NCBI GenBank assembly: GCA_019671135.1 | Contig: JAHRHY010000002.1 | Coordinates: 1 to 64,000, forward strand | Source: Linnemannia hyalina | Lineage: Eukaryota; Mortierellomycota; Mortierellomycetes; Mortierellales; Mortierellaceae | Reading direction: 5' to 3' | Length of the DNA: 64,000 nt | Shown here: positions 1 to 64,000 of the stretch, in pieces | Layout of the letters: every line of letters starts with the position of its first letter | Position numbering within the stretch: position 1 is the stretch's first letter | Program-made: the position numbers and the translations under genes | Notes under the pieces: model-generated | Databases searched by the model: none | Seen by the model: only the letters and a program-made list of their open reading frames with translations | What the model was told of the DNA's origin: nothing

Positions 1-302
1 CCAAGCATATTAATCGTACGTACCCTTGGTGAGCAGATTGAATCCGACTTGTATTTTAGGGTAGTATCCTCAGAGCACTGCCTGGTCTTTTGCACGTCTT
101 TGCTCTATTAGATGCGCAAAATGCACAAGGTAAATATAAATAATGATCTTACAAGGACATTTTCATGTTTATGTCTTTGGCCATTATTGACACAAACGTT
201 ACAGGCCGGCTGTCATCACTGTTGGGACGTACTTCATCGTCAGCGGCTTTGCTCTTCTCTTTGCTCTCATCGTTCATCTCCTCCTTGCTCTCGCCATTCA
301 TG

Positions 303-1728
303 TCATCCTTGTCCTCGCCGTGAGTTTTTGCCTCCTTTTCCCATCGTATCGTTACCGCTCGTCTCCTCCACACCATCACCTGACTTTTTTAAATAATGAA
401 GGATTAGTTAGTATAGAACATTAAAAAAATGCAATAGCAATGCATTGTTATTAATTGCCGTTTCATTCCATTACCTTGGGTGCAGACTTGATGGTCAAGA
501 GGGGGAAGCCTTGCGCCTATAAAACAAATACTGCCTGCATTATGAATCACATTTTTTAAAACAGTATAGCTGAAACCATGGCGCACAAGATCGCAAAAAA
601 TAATCTTGTTACCTTTTCATAGCCTATGACCCGCGCCAAATAAGCGGTTCGATAAATCGGAATGTTCTTTTCCTCCCATCCATGGCACCCGTTCTTGAAG
701 AGAATGTCATGTTCGACTGCAAATGCGGCAATAATTCCACACGAGACCCCATCCTGTCTGGGCACCTTGATAAAGGCAAGAGGGGCGTTGTCGATTTCCT
801 TCCAAGTAGGAAAGTATAACTTAACAAAGGCCTTGATAGCCCCGGTAGTTTCAGCATACTTTAGATGATCCAGCTTGGCGCTAGACTTATCACCAACTGA
901 CAAGGTTCGGGCAACAGCGTCGATTCGGTAAAAGATCCAATGATTGCTCCGGATGAGTGCAAAAGCATACACTCTATCTGGACGCCCCGCCTCGAAAAAA
1001 GCTGTAACCTTCTTGTCCTTCTCGATTGTTCGATTGATGTTCCATTGCCACGTCCAGTGCTGTATCGTTGATGAGGCGACGAACAAGGTGCGTTGTCCTT
1101 GTGGGCTGATACCCAATTCGCGTTGGAAATAACATGCGATTCCATCCAGGGCCTCGCCGCTCAACCACTGATTGCCGGCAAAACTCAAGATGGCCTGATA
1201 ATCCAGGGGCTTGGGGAGGCTGTCTTGCAATCTATGTGTCTCCAGAAACGTTATGAGATATGTGTAGAGATCCGTGTTGATCGATTTCACGGGTCCATTG
1301 AGCCATGCAATCATCGTCGACAGCCTCTGTCGATAATAATCGGTCGCAGCTATCTCTGATAGAGTCCAAAAGTCGATGTGGGTGTTCGATCTCATTTGGA
1401 GGTAAAATCCCGATCCTGCAGTATAAAAATGGATCCAGTGTGGGGTTGTGCTCTTTTTAAGCTCTTTCGCCGCGTTTTGGATGGTGGCAACCGTGGGCTC
1501 GTCGAGAACAAAAGGAATGTTCTTGAGATGGTGAGGGGAACAAATTAATTTCCCTGACGTCGGCTCCTCAGGAACGAGCTTCCAACCAGCACGGAGTCTG
1601 CGTACTCTGGGAAAGTGGGCATCGACCAACTGTACGCCCGTCAACTCTTCGCGCCACTCGGTTCCATAGGGAATGGTGGTTGCATGCTTAGGAGGAGAAA
1701 AGGCAGGAATCTCAACGCAGAACTCCAT
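303..1728 (-). CDS. Ulp1-like (C48 family) cysteine protease, apparently catalytically complete
   Basis: The first exon (1728-613) encodes about 372 residues and ends in a Ulp1-type catalytic core. The core has a His in RSNHWIFYRID, an Asp in SVGDKSS and a Gln/Cys pair in RQDGVSCG, so the usual His-Asp-Gln-Cys set is present. C48 enzymes remove SUMO-like modifiers, and related domains also occur in transposons. At 613 the frame reaches a GTAAC donor. A 42-nt exon (516-475) and a short tail exon (383-303) can be joined in frame to give 412 residues; these two are less certain. If unspliced, the ORF runs to 556. The N-terminal 200 residues match nothing I recognise. The gene is divergent from the related gene at 3293, which has lost catalytic residues. 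Confidence 0.65.
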
Positions 1729-3292
1729 GGACTAATCGTGGTGGACAAAAGAGTTGATATTAGTCTTTAAATTATTAACTGGAACTGGAAGAACATAACA
1801 AAACCTTGAGAATACCAACAATGCTCGCCTTCTTCACAATGATGGAGGTTGGAAGCCAAAGAAATTTAAAAGGAGAAATAACAAGAAGATGCCATGTTTT
1901 GGCCCTCGGTTGTCAGGTTTTCACCATAAGCAATTTCCAACCCTCGAAATTGAACGCAAGATGCATTCATTTCATTTCGGTTTGCCACGTGACCCGCCAC
2001 CAACCAAGATTTTGCCACCAACCAACGCGACTGGAAATATTAGTTGTACTCTCTGGAATGTACGCTTACTTCTGTTGGTACCCGTGGGATCTAGGCCAGT
2101 ACCTACAAAGGGCTACTTGCCTAGAACCCTTGTCAACAAGCTCTTTGCCCCTTTTCCCCCGATGCCCATCTGTCTTTGCCCTTCGCTTCTGCCATTTACA
2201 TTCTCCATTCTAGATTCCATTTACATTCTCCATTCTAGATTCCATTCACATTTCAGGCCTTACCCCATCCCATTTCTTGTTCATCCCGTTCGTAGATAAA
2301 TAGACCCCTTGTCCTCTTGTTCTTGTCCTCCAGTCTGCAATAACTCATCTCCCACCTGTCCCCACCTGTCCTCTCTTCCCTGCACGCTACTTCCATACTG
2401 AACCGTATTATAATAACACCATACACACTACCCATCCTGTCTGATCATTGCATAAGATGTTTGCTGGGATGCTGATTCTCTCTACCTTGATAGAAAAAAA
2501 TGACAGCATATACACACCAACACCTTGTTTAGCTTGGACTGTATTGACTTGTAGAGACGGTAATAAGCGAAGGCGAAAATGTGCAAAGCGTTGACATAGT
2601 ATACCTAAATAATACCGGCAAAGAAAATAAGCGAAGACGTTGAAGTTCACGGGTAGAACGGTGGAAATAATGATGGCTGCCGCTGTTTGAGATATGGCTG
2701 GCTGAAAACAAAAAAGCAAAAAAAAAAAAGGGAGGCGTTGGTTTGCATGCTTTTAACTTTTCGCTCCTTCGGCAATAATACTTCTATGTACATTGGAGCC
2801 ATGACGGAAAGTACCTAGGTATTCCCTCACCATCCCTTGTCGGAGATGACATTAACACTGAATAACTTGACGATGACAACTGTATCCATTCATCACGCCC
2901 ATGGTGTGTTGAAAGCATTAGAAGTCGCAATAACGCCTATGAGCAGCACCGAATTATTGTTTATCCCGTACAACATGTATCTTTTTTCATGTACCACAAT
3001 TGGTTGAAAAGAAAGTGACAGTGAGGAGTAGTGGTCGTTTACGCCAATGGCACGATAGAGAGCATAATGTCGTGAGTTGTCTCACAAGTGCGCAAACGAA
3101 AAGAAACCGACGGGATGCAACAATGGTATGCGAGGCATCACAACAGCAAGTTTCAATGACTGGGACGATCTAGCCCCTTTTTTTTTTTTTTTTTTTTTTG
3201 GAACTATTAAAGTAATTTATATTCCACAAGAATAATGAATGTATCTTTACTTTGTCCTCCTTCCCTCCACCCTCGTTCTCTCGTTATTCATC
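1729..3292. other. Divergent intergenic region between the two Ulp1-like genes
   Basis: No supported gene. It contains a perfect 25-bp tandem duplication (2192-2216 and 2217-2241) and a T-rich run near 3177-3199. The segment around 2325-2455 resembles 6560-6700, suggesting a dispersed non-coding repeat. The region must carry the promoters of both flanking genes. Confidence 0.5.
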
Positions 3293-5175
3293 ATGAGCAA
3301 AGTCGATGTTCGGGCATTGACCCAGGCTATCAACTACCAGCCATCGAACACCAATACCTTTGGTCTCCAGTGGATGATGCATCTCGGTCAAGCTGCTAGC
3401 GGCCGCCTATTGTTACAGCTTCTTGAAGTTATTCCTTCGGTGAAGTCAATGGAGGAGCCCCAGATTGTTGCCCGCAACTACGGATGTCCTGCTATTCACC
3501 CACCAGCCGTTCAGAAATGGACAGAGACTGTTCCTTGCAAGGACACAGTCCGGAGGTGCATTCATTTTATGGCAGATGATGAACGTACGAGGGCCGAGGA
3601 AGATGACAAGTTGGGTCGACCGATGGAATTCGCTGATTTGGAGCCGTATTACTTTTACTATAAAGAAGCGGGGTGGTCTTTCACTCAGAGGCAGATCTGG
3701 CACCTTAGTCAAGTAAGTACTGTGTACTCGTTTGAAAATATGGCTTTGATTTATTATCTGGCTTTTTTTACCCAGCTCACCTTTTGCTTAGTTTCACATT
3801 CTAAGAGACTTTGCACTCTCAATCCAAGACATGCTGCATTGGCTGGACTCTGAAGTCGATGGTGTGGATGTTGCCTTTGCCGGATATCTCAAAAGGGCAA
3901 TCCTCGACAATCCTGCTACTATAGGTCAGTCGTCCGCGTGTTTATACATCCGGTCCTTCCAGCCTAGATTCACCAATGCTATCGCACCAAGTTTTACAAG
4001 CATTTTCACTTTACGTGAGAGGGCGTGCCTGGACAAGGGCATTATGGATTGTGTTCTTGCACTCTTCACTCGTTGCTATGGTCTAGATGGTCGGATATTG
4101 TTTGCGCCTATTGATCTCACCGGGAAGAGACCCATTGCTTGGAGTACAAGAACAAGGAGACTGGCGATAATGATTTGCACATTTGTCCGAATGGATCATG
4201 AGCACTGGGGTGCGATTATCTTGGATCTGAACAGCCACATTATCTATTTCGGATCTTCATCCAATCACCCCATCACTCTGGGGCATCTCAAGCCTCTTTT
4301 GTCCTATATCAACCCGTTGTCTGCCGCTAAAGATCAGTGGACAGTTGCAATGAAGAACATCAAACCTCTTTCCACCTCTGCTCTGCCTCAACTTCCGGAC
4401 CTCGGAGCCCTCGCGATCGCAATGGCGATGGAACAACGGTGCAACACTCATGCCAACTGGAGCAGACATACCTCTCTTTTCGAGTACCGACTCCGCCTGC
4501 TGCGTTTATTTACCTGTTACACCCATGTAAGTGTTTGCTCTTTTCTCTACTTTTTTTACGCACAAAAAAGCATACACACCTACACCCATCTCATCATTTC
4601 CCTTTGTCTGTTCTTCTAAAAAGATCGGGGCGGACACCATTTGGCGAGAATATTTGCTACATGAGCCGTATCTGCCTATTATGTCGCAGCATGACGATTT
4701 CATCCTTTGGTTAACCTCCCCATCTCAAGCCGACAGTAATGATGGTAGTGGGGACATTGGCCGGAACGTAGATGATGAAGGGGACAATGACTTAGTTGAT
4801 GATGATGGAAATGGCAGAGTCGAGTGGGAGGAAGACAGTGAGAATGAAGGAGAATTTAACTATGGCGCTAAAGGTATATTGTCACTCTATTACGGCTTAG
4901 TGAAGAATGAAGCAACCACCAAAAAAATCAACTCGGTTTTAATTTCTCTTCTCTTGTCCTTGCTAGATGTACAAGACCGTTGGTTTATTAAGATGGTGAA
5001 ACGCACTATTACGATTGGCCTGGATCTTTGTCTTACGCAGGATTCGATTATTACCCTTGTTATGAGGGACGCCTGTAACAAGCCTGATTTGGACCAGGCG
5101 CAACTCTCTACATTTGTAAAGAATTACTACAACAAAAAAAAGAAGAATTGGGCGAACCCCTGGCTTGAAGGCTAG
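3293..5175 (+). CDS. Ulp1-like domain protein, predicted pseudoprotease
   Basis: Three exons (3293-3712, 3792-4526, 4624-5175) join in phase 0 at GTAAGT donors and give about 568 residues. An in-frame 93-nt segment (4874-4966) with GT and AG ends may be a further intron. The fold-defining stretch resembles the C48 protease at 303-1728: HEHWGAIILDL matches its catalytic His region. The Asp position, however, reads YFGSSS, and the Gln/Cys motif reads PQLPDLGAL, with Leu where Cys is expected. A protease function is therefore unlikely; a binding or regulatory role is inference. Exon 3 has a strongly acidic Asp/Glu-rich stretch after SQADSNDG. The start ATG at 3293 was chosen because it opens the exon shortly after a pyrimidine-rich leader. 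Confidence 0.65.
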
Positions 5176-6420
5176 AGTGAAGACACACAGTCCAAAGCAT
5201 TTTGTTAACGATAGTAGAAATGAAGGAATGTAGCAGCTACCAGCTCCACTATTTCACCGCTACTTAACACTGGCCCTTTCTCAATTTCACTGACACTCAG
5301 CTCACTATATCTTTGAATGACAGTGTCTTTCTGTGAAATAACCTCTGCGATCAGCCCTTGATTACAACCGTGTAAATCCCATGTCCACGTTTTCCTGCAT
5401 TGTTTTACGAGTACACGTTCATCTTTTCCTTCCCCCTCCCACGCAAATACGAACAAAAACAGCACACGACTCCATCAAACATATTATTTGGCAACGAGCA
5501 TCCCCCTCCTTCCGCCAGCAAATGCAATCTTACCTACCTGCAGTTATCATTGGTGCGACATTCAATGGCCATCAGAGCCATTGTCGCTCCTTCAAACGCA
5601 ATGGCATCATGTCTATATGACCCTTATGCGTCACCTTTTTACTGCGTGTGTATGGCAACTAGCCATCTCAGCTGCATCTTTGTAGCTCGTTTTTTAACAT
5701 AACCATTAATCGAAGGAGAAAATACACAAGCGGCTTCATTTTTTATTGCCGTGTCTGTTCATTCATCCCCTTCGTTTCCTCTTTGCCTTGACTGTGTTGC
5801 TTGGTGCATATTATTTTTCCTTGTCCGCGCCTCGAATGTCTCGCGTGCTGTATGTTGTTGTCTTACTCTTGCCCTCACTGTCTTGCTTGGTGCATTTATT
5901 TTTCGCTCTGTGTGAGCCCTTCGATCAAATCCACCATACAACGCCTTTTGGAGGAAATGCCCACAAGTTCGTTATTCAAAGGTCGGAATACTTCTACCAG
6001 AGCTTGTCTTTTGAATAGTCAAGTCCTGCCTAATAGACTCGGCACACCGCATTAAACGCAGAGAACAATCCCCCTAATTTATCCTGCTTTCCCAAACGAC
6101 CTCTTCCTGTTTTTCATCTTTCCTTACGTAAATGATACCTATGTTTAGAAAGCCCTTGCCACGTTTTCCCCCAAGACCGCCAGGCCCCAGGTTGCCCCGG
6201 TTACGCAGGAATAGGTTTTGTCCTACTTCCATTGAACGCGTAATGTGATTTCAGATGTCACATCACGTGACTTACGCCACCAACTGAGCCACCACCCAAG
6301 ATCCAAGCCCACCCATGTTCCAAGCCCCGTCTAACATCCCAAGCCCCGTCCAACATCCAAGCCCATCCAATGTCCAAGCACTGCCTTGGTTTCTTCAGTT
6401 CATCTGGCCCTTAGCATGAA
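5176..6420. other. Intergenic, no supported gene
   Basis: Pyrimidine-rich AT/CT sequence with only short ORFs that lack domain signal. Positions about 6297-6385 hold degenerate copies of a unit containing CCAAGCCC and CATCC. The stretch just before the MITE at 6421 looks like a dispersed repeat. Confidence 0.5.
6297..6385. repeat. Degenerate short tandem repeat (CCAAGCCC-type)
   Basis: Five or so irregular units built around CCAAGCCC followed by a variable CATCC/CATGTT segment are visible in succession. Spacing varies, so this is a decayed minisatellite and not a regular array. Confidence 0.55.
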
Positions 6421-6523
6421 TAGTGTTTCTTAAGAACATAGTGCATTCGCATTTGCATTCGCATTCGCATCATGTAAAATCAATGGAAACCCCTTTATTT
6501 GCATTCGCATTTGAGAAACACTA
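6421..6523. mobile_element. hAT-type MITE with (GCATTC)n interior
   Basis: The element starts TAGTGTTTCTTAA and ends TTGAGAAACACTA, which are near-perfect terminal inverted repeats. It is flanked on both sides by the 8-bp direct repeat AGCATGAA (6413-6420 and 6524-6531). An 8-bp target duplication is characteristic of hAT transposons. The 103-bp body is mostly GCATTC-type hexamer repeats and has no coding capacity. A second element with the same ends lies at 18743-18968 but has a different microsatellite interior. Confidence 0.85.
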
Positions 6524-7666
6524 AGCATGAACATACCCCTTATTCCCTTATCTTATTCCCCAGTCTGCAATAACTCGCTTCCATCTGTCCCCTGCCTTTC
6601 TTCTGCACACTCTTCTTTTTATTCCATCCTTTTCCTTCAGAATAAACATAACAAATACAATACACATTCATTCGTGTTCTGTCTAATCATTGCAGCCCTC
6701 TGGATTGTCTTTTATGGAAAGGATAAGAATGGTATCTTTTCTCTATTTCATTCTGCTCTCGCCTTGAAGACGGCAGCTAGGGATGTCAGTCGACTGGGGA
6801 AACACCGGGTGCAGTCTTGTTATTTATTTTTTCCGTACGCGAGTTGATTTTTTAACCCTACAGTTCACGGATTGTATCTAATAAAAAAGGGCTTTTAAAA
6901 GTCTGCTCCATGACACCATATAACAAGCCACAGTCCTCTAATCCTGGCTCGTCCGCTCTGCACAACAATCGATCCCTCTCTCAGGGGCGGTGCGGTAGAA
7001 AATAAACTAGATACGAATGAAGGGAGTTCTTCCCATTCTCTCCATAAATGACAAGCGCCTCTTTCCTACCGGGTTTTCTGGCAAACGCGCATTAGTGGTG
7101 CGAAGATCAATAGATAGACTCGAACAGCGCCTATCGTCATGTACAGCTAGAGAGGCACCTCCAAGTAACCAACAAGCTTATGTACGACCTAAACCACATC
7201 TCACCTGGTTACCACCTCTATCCATTCCATTATCTACCGATACTTCTATCTGAATCGCTCCCCTATCTAACTACGTACCTATCCACCACACCATCCAGAA
7301 CTCAGTAACCCTAACACGTCTAATTACCCTAGGTTCCCCTGCACAATAAACGTCATCGATTCTTGCAACTTTGCACTCGACCTTTCGATCCTCTTGTGTC
7401 CTCTTATCTCTTCCTTATTCTCCCCCTTGCTCCATGTCTTGCTCTTTCCTTTTTTCCATGCCTTACCTCTGTTGCTATTACAGCGAGGTCCTTAGTTGAG
7501 CACCATACAATCATATACATCAAAACAAAACAGTAATAAAATCCATTTTCCAAAGCAGTGTGTTGTACTGATGGGCCAACTCATGGACTTAAAAAAAAGC
7601 ATGATGGACAATGCTTGGATAATGCTTGCACAACGCGAAAAAAACGAAAAGAAAATCTAGTGACAG
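6524..7666. other. Intergenic, no supported gene
   Basis: Only small ORFs are present. The part at about 6560-6700 resembles 2325-2455. A pyrimidine-rich stretch near 7345-7440 resembles 20860-20960. These are probably dispersed repeat fragments. Confidence 0.45.
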
Positions 7667-8322
7667 CTAAAGGGGGTAAGACCCATTGGCATCAACATTC
7701 ATGTATGCATCTATGTTTTATATCCGTCTCGTCTAGGGTAAAGTCCATGGTATAGGAGTAAAACAATAAAATTATGCTAACAATCATGTATCCTGCGCCC
7801 TCATTGCCTTCATTGCCTTCGGATGTGCTGCCTTGTTTTTTGTTGTTTTTTTTGGCTATGTACAGGTGAATTAAAAAAAGAAAAATATCCTCATGGAATC
7901 TAAAGGGTCAAGACCTATTGGTATCAAGATTCATGCATGCAAGCATGTTTCACGTCTGTCTCGTCCAGGGGTAAAGTCCATGGCATAGGAACATAACAAT
8001 AAAAATATGCTAACAATCATGTGTCCTTTGCCCTCATTGCATTCACTACCTTTGCATGTGTTGTCTTTTTTTTTGGATCCTTTTTTATTTTTTTTTTGGC
8101 CTACATTGCCTACGTTGGCTATGTACAGATGAATGAAAATTATCCTGATGGCAGCTAGAGGGGCAAGACCTGTTGGCATTAAGATTCATGTATGCATGGA
8201 TGTCTCTCATCTGTCTCATCCAGTGTGAAGTCCATGGCATGCGAATATAACAATAAAAATACGCCAGCAACCGTGTGTCCTTTGCCTTCATTGCCTTCAT
8301 TGCCTTTGCATTTGTTGTTGTT
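7667..8322. repeat. Three tandem diverged copies of a ~170-bp repeat (unit ~235-250 bp)
   Basis: Copies start near 7667, 7901 and 8154. Each has an AAGACC..TTGGCAT segment, then GTAAAGTCCATGG or a variant, an ACAATAAAA..ATGC segment and a CTTCATTGCCTT segment. A linker containing GGCTATGTACAG separates copies 1-2 and 2-3. Similarity between copies is roughly 75-85 percent by eye. No coding frame is shared, so this looks non-coding. Confidence 0.75.
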
Positions 8323-8335
8323 TTTTTTTTTTTTT

Positions 8336-8740
8336 AGAGGGAGAGAAAGATAAAGAGAGAGAAAGGGAGGCAAAGAGAAAAGAGAGAAAGACAAAGGCAG
8401 AGAGAGAGAGAGATAGACAAAGAGAGAGAGGAAAACAAGGAGGCAGAGAGGGACAAAGGAAGGGAGAAAGAGAATGACAAAGAGTGAAAGAGAGGAAGTT
8501 AAAGGAAGGGAGAAAGAGAATGACAAAGAGTGAAAGAGAGGAAGTTAAAGAAAGATAGAGGGAGAGACAAAGAAAGAGAGAAGGAGTGTCAAAGAATAAG
8601 AGAAGGAGTGTCAAAGAATGAGAGAAGGAGTGTCAAAGAAAGAGAGAAGGAGTGTCAAAGAAAGAGAGATGAAGACTAAGAGAGGGACAGGGAGTCAAGG
8701 ATAGAGAGAGACAAAGGTGAGAGGATAAAATGGAATGAGG
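8336..8740. repeat. ~400-nt purine-only (GA-rich) tract
   Basis: The plus strand is almost entirely A and G, with sub-repeats such as GAAGGAGTGTCAAAGAA recurring three or four times near 8580-8660. It directly follows the tandem repeats. Long ORFs on the minus strand here (Ser/Leu/Phe-rich) are artefacts of composition. Confidence 0.8.
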
Positions 8741-9194
8741 GCTACTTGAACAAAGTCTATAGTGATCATCCTCCAGCGGGGTATCAAGCAAGGCGTGCAA
8801 GTAACAAAACCCGCAGTCGAGAAAAATGGTGAAGTGTATGTATATGAACATTTTTTGGTATTATTTGGGGTGCCTGAAATGGTCAAGAGGGATCACTGAA
8901 CAGCCGATGGTGTCTGAATTTGACTCTTTGACGAGAATCTCAATGCACGGCGAGGAAAGGAGAAGTCTATTGAGAACGACGGGTAGCACTGGTCAAATGA
9001 TCTTTTTGCCATCAGCGCGGCAAAAAGAAAGTGCAAAAAGCATTTCTATTCTGACAGGGTGTTTTGATTTCCATCCATGCTCCTGTTCAAACAGGCCCCT
9101 GTTAGAATTGAAAAAAGACCAAAAACATATGGCAATTTATTTTTGGAAATTCCCTGTCAGTGCAATACTAACAGGGGGTGTCTGACAGGGGGTG

Positions 9195-10079
9195 TTAGAA
9201 TATCTTTTTCGCATCCATCAACCTCTTCATCCGATGGTAGTACTGCTTGTACGATTCACCTCGTTCTAATCCCATCTTGATCACCTTCTCAACCTCATCT
9301 GTTCTCTCAGTCTGCGTCATAGCACTCTCCACAAACACTTTCTCGCATCTCGCCCACGGCCACTTTCCTTCAGGGTCACGACTCAAGACTGCATTCATGG
9401 CATCAGACGCTTTGCGATCCATATTCGCCAAGCACAACAACCTTGAACATCTCTCATCGAACCCGCCCGTCGTGAACTTTGTTACTCCTATTCTATGGAA
9501 TTCGTACAGGAACTCTCGGACGTTGGTAATCAAGGGACCGTGGATCTTGATGTCAAGAACAGGAAGCAGATGAGCCTCGACCAACCGATGGTAACGCGGA
9601 AACTCATTCGACAACTTGATCTCGTCAATCTTTCCACCCTTCTTAACCCCCAACTCCTCATTCTCCTCTCTGGTCACAACACTAGAGAATGCCGTCCTCC
9701 CCATGGACCTCTCAGCACTCTCTAGGTCATCCAGCATGACATTCCACTCGTTCATCGCGGTCTTGGCCTCAGCGATCTGACGTGTCAGTTCCGCCAACTT
9801 TGGTCGCTCCTGGTCGCCCTCCTCTTGGCTCAACCCTTGGATGCGCGCGGCTAACTGCATCTTCTGTCTCGTCAACGTCGCCAGTTGCATCGAATACTCC
9901 TTCATCTTTCCTCTGGCTGCATGGGCATCCATAAAGTCAGAGCCAACAGTCTCCTGCATGTCAACATCAACGTCCATGCCTGCTCCCTCATCTCGTCCCG
10001 ACGTCAAGGTAAGTGCATCTAACGCACCAACAACCTTATTGCCAACGTCCTCGTTCTTCTTTGCCGTATTCGCTGCCAT
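9195..10079 (-). mobile_element. Truncated retrotransposon gag-like ORF
   Basis: A 294-residue ORF begins with a low-complexity acidic N-terminus, then a predicted coiled coil (about residues 58-105), then a helical segment with patterns typical of LTR-retrotransposon Gag capsid (for example YHRLVEAHLLP and a Trp-rich stretch near WPWARCEKVF). It stops abruptly after MDAKKIF with no zinc knuckle or pol downstream, so the element is broken. An LTR-like repeat (10842-11010) lies 760 bp upstream in the right orientation to be its 5' LTR. That link is inference. The family assignment is by overall character, not by a diagnostic motif. Confidence 0.5.
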
Positions 10080-10841
10080 TTTCTATGACCCAATTAAAGG
10101 AAAAGAAAACAAACAGACAAGCAGAATAAACAGAAAACGAAATGAGCTTTTGAAAACTGATGATCAACCAGACTGCACCCCAGAAAAAATAATACTGTTA
10201 CTACTAACGTCAACTTCCAGTACTTTTTTGCTCAGTGATCCACTTGATTCAAAATAAAAATTAAAAACAACACCCAGAAAAAACTAAAAGTTTTCTGATG
10301 CAAATGAATTCGGATGAGGGCACACCTAAATGCCAACAAAGACGAATCCCGCGTTTATTTGAACAAGAATGTCCTTGATCAAAACTAACGGTGAGTTTTC
10401 TAATGAATCTCTGCTACCGTGTTATATGAAGACCTCAAATGACCACACAGATGTATGATCGCACTTGAAAGCTCCAACACAAAAAGGTAGAATAGTAACC
10501 AAATAATAACAACGAAAGTAACCGCCTGTTACACTTCGTATTAATGATCAGTCTCTGCTGTAACCTTGTCACTAGTGACCAGATGCACGCACGAAATGAC
10601 CACAAATAAAAGAAAAGGATCCTGTCCTTGTTGGATTATCCTGAAAATAGAGAAAAATCCTGACAGTAAAGGTCCTGTTCTGTAATGATCCGTAAATGCT
10701 CCCGTTACGTCCTGAATCGCTCCTGTAGATTGATGGAGTGTTCCTCGTAATGGGTTGAATGAATAAATAAATGAGTGGATGGATCCTGTCAATCGTTGGA
10801 CGGATTCTGATCCCGATCCGTGTTGTATTTATCAAAAAAAA
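10080..10841. other. Possible leader of the gag-like element; no gene
   Basis: AT-rich sequence between the gag-like ORF and an LTR-like repeat on its 5' side. It contains no supported ORF. If the repeat is the element's LTR, this is its untranslated leader, but no standard TGG primer-binding site follows the LTR end. Confidence 0.35.
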
Positions 10842-11010
10842 TGAAACTTTTTACGCTAGTCACGCACAATCGAATTGATAAGACAAGAGAGGGATCTTTG
10901 TTAACAGCCCAGACACCTCCATTTATGTCGGTGTCTGGTCATATGACTAAATTACTGTCTCTAGCCTAATTACATTAGCTGACACCCCCGAGACAGGCAA
11001 ATATGCGACA
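10842..11010. repeat. 169-bp LTR-like repeat, copy 1
   Basis: Nearly identical to 11298-11466. It begins TGAAAC and ends GCGACA, consistent with TG...CA LTR ends. Unlike copy 2 it has no matching 5-bp flanks, so it may be one end of a larger rearranged element, possibly the gag-like fragment at 9195-10079. Confidence 0.7.
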
Positions 11011-11297
11011 GCAGTGCTGATATGTACTCTTACAAGCTGAAAAAGTCAGGGTTACGCACACAGGTAGCAATGGATTGTAATGGCATGGCTTTGTTTGTCT
11101 CTAAATCTGCACCTTGCAAGAACAATGCCGATGGAGCAATGCTGCTGATGATGAAGTTGGACAAGAGAGTGCATGAGTTGGATTGCATTGCTCTTGATGG
11201 AGGGTATCCACAGTTCTTGAGGAGGCTTATAGATGAGTCTGACACTCTCACACTCCAAAATTTCGCTCATCCATACCGCAAAAAGAAGAACAAGGAC

Positions 11298-11466
11298 TGA
11301 AAATTTTTACGCTAGTCACGCACAATCGATTTGATAAGACAGGAGAGGGATCTTTGTTAACAGCCCAGACACCTCCATTTATGCCGGTGTCAGGTCATAT
11401 GACTAAATTACTGTCTCTAGCCTAATTACATTAGCTGACACCCCCGAGACAGGCAAATATGCGACA
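11298..11466. mobile_element. Solo LTR (169 bp) with 5-bp target duplication
   Basis: Starts TGAAAATT and ends GCGACA. It is flanked by AGGAC on both sides (11293-11297 and 11467-11471). The flanking transposase reading frame resumes in phase directly after the second AGGAC, which confirms that this is an insertion. Nearly identical to 10842-11010. Confidence 0.88.
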
Positions 11467-11941
11467 AGGACCTTACACAGGAAGAAGCATCCCACAACTC
11501 CACCTTTGGTAGTTTCCGCTCTCAGATGGAGTCTCTATTTGGCGAATTTTCACGTACACGTCACACGGAAATGGTTTTTTAAAACATCCAACTCTCTGTC
11601 AACGACCTGTGTACCATTCGAGTTGACGTATACAATCCGAATTTGCAAGAGAGATACAATATAAATAGGCACCAAGCAAGTTGCGATTTTTTAAAAACTA
11701 GTCTCTCATCTGCATTTCATGGCAAAGATGCAACATAGTCAGAACAAGTTTTGGAGTATCATCGACAAGAACTAATGTCCTTAATTTCGATGCGAAGGAT
11801 GCGATCTGGTAATGGACATGTACATTCAGGAGAGATCTATGCGAAAAACTATGGTACTTTTCTGTTTGGAGAATGTAGTAATATTTAGTAGGATGATTGC
11901 GTGCGAAATATTACAATGGTTAGCGTACGTGTGTCGTAGAG

Positions 11942-12297
11942 ATGGTCATCTCTGATGTTCTCAAGCCAACACATTGATTTATAGCACGTGACTTCGCCCG
12001 AGTTTGACTCTCGCAATGTCCAGAATTTTTCCGGCTCCATCTGACACATTCTAGTTCTCGCGACGCGACGATGACTAATCGAGTTCTAGAAAGATCCTCA
12101 GCATATGATGGTGATTGATCCAGTTCTAGAAGACCTTCACAATTCTGCGATGATGACTAAGCATCTTCTAGAATGATCTTTACCACAACTATATAAACAC
12201 CAGTAGTCCATAACAATAAAGAGTAGTTTAATTCCGAACAACTCACTCTGATCCACACTTCTGACTTCCGATAAACTTACACACCAAGTTTATTACA
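11942..12297. mobile_element. Solo LTR (356 bp), different family
   Basis: Starts TGTCGTAGAG and ends TTTATTACA (TGT...ACA ends). It is flanked by ACGTG on both sides (11937-11941 and 12298-12302). It contains a TATA-like CTATATAAACACC near 12188 and an AATAAAG poly(A)-like signal downstream, in promoter-then-terminator order, so it reads on the plus strand. Confidence 0.85.
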
Positions 12298-12829
12298 ACG
12301 TGATTGCCGTTATACAAATACTCTTGTCTAATGGTCATGGTTGATCTTACCGCGACGGACAGAGATGAGAGATGTTACGCTATATTTTGGATCTGAATGG
12401 TCTCCTTTGCTGATTTTGGTTCCACATTTGAGAAGCACAACAATCGTGCTCCAGTCTTGGTGGATAAGAAACAGACATATAATTTGCAGTTGAAGTTGTC
12501 TTTGCTTCTTTTAAACATGAAAAAGATGGTTGCTTTGTTGGCGATTTCTGTGGAACCAATTCATACAGCTTGGCTGCGTGAAGGATTCGAGTATCCAACA
12601 ACAGAGAACAATGTTGAGCAACCAATGGAATATGTTGATGTTGGTGCACTGATGGAGGATGGTAATACAATGGCAAAACTGCAGGAGGAATTCCTTGGTC
12701 TTGAACTTCATAGTGATGTTGATGTTGATGAGGACACACCAATGGATCCACCAGTAATACTGCAACCCGGCCTTTCCATTGCGCTTTGAGGTACAAAGCA
12801 GCAATTAATGGATGTTGATAATGGTGTTG

Positions 12830-13036
12830 TGCAACATATTAGGTTTATCATTGCTCTCTAGTTAGTCATTCCTTGTCACTCTCTATCATCTCTGACTCAC
12901 TATGACACTACACCTAGAAACCTAGTTGGCGACTTTGTATATATATTTAGTTGTACCATAGTAATAACATCAATCATCACTGCTTCAACTCTCGTCCCCG
13001 TTCTATACTTCTCTGTCCCAGTCTTCGCCTGTTGCA
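12830..13036 (+). repeat. 5' LTR of chromovirus
   Basis: 207 bp with TGCAACA/TGTTGCA inverted ends. It contains a TATA-like TGTATATATATTTAG about 100 bp in, a plausible promoter. It matches the 3' LTR over its whole length by eye. Confidence 0.95.
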
Positions 13037-13048
13037 TGGTAGCAAAGG
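13037..13048 (+). promoter_or_regulatory. Primer-binding site, probably initiator tRNA-Met
   Basis: TGGTAGCAAAGG begins immediately after the 5' LTR. The complement of the 3' end of eukaryotic initiator tRNA-Met is TGGTAGCAGAGG, so 11 of 12 positions agree. The tRNA identity is inferred from that match. Confidence 0.75.
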
Positions 13049-13240
13049 TTCCCTCGTTCCACTGACCTCTTGATTTTTCCCTCCTCGTTTTCACTGCCCG
13101 CGTTTTACTTTAATTTTCCCTCGTCCCAGCTCTCTCTGCACACCAGCCCTGAATTTCATTCCCTGCCCCTATTTTCCTTCGTACCCTCTTACACTCTGGA
13201 CATTTTTGACCTCTCCGCACTTCTCTCTGCACTACCAGTC

Positions 13241-14239
13241 ATGGTTACCCCTGCCCGCCTTAACCCCCCTCCTGTCTTTACAGGCGCCCGCGACGGTTTC
13301 TCTGCCTTGGCCTGGCTCGTTGCGGTTAACCGCTACTTCAACCTTGCTAAGATAAGTGAGACTGAACGAACACCCCACGCTCTCTCGTACTTGGGCACGC
13401 CTGGCCCTGCCCGATGGTTTGATGGATGTGGGCTCCCTGATACTTGCAACTTCGAGACCGAGTTTACTCCTGCTTTTAAGCTAGAGTACATTCCCAACAA
13501 CTTTGCGGGCTCCTGTCGACGACACCTCACCAATCTTCGCATGACCACCAACTTTTCGACCTACTTATCTACATTCAAGGAACTTTTGGGCGCCCTTCTT
13601 GGTTATGCCTCCACCGACGCTGCCAAGACCACGGTCAACGAGTTCGCCCAAACATCCTTTATCGACAACTGCCCCTTGGTTCTTCAACAGATGATCGAAG
13701 GACACATTATTCAAAACCCCAATATCACCCTCATTCAGATCTTTCAATACGCCCAAGAGATGGACCGCATTTACTCCTTCAAACCCGACACCGGCCCCAA
13801 GACCAACTCGCTCGCCATCGCCTCCGCCCCCATCATTTCTTCCTTCACCTCTTCCTCCGCTCTCTCTCAAGCCACCCCCATGGAAATCGACAACATCCAG
13901 ATCGCCCTCAACAATATCACCCAACGATTTAATCGCCTAGAGAGAAACATGGGTCATAACAATAACTACAACCGCAACAACAATAACAACAACGGCCCCC
14001 GAAACAACAACAACGGTAATCCCCCTTCCCTGACCCCTCAGGAACGCGAATGGTGTAAAAACAACAATGCTTGCCGTCGCTGTCGCCAACCTGGACATTA
14101 TGCAAAGGAGTGCCCCATCTACGGCGACAACAACAATACCAACCGTGGCAACAACAACAACCGCCAAGGACGATGGGTTTATCAAGTAGCCGTGGGTGAT
14201 TCCCCCGAGTCGGGAAAAGCCTCCGACGATCAGGCTTAG
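13241..14239 (+). CDS. gag: Gag of chromovirus
   Basis: 332 residues from the first ATG in the frame (13241, context AGTCATGG); upstream the frame opens only with a TTG at 13070. The capsid-like half starts about residue 15 (FTGARDGFSALAWL). An Asn-rich linker precedes a CCHC zinc knuckle CRRCRQPGHYAKEC (C-X2-C-X4-H-X4-C), which packages the RNA. The frame ends at TAG 14237-14239, overlapping the pol frame by 40 nt. Confidence 0.93.
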   Translation: MVTPARLNPPPVFTGARDGFSALAWLVAVNRYFNLAKISETERTPHALSYLGTPGPARWFDGCGLPDTCNFETEFTPAFKLEYIPNNFAGSCRRHLTNLRMTTNFSTYLSTFKELLGALLGYASTDAAKTTVNEFAQTSFIDNCPLVLQQMIEGHIIQNPNITLIQIFQYAQEMDRIYSFKPDTGPKTNSLAIASAPIISSFTSSSALSQATPMEIDNIQIALNNITQRFNRLERNMGHNNNYNRNNNNNNGPRNNNNGNPPSLTPQEREWCKNNNACRRCRQPGHYAKECPIYGDNNNTNRGNNNNRQGRWVYQVAVGDSPESGKASDDQA

Positions 14240-17200
14240 TCCAGGACTTGATCGTCGACGTTCCCTCCCTTTCTCCTCTGGACAAAGGGAGTGTTTCCTT
14301 ACCAGAGTTAAGTTACAGTTCCAAGAATAAAAATTCTGCTATCAAAAACACTCCCCCCTCTGTATCCATTATTCGCACTACCACATCCGCACCTCGTAGC
14401 CTACACAAACTCTCCTTCTCTCCTCCTCCACTCTCCCTTTTTCCCTCATCCATCCCTGCCTCGCCTCGTACTCCCTCCTCAATTGCCATCGACTCGACCA
14501 CCACTGCCCCCAACACTCACTCCACCACGGTACCCTTTGACGATGAGTTACAACTCACCGACGACGTATCTGATACCTCGCCTGTTGGTCTTAGCCCATC
14601 AGAAGAAGTGGACCTGGACCCACTCTCCTCTCCTGCTGCTTTAGACCAACCCATGTCCAAGCGCAGGACCAAACGCTTGCGACACAAATCCGTCCGTCTG
14701 CACGCTTTCACGGCTGAGAAAGCCTCCCGTACACTCTTGTCGTTTATTGGTAATGTGGCTGGTGCCCCTGCGCGTATTTTAATCGATTGCGGTGCGGAAG
14801 GGAACGTCATCAGTTCTTCTTTTTGCAAACAACACTCCCTCACTCGCACTCCTGGCCCCTCCATCCCCATCATCCTTCCAAACGGTTCCTCTTCCATTTC
14901 ATCATCCACCTCCACCTTTACCATCGACCGCGACCACTACTCCGACAAACTGGAAGCACTCATTTACCCCCTCTCCAACTACGACCTCATCCTTGGAAAA
15001 CCCTGGCTAACGACCATCAACCCTTTCATCAACTGGCGAAACAACGACCTTCACTTCACCCACAATGGACACACTGTTCTCTGGCGCTGTCGTGGTGCCA
15101 ACGCCAACTCCATCTCCGCTCGCACACAAGGGAAACTCCTCTCTCACCTTCACTTTCACTCCCTTGCTACCCAACCTGGAAACGCTGTCTACCTCGCCCT
15201 CGTCAACATCGCTAAAAAGACCAACGACAACAACAGTAATGACAACAAACCGACCTCCCCTCCACTCTCACCCGACATTCACAACATCGTCCACAACGAG
15301 TTCCCCGACGTTTTCCCTTCCTCCCTCCCCTCTGGCCTTCCCCCTGACAGAGGCGATGCAATGAAGATCGAAACTGATCCGAGCGCTGATCCCCCCTTTC
15401 GCCCTGTTATACGTCTCTCGATTGCTGAATTGGATGAACTAAGGAAGCAACTCGACGACCTACTTGGCAAAGGCTTTATCAAACCCTCTACCTCCCCTTA
15501 TGGTGCCCCTGTATTGTTTGTGAAAAAGAAGGATGGTTCCTTGCGTATGTGTGTTGATTACAGAGGGTTAAACCGGATTACAAAAAAGAACAGACACCCC
15601 CTTCCCCGCATTGATGAACTTATCGACCGTTTCCGCGGGGCACGCTACTTTACCAAACTTGACCTCCTCTCCGGTTACCATCAGCAACGTATAGCAGAAG
15701 AGGACACACACAAGACAGCCTTCCGTTGCCGCTACGGCCATTTCGAATTTAATGTGGTCCCTTTCGGGTTAACGAATGCACCGGCGTCCTTCTCCAATAT
15801 GATGCTACGAGTATTAGACCCTGTTCTCGACAAGTGGGTTGTTGTTTACCTCGACGACATTCTTATCTACTCGCGCACCGAGGCCGAACATCTACAACAT
15901 CTCCGATCCGTCCTCACGCTCCTCCGCAAGTACGGTCTCTACGCCAAGTTGAGCAAGTGCTCCTTTATGCAGAAAGAGACCGAGTTCCTCGGCCACGTCA
16001 TCTCCAAGGACGGTATCCATACGAGCGGCGGTCTCGTTCGTGCCATCCGTGAATGGCCCCGTCCCCAGAAGCAGAAAGATGTTCAGCAGTTTGTTGGTCT
16101 TGCACAGTTCTATCATCAGTACATCGCTAACTTTGCCTCGATCGCCCTACCGTTGACCGCTCTCTTAGGTGAAGGCGTTCCTTTCTCTTGGTCTCAGGAG
16201 CAGGAAGTAGCGTTTACGACTCTGAAGGAGGCCATCAGTAAAGCACCTGTTCTACGTATCTTCGACCCCGACCTTCTAACAACCGTCGAAACCGATGCCT
16301 CCGGCTTTGCTCTCGGTGCCGTTCTCTTTCAGACCGATGAGCATGGCGAGTCGCGCCCCGTCGCCTTCACCTCCCGCAAGCTGAACTCTGCCGAACGCAA
16401 CTACCCAACACACGAACAGGAACTGTTGGCTGTTGTACATGCATTGAAGACATGGCGCTACTATCTGGACGGATCCCACTTCATCGTATACACCGACCAT
16501 GCCACCCTCCAACACTTCCCCACTCAACCCAAACTCACCCGCCGTCAGGCCCGCTGGATGGAACTGTTGCAGGAATACAACTTCACCTTCAAGTACAAGA
16601 AAGGAGCCGACAACATTGTCCCAGATGCCCTGTCTCGCCGACCGGACCATAGAGAGATTAACACACTCTCAGTACAGCTCGACCCCAGGCTCCGGCAGCG
16701 CCTGATGGATGGTTACAAAGAGGATCACCGCCTCAAACCGATCTATGAAAGCTGCCTCCAGGGAAGTCCACCGTCTAATTACTCTCTTGTTGATGGTGTT
16801 CTTTGCATTCAACGTAATGATCTTTTACTTGTTTGTATCCCCTCGAACTCTGACCTTCGGCTTTCTCTTCTTCACGATGCACACGACTCCGCTATAGCTG
16901 GTCACTTCGGTTTCGAGAAGACGTACGGTCATCTCCACTCGCGGTTCTTCTGGCCATCTATGGCGAAGGACACCCGGCTGTATGTGCAGACCTGTGAGTC
17001 GTGCCAAAGGACTAAGCCCAGCAACCAACCACCTGCTGGCCTCCTCCAGCCCCTACCCATTCCCGATCGACCCTGGCAAACGGTGACAATGGACTTTGTC
17101 GGCCCCCTACCCAAGACCCCACGCGGCTTTGACTCCATTACGGTCTTTGTTGACAAACTCACAAAGCAAGTGCACTTTGCCCCCTGCCACACCACCGACT

Positions 17201-18156
17201 CCGCCTCGCAAGTTGCACGCATTTTTTTCGACCATGTTTTCCGCTTGCACGGCATGCCAACCACCATTGTCTCCGACCGCGATACCAAGTTCACGAGCCG
17301 CTTTTGGAAAGAATTGAGCCGTCTGATGGACGTCCACCTTGCCATGTCGACTGCCTTCCACCCTCAGACCGATGGCCAGACCGAGCGTGCCAACCGCACC
17401 CTTATCACCATGCTCCGTAACTTTGTCGACCAACGGCAGTCTAACTGGGACCTCTTACTTTCCGCCGCCGAATTTGCCACGAACAACGCCACCAATGCCT
17501 CCACTGGAGTCTCCCCGTTCTTCTTGAACTCCGGAGCCCATCCCAACATGCCCATGTCATTGTTGACCCCTACTCCCGGCCCCAACCCATCGGTTAACGA
17601 GTTCGTGCAATCTCGAAGCGAAGCCCTCACCCTCGCTAAGGAGTCCCTTGCTGCCGCCCAAGAACGTCAAGCAGCCAACGCCGACATCCATCGGCGAGAG
17701 CATGATTTCAAGGTTGGTGACCACGTTCTCCTTAACCTTGAGAATATCACCTTACCCTCGGACCGCACCCGCACGTCGCAGAAACTCTTGGCTCGCTTTG
17801 CCGGCCCCCACACCATTGTTGAACAGCTGTCCCCGGTCTCCTTCCGCCTTGATCTTCCACCGTCCATGAAGATTCACCCCGTCTTCCACGTCGACCGATT
17901 CCGACGCTACCAACCATCACCTGCGACGCTAGGACCAAGAACACCAGCACGGCCACCACCGGTTATCGTTGAAGACGAGGAAGAGTATGAGGTCGAGGCC
18001 ATTGCAGATCATAGGAAGGTTAACAACAACATGGAGTACCTTCTACAATGGCAAGGATACCCGCGCGAGGACTGGACATGGGAACCAGAGAGTGAACTGG
18101 CACACTGTAAGGACATCCTCAACAAGTACAAGCGCGACCATGGCCTTAGGACTTAG
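14200..18156 (+). CDS. pol: Pol polyprotein: protease, reverse transcriptase, RNase H, integrase, chromodomain
   Basis: The pol frame is in the -1 frame relative to gag, opens after a TGA at 14197-14199 and has no early ATG, so it is probably made by frameshifting. Counting from codon TTG 14248, domains follow in Ty3 order. Protease motif ILIDCGAEGNVI is near residue 177. The RT catalytic motif YLDDILIYS is near 534. RNase H begins with ETDASGFALGAV near 681. The integrase HHCC finger (HDAHDSAIAGH ... CESCQ) is near 875-918, and integrase D,D,E lies in TMDFVG, VSDRDTKF and DGQTERANR. A C-terminal chromodomain (EYLLQWQGYPREDWTWEP) near 1264-1281 marks a chromovirus and would steer insertion to methylated chromatin. 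The protease motif has DCGA in place of the commoner DSGA. Confidence 0.95.
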   Translation, partial: FPRVGKSLRRSGLVQDLIVDVPSLSPLDKGSVSLPELSYSSKNKNSAIKNTPPSVSIIRTTTSAPRSLHKLSFSPPPLSLFPSSIPASPRTPSSIAIDSTTTAPNTHSTTVPFDDELQLTDDVSDTSPVGLSPSEEVDLDPLSSPAALDQPMSKRRTKRLRHKSVRLHAFTAEKASRTLLSFIGNVAGAPARILIDCGAEGNVISSSFCKQHSLTRTPGPSIPIILPNGSSSISSSTSTFTIDRDHYSDKLEALIYPLSNYDLILGKPWLTTINPFINWRNNDLHFTHNGHTVLWRCRGANANSISARTQGKLLSHLHFHSLATQPGNAVYLALVNIAKKTNDNNSNDNKPTSPPLSPDIHNIVHNEFPDVFPSSLPSGLPPDRGDAMKIETDPSADPPFRPVIRLSIAELDELRKQLDDLLGKGFIKPSTSPYGAPVLFVKKKDGSLRMCVDYRGLNRITKKNRHPLPRIDELIDRFRGARYFTKLDLLSGYHQQRIAEEDTHKTAFRCRYGHFEFNVVPFGLTNAPASFSNMMLRVLDPVLDKWVVVYLDDILIYSRTEAEHLQHLRSVLTLLRKYGLYAKLSKCSFMQKETEFLGHVISKDGIHTSGGLVRAIREWPRPQKQKDVQQFVGLAQFYHQYIANFASIALPLTALLGEGVPFSWSQEQEVAFTTLKEAISKAPVLRIFDPDLLTTVETDASGFALGAVLFQTDEHGESRPVAFTSRKLNSAERNYPTHEQELLAVVHALKTWRYYLDGSHFIVYTDHATLQHFPTQPKLTRRQARWMELLQEYNFTFKYKKGADNIVPDALSRRPDHREINTLSVQLDPRLRQRLMDGYKEDHRLKPIYESCLQGSPPSNYSLVDGVLCIQRNDLLLVCIPSNSDLRLSLLHDAHDSAIAGHFGFEKTYGHLHSRFFWPSMAKDTRLYVQTCESCQRTKPSNQPPAGLLQPLPIPDRPWQTVTMDFVGPLPKTPRGFDSITVFVDKLTKQVHFAPCHTTDSASQVARIFFDHVFRLHGMPTTIVSDRDTKFTSRFWKELSRLMDVHLAMSTAFHPQTDGQTERANRTLITMLRNFVDQRQSNWDLLLSAAEFATNNATNASTGVSPFFLNSGAHPNMPMSLLTPTPGPNPSVNEFVQSRSEALTLAKESLAAAQERQAANADIHRREHDFKVGDHVLLNLENITLPSDRTRTSQKLLARFAGPHTIVEQLSPVSFRLDLPPSMKIHPVFHVDRFRRYQPSPATLGPRTPARPPPVIVEDEEEYEVEAIADHRKVNNNMEYLLQWQGYPREDWTWEPESELAHCKDILNKYKRDHGLRT
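14212..14257 (+). promoter_or_regulatory. Probable -1 ribosomal frameshift signal (gag to pol)
   Basis: Inside the 40-nt gag/pol overlap, G GGA AAA (14212-14218) fits the X XXY YYZ slippery heptamer read in the gag frame. After a 5-nt spacer, CGACGATCA (14224-14232) can pair perfectly with TGATCGTCG (14249-14257) across a 16-nt loop. The slip moves the ribosome into the open pol frame. Function is inferred from geometry. Confidence 0.8.
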
Positions 18157-18169
18157 CGGATTTTTTTTT

Positions 18170-18181
18170 AAGAGGGGAAGG
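18170..18181 (+). promoter_or_regulatory. Polypurine tract
   Basis: AAGAGGGGAAGG lies immediately before the 3' LTR and follows a T-run. This is the standard position for the plus-strand primer of an LTR retrotransposon. Confidence 0.85.
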
Positions 18182-18388
18182 TGCAACATATTAGGTTTAT
18201 CATTGCTCTCTAGTTAGTCATTCCTTGTCACTCTCTATCATCTCTGACTCACTATGACACTACACCTAGAAACCTAGTTGGCGACTTTGTATATATATTT
18301 AGTTGTACCATAGTAATAACATCAATCATCACTGCTTCAACTCTCGTCCCCGTTCTATACTTCTCTGTCCCAGTCTTCGCCTGTTGCA
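18182..18388 (+). repeat. 3' LTR of chromovirus
   Basis: 207 bp, the same length as the 5' LTR and apparently identical to it, followed by the TGTTG target duplication at 18389-18393. Confidence 0.95.
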
Positions 18389-18436
18389 TGTTGATACTGG
18401 TGATAATACTGGTAATAACAGTGGTGAAGAACTGTA

Positions 18437-18742
18437 GACATATTGCAGGCTTTTTAAAAGAATAAACATATATAGCCTATTTAGTTAGCGTTGAGATATG
18501 TTACTAGCCGCCAAGATGCTAATATGCACCGGCATCTATTATTAGAAGCCATGGTATTATTATAGTGGATCAGATGCTACTATGTACACATGCACATATC
18601 TATGCCATGCGAGGAACACTGCATTATTAAGCACTTGCATGCATTTTTAAAATTCCTCTATTATCAAGGGAGGCCTTTCAAGTCCAAATTGTAATATGGT
18701 ATATGTTACATCTCTGCAGAGCTTGACAATATCTACAGCGAC
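18437..18742. other. Transposase 3' flank, no gene
   Basis: AT-rich sequence after the transposase stop. Nothing recognisable apart from short A/T motifs. Confidence 0.4.
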
Positions 18743-18968
18743 TAGAGTTTCTCAACTGTCGAATCGAATCGAATATGGGCCTTATTCGAATTCGATTCGA
18801 TTTTTTGATTTGAATATCGAGTCGAATAAAAGTCGAATCGAATCGAATCGGAGCTCTATTCGAATTCGAAAATATCGAATCGAATCGAATGAGACCACTA
18901 TTCAAATTCGAAAAAATCGAATCGAATCGAATCGAATGCCGAATATCGAATATTCTTGAGAAACACTA
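18743..18968. mobile_element. hAT-type MITE with (TCGAA)n-type interior
   Basis: Starts TAGAGTTTCTCAA and ends TTGAGAAACACTA. It is flanked on both sides by ACAGCGAC (18735-18742 and 18969-18976), an 8-bp target duplication. The interior is a run of ATTCGA/TCGAA units in both orientations, so it is itself palindromic. It shares termini with the MITE at 6421-6523, but the interior repeat differs. Confidence 0.85.
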
Positions 18969-18976
18969 ACAGCGAC

Positions 18977-19261
18977 CATTAGAGAAGAGTGTATGTATAA
19001 TATCCATCATGTAAAACAACCACTGTAACATCCCTTGCATAACTATCCCACTAAATACCAACCTATTCTCCAAACAACAAAGTCTTATTATTTTTCGCAC
19101 ACCAATCTCTTGAATGTGTCCACCTACTATTAAACTGTACCCCTTACTTCGAGATTAAGGGTAGTACTTCTTCTATGTGATCATCTAAAGCACTTGTATC
19201 CTCAGCTGTATTTTGTCGTGAAATACAGGGGAGAGATTACATTTTAAGAAAACATGTGCTA
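18977..19261. other. Intergenic, no gene
   Basis: AT-rich, without a domain-bearing ORF or clear repeat. Confidence 0.4.
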
Positions 19262-19269
19262 TCTATTGC

Positions 19270-20385
19270 TATTTTAAAGTGCTCCAATCAATTGATCAAC
19301 CAAAACGCGATTTCGACCCTTTTTTTGAAATGCTCATTCATCAATGTTCCGACCGGCCCTCAGATTCCTGTGATTCATTCTTTTGATTCGTAACTTCATT
19401 CAGCGCCACTTGCCTTTTTTGCATGGACCGACATCGGATCATCGCTAGAATTGAAATGCCCGATGTTGGTTGATCAGTTAATTGATTAATTGCATTATTA
19501 TTTTCTTTTCAAAGTTCGGAGGTCTTTTTATTTTCTATCCACCTTCAGACTTCAATGACGTACTTCTACAATCCTATATGACCTTCTATCAAAGTTTGTA
19601 GTTCGTACCCAAAGTCTTTTGTGTATGACCTATATGCATGATGTTACACGGGTTTAGCACGTGTTTAGCTATTTTTTTAATACCACAAGCTCAATACACT
19701 TTCTACAGATAAATTGAAAGCAGTTACGTAAAAAAGACATTAGGTGGAATCTTAAAATCTTTAATGCGCGAACCAGTCATTCTCAATAGAGTGTAATATC
19801 ATCACAATGTGTGAAATCATGCTAGAGCCGTGTAACAAAATTTACTTTCACGATATCTTCTATAAATGAATAAAAGTCCCGCAAGTTTCCTATTTTCTAG
19901 GTCGCACACCATGTCCTCTGTATTTAATTGCTTTCAATTTATCTGTAGAAAGTGTATTGAGCTTGTGGTATTAAAAAAATAGCTAAACACGTGCTAAACC
20001 CGTGTAACGTCATGCATATAGGTCATACACAAAAGACTTTGGGTACGAACTACAAACTTTGATAGAAGGTCATATAGGATTGTAGAAGTACGTCATTGAA
20101 GTCTGAAGGTGGATAGAAAATAAAAAGACCTCCGAACTTTGAAAAGAAAATAATAATGCAATTAATCAATTAACTGATCAACCAACATCGGGCATTTCAA
20201 TTCTAGCGATGATCCGATGTCGGTCCATGCAAAAAAAGGCAAGTGGCGCTGAATGAAGTTACGAATCAAGAGAATGAATCACAGGAATCTGAGGGCTGGT
20301 CGGAACATTGATGAATGAGCATTTCAAAAAAAGGGTCGAAATCGCGTTTTGGTTGATCAATTGATTGGAGCACTTTATTTCATGT
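19270..20385. mobile_element. Foldback element with ~448-bp inverted arms
   Basis: The left arm 19275-19722 and right arm 19929-20377 are reverse complements with few mismatches and enclose a 206-bp spacer. Direct repeats TCTATTGC lie at 19262-19269 and 20386-20393, which could be an 8-bp target duplication. The extreme 5-8 bp on each side do not pair, so the exact ends are uncertain. No ORF is carried. It is probably a non-autonomous DNA transposon; which transposase moves it cannot be told from here. Confidence 0.8.
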
Positions 20386-20639
20386 TCTATTGCCGACTTT
20401 AAAGAGATACATCAGCTATGGAAGTCAACACTGTATTCCTTGGGCATTGGATATTTTGTATATGCCTTATTATATCCTTTGCACATGGAGAGGCCACAAG
20501 CGCCAAGCAGTTTTAATAAGCAAGTGCTATTAATATCCAATGTGGAAGTGTCCCTTGAATTAGTATAAATAAAGGGGTCCACTTCCCTCTTGCTTAATCT
20601 TTATCTAGTAGCCAACTGTAACAGGATCATAGGTCATAC

Positions 20640-20815
20640 TGCGCCTCATTAGTCAGCACATATTAGTCAGTACCTATTAGTCATCACCTATTAGTCATCA
20701 CCCATTAGTCAGCACCCATTAGTCAGTACCCCATTAGTCAGCACCGCAGTCAGTACCCCATTAGTCAGCACCGCATTAGTCAGCACTCCCAGTAGTCAGC
20801 GCCCATTAGTCAGCA
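20640..20815. repeat. Minisatellite based on ATTAGTCAGCACC
   Basis: About eleven irregular units of 13-16 bp (CATTAGTCAGCACC, CATTAGTCAGTACC and variants, some with TCATCACC) run without spacers. It is directly followed by a TATATATAG box near 20829 and a pyrimidine-rich leader, as if in front of the 21205 gene. Confidence 0.8.
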
Positions 20816-21204
20816 ACATCCACTCTGTATATATAGCCCCAATTCTCGTAATATCACCATTATCAATTCTTGCACCTTTCAACCTTGCTCTCCTGTTTCC
20901 TCTTGTCTCTTCCTTGTCCTTGTCCCTGTTTCCTCTTGTCTCTTCCTTGTTCTTGTCCTTGTCCCCTGGCCTTTATCTCTGTCCCTATTACACCAACCAA
21001 CAATTATCCATACCTATACAACCAGCCATACCTATACAACCATTCATACCTATACAACCATCCATACCTACATAACCATCCTTTATTGCAATTCTTTATA
21101 TCACAGTGTATTAAGCAGTTGCAATCTACTACACCTAAACTGACAAGTCATTCACACCCGCAATAAGTCGTGTAAATATTACATTTTACATATCCAAAAA
21201 CAAC
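20816..21204. other. Putative upstream region of the 21205 gene
   Basis: A TATATATAGCC motif near 20829 is followed by a CT-rich stretch and short repeats of ACAACCATnCATACCTAT at about 20995-21085. The ORF here has only repeat-derived Tyr/Leu/Pro residues and is not supported as a gene. Confidence 0.4.
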
Positions 21205-21600
21205 ATGTACATCCAGTTGACCATCGACGTAATTACCAAGGCTCTCGAGCTGTTTTGTTCCAAGAAGAATGTAGACTTCAAGGAAAAAGATGCAAAGAAG
21301 GTTTTTAAGTCGCTTGTTGAGGATGATGAAGTGGAGATGTACTACTTTTGTGGTGCCATCTGCACCAAGTCGAAGCGCAGTTGGATGAAAGAAGTTGGTG
21401 ATGAAGGCATGCATTGTTATGTCCACGATCCTGCGCGCAAGTGTCAAGGCACAACCATTAAGGGTGCTAATTGTGGTAGTGTAGCCAAACTTGGTCAAAC
21501 ATACTGTGGACGTCATCAAGATCAAGATAGAGGTCATATAAAACGTAGTAACAACAAGGCACCTGCCAACAAGCGTACCAAGTCTTCTTGGGCATCTTGA
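21205..21600 (+). CDS. Small Cys/His-rich protein of unknown function
   Basis: 131 residues. The N-terminal third is helical and charged (ALELFCSKKNVDFKEK). From about residue 49 there are two Cys/His clusters: FCGAICTKSK followed by HCYVH, then KCQGTTIKGANC followed by YCGRH. The second cluster has the C-x-G-x-T-x-x-G-x-x-C...YC-x-x-H form seen in small zinc-binding domains of unknown role. The C-terminus is basic (NKAPANKRTK). The 3' two-thirds of the gene is duplicated head-to-head just downstream. Zinc binding is inferred; I know no function. Confidence 0.5.
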   Translation: MYIQLTIDVITKALELFCSKKNVDFKEKDAKKVFKSLVEDDEVEMYYFCGAICTKSKRSWMKEVGDEGMHCYVHDPARKCQGTTIKGANCGSVAKLGQTYCGRHQDQDRGHIKRSNNKAPANKRTKSSWAS

Positions 21601-21841
21601 AAGATTTGATACGCTTGTTGGCAGGTGCCTTGTTGTTACTACGTTTTATATGACCTCTATCTTGATCTTGATGACGTCCACAGTATGTTTGACCAAGTTT
21701 GGCTACACTACCACAATTAGCACCCTTAATGGTTGTGCCTTGACACTTGCGCGCAGGATCGTGGACATAACAATGCATGCCTTCATCACCAACTTCTTTC
21801 ATCCAACTGCGCTTCGACTTGGTGCAGATGGCGCCACAAAA
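21346..21841. repeat. Palindromic duplication of the Cys/His-rich coding segment
   Basis: The arm 21346-21586 and arm 21601-21841 (241 nt each) are reverse complements with only a few mismatches, separated by 14 nt. Transcription through both would give a long hairpin RNA. The minus-strand copy encodes the same Cys/His segment without the N-terminal part. Confidence 0.9.
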
Positions 21842-22072
21842 CTTGGAAGTTACGATTGTTATGATATTTGTTGATATACAGATCGTTGGTAAACATGCCA
21901 ATGGTGAAAAAATAAATGTCATAAAGAGTGCATGCATTGTAGAACATCTTAGATATAAATTTAGATAGCACATAGGGTCAAAGGTCTACAGCATATTTGG
22001 CACACAAAGAAACCTCAGAACCATGCCAATAACTCTGGCTCTGATTCAGTTGTGCGGGTACTTTGTACGAGT

Positions 22073-22597
22073 TTAATAAGTATTGCGTTTTCCTAAAATA
22101 AAATAAATGCCATTAATAACGTTACCTGACTGCTGCGCGTGATCGTACTGCGTAGTCTCTGAACTAGAACTCAGGGGAGGAAGGGCATTTGCGGATGATT
22201 CATGTAGCGGCCGTGTCGTAGCGGATCTGCTGTGACCAAGCTCCTCCTTGGCAGCTAGTAGTGGCAAACAAAAAGTTATTGTTACTCAAAGCATTCGGGG
22301 GTCGACCAAACATAATTCAGACTTTTCATGCAACTAACCTTCTAATTGGTGGTCGATCTCGCCGGTAAGCAAGTCCGCTGCTCCTGCTCGCACTGCTTCC
22401 GGAACTTTGTTTGTAATTATAACATTGTACTCATTCTTGCAGGCGGCTCTGAGCTCCTCCGTGTAATCCAGTCTCAAAGCCTGCTCATCATCCTGTTCCC
22501 GACAGGTACAAACGTAGTTCGTATAACAGAGATAGGTCGAGCGATAATCCTTGTGCCCGTGGAGGTCCTGTAAAGTGTATTCAGTGAAGCTCAGCAT
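22073..22597 (-). CDS. Hypothetical protein, two exons
   Basis: Exons 22597-22339 and 22254-22073 join in frame across an 84-nt intron (GTTAG donor, CTACTAG acceptor) and give 146 residues. The sequence includes a Cys-containing stretch (YLCYTNYVCTCRE) and an acidic helix (ALRLDYTEELRAACKNEY), then a Ser-rich tail. No family is recognised. It lies beyond the 3' end of the XPG-Fanzor gene on the same strand and might belong to the same element; that is a guess. Confidence 0.4.
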
Positions 22598-22730
22598 TAT
22601 TGTCGAACGGCGCTCCTATTTAGATGACAAAAATTGGAAGCCGGGTTGGAAGCCTCCGTGCCGAATGTGTTAGCTGGCTAGATTGTCATAGGAATCTGTG
22701 AAGCCTGTATTATCACGCAAAAAGGGTCTG

Positions 22731-23043
22731 CAAGGACCAATTGAGGCATAGGGCGGCAATGTTCCCCCGGACCTCCAAGAGGGTCGACCATTCAACTTGG
22801 AGGTTCATGTGGGCCCGACCACTTTAGAACTGCCACATCTGTGGTTAACGTTCACCATCAAATAGCTCAACGCAAAAAAATAAAAAAATAAGTAGATCGA
22901 CAAAGACCAGTTGAGGCATAAGGCGGCAATGTTCCCCCGGACCTCCAGGAAGGCAGACCATTCAACCTGGAGGCTCATGTGGGCCCGACCGCTTTTAGAA
23001 CAACAGCTGCATCTGTAGCACGCGTTCACCATCAGCCAGTCCA
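22731..23043 (-). repeat. Two direct repeats with a conserved hairpin; candidate guide-RNA region
   Basis: Copies at 22731-22870 and 22901-23043 have a period of 170 bp and about 80 percent identity. Copy A has ACCTCCAAG (22771-22779) pairing with CTTGGAGGT (22796-22804). Copy B has CCTCCAGG (22942-22949) pairing with CCTGGAGG (22966-22973). The A-T pair became G-C by changes on both sides. They lie 300-600 bp past the 3' end of the minus-strand Fanzor-like ORF, where Fanzor/TnpB guide RNAs are typically encoded. The RNA role is inference. Confidence 0.5.
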
Positions 23044-23341
23044 AGGTATGAATGTAAAGGAAGAATACAAAAAGGACGCGCCAATTACAAAACCAAGCGG
23101 GCAATCGCTTACTTAAACGTGTGCGGAAGAGGAAGAGGATGGTATGACAAGTATGACTTTTGGTCTGAAAAAGGGCGCGGAAACAGGACAATGGGCGCGA
23201 GAATTACGTCATCGAAGTTAGTAATCTCGCGCCATCGCTCACGTGACCCGACACTATGGAGCATGCTGACAAGCATGCATATCAAACTATGGATGATATT
23301 GCTATGATACATCCCGTAATATGGAGAAACTCCTGCGTTCA
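23044..23341. other. 3' flank of the XPG-Fanzor gene
   Basis: No gene seen. If the downstream repeats are part of a guide RNA, this stretch would be its 5' side or the mRNA 3' UTR. Confidence 0.35.
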
Positions 23342-26300
23342 TTATTTCCTTGACTTGTTCTTGGTGTGGACGGATGGTGTATCAGCCGTGGGAACGACAT
23401 CAGTGTTGGGGTCCTCGACTGAGACGATCGAAGTGGCACGTCTCTTTCTGGTTGGGCCACTCACAGTGGTCGTCGCCGCCATCGACGGGCTGGCTGCTGC
23501 TGATCCTCCTCCAGCATTGCCGCCCACATTGACGTCCATGGCCTCAGGTGGTCCATCTGCTCCCTCTCCGCCACCACCACCACCACTGTCGCCACCAGTA
23601 GTAACATCCATCCATGGGTAAGTTCCGTCTCGACGCTGAGGTTGGAGGTAGAGCGGCCGCTGCTGGTGGATCAGATGGCCCTTGATGGCATTGTTCATGT
23701 TTTTCGATGCCATCACATCACGCTGCCAGAAGCGCTTACAGATCTTGCAAAAGAGCGTCCACCAGTCCGACGTCGCACAAACAAAGTCATGGCAGTATGG
23801 GCATCGTTTGGATGAAAAGTACTCACTGATCCCGATGACCAAATAGCCCAACGAACGAGCCTAAGTCAAGACAAAAAATAGAGGTATTAGCAAGTCGCTA
23901 TAAAGGAATGGCCCTGCTGAACAGTCGTCGCAAAGATGTGCCCTACCAGATTGATGAAAAACGCTTGAAAGGTGCCGTTGAGTCCAGGTGGGCCATGTAC
24001 ACCAGTAAACTTGGCCAGTCCAATTGCGATCACAACTCGTCGATGTGGCATCCTTGGCCGCCCAACAGATCCGCCGATCATTTTGAGCAGGCCCTCAGCA
24101 ACCTTGCAGAATTCCTCTTGCCGACACACCTCGGAGTCCCACTTGTGTTTCCAGAAGTTGGTTTGATTGTAGAAGTTGTCCAAATCTTCCTCTGATGCTC
24201 GGCGCGCGGCAACGTACTCTCGAAACGAGGCACCTTCTCTCATGAGAGGCGGCAGAGCGGTCTCAATGTCCTGAATGGCCCTTCCGGTAGATGATCCGGT
24301 GGTGAATTCCTTTCTGTCCTCGAGCCAGCCGGCAAAGCTGTCCGATGGTCGCGACACAGCCTTGCGCTTGACCACCAGATCAAAGTACCGAGTCGTCTGA
24401 GGTTCCTTCAGCTTGTGCGCCTTTTGCCTTGCCCTTTGCCGTCTTCGATAACCGGGCTTCCGCTTGCCTCGTCGTGTCTTTTCTTCTTCTTCAGCTTCTT
24501 GTCTCGTTCCTTGCCGTGGGGTTGCGCTAATGTTGCAGGGGTCTGACCGGGTGGGAGTGAGATGGTGGCGCCGATTAGGCAGGAGGTACCCAAGTCGAGC
24601 GACAGAACTCCAACTTGACTAGGGTCAGCACCCGACAGGTTCTCCACATCTGTGGCAGTAGAGAAGACATTGCGGACCTCTGTCAGATATCCGTTGGTGC
24701 CGCCGATGGTGGTGACGAGCGCGTTGGGCAACTTGTTCTCGGGAAAACGACGGTATCTGACGGACTGAATCTCTTTCAGTTTAAAGGCCAGCAGCTGCAG
24801 CAAACGGCCGTTAGTATGGATCGAGCCTTTGAGAACATAGCCCTTGCCATGCCATTCCTTGGGATCAAACTTCTCGGCCCGTAGACATCCGAGGTGCTCC
24901 CGAAGTCCTTCTTTCCCGTCCTTGCCGTCCATATCCATGATTGTTGTCGTTTTGCGGAAGCCTTTGTCGTGCTTGTTTGGCGGAAGGCCAACATCCGACA
25001 GGAAAGTAGTCACGAAGCGACCAGGGGTCGTGCTGGTCAGCCAGTTCAGAGCGTCAGCTTGCGAGGGATTGATGGTTGGATCCTGAAAGAAACGATCCTT
25101 GATTATCATACTGCGGATCTTGTCCTTGAGGACCGGCCAGGCCCAGAACAGCGGCAGCAGCTGCCGTTCAGAGAAGCCAATATAGCGAGCTGCCAATGGT
25201 GAGAGGGGCGCTATGCGTCTCAATCTACCGCTGGATTTGTTTAGACGAAGATAATTCTCGATGGCAGGCAGGTTGGAGTTGATCTTGGGGAGTGTTGTGC
25301 CAGGTTGGCATGGTGGTTGTGAGTTGATCTATTGTAAAGAGGACAAAGACATTGGGTCGGAAAAAGTTTGATTAGTGTTGATCTCCATGCATTTATTCCG
25401 TGACAAAGCTTGGGTTGACAACTTCACGTTACCTTGTTCTCAAGTGCGACCGATACATCATTTTTACAGAACGGTAGAATTGCTTGGTGGTCGATTCGAG
25501 AAGCGCGCTTGTTGAGTAAGACACCATGCGTCGAGGAGCAGGGGGCAAGGCGATGCCCAAGGAGGCGGCACGTGCAAGCAGCTGTCCGACTTGGCGCTCG
25601 ATAACCGTCTTGAACTTGGTCTTGGGAGAGCAGATATGTGCCAGCAAAATCTGGTAGAAAGCAATAAACGGCTTGTCCATTGCCGACGGCTCAGCATCTT
25701 CGTCGACATCATCCTCTAGGTCCTCCTCACCTGCATCCTCGGCGGTTGTGCCAGCGGAACTGCTGCTGCTTTCCTGCGAATCCTGGTGGGGCTTAGGCGA
25801 TAGGCGAATTTTGGACTTGACAGTGGGACATAGCGTGTTCAGGATGGTTCGGTCCTCCTCGGTCTGACCACGCTCAAAGATGGTCTCGATGAACGAGCCA
25901 AAAAAAACTCCTGTGCGCGTCTCATCGTCACGCGAGCTTGCTCGACAATGTCCAGTATGCAGGCGGAGACATCGGATTGTTGCTGTTGCTGTTGCTGCTT
26001 TGACGAGGGGAGTTGGTTGTCGTCAGTGGTGGTTCCTGCCGCTGCCCGGTTGCTGTTGGCTCTGATCGTGCCGACGGGAAGGGAGACAAGGGGATGCTCC
26101 CACACCATAGCATTGATCAGCTGCTGCTTGTCCATCTCCTCAATCTTGCGCGGTGGCTTCTTGAGTAGCTCCATTTCCTTTTTGAGTCGTCGCTCGTCAC
26201 GCTGCCGCATCTTCTCGGCCTGCTTCTTCTCGTTTTCGGCTATCGACTGCTGGTAACGCGCTTCTTGTTTCGCCGTGTACGGCTTCAACTGGTACTGCCT

Positions 26301-27747
26301 GCATATATATGGCGGCTCATGCTGCTGCGGTTTTGACCGTGCCTTGGGCGAGTATCGTGGCCGATGCACCTGTCGCGAGAATCCAGGCTGGTGAGCTGGC
26401 CGGTCGATCACATGGTGTCGTCGAAACTCTTTGTGCTTGCCCTCCCGTTCGGGTTTGGTGTCACTGAAGAATGTACCAGAATGCATGAGGAGCAAAACAA
26501 TGTGTTAGAGTATTTGCAAATAATGACGAAACTGATATCAGCAAGTCATATGGGAGAAGAGCACAATGGGTTACCTCTTGCTGCTCGTGATCATGCGCTT
26601 CTGTGCCTTGGCCAATTCATGCTGCTCTTTGATTGAATGGTATTGCTGAAGGAGGACATTGTACGACATGGAGGGCGCAGAGGAGGTCGTGAGCGGTGTT
26701 ACTGACTGTGCAGTCGACGATGGATCAGAGATTACGCCTGCTGGAACAGCAATCTCCTGAGTCATCGTGGTAAACACGAGAATAGAAGCTGTAAAATCGA
26801 TCTCGTCTTGGTTGCGGCCGACCACATGTGGACTTCTGAGGTATTCTTGCACCAGTGATGGCACGTCTAATATAGAAAGGTATCAAAAGAAGTTATGGTG
26901 AGTCTGGTCATGTCCACAATGAAGAGAGACCTCCAGATATACTAGCAAGTCCTTTGTTCTTACCTCCATCTGGTAGATCCTTGATAATCTTGTAGTTAGT
27001 GGCGATACCCAGGGATGGAATGTTCTTGTTATAGTCATTGGAGGAGACGCTTGCCAGAGCAGTGAATTTGGTGGTCGACAGACCTATCTGGGCCAACACC
27101 GACACCTTGTTGTACTCGAGGACCTTGAACTCATCTCGCTTGCCCACAGAACACCACATGAACTTAACCGGATCGTACGCGAAAAAATATGAGTCTTGGG
27201 ACAGCACGATGTCCGTGGGTTGACAGTCAGCAGCGATCGCGTTATCCGCCTCCGTCCGGCAGAGACGCGCGTCCTGTTGTTGACCAAGTAAGAAATCAAC
27301 AAAGTCCTCGCGATCCTGAAGGGACCATGTGAATCCTCCTCGCAGATTCTTGTCGACGTTCTTAAACATGGCCTTGGTGGGTGGTTAGCCTCCGCCGATA
27401 CGTTCGCTAAGTGTGTTGGTGGCGACCTCGGCGGCCATGAGAGCCTTGACACGTTTCGCGTTCCGCTCATGGTGAGCTTCTTTCTTCTCGAGAGCAGGGA
27501 GGCCGTCCACGTAGAACACCATGCGTAAGGGGTCGCCGTACTTCTTGATGTGTGCAAACAAAATGGCATGTGCTTTTGACTTGTCGTGTGCATATTTGAT
27601 GTACGCCCATAGAATCTTGCTGTAAAACGAGAGAACATCAACGCGCACCATGGCGTCGTCAGGCAGGGGGTAGCGCTTGGGGTGACGAAGGGTAGGATTG
27701 TATCCTTTTTTCCTTCTGAGCCACCAGTACAATCCTTTTAAGCCCAT
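23342..27747 (-). CDS. XPG/FEN1-like nuclease fused to Fanzor/TnpB-like RuvC nuclease (frame-disrupted)
   Basis: Five exons (27747-26964, 26866-26575, 26463-25433, 25328-23947, 23860-23342) encode about 1,336 residues. The N-terminus is XPG-like: MGLKGLYWW, Asp37 in VRVDVLSFY, Asp81 in YVDG, the I-region TEADNAIA (about 165-172), SQDSYF with Tyr where a second Asp is usual, and an H3TH-like SSNDYNKNIPSLGI. The middle is basic, Gln-rich and acidic. The C-terminal half is Fanzor/TnpB-like. It has RuvC-I LSLDLGTS (near 24594), a segment VVIAIGLAKFTG lacking the usual Glu, an alternative Glu in GISEYFSSK, a zinc ribbon CPYC...CKIC, and RuvC-III RFWQRDVMASKNM. An in-frame TAA (27385-27387) could lie in a 54-nt intron. 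Frame changes at homopolymers near 25900, 25461 and 24479 each need one added base. So this is either a recent pseudogene or an assembly with homopolymer errors. The predicted role is RNA-guided DNA cleavage, from family knowledge. Confidence 0.75.
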
Positions 27748-28215
27748 GAGGAGGAAGCTCGTGTGCGTGTGTGACAGTAAGAGTTCATTAAATGAGAATA
27801 TGGGAAAGGGATGGGACATTCATTTCAGCGAAAACAGAGACGAAGGGCGTGAGAAATACATCACCGATGATATTAAATCGCATTTGCTGAGAGGATTTAC
27901 AACTGCATGAGCAGAACCTGTTTCCGGGCGTCACGCAAGTACCAAGCTTCAGCCAACCCTCCAGCCAATAAGACGTATTACAAAACATCATTAACGTATT
28001 TCTTACGTCTATTACCACCTTTTCCGATTTTAAGTTGAATACGAAAAGACCATTCGAGTCCTGAATCATACTATGTGGTCTGTTTCCAACCAGCACAATT
28101 CACTGGTTTCGAGCATTGGTACAGCACCTCAGCCGCACGGCACAAAAAAAAAAGGCTTGGTCTTTCATCTTTATGACATGCATCTAACCCTTTCATCAAC
28201 ACCATTGAACACAAC
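27748..28215. other. Divergent promoter region between XPG-Fanzor and GT10 genes
   Basis: 468 bp shared by two divergent genes. No terminal inverted repeat or target duplication that would mark a transposon end was found by eye. The reading frame extends upstream to 27819 on the minus strand, but MGLKGL at 27747 matches the conserved XPG N-terminus and is preferred. Confidence 0.45.
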
Positions 28216-29719
28216 ATGAGCACCCCAGCCAAAGAATATCCGATCTTATGGTGGAAACAGGAAGGCAGAGAAGGCATTGACGGCTGGGAGGTCACTGGCT
28301 GCGACCTTCCCTACACCTGCCGGAATTCCCTGAACGAGTCGTACTGGGACCAGTCGCCGCTTGTCCTTGTCAACGTTGGCCAGGTTGAACATGGTCTGCC
28401 GCCCCAGGAGGAATTTGACGCTGGCAAGAAGGCAATGATCTTTTACGGAGGTAGGTTGTCTTTCCTGTGCGTTGTTCTCTCTCTCCGTTCACTGTCCTCT
28501 GTCGTCTCCTTTTTTTTTCTGCGATCTCTCTCTCTCTCCCCCCCCCCCCCCCCTTTCCCCCCCTTATTCACCTCGACACTCGTTCCTAACGGCCAACATA
28601 CTTGTCAACCATTGCATTGCTCGTTGTTGCATCCATTTTCTTAAAAAAAAAGCGGAGGCACCCAAGTACTTTGAACGGGATCCCAAGATCATCGGCCGGT
28701 TCACATACAGGTTCACATTCAACCCAACATCTGATTATGTCGTTCCATATTTTGACACCGACATAATCGACATGGTCCTCCAGCCACCACCAGTGTCCCT
28801 CGAGCACAAGAACACCATGAGGAAGCAAGGATTCGTCAACAGCCAGGGGAAAGGGCTCGCGCCAATTGCATGGATCGTCAGCAACTGCGACTCGTTCAGC
28901 GGCCGCCATTTCTACGTCTACCAGCTCCAAAAGTACATCGACATTGACATCTACGGCCACTGCAACCCGACACGGCCCTGGCCCACGGACATCAATGGCA
29001 GGGATCTCTCTCCCGAGCAGATTGTCCAACAGTACAAGTTTTACCTGGCAATTGAAAACAACAACTGCGACTACTATGTGACAGAGAAGCTGCAGCGGGC
29101 GTACAAGGCAGCGGCCATCCCCATTGTCGATGGCCCCAAGGATTATAGCGCCTTTGCAGCCACTCGCATCGCTCTCATCCAGACTGACGACCACACACCC
29201 AAGTCGCTCGCCCGCCTTGTTAAGGAGCTGGACAGCAACGACGACCTGTACAGGAACCGCATTGGATACAAGTATCCCAAGGACCCATCACATCGTCCCA
29301 CCACCAAGGACCTCTCGCCATACTTTGTCAGGACATGGACCAACCCCAATACCAATCCACGAAAGGAAGGAAGCTATCGTCAAGCATGGCCACCTTCGTT
29401 CGATGAGTCCATCTGCCGCGTCTGTGAACTCGCACACGACATCTCTGAAGGGCTTGTGCAGCTGGATCCAATGCAGCGGCTCCAAGCGGACACGACGTGC
29501 GTCCTCAAGAAGCACTACCATATGACATGGTTTATAGAGTACCACTGGCGCATCGCCCTTGCCATCCTCACATCCATGGCCGTCCTTGTGTACTTGCTCA
29601 CTCGACAACCAGTCAAGCAGTTGTGGATGCCCCTCGTCAAGTCGGTCCTGCCACATCGCTGGCGACGGGACAACACCTATATGGAGCTGTCCATTGTCAA
29701 AGACGACTTAATCAACTAG
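28216..29719 (+). CDS. Alpha-1,3-fucosyltransferase-like (GT10) with C-terminal membrane anchor
   Basis: Exons 28216-28450 and 28653-29719 join in frame to give 433 residues. The intron carries a C-run and an A-run before its AG. The GT10 signature is YKFYLAIENNNCDYYVTEKL, followed by AAAIPIVDGPKDYSAF; upstream, APIAWIVSNCDS and DIDIYGHC are the acceptor/donor-region motifs of the family. The enzyme should transfer fucose from GDP-fucose to a glycan. Known GT10 proteins are usually type II with an N-terminal anchor. Here the N-terminus (MSTPAKEYPILWWKQEG) goes straight into the catalytic domain, and a hydrophobic segment (IALAILTSMAVLVYLL) sits near the C-terminus. A decayed paralogue lies 320 bp downstream. 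Confidence 0.85.
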
Positions 29720-30039
29720 AATGCTTCTTAATAGACCCTACTTTGTTCCACCACTGGAAGGTGGCATGCATCTTTATTGTGGTTCATTCGTTTTGGTTTT
29801 TGTTGGCTTGGAAAATCTTTGGCACAGCAGTAGAGGGAGAGGGGAGCACTTTTAGTTTTTTCCGATAGCCCAACCTTACCTTTTGCCCGCTTCCATTTCA
29901 CTGCCATCCCCGCTGTCGTTGGTGTATTTGTTCGTTTCATTCTTTATCATTCTTTCTTTCTTTCTTTCTTTCCTCTTCTCTCCTCCCCTGTACCTAAAAT
30001 ATCTATCAATAATCCAGCAGCAGCAGCCAATATCAACAA
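29720..30039. other. GT10 3' region and spacer
   Basis: Contains a TTTC microsatellite near 29950-29972. No gene. Confidence 0.4.
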
Positions 30040-30790
30040 AGGAGTTTCCGATTCTGTGGTGAACAACCTGGTTCTGGGCCGACGAGAAGGAAGGCTGGCT
30101 CATCGACAAGTGCGGCCTGCCCTATAACTGTCGCATGACCCACAACCGCGCCGTCTACAACTAGGCCAGCACCATTGTTTTCCATGGGTCCATGTTCCAC
30201 GAGAATATCAAGGACAGTTATCACTAATCAAGGATCTTCCGCCGCTCGAGGATGCTCAACATCCAAAGAAAGTATAGGTCATGAACACAGGTATAGCATG
30301 TGGGCTACATAAGCTTTCATAAACGCTGGAGAAAATACTGCGACAACAATCACCCCTGACAATCCTTTTGTTTTTCTTTCTATCGTCTTTCCGTTTTGCG
30401 AAAAAAAATAAATAGCCAAGGCACCCAAGCCATTCCAGTATGATCCACAGCTAATGGGCCTATTCACTCATGTATGGCCACACCATCTCGAGAGCGACAT
30501 TGTCGAGACGTACTTTGGCAGCGGACGAACAGGAAACCTAAGCTACCTCAAGAGTATCATGGCCAAACCAGCATACACCATTCAGGAGAAGAACCACTTT
30601 CGGCGAGGAGGAGGAGAAGAGAAGGAACAGGAAGAGAAGGAGATCAAGGGCAACAATCACAATAGCAAAGAGCATTAGCGCCCATCGCTTGATTGTCAGA
30701 AACTGCAAAGCCGATAACAAGCGGCATTACTTTGTCAATCAGCTGCAAAAGCACATCCTCATCGATATCTATGACCGAGCTCAATGCATG
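30040..30790 (+). pseudogene. Decayed GT10 fucosyltransferase copy
   Basis: Translation from 30040 gives KEFPILW, a TGA, then WFWADEKEGWLIDKCGLPYN, matching the start of the gene at 28216 (KEYPILWW ... GWEVTGCDLPY). A TAG follows VYN. After an intron-like gap, AKAPKPFQYDP (from 30417) matches the AEAPKYFERDP exon. Later, RNCKADNKRHYFVNQLQKH and IDIYDRAQC match the SNCDSFSGRHFYVYQLQK/IDIYGHC part, but in another frame. The catalytic motif region is gone. Stops, a frameshift and truncation make it a pseudogene from tandem duplication. Confidence 0.85.
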
Positions 30791-31127
30791 TCCAACAGGG
30801 TTCATTTTTTTGTAACAGCACAGGCCAATAGAAGTGTCTTCTCATTCAGGACTCGCATTACTACTTTGCCTATTCTTCTGCGCATGTTACTTTTGAATGT
30901 CTATGTACCCCCTTGACCCTTCTTTCTCTTTCTCATACAACAAACAAAAGGTTTTCACAGTACCAAGGCACAAACACGCAGCAAAAAAGGCATAAGTCAA
31001 AAGGTGGTCTATCAGGGTATCATTTATTATGCGTGTGTGTGTGTGTGTGTGTGAAAGAAAGAAAGAAGGAAAAAAATAAGCAAAGGAGACATCTAATGAA
31101 AAACAAAGAAATGGAGACACATAAAGA
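30791..31127. other. Spacer with (GT)n microsatellite
   Basis: A GT run lies at about 31031-31053, followed by GAAA-type repeats. It separates the GT10 pseudogene from the convergent DnaJ gene. No gene. Confidence 0.5.
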
Positions 31128-33641
31128 TTACACCCATCGCTCTCCAGTCTCGATCGCAGAGACAACCTTCTTGAGGACAGTCTCGACTCGGTCGTTTAGG
31201 AAGACGGTGCCAACAATGCCAGCATTCTTCTTGGTATTAGCGTCATCCTGTTCCGATGCACCCTCCAAAGCCGCAGCGACTGCTATCTCTCGCTTCATCT
31301 CATCCTGAATAATCATCGGGATCGTCAGCATCACCTTTGACAACTTGAGTGTCAACCGGAAACGTCCTAGCACATCCAGATATGCCAAAGACCGCATGCT
31401 GTGGTGAATTTCACCGAGTTGTTGCACCTGGTCATGTACCAGCGTCATGTACTTTTTGCATCCTATTTGGTATATAAAGAAAACGGGGATAGCGTGAGTT
31501 GATAAGATATCTCCAGCGCTAGGGTCAAAGCGATTGTCAAGTCCTTGCTGTTGTCCAATTGGAGATTCCTGGAGAGCTGAAGGCCGGTGAATATGATCTT
31601 ACCATGAAGAACGAACCGCAACCGGAGGAACATCTCCTCAATCACGCCGATAACATCATCTCCGAGTCGTACTCCTCCTGCAGTGTTGTTCATCGTGTCT
31701 ATTGAAAGTTGGATGGACAATAGGAGAGCAAAATTAGTAGTGTCCTTGATCATCATTCAATTGTGCATGCCTAGAACATGCATTGGCCATATCCCCAACA
31801 CTCTGCATGCCCCACTTACTGATCATGTTGCGGATGACCTCAAAGTCGCCGTCCATGAATTCGAAAAACACTTGTGAGAGAACGCTCTGGAGTGTCTCAT
31901 CGCTCCCCAGCATGCTCTTGCCCGATGACCCTCCTGTGGAATCATAAACGAACCGAGAGGATGGCTTCGACAGTGTTTCATATGCCAAAGACAATTCTAT
32001 GAGAGATAATGTCAAACGAGCCGTTAATACATAAGAATAACCCAAAGTCAAGGCTAACAAATAAAGTCAGAGCATGCGCCATGGGGTGTGTGTGTATATG
32101 CTTGTGTATGTGTGTCTGTGTGGAGGGGTGTCATTGGGCCGAATGACAATTGGGTTGGGTGGCAGGTGCAACGCAACGAGATAACAACAAATAAACGTAA
32201 GCAAAAACTCAGCAGTGAAAAAAAAAAAAAAGACGAGAATGGACTACAGCTAGGCCGTGCATATTTTTTTTTTCTCGTTTCTTTTTGTTGAGGGCATTGA
32301 CATGCTCCTCCACGTGTAAATAGGTAACACAATCTCGTGTTAAAGACCGCGAAAAAAAAAAATATCGATTCAGGCTAGTTCAAAGGGTTGTGTCCTGCTG
32401 CCTCTTCTTTTTGAATGGTGATAACCATCGTTATCTATTGAGTGAAAGAGGGGATGGGACTTACTTTGGAAGGCTTCGGTTGCCCTTGGGTACTCGGGGA
32501 ACTTGTCTGGGTGGCAGACTCTTGACTTTGCGATGTAAGCCCTATCGAAACAGTTAAACAATAATAGATGCAAACAGTAGACAGATGAGTCGTTATGAAC
32601 CTGGTCAATGATGCAATTCCTTATCAAGGGGCGAAGGCACACAAGAGGGAGAGAAATAGGGACAAGGCACAAACAGAGACATACAGAGATAGGAGGCAAA
32701 GGGAAGGAAAGAGGGAAGGGAGGAAGTATAGAAAGGGGCTTATTGAACAGGCGTTTCGAATAGCCAAAAACAAACAAATGAGAAAAGAAAACAACTGTGT
32801 CTCTTTACCTTCGGATCTCTTCAGAGGTAGCGTTACGGTTTACCGCGAGGACACGGTAAAGATTCTCAGTCTCGAGAATGTCGTCGACGATTTTGTATCG
32901 CTCTTCTGCAGTTGCAGGAGCCTTGGGGGGTTGGCTCGCGTTTTCCTTGGCACTGTTATTGTTGCTGCTGCTGTTGTCGCTGCTGCTATTATTGTTGTGG
33001 TTGCCCCTCCTGCTGCTGTCGTTAGTATGGGCATTCGGATAAGTGTTACGTTTGTTGTAACCGTTGGCTGAACTGGAGTGCTGTTGCGAAGACGACCGGC
33101 TGCTACTGCTGTTTCCCCCTTGTCCGTCTGCTGCTCCTCCCTGAGGCTTCTTCCTGGAAAAATTGTAGGGTGAGTGACCGGCTTCAAAGGCAGAGGCAGA
33201 GTCCAATTGAGGGGAAGAGGGTGGTGTTCTGGGTGTAGAAGAGATGGATGGGTTCCTTTTGCGGGCTGGTCGACGTTCGCTGCTAGATCCTGAATGGCTG
33301 TAGTGGTTGGGTGAGTGTGGCGGGGTCATGGGAGTAGTAGAACTGGAGGTGGTGGAAGAGGGGCCATTGGGCTGACTTCGACTAAAGTTATAGTTGGTGC
33401 TGGACTGTCTGCGACTGTGAGAGGAAGAGGAGGAGGAATATCGCTTGTTGTTGCCGGTGCTGTCTCTTGAGTGGGAGTGATGGTGAGAGTGATGGTGGTG
33501 ATGGTGGTGAGAGCCGGGTCCTGTGACAGTGGTGGTGGTAGCAGGGTTGGGTTTTCCTTGCTGCTTGCCTAGGGCAGCTGATGTGCCGGACCATACAGTG
33601 GAGGCGATAGAGTATGTGAGATTAGGGATGAACGACATCAA
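31128..33641 (-). CDS. DnaJ (Hsp40) co-chaperone with DnaJ-X-type C-terminal domain
   Basis: Five exons (33641-32819, 32542-32465, 31996-31820, 31698-31603, 31462-31128) sum to 503 codons. The N-terminal ~245 residues are low complexity: a His-rich run, then Ser, Asn and Gln. The J domain starts at about residue 263 (NLYRVLAVNRNATSEEIRR) and is split by introns. It contains the HPD tripeptide in RVCHPDKFPEY, needed to stimulate Hsp70 ATPase. The J domain is followed by a helical region (SVLSQVFFEFMDGDFEVIRNM) and a C-terminal domain ending in LKKVVSAIETGERWV. This resembles the DnaJ-X arrangement of yeast Caj1/Djp1. An unusual feature is the J domain placed after a long N-terminal disordered region; Caj1-type proteins start with it. 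Confidence 0.85.
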
Positions 33642-35410
33642 GTATATGTGGGGGATTGGGAAGTATGTGTGTGAGGGGGAGGGTGAGGGTGAGGGATTTA
33701 TATATGAATGTATGTGAGAGGGGGAGAGAGGGGGAGAGAGGGGGAGAGGGGGAGAGAGTGAGCGAGCGAGCGAGTGAGTGAGTGAGTGAGTGAAGAGTGA
33801 AGGGTGATTGTGCGTGAGAGAGGGAAGGGAGGGTCAGTGGAGTGAGGATGAAGCTTGAAGAGGATGGAAGGGGAGAAGAAGGAGGTCAAGGGTGGATGAG
33901 TGAGTAAAGGAAGGAGGAAAGGGTGTGGAGTGTAAAGAGAAGGGTGTAAGGTGTAGAAGGAAAGAAAGAGAGAAAGAAAGAAGAAGGGTGCAAAGTGTAG
34001 AGGGAAGAAAAAGAGAAGAAAAAAGGAGTCCATGGATGGATAGCAGGGGGGATATATGATATATGATATATGATATATGATATATGATATATGGTGTGTG
34101 TTTGAACTTTGACCTTTTGAAATGAATTGTTTGATATAGGAGAGTGAGCATCATCCTCTGCTGAGGCCCATGCATCATCATCATCTCTCCTCTCTTTGTA
34201 TCTCAACATATTCAACAAAAAGAACAAAAAAAAAACATACCGTGTGCTTGGGCATGATGGGTTCGTCCTCTTTTAATCCTATCCCATCCTTGACAGGTCC
34301 AAGGTTACAAGAACTTCCATTGTTCGAGTCCAACACAACCAATCCACTCTCCCAACGCATGCTTGCCCCATGCGCTCTTCCCTTCCCCCTTTGATCCTCT
34401 TCTTTATTCCTGCACCCCTCACCCCCAAAACAAAAAAAAAACAATAACAAAAACAAATCACAAACACAAACTAGACGTTTCGTCCTTTTCCCTTTTTCCC
34501 TTCTTCCCATTCATCCTCTCTTTCCGTCCCTCCCAGTCCTTCCTTCCTTCTTTGCCTTTCCTTCCTTGCGTCCATCCCCATCTTCCTCCACCCGATTGCG
34601 CATCCTTTTTTATTTTCTTGTTCTCCTCTGTCAGCACAGCCAGCACAAAAAAAGAAAACTTTTAAAGCACAATGGCGTACGAGTTCAATAATCGCGGGAA
34701 GAAAAGAAAAAGAAAAAGAAAAAGTCTTTCTCTGCGTCTTTTTATTCAGTCGTTTGCACGTGCGAATGAGTGGGGGAAAAGGGGAAATAGGGTCACTCCG
34801 TCATGTCCATGTCACTGTCTGGTTGCTGGGGTGAAAAGGAAAGAAAGTAAAAAAAAGGTTGGCAGGGTCCTTTTTGCGGTTGGTGCTCCTTCTCCTATTG
34901 ATAATGCTGTCACATTCGGACCTGATTTGTCTCTCTGTTCTACTTGGCAAGCACATCCTTGTAATAGTTGTTGTCTCCGTGTTATCGACTGTCCTTGTCT
35001 ATCCCCTTCAGTGGTTTATCCGCTCCCTTTTTGTTCTCAATGCATCCTCGCATCCTTGTCAGATAGCAAAAGCAAAAAATGAGAGCATAGATAATGAAGA
35101 AACGAGTTGTGAGGCTGGCAAAGGGACCTAGTACCACACCTAGAACTGCTCTTCACCATCACCACTAACTACCACCCTCATCTCATCTTGTTGTGGTTCA
35201 AACTTCAAACAGGCAGCACCACCACACAACAACAAGCAGTGGATACGCAACAACGCTGAGCACTCCTACAGCAACAGGAAGTAACAGGCAGCAACACGGA
35301 GGAACTAGAAGCCAGCCATGGGCCCACGGATACAGCAGAAGACCACCTTCATATCCTCCTTCTCTCTCCCTCTCTCTCTCACACACTCTCTCACTCACTT
35401 GCTCGTTCGC
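33642..35410. other. Intergenic, purine-rich and repeat-bearing; no supported gene
   Basis: The stretch 33710-34020 is GA-rich with GAGC and GAGT runs. 34051-34093 is (ATATATG)n. ORFs at 34672-35131 on the plus strand are Lys/Arg-rich or hydrophobic, lack homology signals and are not accepted, although the ATG at 34672 has a good context. A short CT/CA microsatellite is near 35360-35400. Confidence 0.45.
34051..34093. repeat. (ATATATG)n microsatellite
   Basis: Six uninterrupted copies of a 7-bp unit upstream of the DnaJ gene. Confidence 0.9.
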
Positions 35411-38247
35411 TCAGGATCGCATGTACCGCCCAATCGACTTCATAAACGCCTCTAAGTCGTCCCGGTCAATCTCAATCACCGACTTGTCAAACCCAAGGTG
35501 CTTGACAGGTATCTTTTCGTTGTAGGAGATCCTCTCAAACACATTTCCGAATTTGCTAAGAGCGAGAAAGAGAGAATAGAAAAACAGCAAAACAGGTTGA
35601 GAGAGAGAGATGGGCAAATAAACAAACAGAAAGAAGCAAAAAGAAGATTAATAAACAAAAAGTGAACAGAAACGAAAAGGCAATAGATCAAACAATTATT
35701 GAGAGCACATAGATCTAACTAGAGAAGAAGAAAAAAGAAGAGATGACTTACTTGGGAATGACTTCGCCGATGACTGGCGACCCACTCACCCCTGTGACAA
35801 CAAATGTCTGGGTATCTTCCTTCAAGACGGCAACGACAAGGGGGATCGGCCGATGTCCACTCTTGCTGCTCCCGTATTCCTATCAAATACAGTAAGAGAT
35901 GGCCACGTTAGCCTTAATTGCATCCTCTCCTTTAAACACATGTATATATGTCATGAAATGCTCTCGCACTTGAACATGGATAGATCGACAGCCCTCGCTT
36001 ACCCTGATCGCATAGACGAGGAACTGCGCCAGCTTGTGGAGAGAGAGAGGATCCCAAAAGACAGGCAGATCCGGCCCATCCTTCAGGGTCGCCACTCGAC
36101 ATTTTGACAGCGTGATGATGACCTGCTTCTCAATAATCGCGATGCCTTGGCGGATCACCGCCTTCTGCACCTGCATACACAGCTTCAGTCCTTGTCGAAG
36201 CTGGTCACCCTCTCCTCCAGAGCCATCCAGCGAGTCACAGGCTCGGAAAAAGTTTGCATGCCACCATGACGCCCTCTCGTCCTCGCCTCCTTGTACCGAA
36301 CTGCTCACATCCGCCAACGCCGCCTTTGTCCTCATCTCCTCCGTTATCCACTCCGGGCTGTATTTCATCGCGACGAGGGACGCGGGTGAAGTCTCCAGCA
36401 GGCTAGTCACTGAATAGACGACGTCACTTGCGCTCATCAAACCCCTGTATCCATATGAGCGGGTGAATGAAGTGTACAGTACTTCGTGCAAACCGTACTC
36501 TGGTGCCACCATCTCGACCCGTTCCTTCAAGATCCTCTTCAAGTCAATGCTCATGTGTGCAAAGACCTGGTTACATTCCTCCAAAGAGAACCTAATTCAA
36601 GCCCAGATCGAAAAATATATGCACGGATTAGCCACATGGAAAACACTTTCCGCAAATCATCCACCATGCTGTAAGAGCAAAGCAACATCGCCAGCAGCTC
36701 CATAGCAATAACGTACCCCATTTTGGCAAGTAGTGCCAACAGCCTCTGTCGTCCTGGTTCCCGCCAGATGCCAAGCCTCGACGCCACGTAGTTTGAGTTG
36801 TACATACTCTCGTAGAGCGACCAGTGCCGGACCATCATGAAGCGGTACTCCTCGGTACACCGAATAGCTCCGTCGTCCACGCTGCTGCTCCTGCTCGCGC
36901 CACCTTGCTCTTCTGCCAACGCGCCGGCTCGGGCCAGTCGCTCCGACTCGTCCTTGTATGTTTGAGTGATCACCAAGTAGTCACGATGGCTGATCTGCTC
37001 GCTCAGGTATTGCGACGACAGTCCGACGATGGCTAACCTAAGTAGCGAAGAGAAGAGGGAAATAAAAGTTTGGTCAGGCCTTTTGAAGCTGCAGAATATT
37101 ATCCGTTCATCCATGTCTCAATGGCGGCGAAAGGGGAGAATACGAACCAAAGCAGGTCCAACGAGGATCGATCGAGCTGGGTCGCCATCATATATGTCTG
37201 ATTGGAGATCGATGTGCCCATGGTGGACCCTTTCGACATATACTCGACAATAATCGCCCGAGACTCCTTCCATTGACGGTTGACTTGACGTGGGGCCACC
37301 TCTGAGTCGACCCCTGTTTTCCGTCTTGTCCGCCGGTGGTCATCGTCTTCCCGGTCGTTCCTGTCATCGCCATCGTCTTCATCGTCCTCTTCGTCTTCCT
37401 GATCCGACTCGTCATCTTCATCGCCTTGATCGTACTCGTTTTCCTAGTTATATGAAGAGGCCAAATTCTGGAACAGTTAGGATGCGGTCGAAACAACGCC
37501 GATCTCCAAGTAGGTGTAGGACATTACAGCCAGACGAGTGCTTGTGAAAACATACTTCTGTAAAGATGATGGCGTCCTTCTCCTGCGCAAGGTCCTTGTC
37601 CAGATCGCTGTCGTGAAAGACGATAATCTCGTTGTTCCAGAATGCGTTGCGGAGGTTCACAGGTCGATGACTGTCTAGAACGTAGATGGTCACATCCTCC
37701 GAGAGTTCCATGTAGTCTTCCAAGTTGAACAATCCCCCGCAGTTTAACATCAGCACTGAACGGATCTATTTCACAAAAGTGATAAGAGAAGATGTTAAAA
37801 TCCATTATAGATCTGAAAGAACATCGCGCTTAAAAGTGGCGATTGCTAAGAAGGTGCCACTGTGAACTTACTGAGGCACTCATGATCTTGGACTCTGCCC
37901 GGATATCATCCATCCCAGAGACGGGTACCACTACGTAGCTAATGCAATCTGACTTGAGCAGAGTCTATTTCGAACAAGAGGTTTGGCAGAATGTTGTGTG
38001 AGTTCCCCTGAATGTTGTTGAAGTTGACGTGGTGTCTGCACCCAGTGAGAGAATAAAGCCGACAGGACGCCGTTGCCCGCAGACTGAAATAAAGGATCCT
38101 TACGGTCCACATGCGGAAGGCGCAGATAGAGTCAACATCTGCAGACACAAAGAAGAGTACGGTGCTGCTGGCCCCTCCGTCTCCGAACGCGGCATTCTTG
38201 ATCCTCTTGTAGGCAAGCGAGTAGTTGGCGAGTTTGACGTGACCCAT
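35411..38247 (-). CDS. CDC45: CDC45, replicative helicase (CMG) subunit
   Basis: Eight exons on the minus strand join in frame. The order is MGHVKLANYSLAYKR...FFVSADVDSICAFRMWT, TLLKSDCISYVVVPVSGMDD, a section with YVLDSHRPVNLRNAFW, an acidic stretch (EDDEDDGDDRNDRED) and VEYMSKGSTMGTSISNQTY. Then come SLYESMYNSNYVASRLGIW, KMGFSLEECNQVFAHM, KFESHP-free middle helices, HRPIPLVVAVLKED and a C-terminus ending DLEAFMKSIGRYMRS. These are conserved blocks of Cdc45, a DHH-family relative that binds Mcm2-7 and GINS at replication forks in the nucleus. Start and end were set by the first in-frame ATG (38247) and the stop at 35411. The tandem VPS3-like gene upstream ends 264 bp away on the same strand. 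Confidence 0.93.
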
Positions 38248-38511
38248 GTCTGATTCCTATTTTATGAAAGGCTTTGTTATCCAGGTGATGTCCTCCGGTC
38301 AATGGGTAATGGGTAGTCCCGACGACGAGACTGAAAACGAGGAGAGAGGTTGGGGAGAGAGAGAGTGAGATGAGTCGAATGTCATTCACAATGTTGAACA
38401 AAGAAGAGAGATCAAAACAGGGTTGCCACCACTTAAGGGTCCAGAAGGCGCGTCTTGATTTTTGTAATCTTTTTTAATTGCTTTCATCGCGTCGAAACTA
38501 TTATCGATTTT

Positions 38512-41500
38512 CTAGAGCGACGATGGGTGCTCCGCCGCTACTCCAGCGGCCGATCCGCAGTGCAGGTGAATAATTCTCATATCCACCGTTCGCATAAACA
38601 CTGCATCCGCCACTGCATCCCCACACACATGACAAACATCGTTCGCCGTGATCACCACTGGTCCCTGGGTCTCATACAACTGGATGAGCTCTTCGCTTAT
38701 CCGTAGGTTCTCTCCTAAAGAAAGTCCTTTGACGACCTGGATCTCTTTAAAGTCATGATGACTCCTCCGCAACGATCGTAGCAAATATTCCTGAAGTGAC
38801 TCTACCGACCAATACTCTGGCAGGAATTGAACCACCTACGAAAAGTTGAAGCACGTCTGTTAGTCACCAAAGCCGACTAAGAAATGACGGTAAATGAACA
38901 GTTTAACAGCCGGGAGGAGCCAACTTACCTCAGAAATGTCCAAGTACGACGACTGAGAATTGAGCAGTCGAAGGGTCAGGTTCATTCCACCATCGTCCTC
39001 GGGCAGCCGAAGATATTCTTTCAGCAGAACCATGAACAGCTTTCTCCGCTTGTCGAGCTCGGTAGCTGTCACTTTCGGTACATCTCCTTCACTCGTTGTC
39101 GCTGCCTTTGTTCCTTTGCTGCGGCTCTTGAAGTTACCGCCACTCAAGCACAAAATCTCGGCTCCCTGGTAATCCTTGACCTCTTGCACCAAATTCCCAA
39201 TACACTCATCAAACTCTCCCGTCTAGAAATAGAAACAATCATAAATTAATTCGTGTAATTTCACCACATGCGCAATCATAGCGAGCGTACATAACGTCAA
39301 AAAAGTAGTTCGCTTACCCGTGCTAGCAGCAAAGCGACTTCGTACCGGAGAATAGGGATGCTCTTCACTTTGGCCAAAATCTCGTCTGCATCCAAAACGG
39401 GAGTTGACTGCAAGAGCTGAGAGAGCTTGGCGCGATAGCTGCTAATTGGGTCCACCTTGCTGTTAGACTGAAGGTACGACAAGAAGGTATCCATGATTCC
39501 TGCGGATTCCAAAGACTTGATATCTCCCGAGGCCATCAACTTGCGAGTTTGTTGCTCCTTGAACTCGTTGACTATTGTACATGAAGGAGACAGAGAATAT
39601 GAGTACTTGGTCTTTGTTGGTACGCTGAAGTCACTAAGAATTGTCGTATGTAAGCTTACTGAGTTCCTGGTGTTTCGTTGATGATTGTGAATTTGCCGCC
39701 GCACGGACGATGTTGTCAACGTAAAGTTGAGACAGCATTGTACGATGTTTAGGCACCTATTTCCAATGTAATAACATCTCCATTAGTTTCTTGACATGCC
39801 TTGACTGGTGCAAACTTGAAAATTGATGACCCCAGATCAAAACTTACTTCACTCTTTCTCTGCGTGACCAGGTATTCAAGATAGGTCATGATACCTTCCT
39901 GGCTGACCTTGCTCCTGAAACTCTCTAGCACCCGATCCGGGTCAAACAAAGCAGCGCGCTTAGAGTCTCCTGGCATGAAAATCTACATACACAAGAATAA
40001 AAAATGCGGTTAGTACTGGCTGGGGGCGCCAACAGTGTCGCGTTTCTATCTGACGTGAGCTAACGAGATACCTTCAATCCAATGGTCTCGTCTCGGCCAA
40101 CAATCCACCATCCGTACTCCTCAATAACCGCCACATCTTGAAGCGAGAGCAACAGAGTCGCCATATCCTGCAAGCTGACAGTCGATGAACTATCTTCCAG
40201 TTCTCCCTGGATCAAGCTATTGTAGTTCGAGCAATATAGTTATGTTAGTACCTGTATGCATCACGGTTTCGAAAAAGACAACGATTTATAGCTCATTTAT
40301 ACCAAAGGACAGTTACCTCTTCCAGATCTCCAATGCGGCCCCTTGCTTCTTGTGTGATTTGTACCAGATGGACAGCGCATAATGCTTGCCAGTGCTCCTA
40401 AGCTTGGCCTCCGAAAGATCCTGTCTGCACGCGTTCGCAGTTCCGAGAAGTTGTAACAGATTCTTGTCGTCACCACTGTCGACCCAAAGCCCCAGTAGCG
40501 CCGTGTCGATAGCCTACAAGTAACCAAATATAAAGGTGTAAGAGTTTCAAACAGATCTCTTCACTGCTGTCAGATCGATTGTGCACCATTGGGATTAAGC
40601 GTACCTCTGCGATAGGTCCTGGACGTCCTTTGGTTGTTCTGTACTGCCGCTTGCACTTGACGAGGTACTGCAGGAAGACTTCCTTGGCATTCGTCAAAAA
40701 CATATTCCCGAGCTCGGGTCCTTGATCTCCATTTCTAGCCACTGCTCTATTAACTAGAAGAGGCCAAATAGATATTAACATACAGTCCCACACCGAATTA
40801 ACAAGAGAAAATGATATTCAAAGGAAGGAACACTTACTGATATCTTGGATAGTACCGCGTTGATTCAAGAGTTCACGGACGCCTCCAAAGAGCTTGACAT
40901 TGGCGATGAGATCTGGCTGCTGCAGAACATCCGGGAACATAGAGATGATGACTCTTGGGTCGATTCGGCCGCGCAAGAAGAGCGCAAAGGCGTCCTCAAA
41001 AAGCGTCTCCTCGAGGTATATCAATCCTGATTTCTGGTGAATAAAGTCGAGCTCGGCCTGAAGGCGTTCCCGATGTCGATTTTCATCTGAAATGGTTGCG
41101 TTCGCCTTTTCTGACAATAGTAATGCTTCTTCGACACGACCTTGTTGAAGCAAGTTATCGGCCTAAAAAACGACAGTAGTATGATTGTCAAGAGTGAGTA
41201 GATTGACCAGATTGAACAAAAAATAATTTGGTCCGCAAATATTGTGAGGGGCAATGAATATTCGGCCTACATGCAGGACGAGGGGTGTGGTGACGAGTGC
41301 GGACACAGTGTCCTTTCCCGCAAACAAAACTCTTGCCAACACAGTTGCAATTCGATTGGTCTCCTGCTGACTCTGACTCTCCGCCTCTGATGGGTGCGAG
41401 GACTGGTATACCAACGCCCTTGCAAGTGACGACATCCACACCGCTAAACCAGGTCCTTGCACGAGCGTTCTTATTTCCAGGGCAGAGTCGAATCTCATGG

Positions 41501-42923
41501 TTTGGACCAGTTTTTGGTCGAGAATGTTGTGAACCTCGATAATGTTGCCGCGCAAAAGTGCAGCCACATAGGGAAATTCGATTCCTAATGCCCGTGGATA
41601 GCTGGACCACTGTAGCGTTCCACGGACTGGATCTCCAGCTCCTGAACAAAAAATACCAATGGCGGTCTGTCCTGAAGTGGTTGCACTCGCCAAAAGGAAC
41701 TCGTTCTCTGTGACGGCAATGCAGACAGGCTTCAAGACTTGAGCACTGGATCCTGAATTCTGAACGACTGGGAGCACCGGGATCATCCTGCCCACTCGAT
41801 TGTCGATCAAATTGAAATCGTTGGCGTCGGCCAAGCAAGTAAAGTTCTTCCACATTGTTACCACCAACGCTCCTTTCGGAAGACCGAGTTCCTATTGAAT
41901 GTCAAATGCAAACGAGTGCGAGTGTGAGTAGAGCTGATCTGGCTCATCATTGACGTGCTTGGCGCCATTCTGTTGTACCTGTCCTTTGAAGGGATACCTT
42001 TGGATCTGAGATGACGTCAGGCCACACGCTGTAATATTGAATGATCCGTCGTTTGATGACGCAGAGCCGAACGCTGCCATCCTCAGAAACGTCTCCCGAT
42101 TGTGCACTATCTTCGCAGAACGCCGTTACTCCTTTGATGGGTGGAAAATTCTGCGGAGGAAATGGCTGAAAGTCTGGCAGACTGTAGAACGTGAGCTGAG
42201 AGTCTGCAACAGACCAACCCCAATACATGTTAGTAGGTCGTTCTACAGTAATTGACAACGGAGATTGAGAACTTGAAATGTTCAAACGACACGTACCACA
42301 GAGGAGAATGGCAATCCGAAGAGCCGATATTACCATAATCCTTTCCACGACCTTCTTTCCGAACCCCAGCGCCCTCCTTCGCACCAGACGTGATCTGGGC
42401 AGATCCTATAGTGAGAAACACGGTTCACCGTCAGAATATATGTCAATGATCTATTTCACCGCTACCATGGTGCCATCGACAGCAAGAGGAGGAGAGTAGG
42501 AAGGCACATACGGACTGGGAGGCGATTTGCTCTTCAATGAAATAGTGGAGAAGATGCCCATCCGATGTTCCCAGATAAAGATGGTTTTCTATCAAAAACA
42601 AAGCCAAAGCCGGCGTCATTATTAGTCACTGTCATTACCGCGTAATAACCCTTGATGTAAGTGAATCCTGCATATCTTTCACAGAATGCACGGGGAATGT
42701 CCCACGTACCAAAACTATCCAACGATTCTACAACAGGGCGCGTGTTCCTGTTGAATATGCTGGTGCTCTTGGGGACAGGGCTGTTGGTTCCCGAGGGACT
42801 GACTGTGGACGAACGGTCGAGAAAGGACCTTCCTTGGGATGCTGATGACTCGCTGGCTGCAGCGGAAGCGTCATCAAGGTGCACGCCACGTAAAAGCGGT
42901 TGGACTGTGAACGTCGAGAACAT
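38512..42923 (-). CDS. VPS3: Vps3/TGFBRAP1-type CORVET tethering subunit
   Basis: About fourteen exons join in frame, for example 42923-42710, 42588-42512, 42405-42297, 42203-41998, 41891-41271, 41162-40838, 40753-40605 and 40513-40317, ending with 38835-38512. The N-terminal CNH domain contains ENHLYLGTSDGHLLHYFIEE, then RRALGFGKKVVERI and IEFPYVAALLRGNIIEVHN. A helical solenoid follows (ADNLLQQGRVEEALLLSEKA; EDAFALFLRGRIDPR). The C-terminus has the Vps39/TGFBRAP1 zinc-ribbon-like module: VCHVCGDAV followed by HLHCGSAAG. Proteins of this family tether endosomes through Rab5 (CORVET) or vacuoles through Rab7 (HOPS). The match to TGFBRAP1/Vps3 looks better than to Vps39, mainly from the FPYVAAL and QFLPEYWSVE regions. 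The N-terminus has a Ser-rich insertion in the first CNH blade. Confidence 0.85.
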
Positions 42924-43559
42924 GTGCAGATGTCGACCTGCCTATGACTAGATGGGGTGAATGAATGTCGCTTCTGGCACAGACAGGGACGAGTGCTTCC
43001 TATAAGCTGTAAGTGGGGTCGGGAGGTAGTCCGCAAGTGAGGGAGTGAAGTGAATTGCAAGTTTGGACGAGCGAGATGTAAAAGTAAGTTGAGAGAAGAA
43101 AAGTAGAGAACCGTGTGCTGAATGTACCACGATAATTGTACCTTTGCCTTGGCGTTCGTCTCTCACGAATCGAGTATCGATTTTGTGACGACTGACCAGC
43201 CATTTTATCGATTTTTTAGTGGCGCTTTCCTGGACCTGCAGACGAGAGGCACCAGTAGCATCCTTGGAGTCGCAACAATGACGCATATACCTGGGCCACC
43301 ATGAAGGCAGACAGAGAGAACCTGTCTTGAAGGTCAAAAGAGAATATATTTCCACTGGTTCCGGTGCTATGCCTTGTAGTTATTTTTGTCATTCATTTTG
43401 TCCTATGGCTCTTTCACACTCTCAGGAACACACGAAAAAGGTCAACTGAAACCCGTGACTCTGATACTTTTCTGTCCACGACTTTTTTATTTCTTTTCTT
43501 CCTTCGTTTGTTCACGCACTCATTCCCTTCTTCACATCAACCAATCAACCTTTGCCGAA
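42924..43559. other. Divergent promoter region of VPS3-like and DUF3605 genes
   Basis: 636 bp between two divergent starts. A CT-rich leader precedes the plus-strand gene. No ORF is supported. Confidence 0.5.
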
Positions 43560-44389
43560 ATGCCTTCTGCAAACGACTCCACCACAACAACAGTAGCAAC
43601 AACCCTATACCCCCACCACACCGACTTTACTGGTCGTGACCCCCCACCCACCGACGGCTACAGCTGGGACCAGATCACCAACGCTATCAGTACGTTTGCT
43701 TCTTCTCACCCTTCGATCCCTCTTTCGTGTCACTTTTCCCTCTCCTTTGTGGTAGAATAAAGCATATTAACAGCAACTACCCCATCTAAATGAACCATTG
43801 AATAGAATCAAACTCGTTGCATGGCCTGAGACGCACAGACAAGGGTCAATATGAATACGAACAATGGCAGGACAAGATCGACCGCCAGACTTACAAGAAC
43901 GTCGGTGAATACATTGCTTTTGTCATCCTCCAATGGCCCAACCTCCAGGACCCTGCCGACACCATTGAACACGTCAATAACAACAATACCACAGAATCAA
44001 GTCGGTCAAAGTCCAAGGAGGAGAGATACAAGATGATCGAACCACGCCTGACCCTGCGTCTGAACCATTACCCCTTCCCTGTCCAACAGTCCATCCAATA
44101 CTTCGTCCTCTGGTCTACTCGGGACATGTCCGTCCTCTCAGAACGGACCCGTCTCGAAACCTACCTCCAACTCCAATTCATCGGGAACCAGGATCCCTTG
44201 GCCGGACCTATAGTAGAGAAGGCTCTGTCGCCAGAGGTCTACCCCCCAGCGGAGGGGAATAAGAAGCAGTGGATATGGTTTATCAACCCTATCGAGCTCC
44301 GCAGCGTTGCCACTGTCCATCATATCCATGTCTTTGTCCGCGATGTCGATCTCTCTGAACCCAATGAAATCTTCTTTGAGCGTCCATAA
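43560..44389 (+). CDS. DUF3605 family protein (N-acetylglucosamine-induced protein 1-like)
   Basis: Exons 43560-43689 and 43806-44389 give 237 residues. The family layout is visible. There is an N-terminal WDQITNAI, then an LRRTDKGQYEYEQW segment with KNVGEYIAFVILQW. Next come LTLRLNHYPFPVQQSIQYFVLW and a C-terminal WFINPIELRSVATVHHIHVF with FVRDVDL. These match DUF3605 signatures (NDWPY-like segment followed by VLW; W-F-x-N-P...HxHV). The biochemical role is unknown; one fungal member was named for induction by N-acetylglucosamine. A Thr/Asn-rich loop at about residues 115-130 is an insertion. The usual Asp-Trp of the NDWPY motif is replaced (LNHYPF). Confidence 0.8.
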
Positions 44390-44867
44390 GTCATCACGTT
44401 TAGAGAATTTACATTTCTCAACCAGCACAACAACTAGAGATAAGATAAGATAATAACAATAACAAAAAATACGGCATATCAAGATTGAAAAGACTTGAAC
44501 TTGGGTAGACTTGGATTCGCTTAGGTATTACTACCGCCTATTCACACTCTCAAGAAGATTTCAACTGTGTTTTACTGTATCGGAATGCGGACGAAATTAA
44601 TATTTTTACTTGTGGTTACAGCAAACGTCGTTTGAGATAAAGAAGGTCCATTCATTCCCAAAGTCAAGCAGAATATTTAAGAGTGCGCTTTATTTTCCGC
44701 AAGCTGATATGTACAATGGCTCTTTCTACTGTGCCATGTTCAGAACTACGCTCATAGCTTCCTCCCCTTCTCTTTTTCGTGTCTTGTTTTTTTTTTGTGT
44801 AACTCTAGCCAAAGTGACTTCAACCGAGTATGGAAAGTGTCTATTCAAAAAAGGGGGCGCCTAGGCT
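44390..44867. other. Convergent 3' region between DUF3605 and SSD1 genes
   Basis: About 480 bp of AT-rich DNA between two gene ends. No gene or strong repeat seen. Confidence 0.5.
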
Positions 44868-47800
44868 CTAGGTCGACTTGGCAAAGGGATTCAAAGGGAT
44901 AACCTTGATAACGGGAGGCGACACGTTCATCTCGGCTGAGATGAGGACCTGGACGTGGCCAAACGTCTTGACCTTGCTCAGGTTATGAGCCAGTTCATCG
45001 CTCGCGTCGTCTGCACCCTTGGCATCCGAGGAGCGAGGAGCTGAACGACCATCATCGTCGTCATAATCGCTGTCGTCGTCAAACAATCCGCGCTCGTCAT
45101 CGTAGGCGTTGGTGGCATCGTCGGGATGATCCATGGCGTGAAATCCTCCAGCGCGAGGCTTAAAGTCGGGCTCTGCAGCATTCTGAAGGGACAAGGGCTG
45201 GTTGGGGGACAGCGACTGCCTCCTGCTAGCCAGGCCATCCGCCTGCTCATCGTCCGCGGTCTTGAAGGCCTGAGTACCCCAGTAAAGCTTCAACACATCC
45301 ATCTCTTCGTTCCAGTAGAAGCTCTCAAGCGGCAATTGATCGAGGTGGATACGCTTCTCAAGTGCAAACTCGGGCACGAGAACATCGAACGCGTTATCCA
45401 TGACTTGAACGACAATCGCATCCCGAACCACCTCTCCCTTGGACTCGGTCAAGTGCTTCAGGAGAGCACTCAGATAGAGGTGATTGCTCTGCTCCTGGGC
45501 CAACTTGGCGGCATCCTTTCGGAGATTACATTGGTTAGCGCTCTTTTGGCACGACTCCTTGTTCAGGTAAAACTTTTGGTCTATTCACAGCAAAGAAGGG
45601 GGAAAACAGCAAAAGAAATGGAAAAAACACGTCAGTGTCGTTGTTTGTTTTGATCTCGTCGGTTTCTTTATACGCGTTGTTTTTGTAGTTGTCCGAGCGT
45701 TGTCGCTCTGAGGGGGGAAGGGGAAGGTCGCTATCGGGAATAGGCGCGCTGTGTCATCCTTGCCATCTCGATAAACAAAAAACATCTTGCCCGAACATCT
45801 TCCCACCGCCAGCAATGGAAAAAGGACTCGCAATGACCCCGTCGCTCTCAGATCCTCCGATCCCTCTCGACTCGCCCTGCCTTCTTTTTTTTCACGCTAT
45901 CTACCCCATCCAACCTCTTTCGGACTGAGCATACACCCGGCGACACATCCATCTCCCTCCACAAAGGACTTCCCACTTGCCACGCAACTCTTGAGTGATC
46001 AACACTCCTAGAGGATCCGGGACAACCATCATACGACCACACGAGAAAAATAGGGAGGAGAACGCGGAATAAAGGAAAACAAAAAACAATGACCAAGCGG
46101 ACTTGAGCCGCCAGGGCACGTCCGAATGGCCAACAAGCCCCTTCGCAGAAGGGGTGGTGGGTGGTGTTTTTGTCCTGAATTCGCCCTATGGCTCAACATA
46201 GCAGCTTCCATGACTGACCGAGACGTTGGCCAGCAACTCACCTCCAGTCAAGGATGCCTCCAGAAGACGATGGACAATGATATCGGCGTAGCGACGGATG
46301 GGCGATGTGAAATGTGTGTAGAGAGGGGTATTGAGGGCGTAGTGGTGGTATCTTGTCGGAGGGAGAACGCCGCTGCAGATGTACTTGGCGCGGTGCATAG
46401 GCTTGACCACCAAGAGGCGGATGACCTTGCGGACATCCGGGTCCTGAATGGCGTCCATCGACGTCTGGAGAGCGCCGGCGCTCGAGGCATCGAGCTCGAT
46501 TCCAATCTTTTTCATGTGCTGAATAAAGTCGGCCATGCGCTTCTCGAGGGGTTCCTCGTGGCGACGGAGAAGGGCTTGCTCGGGGAAAAAGTCAAAGATC
46601 TGCTTGGCGACACTCATGTTGGCGAGCAACATGAACTCTTCAATCAAACGGTTGCTCTCCTTGAGCTCAAACACAGTCGCATCCAGAGGGTTCTGCATGT
46701 TGTCGGTCTCGAAAGCCAACTTGATCGAGTTGACCGAGAGCGCGCCATTGTCGAAACGCCTTTGGCGAAGAATTTGTGACAATTTCTAATTCGGGGAATC
46801 GGTAAAAAAAGTTAGCTCATGTCATTTTATACCATTGTGCCAACTGTGTGACCAAGTGCTCTTCAAGAATGCTTACAAAGAAGGTCTTGATGTTGTCTTC
46901 GACGGTGGCGCGAGGGTGGTCAAAGACCTGGACCTTGGGATCCAAAGCGCCGGTGGTAATGACTCTCTGGGCATCGTCATAGGAAAGCTGGGCGCATGAG
47001 CGGATGAGGGTCTTGGCAAAGGTGGTCTCCAAGATATCTCCTGCCTCGGACATTCTCCAAAAGACGGAGAAGGTCAAGCGGTCAACATTGGCGATCAAAC
47101 TGCAGAGATCCTCACTGAGAACGTTGGGAAGCATAGGGATAGCCTTCTGCACAAGATAGACAGTGGTGGCTCTTGACTTTGCTTCTCTGTCAAGTGCAGA
47201 TCCGACTTTGATAAAGTGCGATACGTCAGCAATGTGAACTCCGACCTCGAAGGTACCGTCTTCCAAGCGGACGCACGACACAGCATCATCCAGATCCTTG
47301 GCAGTTGCAGGGTCGATGGTGAAGGTACAGCTTTGGCGCAAATCACGACGGGCTCCCTGTTCCTTGTCGGGGATGCTCCAGGGAAGCTCTGGCAGGCACT
47401 TTTCGACCTTTTCACCAAAGGCTGAGGTTGTGATGTTGTTGTCTGCCAAAAGCGCCTCTGTCTCAATCTCAATGTTGCCAATGTCGCCGAGCTCACGCTC
47501 CAAGTGACCGAAAGGATGAAGAGAGCTCAAAGGCCAGCGCTTAATGGTCGCGATGAACAGTTTGTGGGCGTATGAGGCATGGTTGTCGACAAAGTCAGCA
47601 GGGGCTTGATCGATAGGGATCGCGATCAAGGGCACGCGTTTGTCCGTCTACAAAGAAAATAAGAATATCGCGTCAATACGAGGCCATTTTCTCAACATTT
47701 GCTGTTTGACAATGCTTCAAACAAACAAACAAACAAACAAACAAACAAGACAGACAGACGGAACACTTACGGGCTTGAACCAAACAATACGAGGTTGACC

Positions 47801-50426
47801 CTTGTGATCGTCATCATCCTGTCGGCGACGCTCGTTCTTCTTGGTCGATCCGCTGGGACGCTGGAGGGTCAAGGTTCCTGAAAACATCTGGACGAGAGAA
47901 CGCTCGACAATGGAGACGACACGGCCGCAGTACTTTGGCTTGATGTCCTCGACGTCGGCCTCGCCTGCCTCCTCAACATCCTCTGAGCGCTTGTACTTTT
48001 TCTTCTCCTTGCCACCCTCGAGCTTTTGTTGAGGCATGTCCTCAAAGTCAATCAATTCAATGCCGACCACATCACCCTCCAGTGCACGGTTGCGATCCTT
48101 GCTTCCGCAAATGTAGACATCGCCCTCAGGAAGTGAGTCGACAGTGACATAGGCATCAGAGCGGTTCCTCTTGTTGATCCTGAGGACTCCTTGGACGTAC
48201 TTGTGCTTTTGCTTGGTCAGCAACGAATGAAAGTCGGAATAGGTCAGGTGGGCCATGAAGAGGGGACGACGGCCGTTAGCATTGTCTTTGAGAAGTATGC
48301 TGTCTCTGTTTGACCCGATGTTAGAACCCACGGGAGTAGCTGTTTATAGTTTGAGAGGAAGGTGTGAAGAATGAGCGCCGATTAGAAAAAAATGGGATTG
48401 AAGGTTGCTGGTAAGAAAAAAAATATATATAACGGGAAGGGACCAATAGAAAGGCAAACGGGATGCTACTCTTTGCGGCATTGTGAATCAAATCATGAAA
48501 GGTTGACTTACACATGCGCCAGTCCTTGCGGTCCAGATCCTTGGATGGTGCCATGGATGAAAGTCGGCGGTTGGCGGTGGTAGTGGAAGTCAATCCTGGG
48601 GCGAGAACCGAAGTGCGAGAGGGAGTCATGGAATTGAAGGCAGTGGTGTAACGACGACGGTCAATGTCATCGTTATTGACCTGACTCTGCCCAAAGTTTT
48701 GAAAGGCCGCCGAACCAGAGCCAGGCTGCATGTGGCTGGGCAACTTTGATGCGAACTCAGCCAACGACCCAAGGTCGACATTGGAGATAGAGCGACGGTG
48801 GGGGGCCTTGTTGGCAGAGAGACTGGAACGGTGTCCCATACTACCTTTGCCCTCGAGGGCTGATAAGGCATCTGCAACAGCGTCTGCTTCTTCGTCGTCA
48901 GAGTCAAAGGTGGTACGAGGGGCGTAGGAGCGTCCCTCCTGAAGGGCGGCGACCTCTTCGGGACGGATGATGACCGAACGGCGATTGGGCTGATATCCAG
49001 TGGAGGCAGGGGGTGTCTCTGAGGCAGGGGGGGTGTAGAAGGGACTCTCGGCCGAATTGAGGAGGATAGATCGGCGGTTTCGCTGCTTGGAGGGATCGTT
49101 GTAGTCGGTTGAGCCGGCACCGAAGGAACCCATCTCTTGAGGCAAGACAACAGAACGTCGGTTGTTGGCCTTTCGAGCAGGGTCCAACGCCTGGGAAAAC
49201 AATGCGGATAAAAAAGTTTTTTTTTTGGGCTTGTGAGCAATCAGACAACACATATGAGGCGTTCAGACAAACACATATGAGGCATTCAGACAAACACATA
49301 TGAGGCATTCAGACAAACACATATGAAGCATGGACATAATCAAATATGCCCCCCCCCCCCCAAGTCGTTCTTCCATCAGTGATTTCTGTTTAAACACTTT
49401 TCTTTTCACGTTTGACACTTTTAGAAGTCGGGCAGGAAGATATAAGGCAAGAAGGCGAAAGGACAACACGGCTAGGGCTGTGAACAATTTAGAAAAACTT
49501 ACGGTCGAATCATCCGTCTTGTTGGTGGTGACTCCTGGGATAACGGGACGCTTAGAGTCCGAGACGGAGAGACGGCGGAGTGTGGCGACGGTGGACTGGA
49601 GGGCATTCTCGATGGTAGTACCGCGGGGAGGTTGGGAGATATGGAGGGTAGTTGAGTTGCTGTTCGTGCTTGGAGACTCTTTGGCAGCAGGGATGGTACT
49701 AAGCCCGCTGGCAGCATTCAAGTGACTCATGGAGGTGCGAGAGGGCAACGATGACATTGATTGCCGTTTCTCATGGCGAGGGAGAGGCTGCTGCTGTTGT
49801 CCCTGCTGCTGTCCTTGCTGCTGCTGCCCCTGCTGGTCGAACGAACTGTTGGTGTTGTTGTTGCTGTTAGTGTTATAGTTGTTGACGGCGGGGAGGGTCT
49901 TGAGGGAGCTAATCATATCCTGAAGGGACTGGAGCGTCTTGGGGGCGCTATCCTTGTTGTTTTCCTGGCCAAAATGGGCGAGCTGCTCCTTCATTGATTT
50001 CGAGCGAACGTGGCCACGTTGGGAGTTGTTTCCTGAGGCAGGAGGAGGGCCACCGCTGTTACCAATGGACGATGTTCCTGAGACGAGGTTGTTGCCACCA
50101 GAGGCTGAGACAGGACCACTTCCTCCGCCGACAACCGACAATCTGGTGCTGGAGGCAGCGGTGCTGATAGAGGTTGCTGTTGAAGCATTGGAAGAGTTTG
50201 ACGAAGAGTTGTGTCGAAGGGAAGGACGTTCGGGTGTGTGGTGCTGTTCGATTTCAGCGACGGTGGGGAGACCCTGGCCGAGTCGACTGAACTTTTCGGT
50301 TCCTGCGGCGAGGCTGGCGGAGGAACGGCGGCTGGATGGGCTCGAAGTAGAATTGTTGGAGAAGGCACCGGTGCCAGGGCCAAAGGCAAAGGTCGAGCTA
50401 GCAGTGGACGCCGAGTCTCGAGACAT
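44868..50426 (-). CDS. SSD1: Ssd1/Dis3L2-type RNB protein with intact catalytic aspartates
   Basis: Six exons (50426-49503, 49190-48512, 48339-47771, 47647-46877, 46785-46242, 45580-44868) sum to 1,400 codons. The first ~530 residues are Ser/Asn/Gln-rich and contain recurring basic NRRS motifs (ANNRRSV, QRNRRSI, QPNRRSV), as in Ssd1. Cold-shock-type domains begin near RRPLFMAHLTYSDFHSLL. The RNB domain has CTFTIDPATAKDLDDAVSC, EVGVHIADVSHFI, HYALNTPLYTHFTSPIRRYA and TSPIRRY. All four acidic positions of the DxxxxxxDxDD motif are present, whereas ascomycete Ssd1 is catalytically dead. The C-terminal S1-like part has an acidic insertion (ERGLFDDDSDYDDDDGRS). Predicted role: binding of mRNA, and possibly 3'-5' RNA decay of uridylated RNA as in Dis3L2. 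The last intron is long (~660 nt). Confidence 0.92.
49230..49328. repeat. 23-bp minisatellite in SSD1 intron 1
   Basis: Four copies of a unit containing CAGACAAACACATATGAGGC sit in the first intron of the SSD1 gene. The last copy differs at one base. A C-run follows at about 49350-49361. Confidence 0.88.
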
Positions 50427-51586
50427 TTTTTTTTAGTTATATATGGCAGGACTGTGGGAACAGTGTGGGTGCTGGGGTTATGCTGGTATGTGAGGGAAGT
50501 ATTAATTGATGAGGAGAGATCACTCACTACACAGACAAAGGTGTGTGAGGATGAGCGAAAAGGGATGGAATGAGAGCAAAAAAGGGAAAAGGAAAGAAGG
50601 GTGTGAAGGGTGCGAGGGGAGGAGAGGGAAAGGAGGAGAGGGTGAGGGAAGAAGGGGATGGGGGAGAAAAGAAAAAAAAAAGAGAGGAAGGGCAAGTATT
50701 GGGATAACAAGAAAAAGGGTGGAGGGAGGAAGGAACAAAGAAGGGAGGGGAAGAGAAGAGAAGGGAAGGGAAGAGAAGAGAAGAGAAGAGAAGAGAAGGA
50801 AGAAGCAATTAAAGAGGGGAAAAGACAAAGAGAAAAGGAAAAGGGACGAATAGGAAACGAACAATTGAAAGAGAAACGACAACGTCAAGAGACTGACAGA
50901 GAGACAGCCAACCCCGCCCAGCCGTGGTCAAGCAAGAAAAAACGAGGAGGAGGAGGAGGGGGGAGATGAGATGTAGAGGGAGAGAGGGGTGAGGAACGGT
51001 GTTATTTTGAGGGTGTGTGTGTTTGTGCTATGTGCATCTGCCATGGGAGCATGCTTGCTTGCAGGGAGCAGAGAACAGACGACAAGCGATATGTCCAATT
51101 GGACACCTCTTTTAGAGATGGGCGCTATTGTTGTTGTTGTTGCTGTTGCTGTTGCTGTTGTTGCTGTTGCTGTTGCTGTTGCTGTTGCACCATGGTACCA
51201 CTATGTATGATATATGCAGAGAGAGAGAGAGAGACAGAGAGGGGGGGGCTGAGGAGGGCGCTCAACAGAAAGGTGTGACATGGTGCCTCCCCTTCTCTCC
51301 TTTCTTGCAGAACCGACAGCATTGGGTGACATAGCACAGTGATCGACTTTTGTCAATAAGAGAAACCGTTTTTCTAATTGAACATCCGCAATTCTCATCA
51401 TAATCCGCAATTTGAGAAATCTCCGCTGGACCCATTCCTTTTTATTCATCATATTCAGGAACCCCTGCTGTTATTTTTTCTTTTCTTTCTTCTTTCTCTC
51501 TCTTCTTTCTCGTCTTCCCTTCCTTCCCATCCTGCCTTTAACCCTTGCAACCAACCATACTCACAACCACATCAAAATCCACACAA
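50427..51586. other. Divergent promoter region, purine tract and CAG-type repeat
   Basis: The region between SSD1 and the CCCH-CHY gene. 50560-50960 is GA-rich (GAAGAGAAGA runs). 51128-51186 is a GTTGCT-type repeat that would read as poly-Gln on the minus strand, but it sits in non-coding DNA. Long ORFs here are compositional artefacts. Confidence 0.6.
51128..51186. repeat. (GTTGCT)n microsatellite
   Basis: Alternating GTT and GCT triplets, about 20 units, just upstream of the CCCH-RWD-CHY gene. Confidence 0.85.
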
Positions 51587-54470
51587 ATGTCGACCCAACA
51601 CTGCCAGTTCTTCCTCACAAAGAAGGGTTGTCGTAATGGTGACAACTGTCGCTTCTCTCACAACAACACTCCCACACCCGCTCCCACCAGATCAACAACA
51701 TCACCCACCACAGACTCGTCTTCAATCACACAAGCAACTGCACCGGGACCTCGCAGGAGAGTAGTCCCTCCAGCAACACGCCAACCAGTCCGGAAACCCG
51801 TCCCTGCATCCCTTCAAAACCTCGACGAGGACACCGCCGCCGCATCCCTCCGATCCTTCGAAATCACCCAACTCGCCTCCCGATTCGCCTCTTCCCTCAC
51901 CCCTCGGTCGGCCTCTTCTTCTTCTGTCACTGACGAGGAAAGCGACAACTTTGAACTTAAGATCGTTCCCAGCGATCCCGACTTTCCGTACGAGATCAGT
52001 GCCCTCCACGTCCTCCTGGCAGTCCCAAAATCCTACCCGACAGAGCCATGCTCTGTCCAAGTCCTGAATCGAGATATCCCCAAGGGGTTTGCCACCAATC
52101 TCGAGCGTGGTTTCGATCAGGCTGCGGCTCAACAACAGAAATCGCTGCTTGCTCATCTGAATTGGCTGGACGTCAACATGGAGCAGCTCCTTCAGAAGCC
52201 TCCTGCGCCTACTATCCGCTTTATTGGACACGCCAACAACAATAGTAACTCTTCTTCTAGGAAAAGCTCACCTTCGAACGACACTTCGTCACCTGTTCTG
52301 CCACCCCCTCTTCCACGTTCCTCAGCAGAGTCTACGAAAAAGAACAATACCCCTCCAAAACTTACACAGGCACCAGCACCAGCACCGTCACCTCAACAAC
52401 CACCTCCACCAGTCCAAAAGACGTACACGCCAGCAGAACGCGACCAAGCCAACGTCCAACGCCAAAAACAAATGAATCAAATCCAAGCCCGCTTCCGATC
52501 CTCCTTCGAATCCCTCTCTCCAACATCCGTCAACATCTCACTCGAATCAACCGACAAGGACAAGATGCCTGTCAAATGGCAGGGCCCTCTCTGGATTGTT
52601 CTCTTGGTCCCTGTTCTGTACCCGCTTGAGCCTTGTGATATCCGGTTGAGGGAGAATGGCAACAATCCCGAAATTGAGATCTGGCGCGCAAGGCATGTCT
52701 CCCCTCCTTTTTTTTTTGCTTGTCGTCATATTTATCGTGTGATTTAATTATTTACTTGTGCAACGGCTAACATGCATACATATCATGCATTATGATGTTG
52801 AATATGGTAATAGGAATGTGGAGCAAGGGTTCCGCAAGATTGTGGCAACAATGCCACAGCTATCCCTCTTCCAACTATTGAACCAACTGAATCGTGACCT
52901 CAAGGACCTCATGAGCCTCCCCCCACCTTCAACAGCCCCCTCACCTACGCCTCAACCTTCATCCGCCCCCACCGCTCAGTCATCGCCTTTAAAGGATACA
53001 CCGCAGCCTGGGCAGGGATCGTCACGTTCAAGAGCAGCTGTCAACTTTTCTGAGACCGACAGGAACGAACACAAAGGAAAAGTGATCTATGTCGATGCGC
53101 TTCAGGAGCCTAGGAAGGGAAACTTTGATACCATCCAGGACCACGGTGCCATCACGAGTGACGACGAGGAAGACTATGACAGTTCCGAGACTGAGGAGGA
53201 ATCGTCAGAGGAGAACCATGCTGAACCCACCACCACCAAAAACAACAACAATAGTGAGGACGATGGGTTCGACAGTGAGCAGGAAGAGGAAGAAGAAGCA
53301 GAGTCAGGGTCAAAGGCAGGAGGCCCCGTCATCGAATCGGCACCCAAACGCGGAATCGAGATCCGGATGCCAGACCTAAAACTCGACCACATCTCCCTCC
53401 TCTACTGCCGCTCTCTCTCCCTCCTGGTCCGCTGCAACCGCTGCAAAGCTCTCATCGATATGCCCGAACTCGTCCCCGACGAGTCTACCACTTCTTCCTC
53501 CTCGTCTACAACAACAGGATCAGGATCAGGATCAGGAGACAAGCGCAAGTGGAGGGCATGTGAGAACTGTCAGTCGTTGTTGGGGGCCCATTTTCGGACA
53601 GAGTACATCCACATGCAGTCGAGAACGATCGGATACTTGGATTTGGCGGGTTGTACTGCTTATGATATCTTGCCGAGTTCGTTTGTCCCCACTTGTGATG
53701 AGTGCGATCATGTCCACGGATCTGGACCGGACGAGCAGCATCAAGGAACAGTCGATCACCAAAACATTACCACCTCCACCACCGATACTTCAGAAACAAC
53801 AATTGACTCTACATCAACTGCAACTTCAAAGCCCACCACAGTGCCCCAAAGGTCATCACCGACAGGATTCCGCCAAAAGGTCGGCCGCGGCATGTCAGCA
53901 ACCGCCAACTGCCGGAAATGCCACGTCCGCCTCACCCTCACCCTCGACGGCGAAATCAAGTTTGTCAAACTGAGCCCAGGCGATCTCATGAAAGCCTCCT
54001 CCTCCGACCTCGATCTCCTCCCCCTCAAAAAGAAAAAGAACCTTGCCAAGAACAAGAACGGCCTTGAGTTTGAACTCCAAGTCGGTGAACCTCTCCCCAG
54101 AAAAGGCGCCTGTGACCATTACAAGAAATCCCGCCGTTGGTTCCGGTTCCCCTGTTGCTCCAAGATCTACCCTTGTCATCTGTGCCATGACGAGAAAGAG
54201 TCCGAGTCCCATGAGAGCGAGTATGCCAAGAGGATGATCTGCGGTCATTGCTCGCGCGAGCAGGCTGTCAGTGATAAACCCTGTGCCTGTGGTAAGAGTC
54301 CCATTCGCACTGCCGCTGGCTCGGGCGCCTTCTGGGAGGGTGGAGAGGGAATGCGAGACCGTACTCGGATGAGTCATAAGGATTCGAGGAAACATAAGGG
54401 GCTCCACAAGACCGTTGCCAAGAAACAGGTCGGCGCTGAGAACATTCGCAAGCGTGCACCCAAAACATAA
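51587..54470 (+). CDS. CCCH zinc finger, RWD-like and CHY zinc finger protein
   Basis: Exons 51587-52692 and 52814-54470 join across a GC-AG intron and give 920 residues. The start MSTQHCQFFLTKKGCRNGDN contains a CCCH finger (C...C-R-N-G-D-N-C-R-F-S-H). An RWD-like domain (KIVPSDPDFPYEISALHVLL) follows, and a second such segment (WQGPLWIVLLVPVLYPLEPC) is split by the intron. A long acidic linker leads to Cys-pair motifs (VRCNRCKAL; RACENCQSL; PTCDECDH; ANCRKCHVR). The C-terminal CHY domain reads GACDHYKKSRRWFRFPCCSK, then YPCHLCHDE, ICGHCSREQ and CACGKS. CHY fingers bind multiple zincs and occur in ubiquitin ligases such as RCHY1. Here no RING is present, so the function is unassigned. Confidence 0.85.
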
Positions 54471-54521
54471 TCGTTAACGAATAAAAAAAACCCATTGGAA
54501 TGGCTTTTTTTTGTATTTTTC
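54471..54521. terminator. Shared convergent 3' gap (51 bp)
   Basis: Only 51 bp separate the stop codons of two convergent genes. The gap holds AATAAAAAAAACC on the plus side and a T-run/A-run on each strand. Transcripts probably overlap at their 3' ends; poly(A) signal use is inferred. Confidence 0.5.
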
Positions 54522-56216
54522 TTAACGCTTCTTTTTGTGCTCGTGGAGGATCATGTCGTCATAGAGGACTGTGGGTCGAAGAGGCCATTGCTCAAACTTC
54601 AAGGCCACCTCGTTTAATTGCTCCAACGACATGTGCTTGACCTTTATGCTGTGGTCGAAACTCAGTCTCTTTAGCAAGATATCTGCTCCAGGTCCCAGCA
54701 ATCTATTGTTTTGTGACAAGGACGTGTGTTTTGTTGAGGTTAGTGGCCCATTCCTATCTCTGTGACACACCATCGCGAAGGGGTTTTCCGTAGACGTAGA
54801 GAAGACGCGATTGATTTGAAGAACACACGTACTTGATGACTTTGTTGAGAGGGTTCGACTTGCTGGTGAATAAACTCCTCAGGCAGAAATCAAATACTTC
54901 CATCGGTACTACAAGGTTCATAAAACAAGAGAAAAGGATATTATAATCAGTATGAGGATAGCGAATGCGGAGCAAATTAAACGTCCAAGAAACAACAAAG
55001 TAGGGCGCTTACCATCAAGCTTGGGCACCTTGTGAGGGGCAAAGTGCACGAGCTCGTAGTCGTATGGCAAATGGAAGTGAGTAGCTCCGGGTCGCATGAT
55101 TTGTGTCATCTCTGCAGCCGCTTCAGCCAAGACGCTCACTCTGTTCCTCGACGGAGTTCCTGGCGGCGAAATCAACCTCTATTGTAACGATTGAAATGGC
55201 ATTGATATGCCGTCCTAGGAGTTAGTCGAGTGTTCTTTCTGAGTGCGTGACATTCGAAAAGAAATCGTCTAAGCACGCCCTTTCCCTCGCTTCCACGGTA
55301 ATCATGTTATCGTACCTTGGCGGCATCCTTGAACATAAATATATACATTTCAACGCGCCCATACTTGAAGATTCCCATCTTCTCAGTGGAAGCTGTCAAC
55401 AAGTCATGTAAACATTTCTCGCCCAATGTCGAATTAGGGATGGTCCCCACCAACAACACATTCGACTGGATATTCTCCCAATCCTGCGGGACCAGATCGG
55501 GGATCGCGTTGACCTTGGGGCCCAAGAGTTCGTCGAATGGATCTGAGAGTGGGTTCATGTTGTAGTTCTTGATCGCTCCATTTGACTCGTCTTCCAGTTT
55601 CTGTGTTTCAAGGAATGGGAAGTTGATCTTGTTAGACGCCTACATTGCAAATGGCAGCCTAAAGGCGCGATAAAGAGCAATTGAAATGGAATGTATCGTA
55701 CCTTCAGAGAACTCTGAAACGTATCACCGTTCTCGACGGTGATAATCTTCTTTGCTCCAGCTAGGTACATCGATCTCGTAAGTTGACCAGGCCCTATCGA
55801 TAAACATTTCAACGAGTGGATTCGTCAGTCAGTCACCTGCTGGTTCTCTTCGCTCAATATTGCTCCATGGCACGTACTTATGTTCATGCATCCAGTTCAA
55901 GCTTAGTACCCGAGAAGATCTCGAGGACAGATCGGTTAGGGTGTGACTCAAACTTCATTGACGCCGCAGCCAAGTCTACAAAAAGGCGTGATTAGGAAGA
56001 AGAAATGTAGATTAGCCTCTGGCCCACGAAGTCAAGTAGAACAGACAGGGGACTAATAACAGACGTTCAAAAGAGTTGAAACATACTGGCAACATCTTCG
56101 GTCATGACAGATACTCGTAGCTGACCACGCGCCCTGGATGCCTTGAAGACAGTGGGCCAGAGGTCCGTCGATATCAGGGGAGACAATGATCTGAATAGGG
56201 GTCTTGTGTGCATCAT
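54522..56216 (-). CDS. Dim1/KsgA-fold methyltransferase, mitochondrial TFB-like
   Basis: About seven exons join in frame, starting at MMHTRPLFRS (56216). The SAM-binding region spans an exon junction: NRSVLEIFSG joined to PGQLTRSMYLAGAKKIITVEN (55754-55800), matching the G-x-G-x-L-T motif of the family, with an E in VEN as the ribose-binding acidic residue. Later blocks are VPQDWENIQSNVLLVGTIP and KYGRVEMYIFMFKDAAK. The C-terminal helical domain contains VPMEVFDFCLRSLFTSKSN. Members either dimethylate small-subunit rRNA or act as the mitochondrial RNA polymerase specificity factor Mtf1/TFB. The N-terminal stretch is compatible with a mitochondrial signal but not proven. An in-frame NPPY-like methyl-transfer motif was not found, which favours a transcription-factor role. 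Confidence 0.7.
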
Positions 56217-56551
56217 TTTGCTGATAGTGTTTCTTTCTACTTTTGTTGAGTAGACTAGAGTCGTTCAGTATGAGCTATCGTCCTAGCAGGCACTCTTGTT
56301 GTCAGGCAGGAAGTATGGTCGTTGTAGTCGTTGAATGCGAATGCGTTTAACGAATGAAGAGAACGAACTGAACTGTCGTTATGTGAAAGTTGCAAAGTGC
56401 AGCCGCCCCGAGCGCGGAAAATCAACAAATGCAGAGAAAAAAGTGACTGCCATTAATCAGTCCAAACTCGACACTGGGGCGAGCTGGGCGAAAGAGAATT
56501 GCCTTGAGATCCCATACAGAGTAGTGAAAGGAGAGAATGCTAAGAAGTTTA

Positions 56552-59190
56552 TTACTTGTTGTTGCCGGCCTTCCACTGCTGGACCATCTGGAGAAGCTTG
56601 AAGTTGGGCTGTTCCTTTTGGTCATCAGGGAAGATGTAGTCGTAGTATTCCTCCCATTGAGACGATCCAGCCGCACTACCATCCGCAGACTCCACCTGGC
56701 GACGCTTCTTGACCATCTTGGGCATCAGATCCTGCACACTCTTCAGCGACTCGGCCGTACCCTGTGCCTGCTCAAACTCCTTCCACGCCTCTAACAGAAT
56801 CACACGCTCTTCCTTCAGTCCCTGATCCTTCATCGTCTGGCTACCCTTCTTGAACACATCCCGAGCGATATCAGCCTGGCCCTCCTCTGGCACACTCGCC
56901 TCAAAATGCGCCCAACTGATCCAGACCTTGACGTGTGCTGTTCTCTCCAACAACTGCTTGTACAGCGACCGTGCGTGTGCCCATTGCTCCTCACCCACCT
57001 CAAAGTCGATATACGCCTTCCACAAGATCTCGGGCATATCCAGTTCTGGTTGCGCGACGGCCAAATTAAAGATGGCTCTGGCACGCTCGGTATCCTGCAA
57101 TTCACTCTCCAACTCTGCGAATTTGATCCATGCCGCACAGGTCGACGGCGACCATTCCAAATACTTGGCATACAGTGTCCTCGCCCTGTCGATCGCACGC
57201 AGCTCCAGCTCCAGCTCAATATATCCCTTGAACAACTTGTCCTTGGGGCACATGCCTACTGCCATTCCCAGTGCCTTGCGCGCTGCACTCAAATCCAACT
57301 GGCGAATCTCAAACTTGGCATACAGCAACCAAATTTTGGCGAACGTAAACTTTTTGTGAGGAATAAGCTTGATGCAACCCTTGTACACCTGTCTCGCTCG
57401 CTCATAGTCCTAGTATTGGCAGAAATCAGACTCCAGTTAGTTCACTCTGTCGCTGAGCGTGTGTATAAGACCCAAGAAGAACGATAAAATTCCTGTTCCT
57501 CGGCTACAAGGCTTACTTTTGTTTCGAGTTCCTCGAAAAGGGCATATCTGATCCAGAGATAGATGTAGCGTCTCCAGAGTCGCTTCTCCTGAGCTGGCGG
57601 TACTTGGGCAATAGCGCGCTCATACACCTCACGAACACGATCCACATCTCCTGTACTCTCCTCGAGTTTTCCATAGTCAAACCAGGTATCATAGTTTTTG
57701 AGGTTCGTTGCCAGGTCCTATCATCACAAATCAATGACCGAGGCACGTTAGTTGCCTACGCTTGATAACCTCGTGCGACTACAAAAAAAAAAGGAACAGC
57801 ACAAGTCCAAGATTCCAACGTACCGCCTCATATTGGAGTCGCCTCTTGCCGACAACAACATCCTCGATGCCATCCTTGTCGCCGTACTGCTTCTCAAACT
57901 GGACATATTGGTTGTAAAGCGCCTGCGATTTCGATCGAGGAATGCGATCCAAAGCGTACTTGTAAATAACTCGTGCTCTGTCGGTCTATCATAAGAATAG
58001 GAAATGTTAGTGACACTGTGCCTGACCAATGATGAAGCAAAGTTCTAAAGTAACCATAAAATAGCATATTGGAGCAATGGCGTACCTCCTTCAGCCGCGT
58101 CTCGAATTTGGCAAAGGAGATAAAGAGACGCTGTTCCATGAGCTCTTCCCCCATGACCTCAATGGCCCTTGTGAAAATCTCCCGAGCCTTCTCCGTCTTA
58201 CCCTCACGCTCTTCAAACTCTGCCCACTTGATCCAGTTCTTGGGTTCGGGGTGAATGTGAACGAAGCGTTCATAGACCACGCGTGCCCGCTCCAGTTCCT
58301 TGTACCGCTTCTCAAACTTGACATACGCCATCCAAGCCTCCTCTTCTGGCTCCCATTGCATCCAGCGCTCGAAAATCTGACGTGCACGAGCCACTTCTTC
58401 CAGCATCTCCTCCATGTACGTGTATTTCAACCTATCCATATAGAAGTAGGCCGAAAAGCACTCATTAGTATTCTCTAGCATACACTTATCACTGCATTCA
58501 CGAAGAGTCATCATCCAACAAAGGCTTACCAGAACTGATCACGACGGGGCAGGATGGTGACGATCCTGTCAAACAAGTTACGCGCCAGGGCAATGTTCTT
58601 GTGCTTCATCTCCATCTCGACATATTTGAGGTACAAGGTCGCGTTCTTGCTGTCGACGTGCAACGCACGTTCATAGATCGAGCGAGCTCTATTTTGTGAT
58701 ATAAATGACAAACAATCCTGTCAGTATGTGTGTTCCTTCCTTCCTGAAAATATGGCACCTCCTGTCTGAATACCAGACACTGACAGCAGTGATCAAAGAG
58801 CAAAAAAAGTACCTCTGGAGCTCATCCTGGCCTTCCTCCCAGGTGGCGTATTTGAGCCACTCGTTGATATGAAGTCGACTACGCTGGATACGGTCCTCAA
58901 ACTCCTTGCGTTTCCGTCCTCTGTATTCCAACAACTCTGCTTGGTCGTGGATCTTTTGTTTGGGGGCCTTGATAGCGATTTCCTGACGCTCCTTGGCCTC
59001 TCGCAAAATCTGCTCCGCCGAGATTTGCACGGGCGCGGCATTCTTGTTTTTAATCTATTCATGTGATGAATGTAAGGGTATTGTTGGCTGGTTATTATTG
59101 CTGTTCTTTCTGGAGAACTGTTAAATGCAATTGAGCTGATGAGCGAGTGTTGATGTGTTGCATCCTTGCCTTGGGGGTTGCTTTGTCCAT
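56552..59190 (-). CDS. CLF1: Clf1/Syf3 (crooked neck-like) spliceosome HAT-repeat protein
   Basis: The start MDKATPK (59190-59170) joins to [20 protein letters not shown] across a GC-AG intron. The rest is a string of HAT repeats: [97 protein letters not shown] and others to the end. The protein ends in a Lys-rich tail with [11 protein letters not shown] and stops at 56552. Clf1 is a scaffold of the Prp19-associated complex and is needed for spliceosome assembly in the nucleus. The layout of about nine exons was read from splice signals and is less certain in the middle (57500-58000). Confidence 0.93.
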
Positions 59191-59364
59191 GGTGATGGAG
59201 AGGGAGGAATGAGTGAGGGGGACTGAAGAACAAAGGAGGGTCCAACGATGAACAAAAAACCGATCATTAAAAACTGAGTGACGTCATAAATTTTTTTCTT
59301 TAATATGCAGTTATGCTATGCGAAAAGTTGGAGGTAACCTCCCAGAACCCAATGGCTCTGACGC
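59191..59364. other. Short spacer between CLF1 and RPC19
   Basis: 174 bp between the CLF1 start and the RPC19 stop, both on the minus strand. CLF1's promoter must lie here or within the RPC19 3' end. Confidence 0.5.
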
Positions 59365-60064
59365 CTAGAAGGCGTTTTCCTCCTCCTCGTATTCAAATTC
59401 GCCCTTGGCGAGCTCGACCTGGAAGGCCTGGATAACATGGTCGCAGAGATCGGCCAAGTCGTCTAATCCCTTGTACATGGCATCTGCTGCTGTTGTGTTG
59501 TCGGAGGTCTGAATCCTGACGTTTGTCCTGGCTTCTGAGGGATGGGGAATCGAGTATGAAGCAAAGTCGACCTCAGAGCTATTATTGTCAACAGGAGATA
59601 TAAGTACAATATGACGTTAGTACGGCGGATGCTGATAGCTTCCATGACACTGCAGATGAACATATTCATTCGTCTGACTGCTCTGTGATATCCATGAAAT
59701 GGTGTGTCAAGTGCGTCGTGGTGCATACTTCTTCATAAGAGCCCAGCGGAGCGCGTTTCCGAGGGTGTGGTCCTCATCCTGTAAGCAAAAGGTGGCGCAC
59801 TGGGGCTCAATCATAGTTCCTGGGACCTATCCGAGCAAGTACCATATAGGAAGTAAGGAGTTAACAATAGGTTCGGATACCCTCCAGACTCATTCCCTAG
59901 TATGAAGCACTCCTTCGTCTGTCGATTGACCCTCACTCTTGTGTAAGAGGAGAGCAAGTCTTGCTGTGTTGAGCAAGGGGTCCAGTGGTGTGACTTACGA
60001 CGGAGACCTTGCCGGTGTCGACCTCGATTTGGTCCTCGTCCATGCGGCTAACAATTGTAGACAT
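59365..60064 (-). CDS. RPC19: RNA polymerase I/III subunit AC19
   Basis: Exons 60064-59999, 59826-59729 and 59578-59365 sum to 126 codons. The dimerisation domain shared with bacterial alpha subunits is clear: CATFCLQDEDHTLGNALRWA, then VDFASYSIPHPSEARTNVRI and TSDNTTAADAMYKGLDDL. These match the conserved EDHTLGN and YSIPHPSE blocks of Rpc19/POLR1D. It pairs with AC40 to nucleate Pol I and Pol III. The N-terminal ~20 residues are acidic, and the C-terminus is an acidic tail (EFEYEEEENAF). Confidence 0.93.
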
Positions 60065-60310
60065 TGCTGTTATATGTGATGTGTATTTGTGTTGGTTGGA
60101 GGTGTCGTTGTGGTTGTTGGTTGCTGTTGTTGTGATGAGTTGAGACGGGCGAAGTCGAAGTGGTTGTTGAACAGCAGTTGAAAGAAGTGAATGGTGAACC
60201 AAAAAAAAAAAAAGTTGATCTCCAAAACATTGATGGTGGCTTAGCTTATTCGTATTTTATTCAATAGCTGACTGATTAAGGCAACGCTATAGTGATGGCT
60301 AAAGACGCGA
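60065..60310. other. Spacer between RPC19 and SURF4
   Basis: 245 bp with a TTG/TGTTG-rich stretch near 60085-60130 and an A-run at 60200-60211. No gene. Confidence 0.45.
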
Positions 60311-61486
60311 TTAGAAGGCCTTCTTCTTCTCGTCCACGCTCATACCGCCGGGTCCGAGAGTGACAAGGAGGAGCAAACCACCCATGATCGAAAGAGTCTG
60401 GAAAAAGTCGTACTTGAGGAAATCCTTCTGTGAGTGCGAGCTGTCGACAGACCACCAGTTGTTGACAACGATGTTGAACACCGACAAGAACAACACTAAA
60501 AACATGGCTGACAACTTGGCCTTGAAACCCACAGCAATCATGATGCAGGCAGCCAGGCCCACAACCGACGCAATCATCCTCGACAAAGTCCACGATCCAT
60601 GGAGGGCGAAACCAACGAACAGGAAGATAAGGAGAACTCGGCCAGCGAGTTGGAAGTAGGTCCTCTTGTTGCTCTCGGTCATCGAAGGGAGCCCTGCGAA
60701 CAATTGACGGCGCTTGCTCAGACTGTCAGAGACGACCATCAAGAGACCACCGATGACGGATAGGTTGCGGAGGAAGAAACTGGCGTCGAAAATAAGACCG
60801 TAGCCTAGTGCCTGTGTCACGACAACGCCAAAGAGCGCCCCGGCGGCATATTCTGTGTGTTTCCTTGCAATCACCAGCGTCGAGCAAACCAGCATCGTCT
60901 ATTGAGGTATTGTATTGGAACGAAGAGAAAAGTCAGTTAACATTCCTCTTCATGATGGTGCTTGTCCCAGGGTCAAACAGTAGATCCGTGCAACCCTCTC
61001 ACACCCTTCCCTGAAAATGCTAACATGGTCGCCCTCTGTCTCCTGCTCTCAATCTTCTCTCCTCGCCTTGTCTTTCCTTCCTCACCCCCTCTCTTTCTTT
61101 GTTGGTCTTTGTTATCACTGTTGGTTTCCCTGTCTCAACTGGCCCCTTATTTTTTTTTCTTTTTTTTACGCTTCCCTTGAACTTTGGGCTATGTCCAAAT
61201 CGCAGCCCAACTCAAAGCTGCTCACGTCCTTGAACAACAGTTAAAAAAAGCAACTTACGAGGACGTTGGCGATCAGGAAGAAGTGACTGAGACCCCAAGG
61301 AAAGCCGCGGTGACGCTGGAGGTAGAAGAGCTGGTCTCCAAATTGGGTCGAGATACGGAGAGCATCCTCGAGAAAAGTGACAACGATGAGGAAGCGAGCG
61401 ATGGCAGGGATATATGGCTTCAAGGGCTGACCGATCTTGTCGATCACCTCCTCAAACTTGCGCGAGTACTCCTGTACAATATCCAT
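60311..61486 (-). CDS. ERV29: Surf4/Erv29-type ER cargo receptor
   Basis: Exons 61486-61259 and 60898-60311 give 271 residues. The family signatures are visible. The N-terminal half has RFLIVVTFLEDALRISTQFG and the exon-1 end HFFLIANVL. The second exon carries several hydrophobic segments (GVVVTQALGYGLIF, LLMVVSDSLSKRRQLFAG, VLLIFLFVGFALHGSW, MIASVVGLAACIMIAVGF). The C-terminus is DEKKKAF, a di-lysine KKXX signal that returns the protein from Golgi to ER in COPI vesicles. The protein loads soluble cargo into COPII vesicles. The start MDIVQEYSRKFEEVI is the first ATG of the open frame. Confidence 0.93.
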
Positions 61487-63730
61487 GTTGTGTCTGTTTG
61501 TTGGGTTGGGGTCGTGAGGTGGGTTGTTGTGTTCCTTTGGGTAAGTCTATGAGTTCAAGGGTAGGTCGAGTGGAATGAGTCCCATGAGAGAAATGAGTTT
61601 GCCTGTTAGTTTTACTTCATTCCTTTTCTTTCAAGAGAAAGTATGTCGAGAGTCGCGACGAACAATAGTGGCTATGACAATGCGAACAAAAGCATGTTGA
61701 TAACGATGGCCATGGCGAGAAGAATACTTGCCTTTAGTTAGCGAAGAAGAGTGTCTTTTAAGGTGTCTGGGTATGAGTGTATGTGCGTGAGAAAGAGAAG
61801 GGGGGTAAGGGTAAAGTGGAGAGAAAGGAAGGGAGAAGGAGAGTAAAGAAAAAAGAGAAAGAAAGAAAGAAAGAAAGAGAGGAAGAAGAAAAGGAGTGAG
61901 TGAGACTGATAAAGGACCGCCATCACCCATCACCATCAATCAGAAACACCAGCACACGGTATAAACACGGTGCATTATATGCGAAGAGTGCTCGCCCCTT
62001 GTCTGCCACTTATGTCAACTTTACTTGACATCGCAGACATCCGAGCGGAGACAAAGGCATATGTGGGATATGGTATGTAATCAAATTACTTTCTGCTAAT
62101 TGAATCAAAGGCAAATCAGGGCCAGCCCCTTCGTGTGATTTTTGTTATTGTCGAATTGCACTGACAAACAAACAATAGCCGGCATTTGCTTGTCACCAAG
62201 GCGAGGCAACAATGAGCAAAGGAACCATCCCTTTACCATCCCTCCAGTCATATCCGCCTCCATCCTTCCTCAGAAAAGTCGATCATTCTCGACCAAGAAT
62301 AGTGGCTTCGAGCCGCATTCATTTGATCTTCCTTCAACAGTAAGTAATGCTCACGGCCACTCTATCGCAACTATATCGTCCCCTTCATCCCCTCAATCAT
62401 TTATCATCCTCCAACGGCCAATCTATCTCCTATTAACAAAAGTCAACACATTACTCACCCATCATAGTCCATCACAAAGTATATTCGTTTGTTCGTTTGT
62501 TTGTTTTGACGTGGCGCCGACAAAAAAAAGAGTTTTCGATGAATGGAAAGGACCCTGGTATAACCCAATGCCAAAAAGGCCAGGCCCAATCAACTATCGA
62601 GTGACAGGGAGAGCAGGAGGGACGATAGAGAATGAATCGAGCGTTTGCTGCTTCACTGCAAAACAAACACGCCATCCCACAACTTTCACATCCGTCCACC
62701 CCGGGCTTCACTTTCGGTTCCCTTCCCTCTCGCTCTGACTATTCCCATGATCCGATACGTTGAGCGCCATAAACAAACACAACGGAGAGGTAGGGGTCAA
62801 TCCCCCTTGACAACCCTGCCTGTCTGCCTATCCCTCATGCTCTCTTCTCGGTTTTCTCTTTTGCTCTTTAACCCTGCATTTATCTTCTCAGGCACCCATT
62901 CGCATCAACAAATAAACACAAACATTAAACACACCTTTAGCCCTCCCTTTGCTTGCTTACAGAAACCTTGACCCTTTTGAAGCTGTCAACAGATGGAATC
63001 ATGCGAGCCATTGTCGAGTGTATGGCACCATTCCCATGGACTCTGTCCAATGGGAACGTCCCAGCGGCAACGGGTGTGGGAAAGACAGCACAAAGCAACA
63101 GGGTCAAAAGAGGAGGAGAAAGGGACGCCCACTCCCTTCTCACCGTCATCAGAGCCCACTCCCTCTTTATTCACACACTAATCGAGTCCTGACAGCCTTA
63201 CCTGTTGCAAAGGACGAATGACCTATTTTACATCCAAGAGCAGTACATAACCTTACAGACAGTCTACCGTACCTCAAAGGCGCAAACCCCTAGCTCTTAT
63301 TTATCGCGTGTTTGATTACCCACTTTGGAGTTGCTTGGTATGTCGTTATTTCAGTTTGCATCTCTGCAATCGGCCGTGGACTGAACTGGAGACCAAGGGT
63401 GTCCGTGGCCAGTAATTGGTTAATTGTGCTCGTTTGGCACGCGACTGTACATGAAGGCTGTTTGATTGTCCCTGGGGGTTTGAAGGACGAGAGTGGGGGA
63501 AAGGTAAGGGAGCGGGCTTACTTTAACCGCGACTGAAAGCAAAGTACTAGCACGCGTCCATCAGGCACAAGGCAGACGCGGTTCTAACGGAACGGACTGT
63601 CACTCCCACTCCTCAGCCACCATGCTTTCTCCTAAGGGATGAGAGAAGCAGGGAAAAAATAGGAAATTGAGAGGTGTGGCGCAATCATCGCATTAGAATC
63701 TCATTTTCTTCTTTCTTTGCTTCCCTCGTG

Positions 63731-63780
<50 letters not shown>

Positions 63781-63824
63781 GTTCCGTCACCGACAAACAA
63801 GACAAGACAAGCACGCCAACCGTT
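61487..63824. other. Intergenic, no supported gene
   Basis: 2.3 kb of mostly AT/GA-rich and CT-rich DNA. Features seen are a GAAA repeat near 61850-61880 and a CT microsatellite at about 63735-63776. ORFs of up to 198 residues (62142-62738) lack domain signal or compositional bias of a gene and are not accepted. Confidence 0.45.
63734..63776. repeat. (CT)n microsatellite
   Basis: About 21 CT dinucleotides in a row, just upstream of the small ORF at 63825. Confidence 0.9.
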
Positions 63825-63935
63825 ATGTCAGCCAACCTGCAACATCTCAAGGCATACCTCCGTCAATCACTGGATTCGGGAAGTGGGTTCGTCAACCTTC
63901 TCGTCGGCCAGACCAACACCAGAATCAACTACTAA
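63825..63935 (+). CDS. Possible 36-residue small protein
   Basis: A short ORF, MSANLQHLKAYLRQSLDSGS and 16 further residues, starts at an ATG preceded by CACGCCAACCGTT and a CT-rich leader, as in fungal 5' UTRs. It ends at TAA 63933-63935. It could be a small protein, an upstream ORF, or part of an unseen larger gene beyond the window. No family recognised. Confidence 0.2.
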   Translation: MSANLQHLKAYLRQSLDSGSGFVNLLVGQTNTRINY

Positions 63936-64000
63936 CACCTACCACCGCCCCAGAAACAACAACAGCAGAATCAACAGTGACAACCTTTACCAACCCACGA

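Follow-up and report, generated by a model that had tools for sequence, protein, structure and literature searches.

A mobile, multicopy fusion of an XPG/EXO1-like nuclease to a Fanzor-like nuclease in Linnemannia hyalina

The genome of the fungus Linnemannia hyalina carries a multicopy gene in which an XPG-type nuclease is joined to a Fanzor-like nuclease and which travels in DNA transposons of two groups. We are nearly certain that the two halves truly form one fused gene; its N-terminal half belongs to the XPG/Rad2 nuclease superfamily and is nearest by fold to EXO1 and FEN1. The copy with which we begin lies in a stretch of 64,000 nucleotides (assembly GCA_019671135.1, contig JAHRHY010000002.1, positions 1 to 64,000; hereafter the window). 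This copy has decayed; its family has intact members as well.

The window copy occupies the minus strand from 27747 to 23342 as five exon-like pieces separated by four introns with GT..AG ends. Exon 1 opens at 27388..27747 with the motifs MGLKGL, RVDVLSFY, and YVDG of the N-terminal part of the XPG/EXO1-like half, is broken by an in-frame TAA stop (27385..27387), and continues at 26964..27384 with the XPG I-region TEADNAIA, the residues SQDSY replacing DSD, and an H3TH-type NDY. Intron 1 (26867..26963, phase 1) is followed by exon 2 (26575..26866), a linker region that is homologous in our protein alignment A1, and intron 2 (26464..26574, phase 2) by exon 3 (25433..26463), which holds linker and the start of the Fanzor-like half and changes frame near a T-run at ~25907-25900. 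Past intron 3 (25329..25432), exon 4 (23947..25328) carries the RuvC-I motif LSLDLG of the Fanzor-like half and changes frame between ~24618 and ~24408, and past intron 4 (23861..23946, phase 0), exon 5 (23342..23860) carries the alternative Glu, a C4 zinc ribbon (PF07282), the RuvC-III Asp, and the stop codon; SEYFSSKRCPYC, CKIC, and QRDVMASKNM are also read on these pieces. In a splice search of this copy, introns 1 and 2 came out with phases 1 and 2 and intron 4 with phase 0; the top-ranked solution for intron 3 was a chance one. The XPG-type and Fanzor motifs listed in an initial annotation of the window were all recovered, as were the two introns it had named (here the first and third), to which two more were added; its account of one continuous exon chain was not confirmed, given the stop codon and the two frame changes. 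That annotation had missed both the brokenness of the copy and its membership in a large mobile family.

In a Pfam scan, exon 5 of the window copy matched the TNB zinc ribbon PF07282 at 29.1 bits (cut-off 26.3), and the window pieces matched no XPG family at E up to 1; the domain pair expected from the initial annotation was thus recovered by profile for the ribbon and not for the XPG half, whose assignment in this copy comes from homologues. The intact XPG half of another copy aligned to window positions 26971-27732 at 36% identity (E 4.4e-36), crossing one stop. SQDSY stands where 13 of 13 aligned homologues keep the second Asp of DSD, and one of the seven acidic XPG active-site residues is accordingly replaced; the WED-domain motif reads TNG. 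On the same strand, the transposon right end (23179..23217) consists of a conserved motif and NNNCC, and the host flank just past it (23159..23178) would be the putative guide-coding stretch if the Fanzor rule applies. The left end of this copy was not found with the left-end patterns used, and Rfam gave no match at E up to 1 across window positions 23000-28200.

In the 51.5-Mb assembly (50 contigs), where loci were defined as merged matches of two XPG-half and two Fanzor-half queries, we located 79 XPG-half loci and 112 Fanzor-half loci. For 67 of the 79 XPG-half loci, far above chance, a same-strand Fanzor half followed downstream at a distance of 0.45-2.3 kb, and 64 of these 67 pairs were spaced 1.49-2.32 kb; opposite-strand pairs within 4 kb numbered 0, and in seven same-strand pairs the XPG half lay downstream of the Fanzor half. 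A partner was not detected for 12 of the 79 XPG-half loci and 45 of the 112 Fanzor-half loci, so Fanzor-only members are possible. Nine copies were joined from overlapping loci, and a tenth pair had no overlap. The C1 copy encodes an intact protein of 1295 aa, open from ATG to stop over five exons. The splice search gave the complete intron phases 1-2-0-0 in two copies (L038+L019 and L044+L015) and 1-2-none-0 in L028+L008; the 1-0-0-0 returned for L031+L024 came from a wrong exon-2 frame supplied to the search. By rough Nei-Gojobori estimates from pairs of L. hyalina copies sharing at least 80 codons (pS 0.005 to 0.72), diverged pairs (dS >0.5, often near saturation) had dN/dS of 0.14-0.28 in the XPG half (5 pairs) and 0.11-0.35 in the Fanzor half (17 pairs), and young pairs had 0.16-1.22 (6 pairs) and 0.41-1.03 (10 pairs), respectively. 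By these ratios, selection preserved both halves over the history of the family and was relaxed among recent copies.

Using the C1 protein as a query, 40 proteins were listed, all from Mortierellomycota by organism name (judged by eye), and motif patterns placed an XPG I-region and a zinc ribbon together in 15 of them (P0005, P0006, P0012, P0013, P0017, P0018, P0019, P0022, P0023, P0025, P0027, P0029, P0030, P0032, and P0035). These come from Entomortierella, Mortierella, Dissophora, Benniella, Linnemannia, Actinomortierella, and Podila, so that the fusion proposed in the initial annotation recurs in single gene models of at least seven Mortierellomycota genera; its predicted structure, as one chain, also matched both EXO1/FEN1 and Fanzor. 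Queried alone, the XPG half had 80 matches, the named ones among those listed being only from Mortierellomycota, and the Fanzor half had 173, with the same result for the named ones among the best 120 of the 173. In IMG/VR, 61 pattern matches were obtained and none was confirmed. Some annotations split the gene, as two neighbouring genes merged by gene-model error might lead one to expect: five pairs of models bear neighbouring locus tags and lie on contigs of identical length (EC957_007864/007865, EC957_009129/009128, BG004_006509/006508, EDD21DRAFT_79587/79589, and BGX26_003973/003974), an adjacency that fits one gene annotated as split models. We consider such a merger exceedingly improbable, given that the intron phases run across the junction in the two complete copies, that the intact copy is open through all of its exons, that the linker is conserved in the alignment, and that 15 annotated proteins are fused.

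Within the N-terminal half, homologue and predicted-structure searches matched the catalytic fold, with H3TH, of the XPG/Rad2/FEN1/EXO1 superfamily, at ~15-20% identity to EXO1, FEN1, and Rad2/XPG nucleases in the fold-search alignments. The acidic active-site residues are kept at D36 (15/15), D81 (12/12), and E166, D168, D185, D187, and D235 (13/13). At E up to 0.1, Pfam found XPG_I in 14 of 15 proteins and XPG_N in one of the 15. Five fused proteins were scanned against the Pfam cut-offs; the TNB ribbon exceeded its cut-off in all five and XPG_I in one, P0019 (26.2 bits, cut-off 24.9), which also passed for XPG_I_2 (28.2 bits, cut-off 24.2), so that profiles for both halves, as anticipated initially, were recovered in a single homologue. 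In a subfamily of nine copies, the XPG half has QSD where others read EAD.

The predicted structure of the C-terminal half matched the Fanzor1 fold in a fold search that listed Fanzor entries, whereas a PDB sequence search with profile A1 returned none; the absence of other families among the fold-search rows carries no weight. The Fanzor motif of Bao and Jurka 2013 (PMC3627910), D-X(125-275)-[TS][TS]-X-X-C4 zinc finger-X(5-50)-RD, is found in P0023 (D969, T1215-S1216, C1219/C1222/C1236/C1239, and R1245-D1246). Yoon et al. 2023 (PMC10711439) describe an alternative Glu six residues ahead of the zinc finger of Fanzors, a RuvC-I DPG that is near exclusive in Fanzors, and a TDG motif of the WED domain that marks Fanzor1. 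The alternative Glu, which the initial annotation had read as a relocated catalytic residue before the ribbon, is present as E1212 in 13 of 13 aligned proteins, and E-x6-CxxC occurs in 38 of 120 proteins, the remainder often being annotated without the ribbon part. Among these 120, which were picked by a DxG[QKE] pattern that could miss other RuvC-I forms, RuvC-I reads DLG in 74, DGG in 25, DAG in 17, and DPG in 2, and the WED motif reads TDG in 86 and TNG in 11. Because DPG occurs in only 2 of the 120, we use the term Fanzor-like and do not place the family as a strict member by the DPG definition.

In the first transposon subfamily, similarity among the near-identical copies on C1, C8, and C21 breaks off at one common point downstream of the gene; between the window copy and a 95.5% identical sibling on C14, it breaks off at window position 23179. 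The right-end motif occurs 95 times in the genome with at most 3 mismatches (control 0) and the inverted left end 13 times (control 0), and together they form inverted-repeat ends of ~25 bp that bound four elements of 4.6-4.8 kb on C4, C13, C22, and C48. Among six elements examined, exact 8-bp target duplications flank two, on C13 (ATTTGCAT) and C22 (AGGCATCC); three (C4, C48, and C6) have no target duplication, and that of C1:79135-79905, a 0.77-kb deletion derivative in which exon 5 is flanked by both ends, is only approximate. On C6, both ends enclose a fragment of a SWIM-type transposase with relatives at seven other loci. Six of these eight SWIM-type loci lie head-to-head with an XPG or Fanzor half at a distance of 1.1-2.9 kb, where regions reaching up to 3.5 kb from a Fanzor locus cover 0.93% of the genome; near the other two (C6 and C23), neither half was matched with one XPG-half query and one Fanzor-half query. 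Remnants resembling exon 3 were seen by eye on C6. Against Pfam, the transposase gene on C8 scored 22.6 bits for MULE, under the cut-off of 27.6, and 20.4 bits for SWIM, over the cut-off of 19.6. Mutator-like transposons have a MULE transposase, inverted repeats, and a target duplication of 8-11 bp.

A divergent form of the XPG-Fanzor gene is carried by a second, young vehicle, the nine-copy subfamily, whose members are ~98% identical across 4.65 kb. In the copy on C8, the gene comes after a piggyBac-type transposase frame (PF13843, DDE_Tnp_1_7, E 2.8e-44). The ends of these elements read TATCCCTTC...GAAGGGATA (left ends from 4 copies, right ends from 6 copies), with the terminal bases TATCCC..GGGATA. 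piggyBac-type transposons have a TTAA target duplication; in the four copies with both ends, there was no duplication beyond the terminal TA, and TTAA was not seen.

The right end may also be the source of a guide RNA. A candidate C(UUCG)G hairpin there has a stem that reaches 12 bp in certain copies, and across 68 sequences the mean stem was 4.8 vs 2.1 when the 5' side was shuffled. In an alignment of 65 right ends, the proportion of paired cells was 71.7% for a bulged form of the hairpin vs at most 50.6% in slid versions, and 59.1% for a straight form vs at most 45.7%. Covariation, evaluated against 500 shuffles of this alignment, was unsupported for either form: the observed values for the bulged hairpin were reached by 30 of 500 shuffles (paired percentage), 27 (covariation score), 12 (cells altered on both sides), and 328 (pairs altered on both sides); those for the straight hairpin were reached by 56, 211, 161, and 387 of 500, respectively. 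RNAalifold returned a different, weak structure for the right ends. TGACGTAA could alternatively be a protein-binding site.

EXO1 digests 5' ends and FEN1 digests 5' flaps. In the mechanism that we propose, a conserved right-end RNA would use the adjoining host sequence to guide the Fanzor-like half to element-free sites, e.g., the donor site after excision, and the EXO1/FEN1-like half would then digest 5' strands or flaps at the guided cut, with the result that repair would copy the element back by homologous recombination instead of proceeding by end joining. The fusion would thereby couple the cutting of an empty site to immediate resection, favouring recombination with the element-bearing copy, and would increase the copy number of the transposon as a built-in device for cutting and resection. 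TnpB and Fanzor proteins use an RNA that comes from the right end of the transposon and has a guide part matching the target (PMC10432273, PMC10711439); a proposal in the literature is that propagation is promoted by cutting at a sister site (PMC10432273). The whole explanation, a decayed mobile gene for a fused nuclease with a guided cut-and-resect role, seems to us somewhat more probable than its negation. The full generalisation, a natural machine in which a eukaryotic RNA-guided nuclease brings along an EXO1-like activity for resecting 5' ends, biases repair of each guided break to recombination, and so drives the copying of different transposons across the phylum, falls a little short of an even chance. 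The roles first suggested for the gene (processing of guided breaks, transposition, or homing) are likewise putative, and the transposon context is observed. Counted against the whole explanation were the unsupported covariation, the three of six elements without target duplications, QSD in the nine-copy subfamily, the Fanzor loci without an XPG half, and the 118 of 120 proteins without DPG.

The XPG-like half of the fused protein might instead serve the transposase reaction, for instance by removing flaps or unfolding structures at the ends left by excision, independently of guided cutting, as the position of the gene beside MULE/SWIM-type (6/8 loci) and piggyBac-type transposase genes would allow. 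This we judge unlikely, since the XPG half is fused to the Fanzor half and not to a transposase, the gene accompanies two unrelated transposase kinds, and the 4.6-4.8-kb elements were delimited without an internal transposase match. Less likely still is that the XPG-like half has no catalytic role and only binds or tethers DNA; the changed active-site positions of the window copy and the nine-copy subfamily point that way, but the catalytic acidic columns are invariant in 13 of 13 fused proteins, and dN/dS is low in diverged pairs. Purifying selection between diverged copies would also suit a domesticated host gene family (e.g., one for defence against mobile DNA) that has lost its transposon role. 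This is very improbable in view of the inverted-repeat ends, the 8-bp duplications, the deletion derivative on C1, the near-identical dispersed copies, and the many broken copies.

Compared with the Fanzor1 proteins SpuFz1, GtFz1, and PpFz1, the proteins described here have an added N-terminal EXO1/FEN1-type nuclease and linker, and their RuvC-I is mostly DLG, DGG, or DAG, not DPG. They differ from EXO1, FEN1, and Rad2/XPG in their low identity to these, in being joined to a Fanzor-like nuclease, and in being mobile. The published account of the MuDr-type Fanzor1 elements of Mucoromycota, ROr-4, PBl-3, and MCi-4 (PMC3627910), gives inverted-repeat ends, 9-bp duplications, and no MuDR transposase; like these, the elements described here are fungal and Fanzor1-type, with inverted-repeat ends and target duplications, whereas the duplications here are of 8 bp, a MULE/SWIM-type gene lies near several loci, and an XPG half is present. 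PpFz1 (PMC11423790) is likewise a Fanzor1 with an extra domain, FRI, which is inserted in RuvC and binds cyclophilin, where the extra domain here is a second nuclease. No description of an XPG/EXO1-type-Fanzor fusion was found in the literature searched, a mention in Jiang et al. 2023 (Sci Adv) being possible, and with DPG absent from 118 of 120 proteins we regard the lineage as Fanzor-like but divergent, its domain architecture being new. Fanzors are eukaryotic RNA-guided nucleases under development for genome editing. With both catalytic sets kept and two kinds of transposon involved, the proposal that directed repair follows a guided break is testable half by half. Guided nucleases have been fused to end-processing exonucleases by engineering, and the XPG-Fanzor lineage offers a natural counterpart with dozens of natural sequences. 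Other multicopy families are also present in the L. hyalina genome, on C6, C18, C23, C44, C49, and C50; XPG frames of 376 aa (11 matches) and of 465 or 312 aa (10 matches) in such families are likewise paired with Fanzor halves.

Further multicopy XPG-Fanzor families with near-identical copies were found in the Linnemannia hyalina genome, with examples at C6:620499-624006, C18:90568-94075, and C6:27468-31124 (contig:positions), and a divergent XPG-Fanzor gene is carried by a young family of piggyBac-type elements, comprising a copy on contig C8 at approximately 1329250-1336616 (loci L078, L093, and L094) and eight more copies. This C8 copy is flanked by two old ends of subfamily 1, the elements with inverted-repeat ends and a conserved right-end motif. 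On contig C1, two right-end motifs face outward, one on each side of a 1.47-kb stretch (C1:239129-240602; L048, L049).

Among the homologues, the Mortierella hygrophila protein EC957_007863 (P0114) combines a SWIM-type stretch and part of XPG exon 1 in one predicted protein, and its gene adjoins EC957_007864 and 007865. EC957_007863 is probably a gene-model chimera, one that reveals a transposase gene next to an XPG-Fanzor fusion. The XPG halves themselves were matched by the Pfam poxvirus G5 family (Pox_G5) in eight of the 15 sequences of the family's XPG alignment, with a best E-value of 3.6e-7.

Within the window, a 95-nt direct repeat of 89% identity (22731-22825 and 22901-22995) lies just outside the element's right end, and an inverted repeat with 241-nt arms that are 99% complementary and separated by a 14-nt spacer occurs at 21346-21586 and 21601-21841. 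The plus strand at approximately 28439-29719 holds a long open frame that, on inspection by eye, appears glycosyltransferase-like (fucosyltransferase type).
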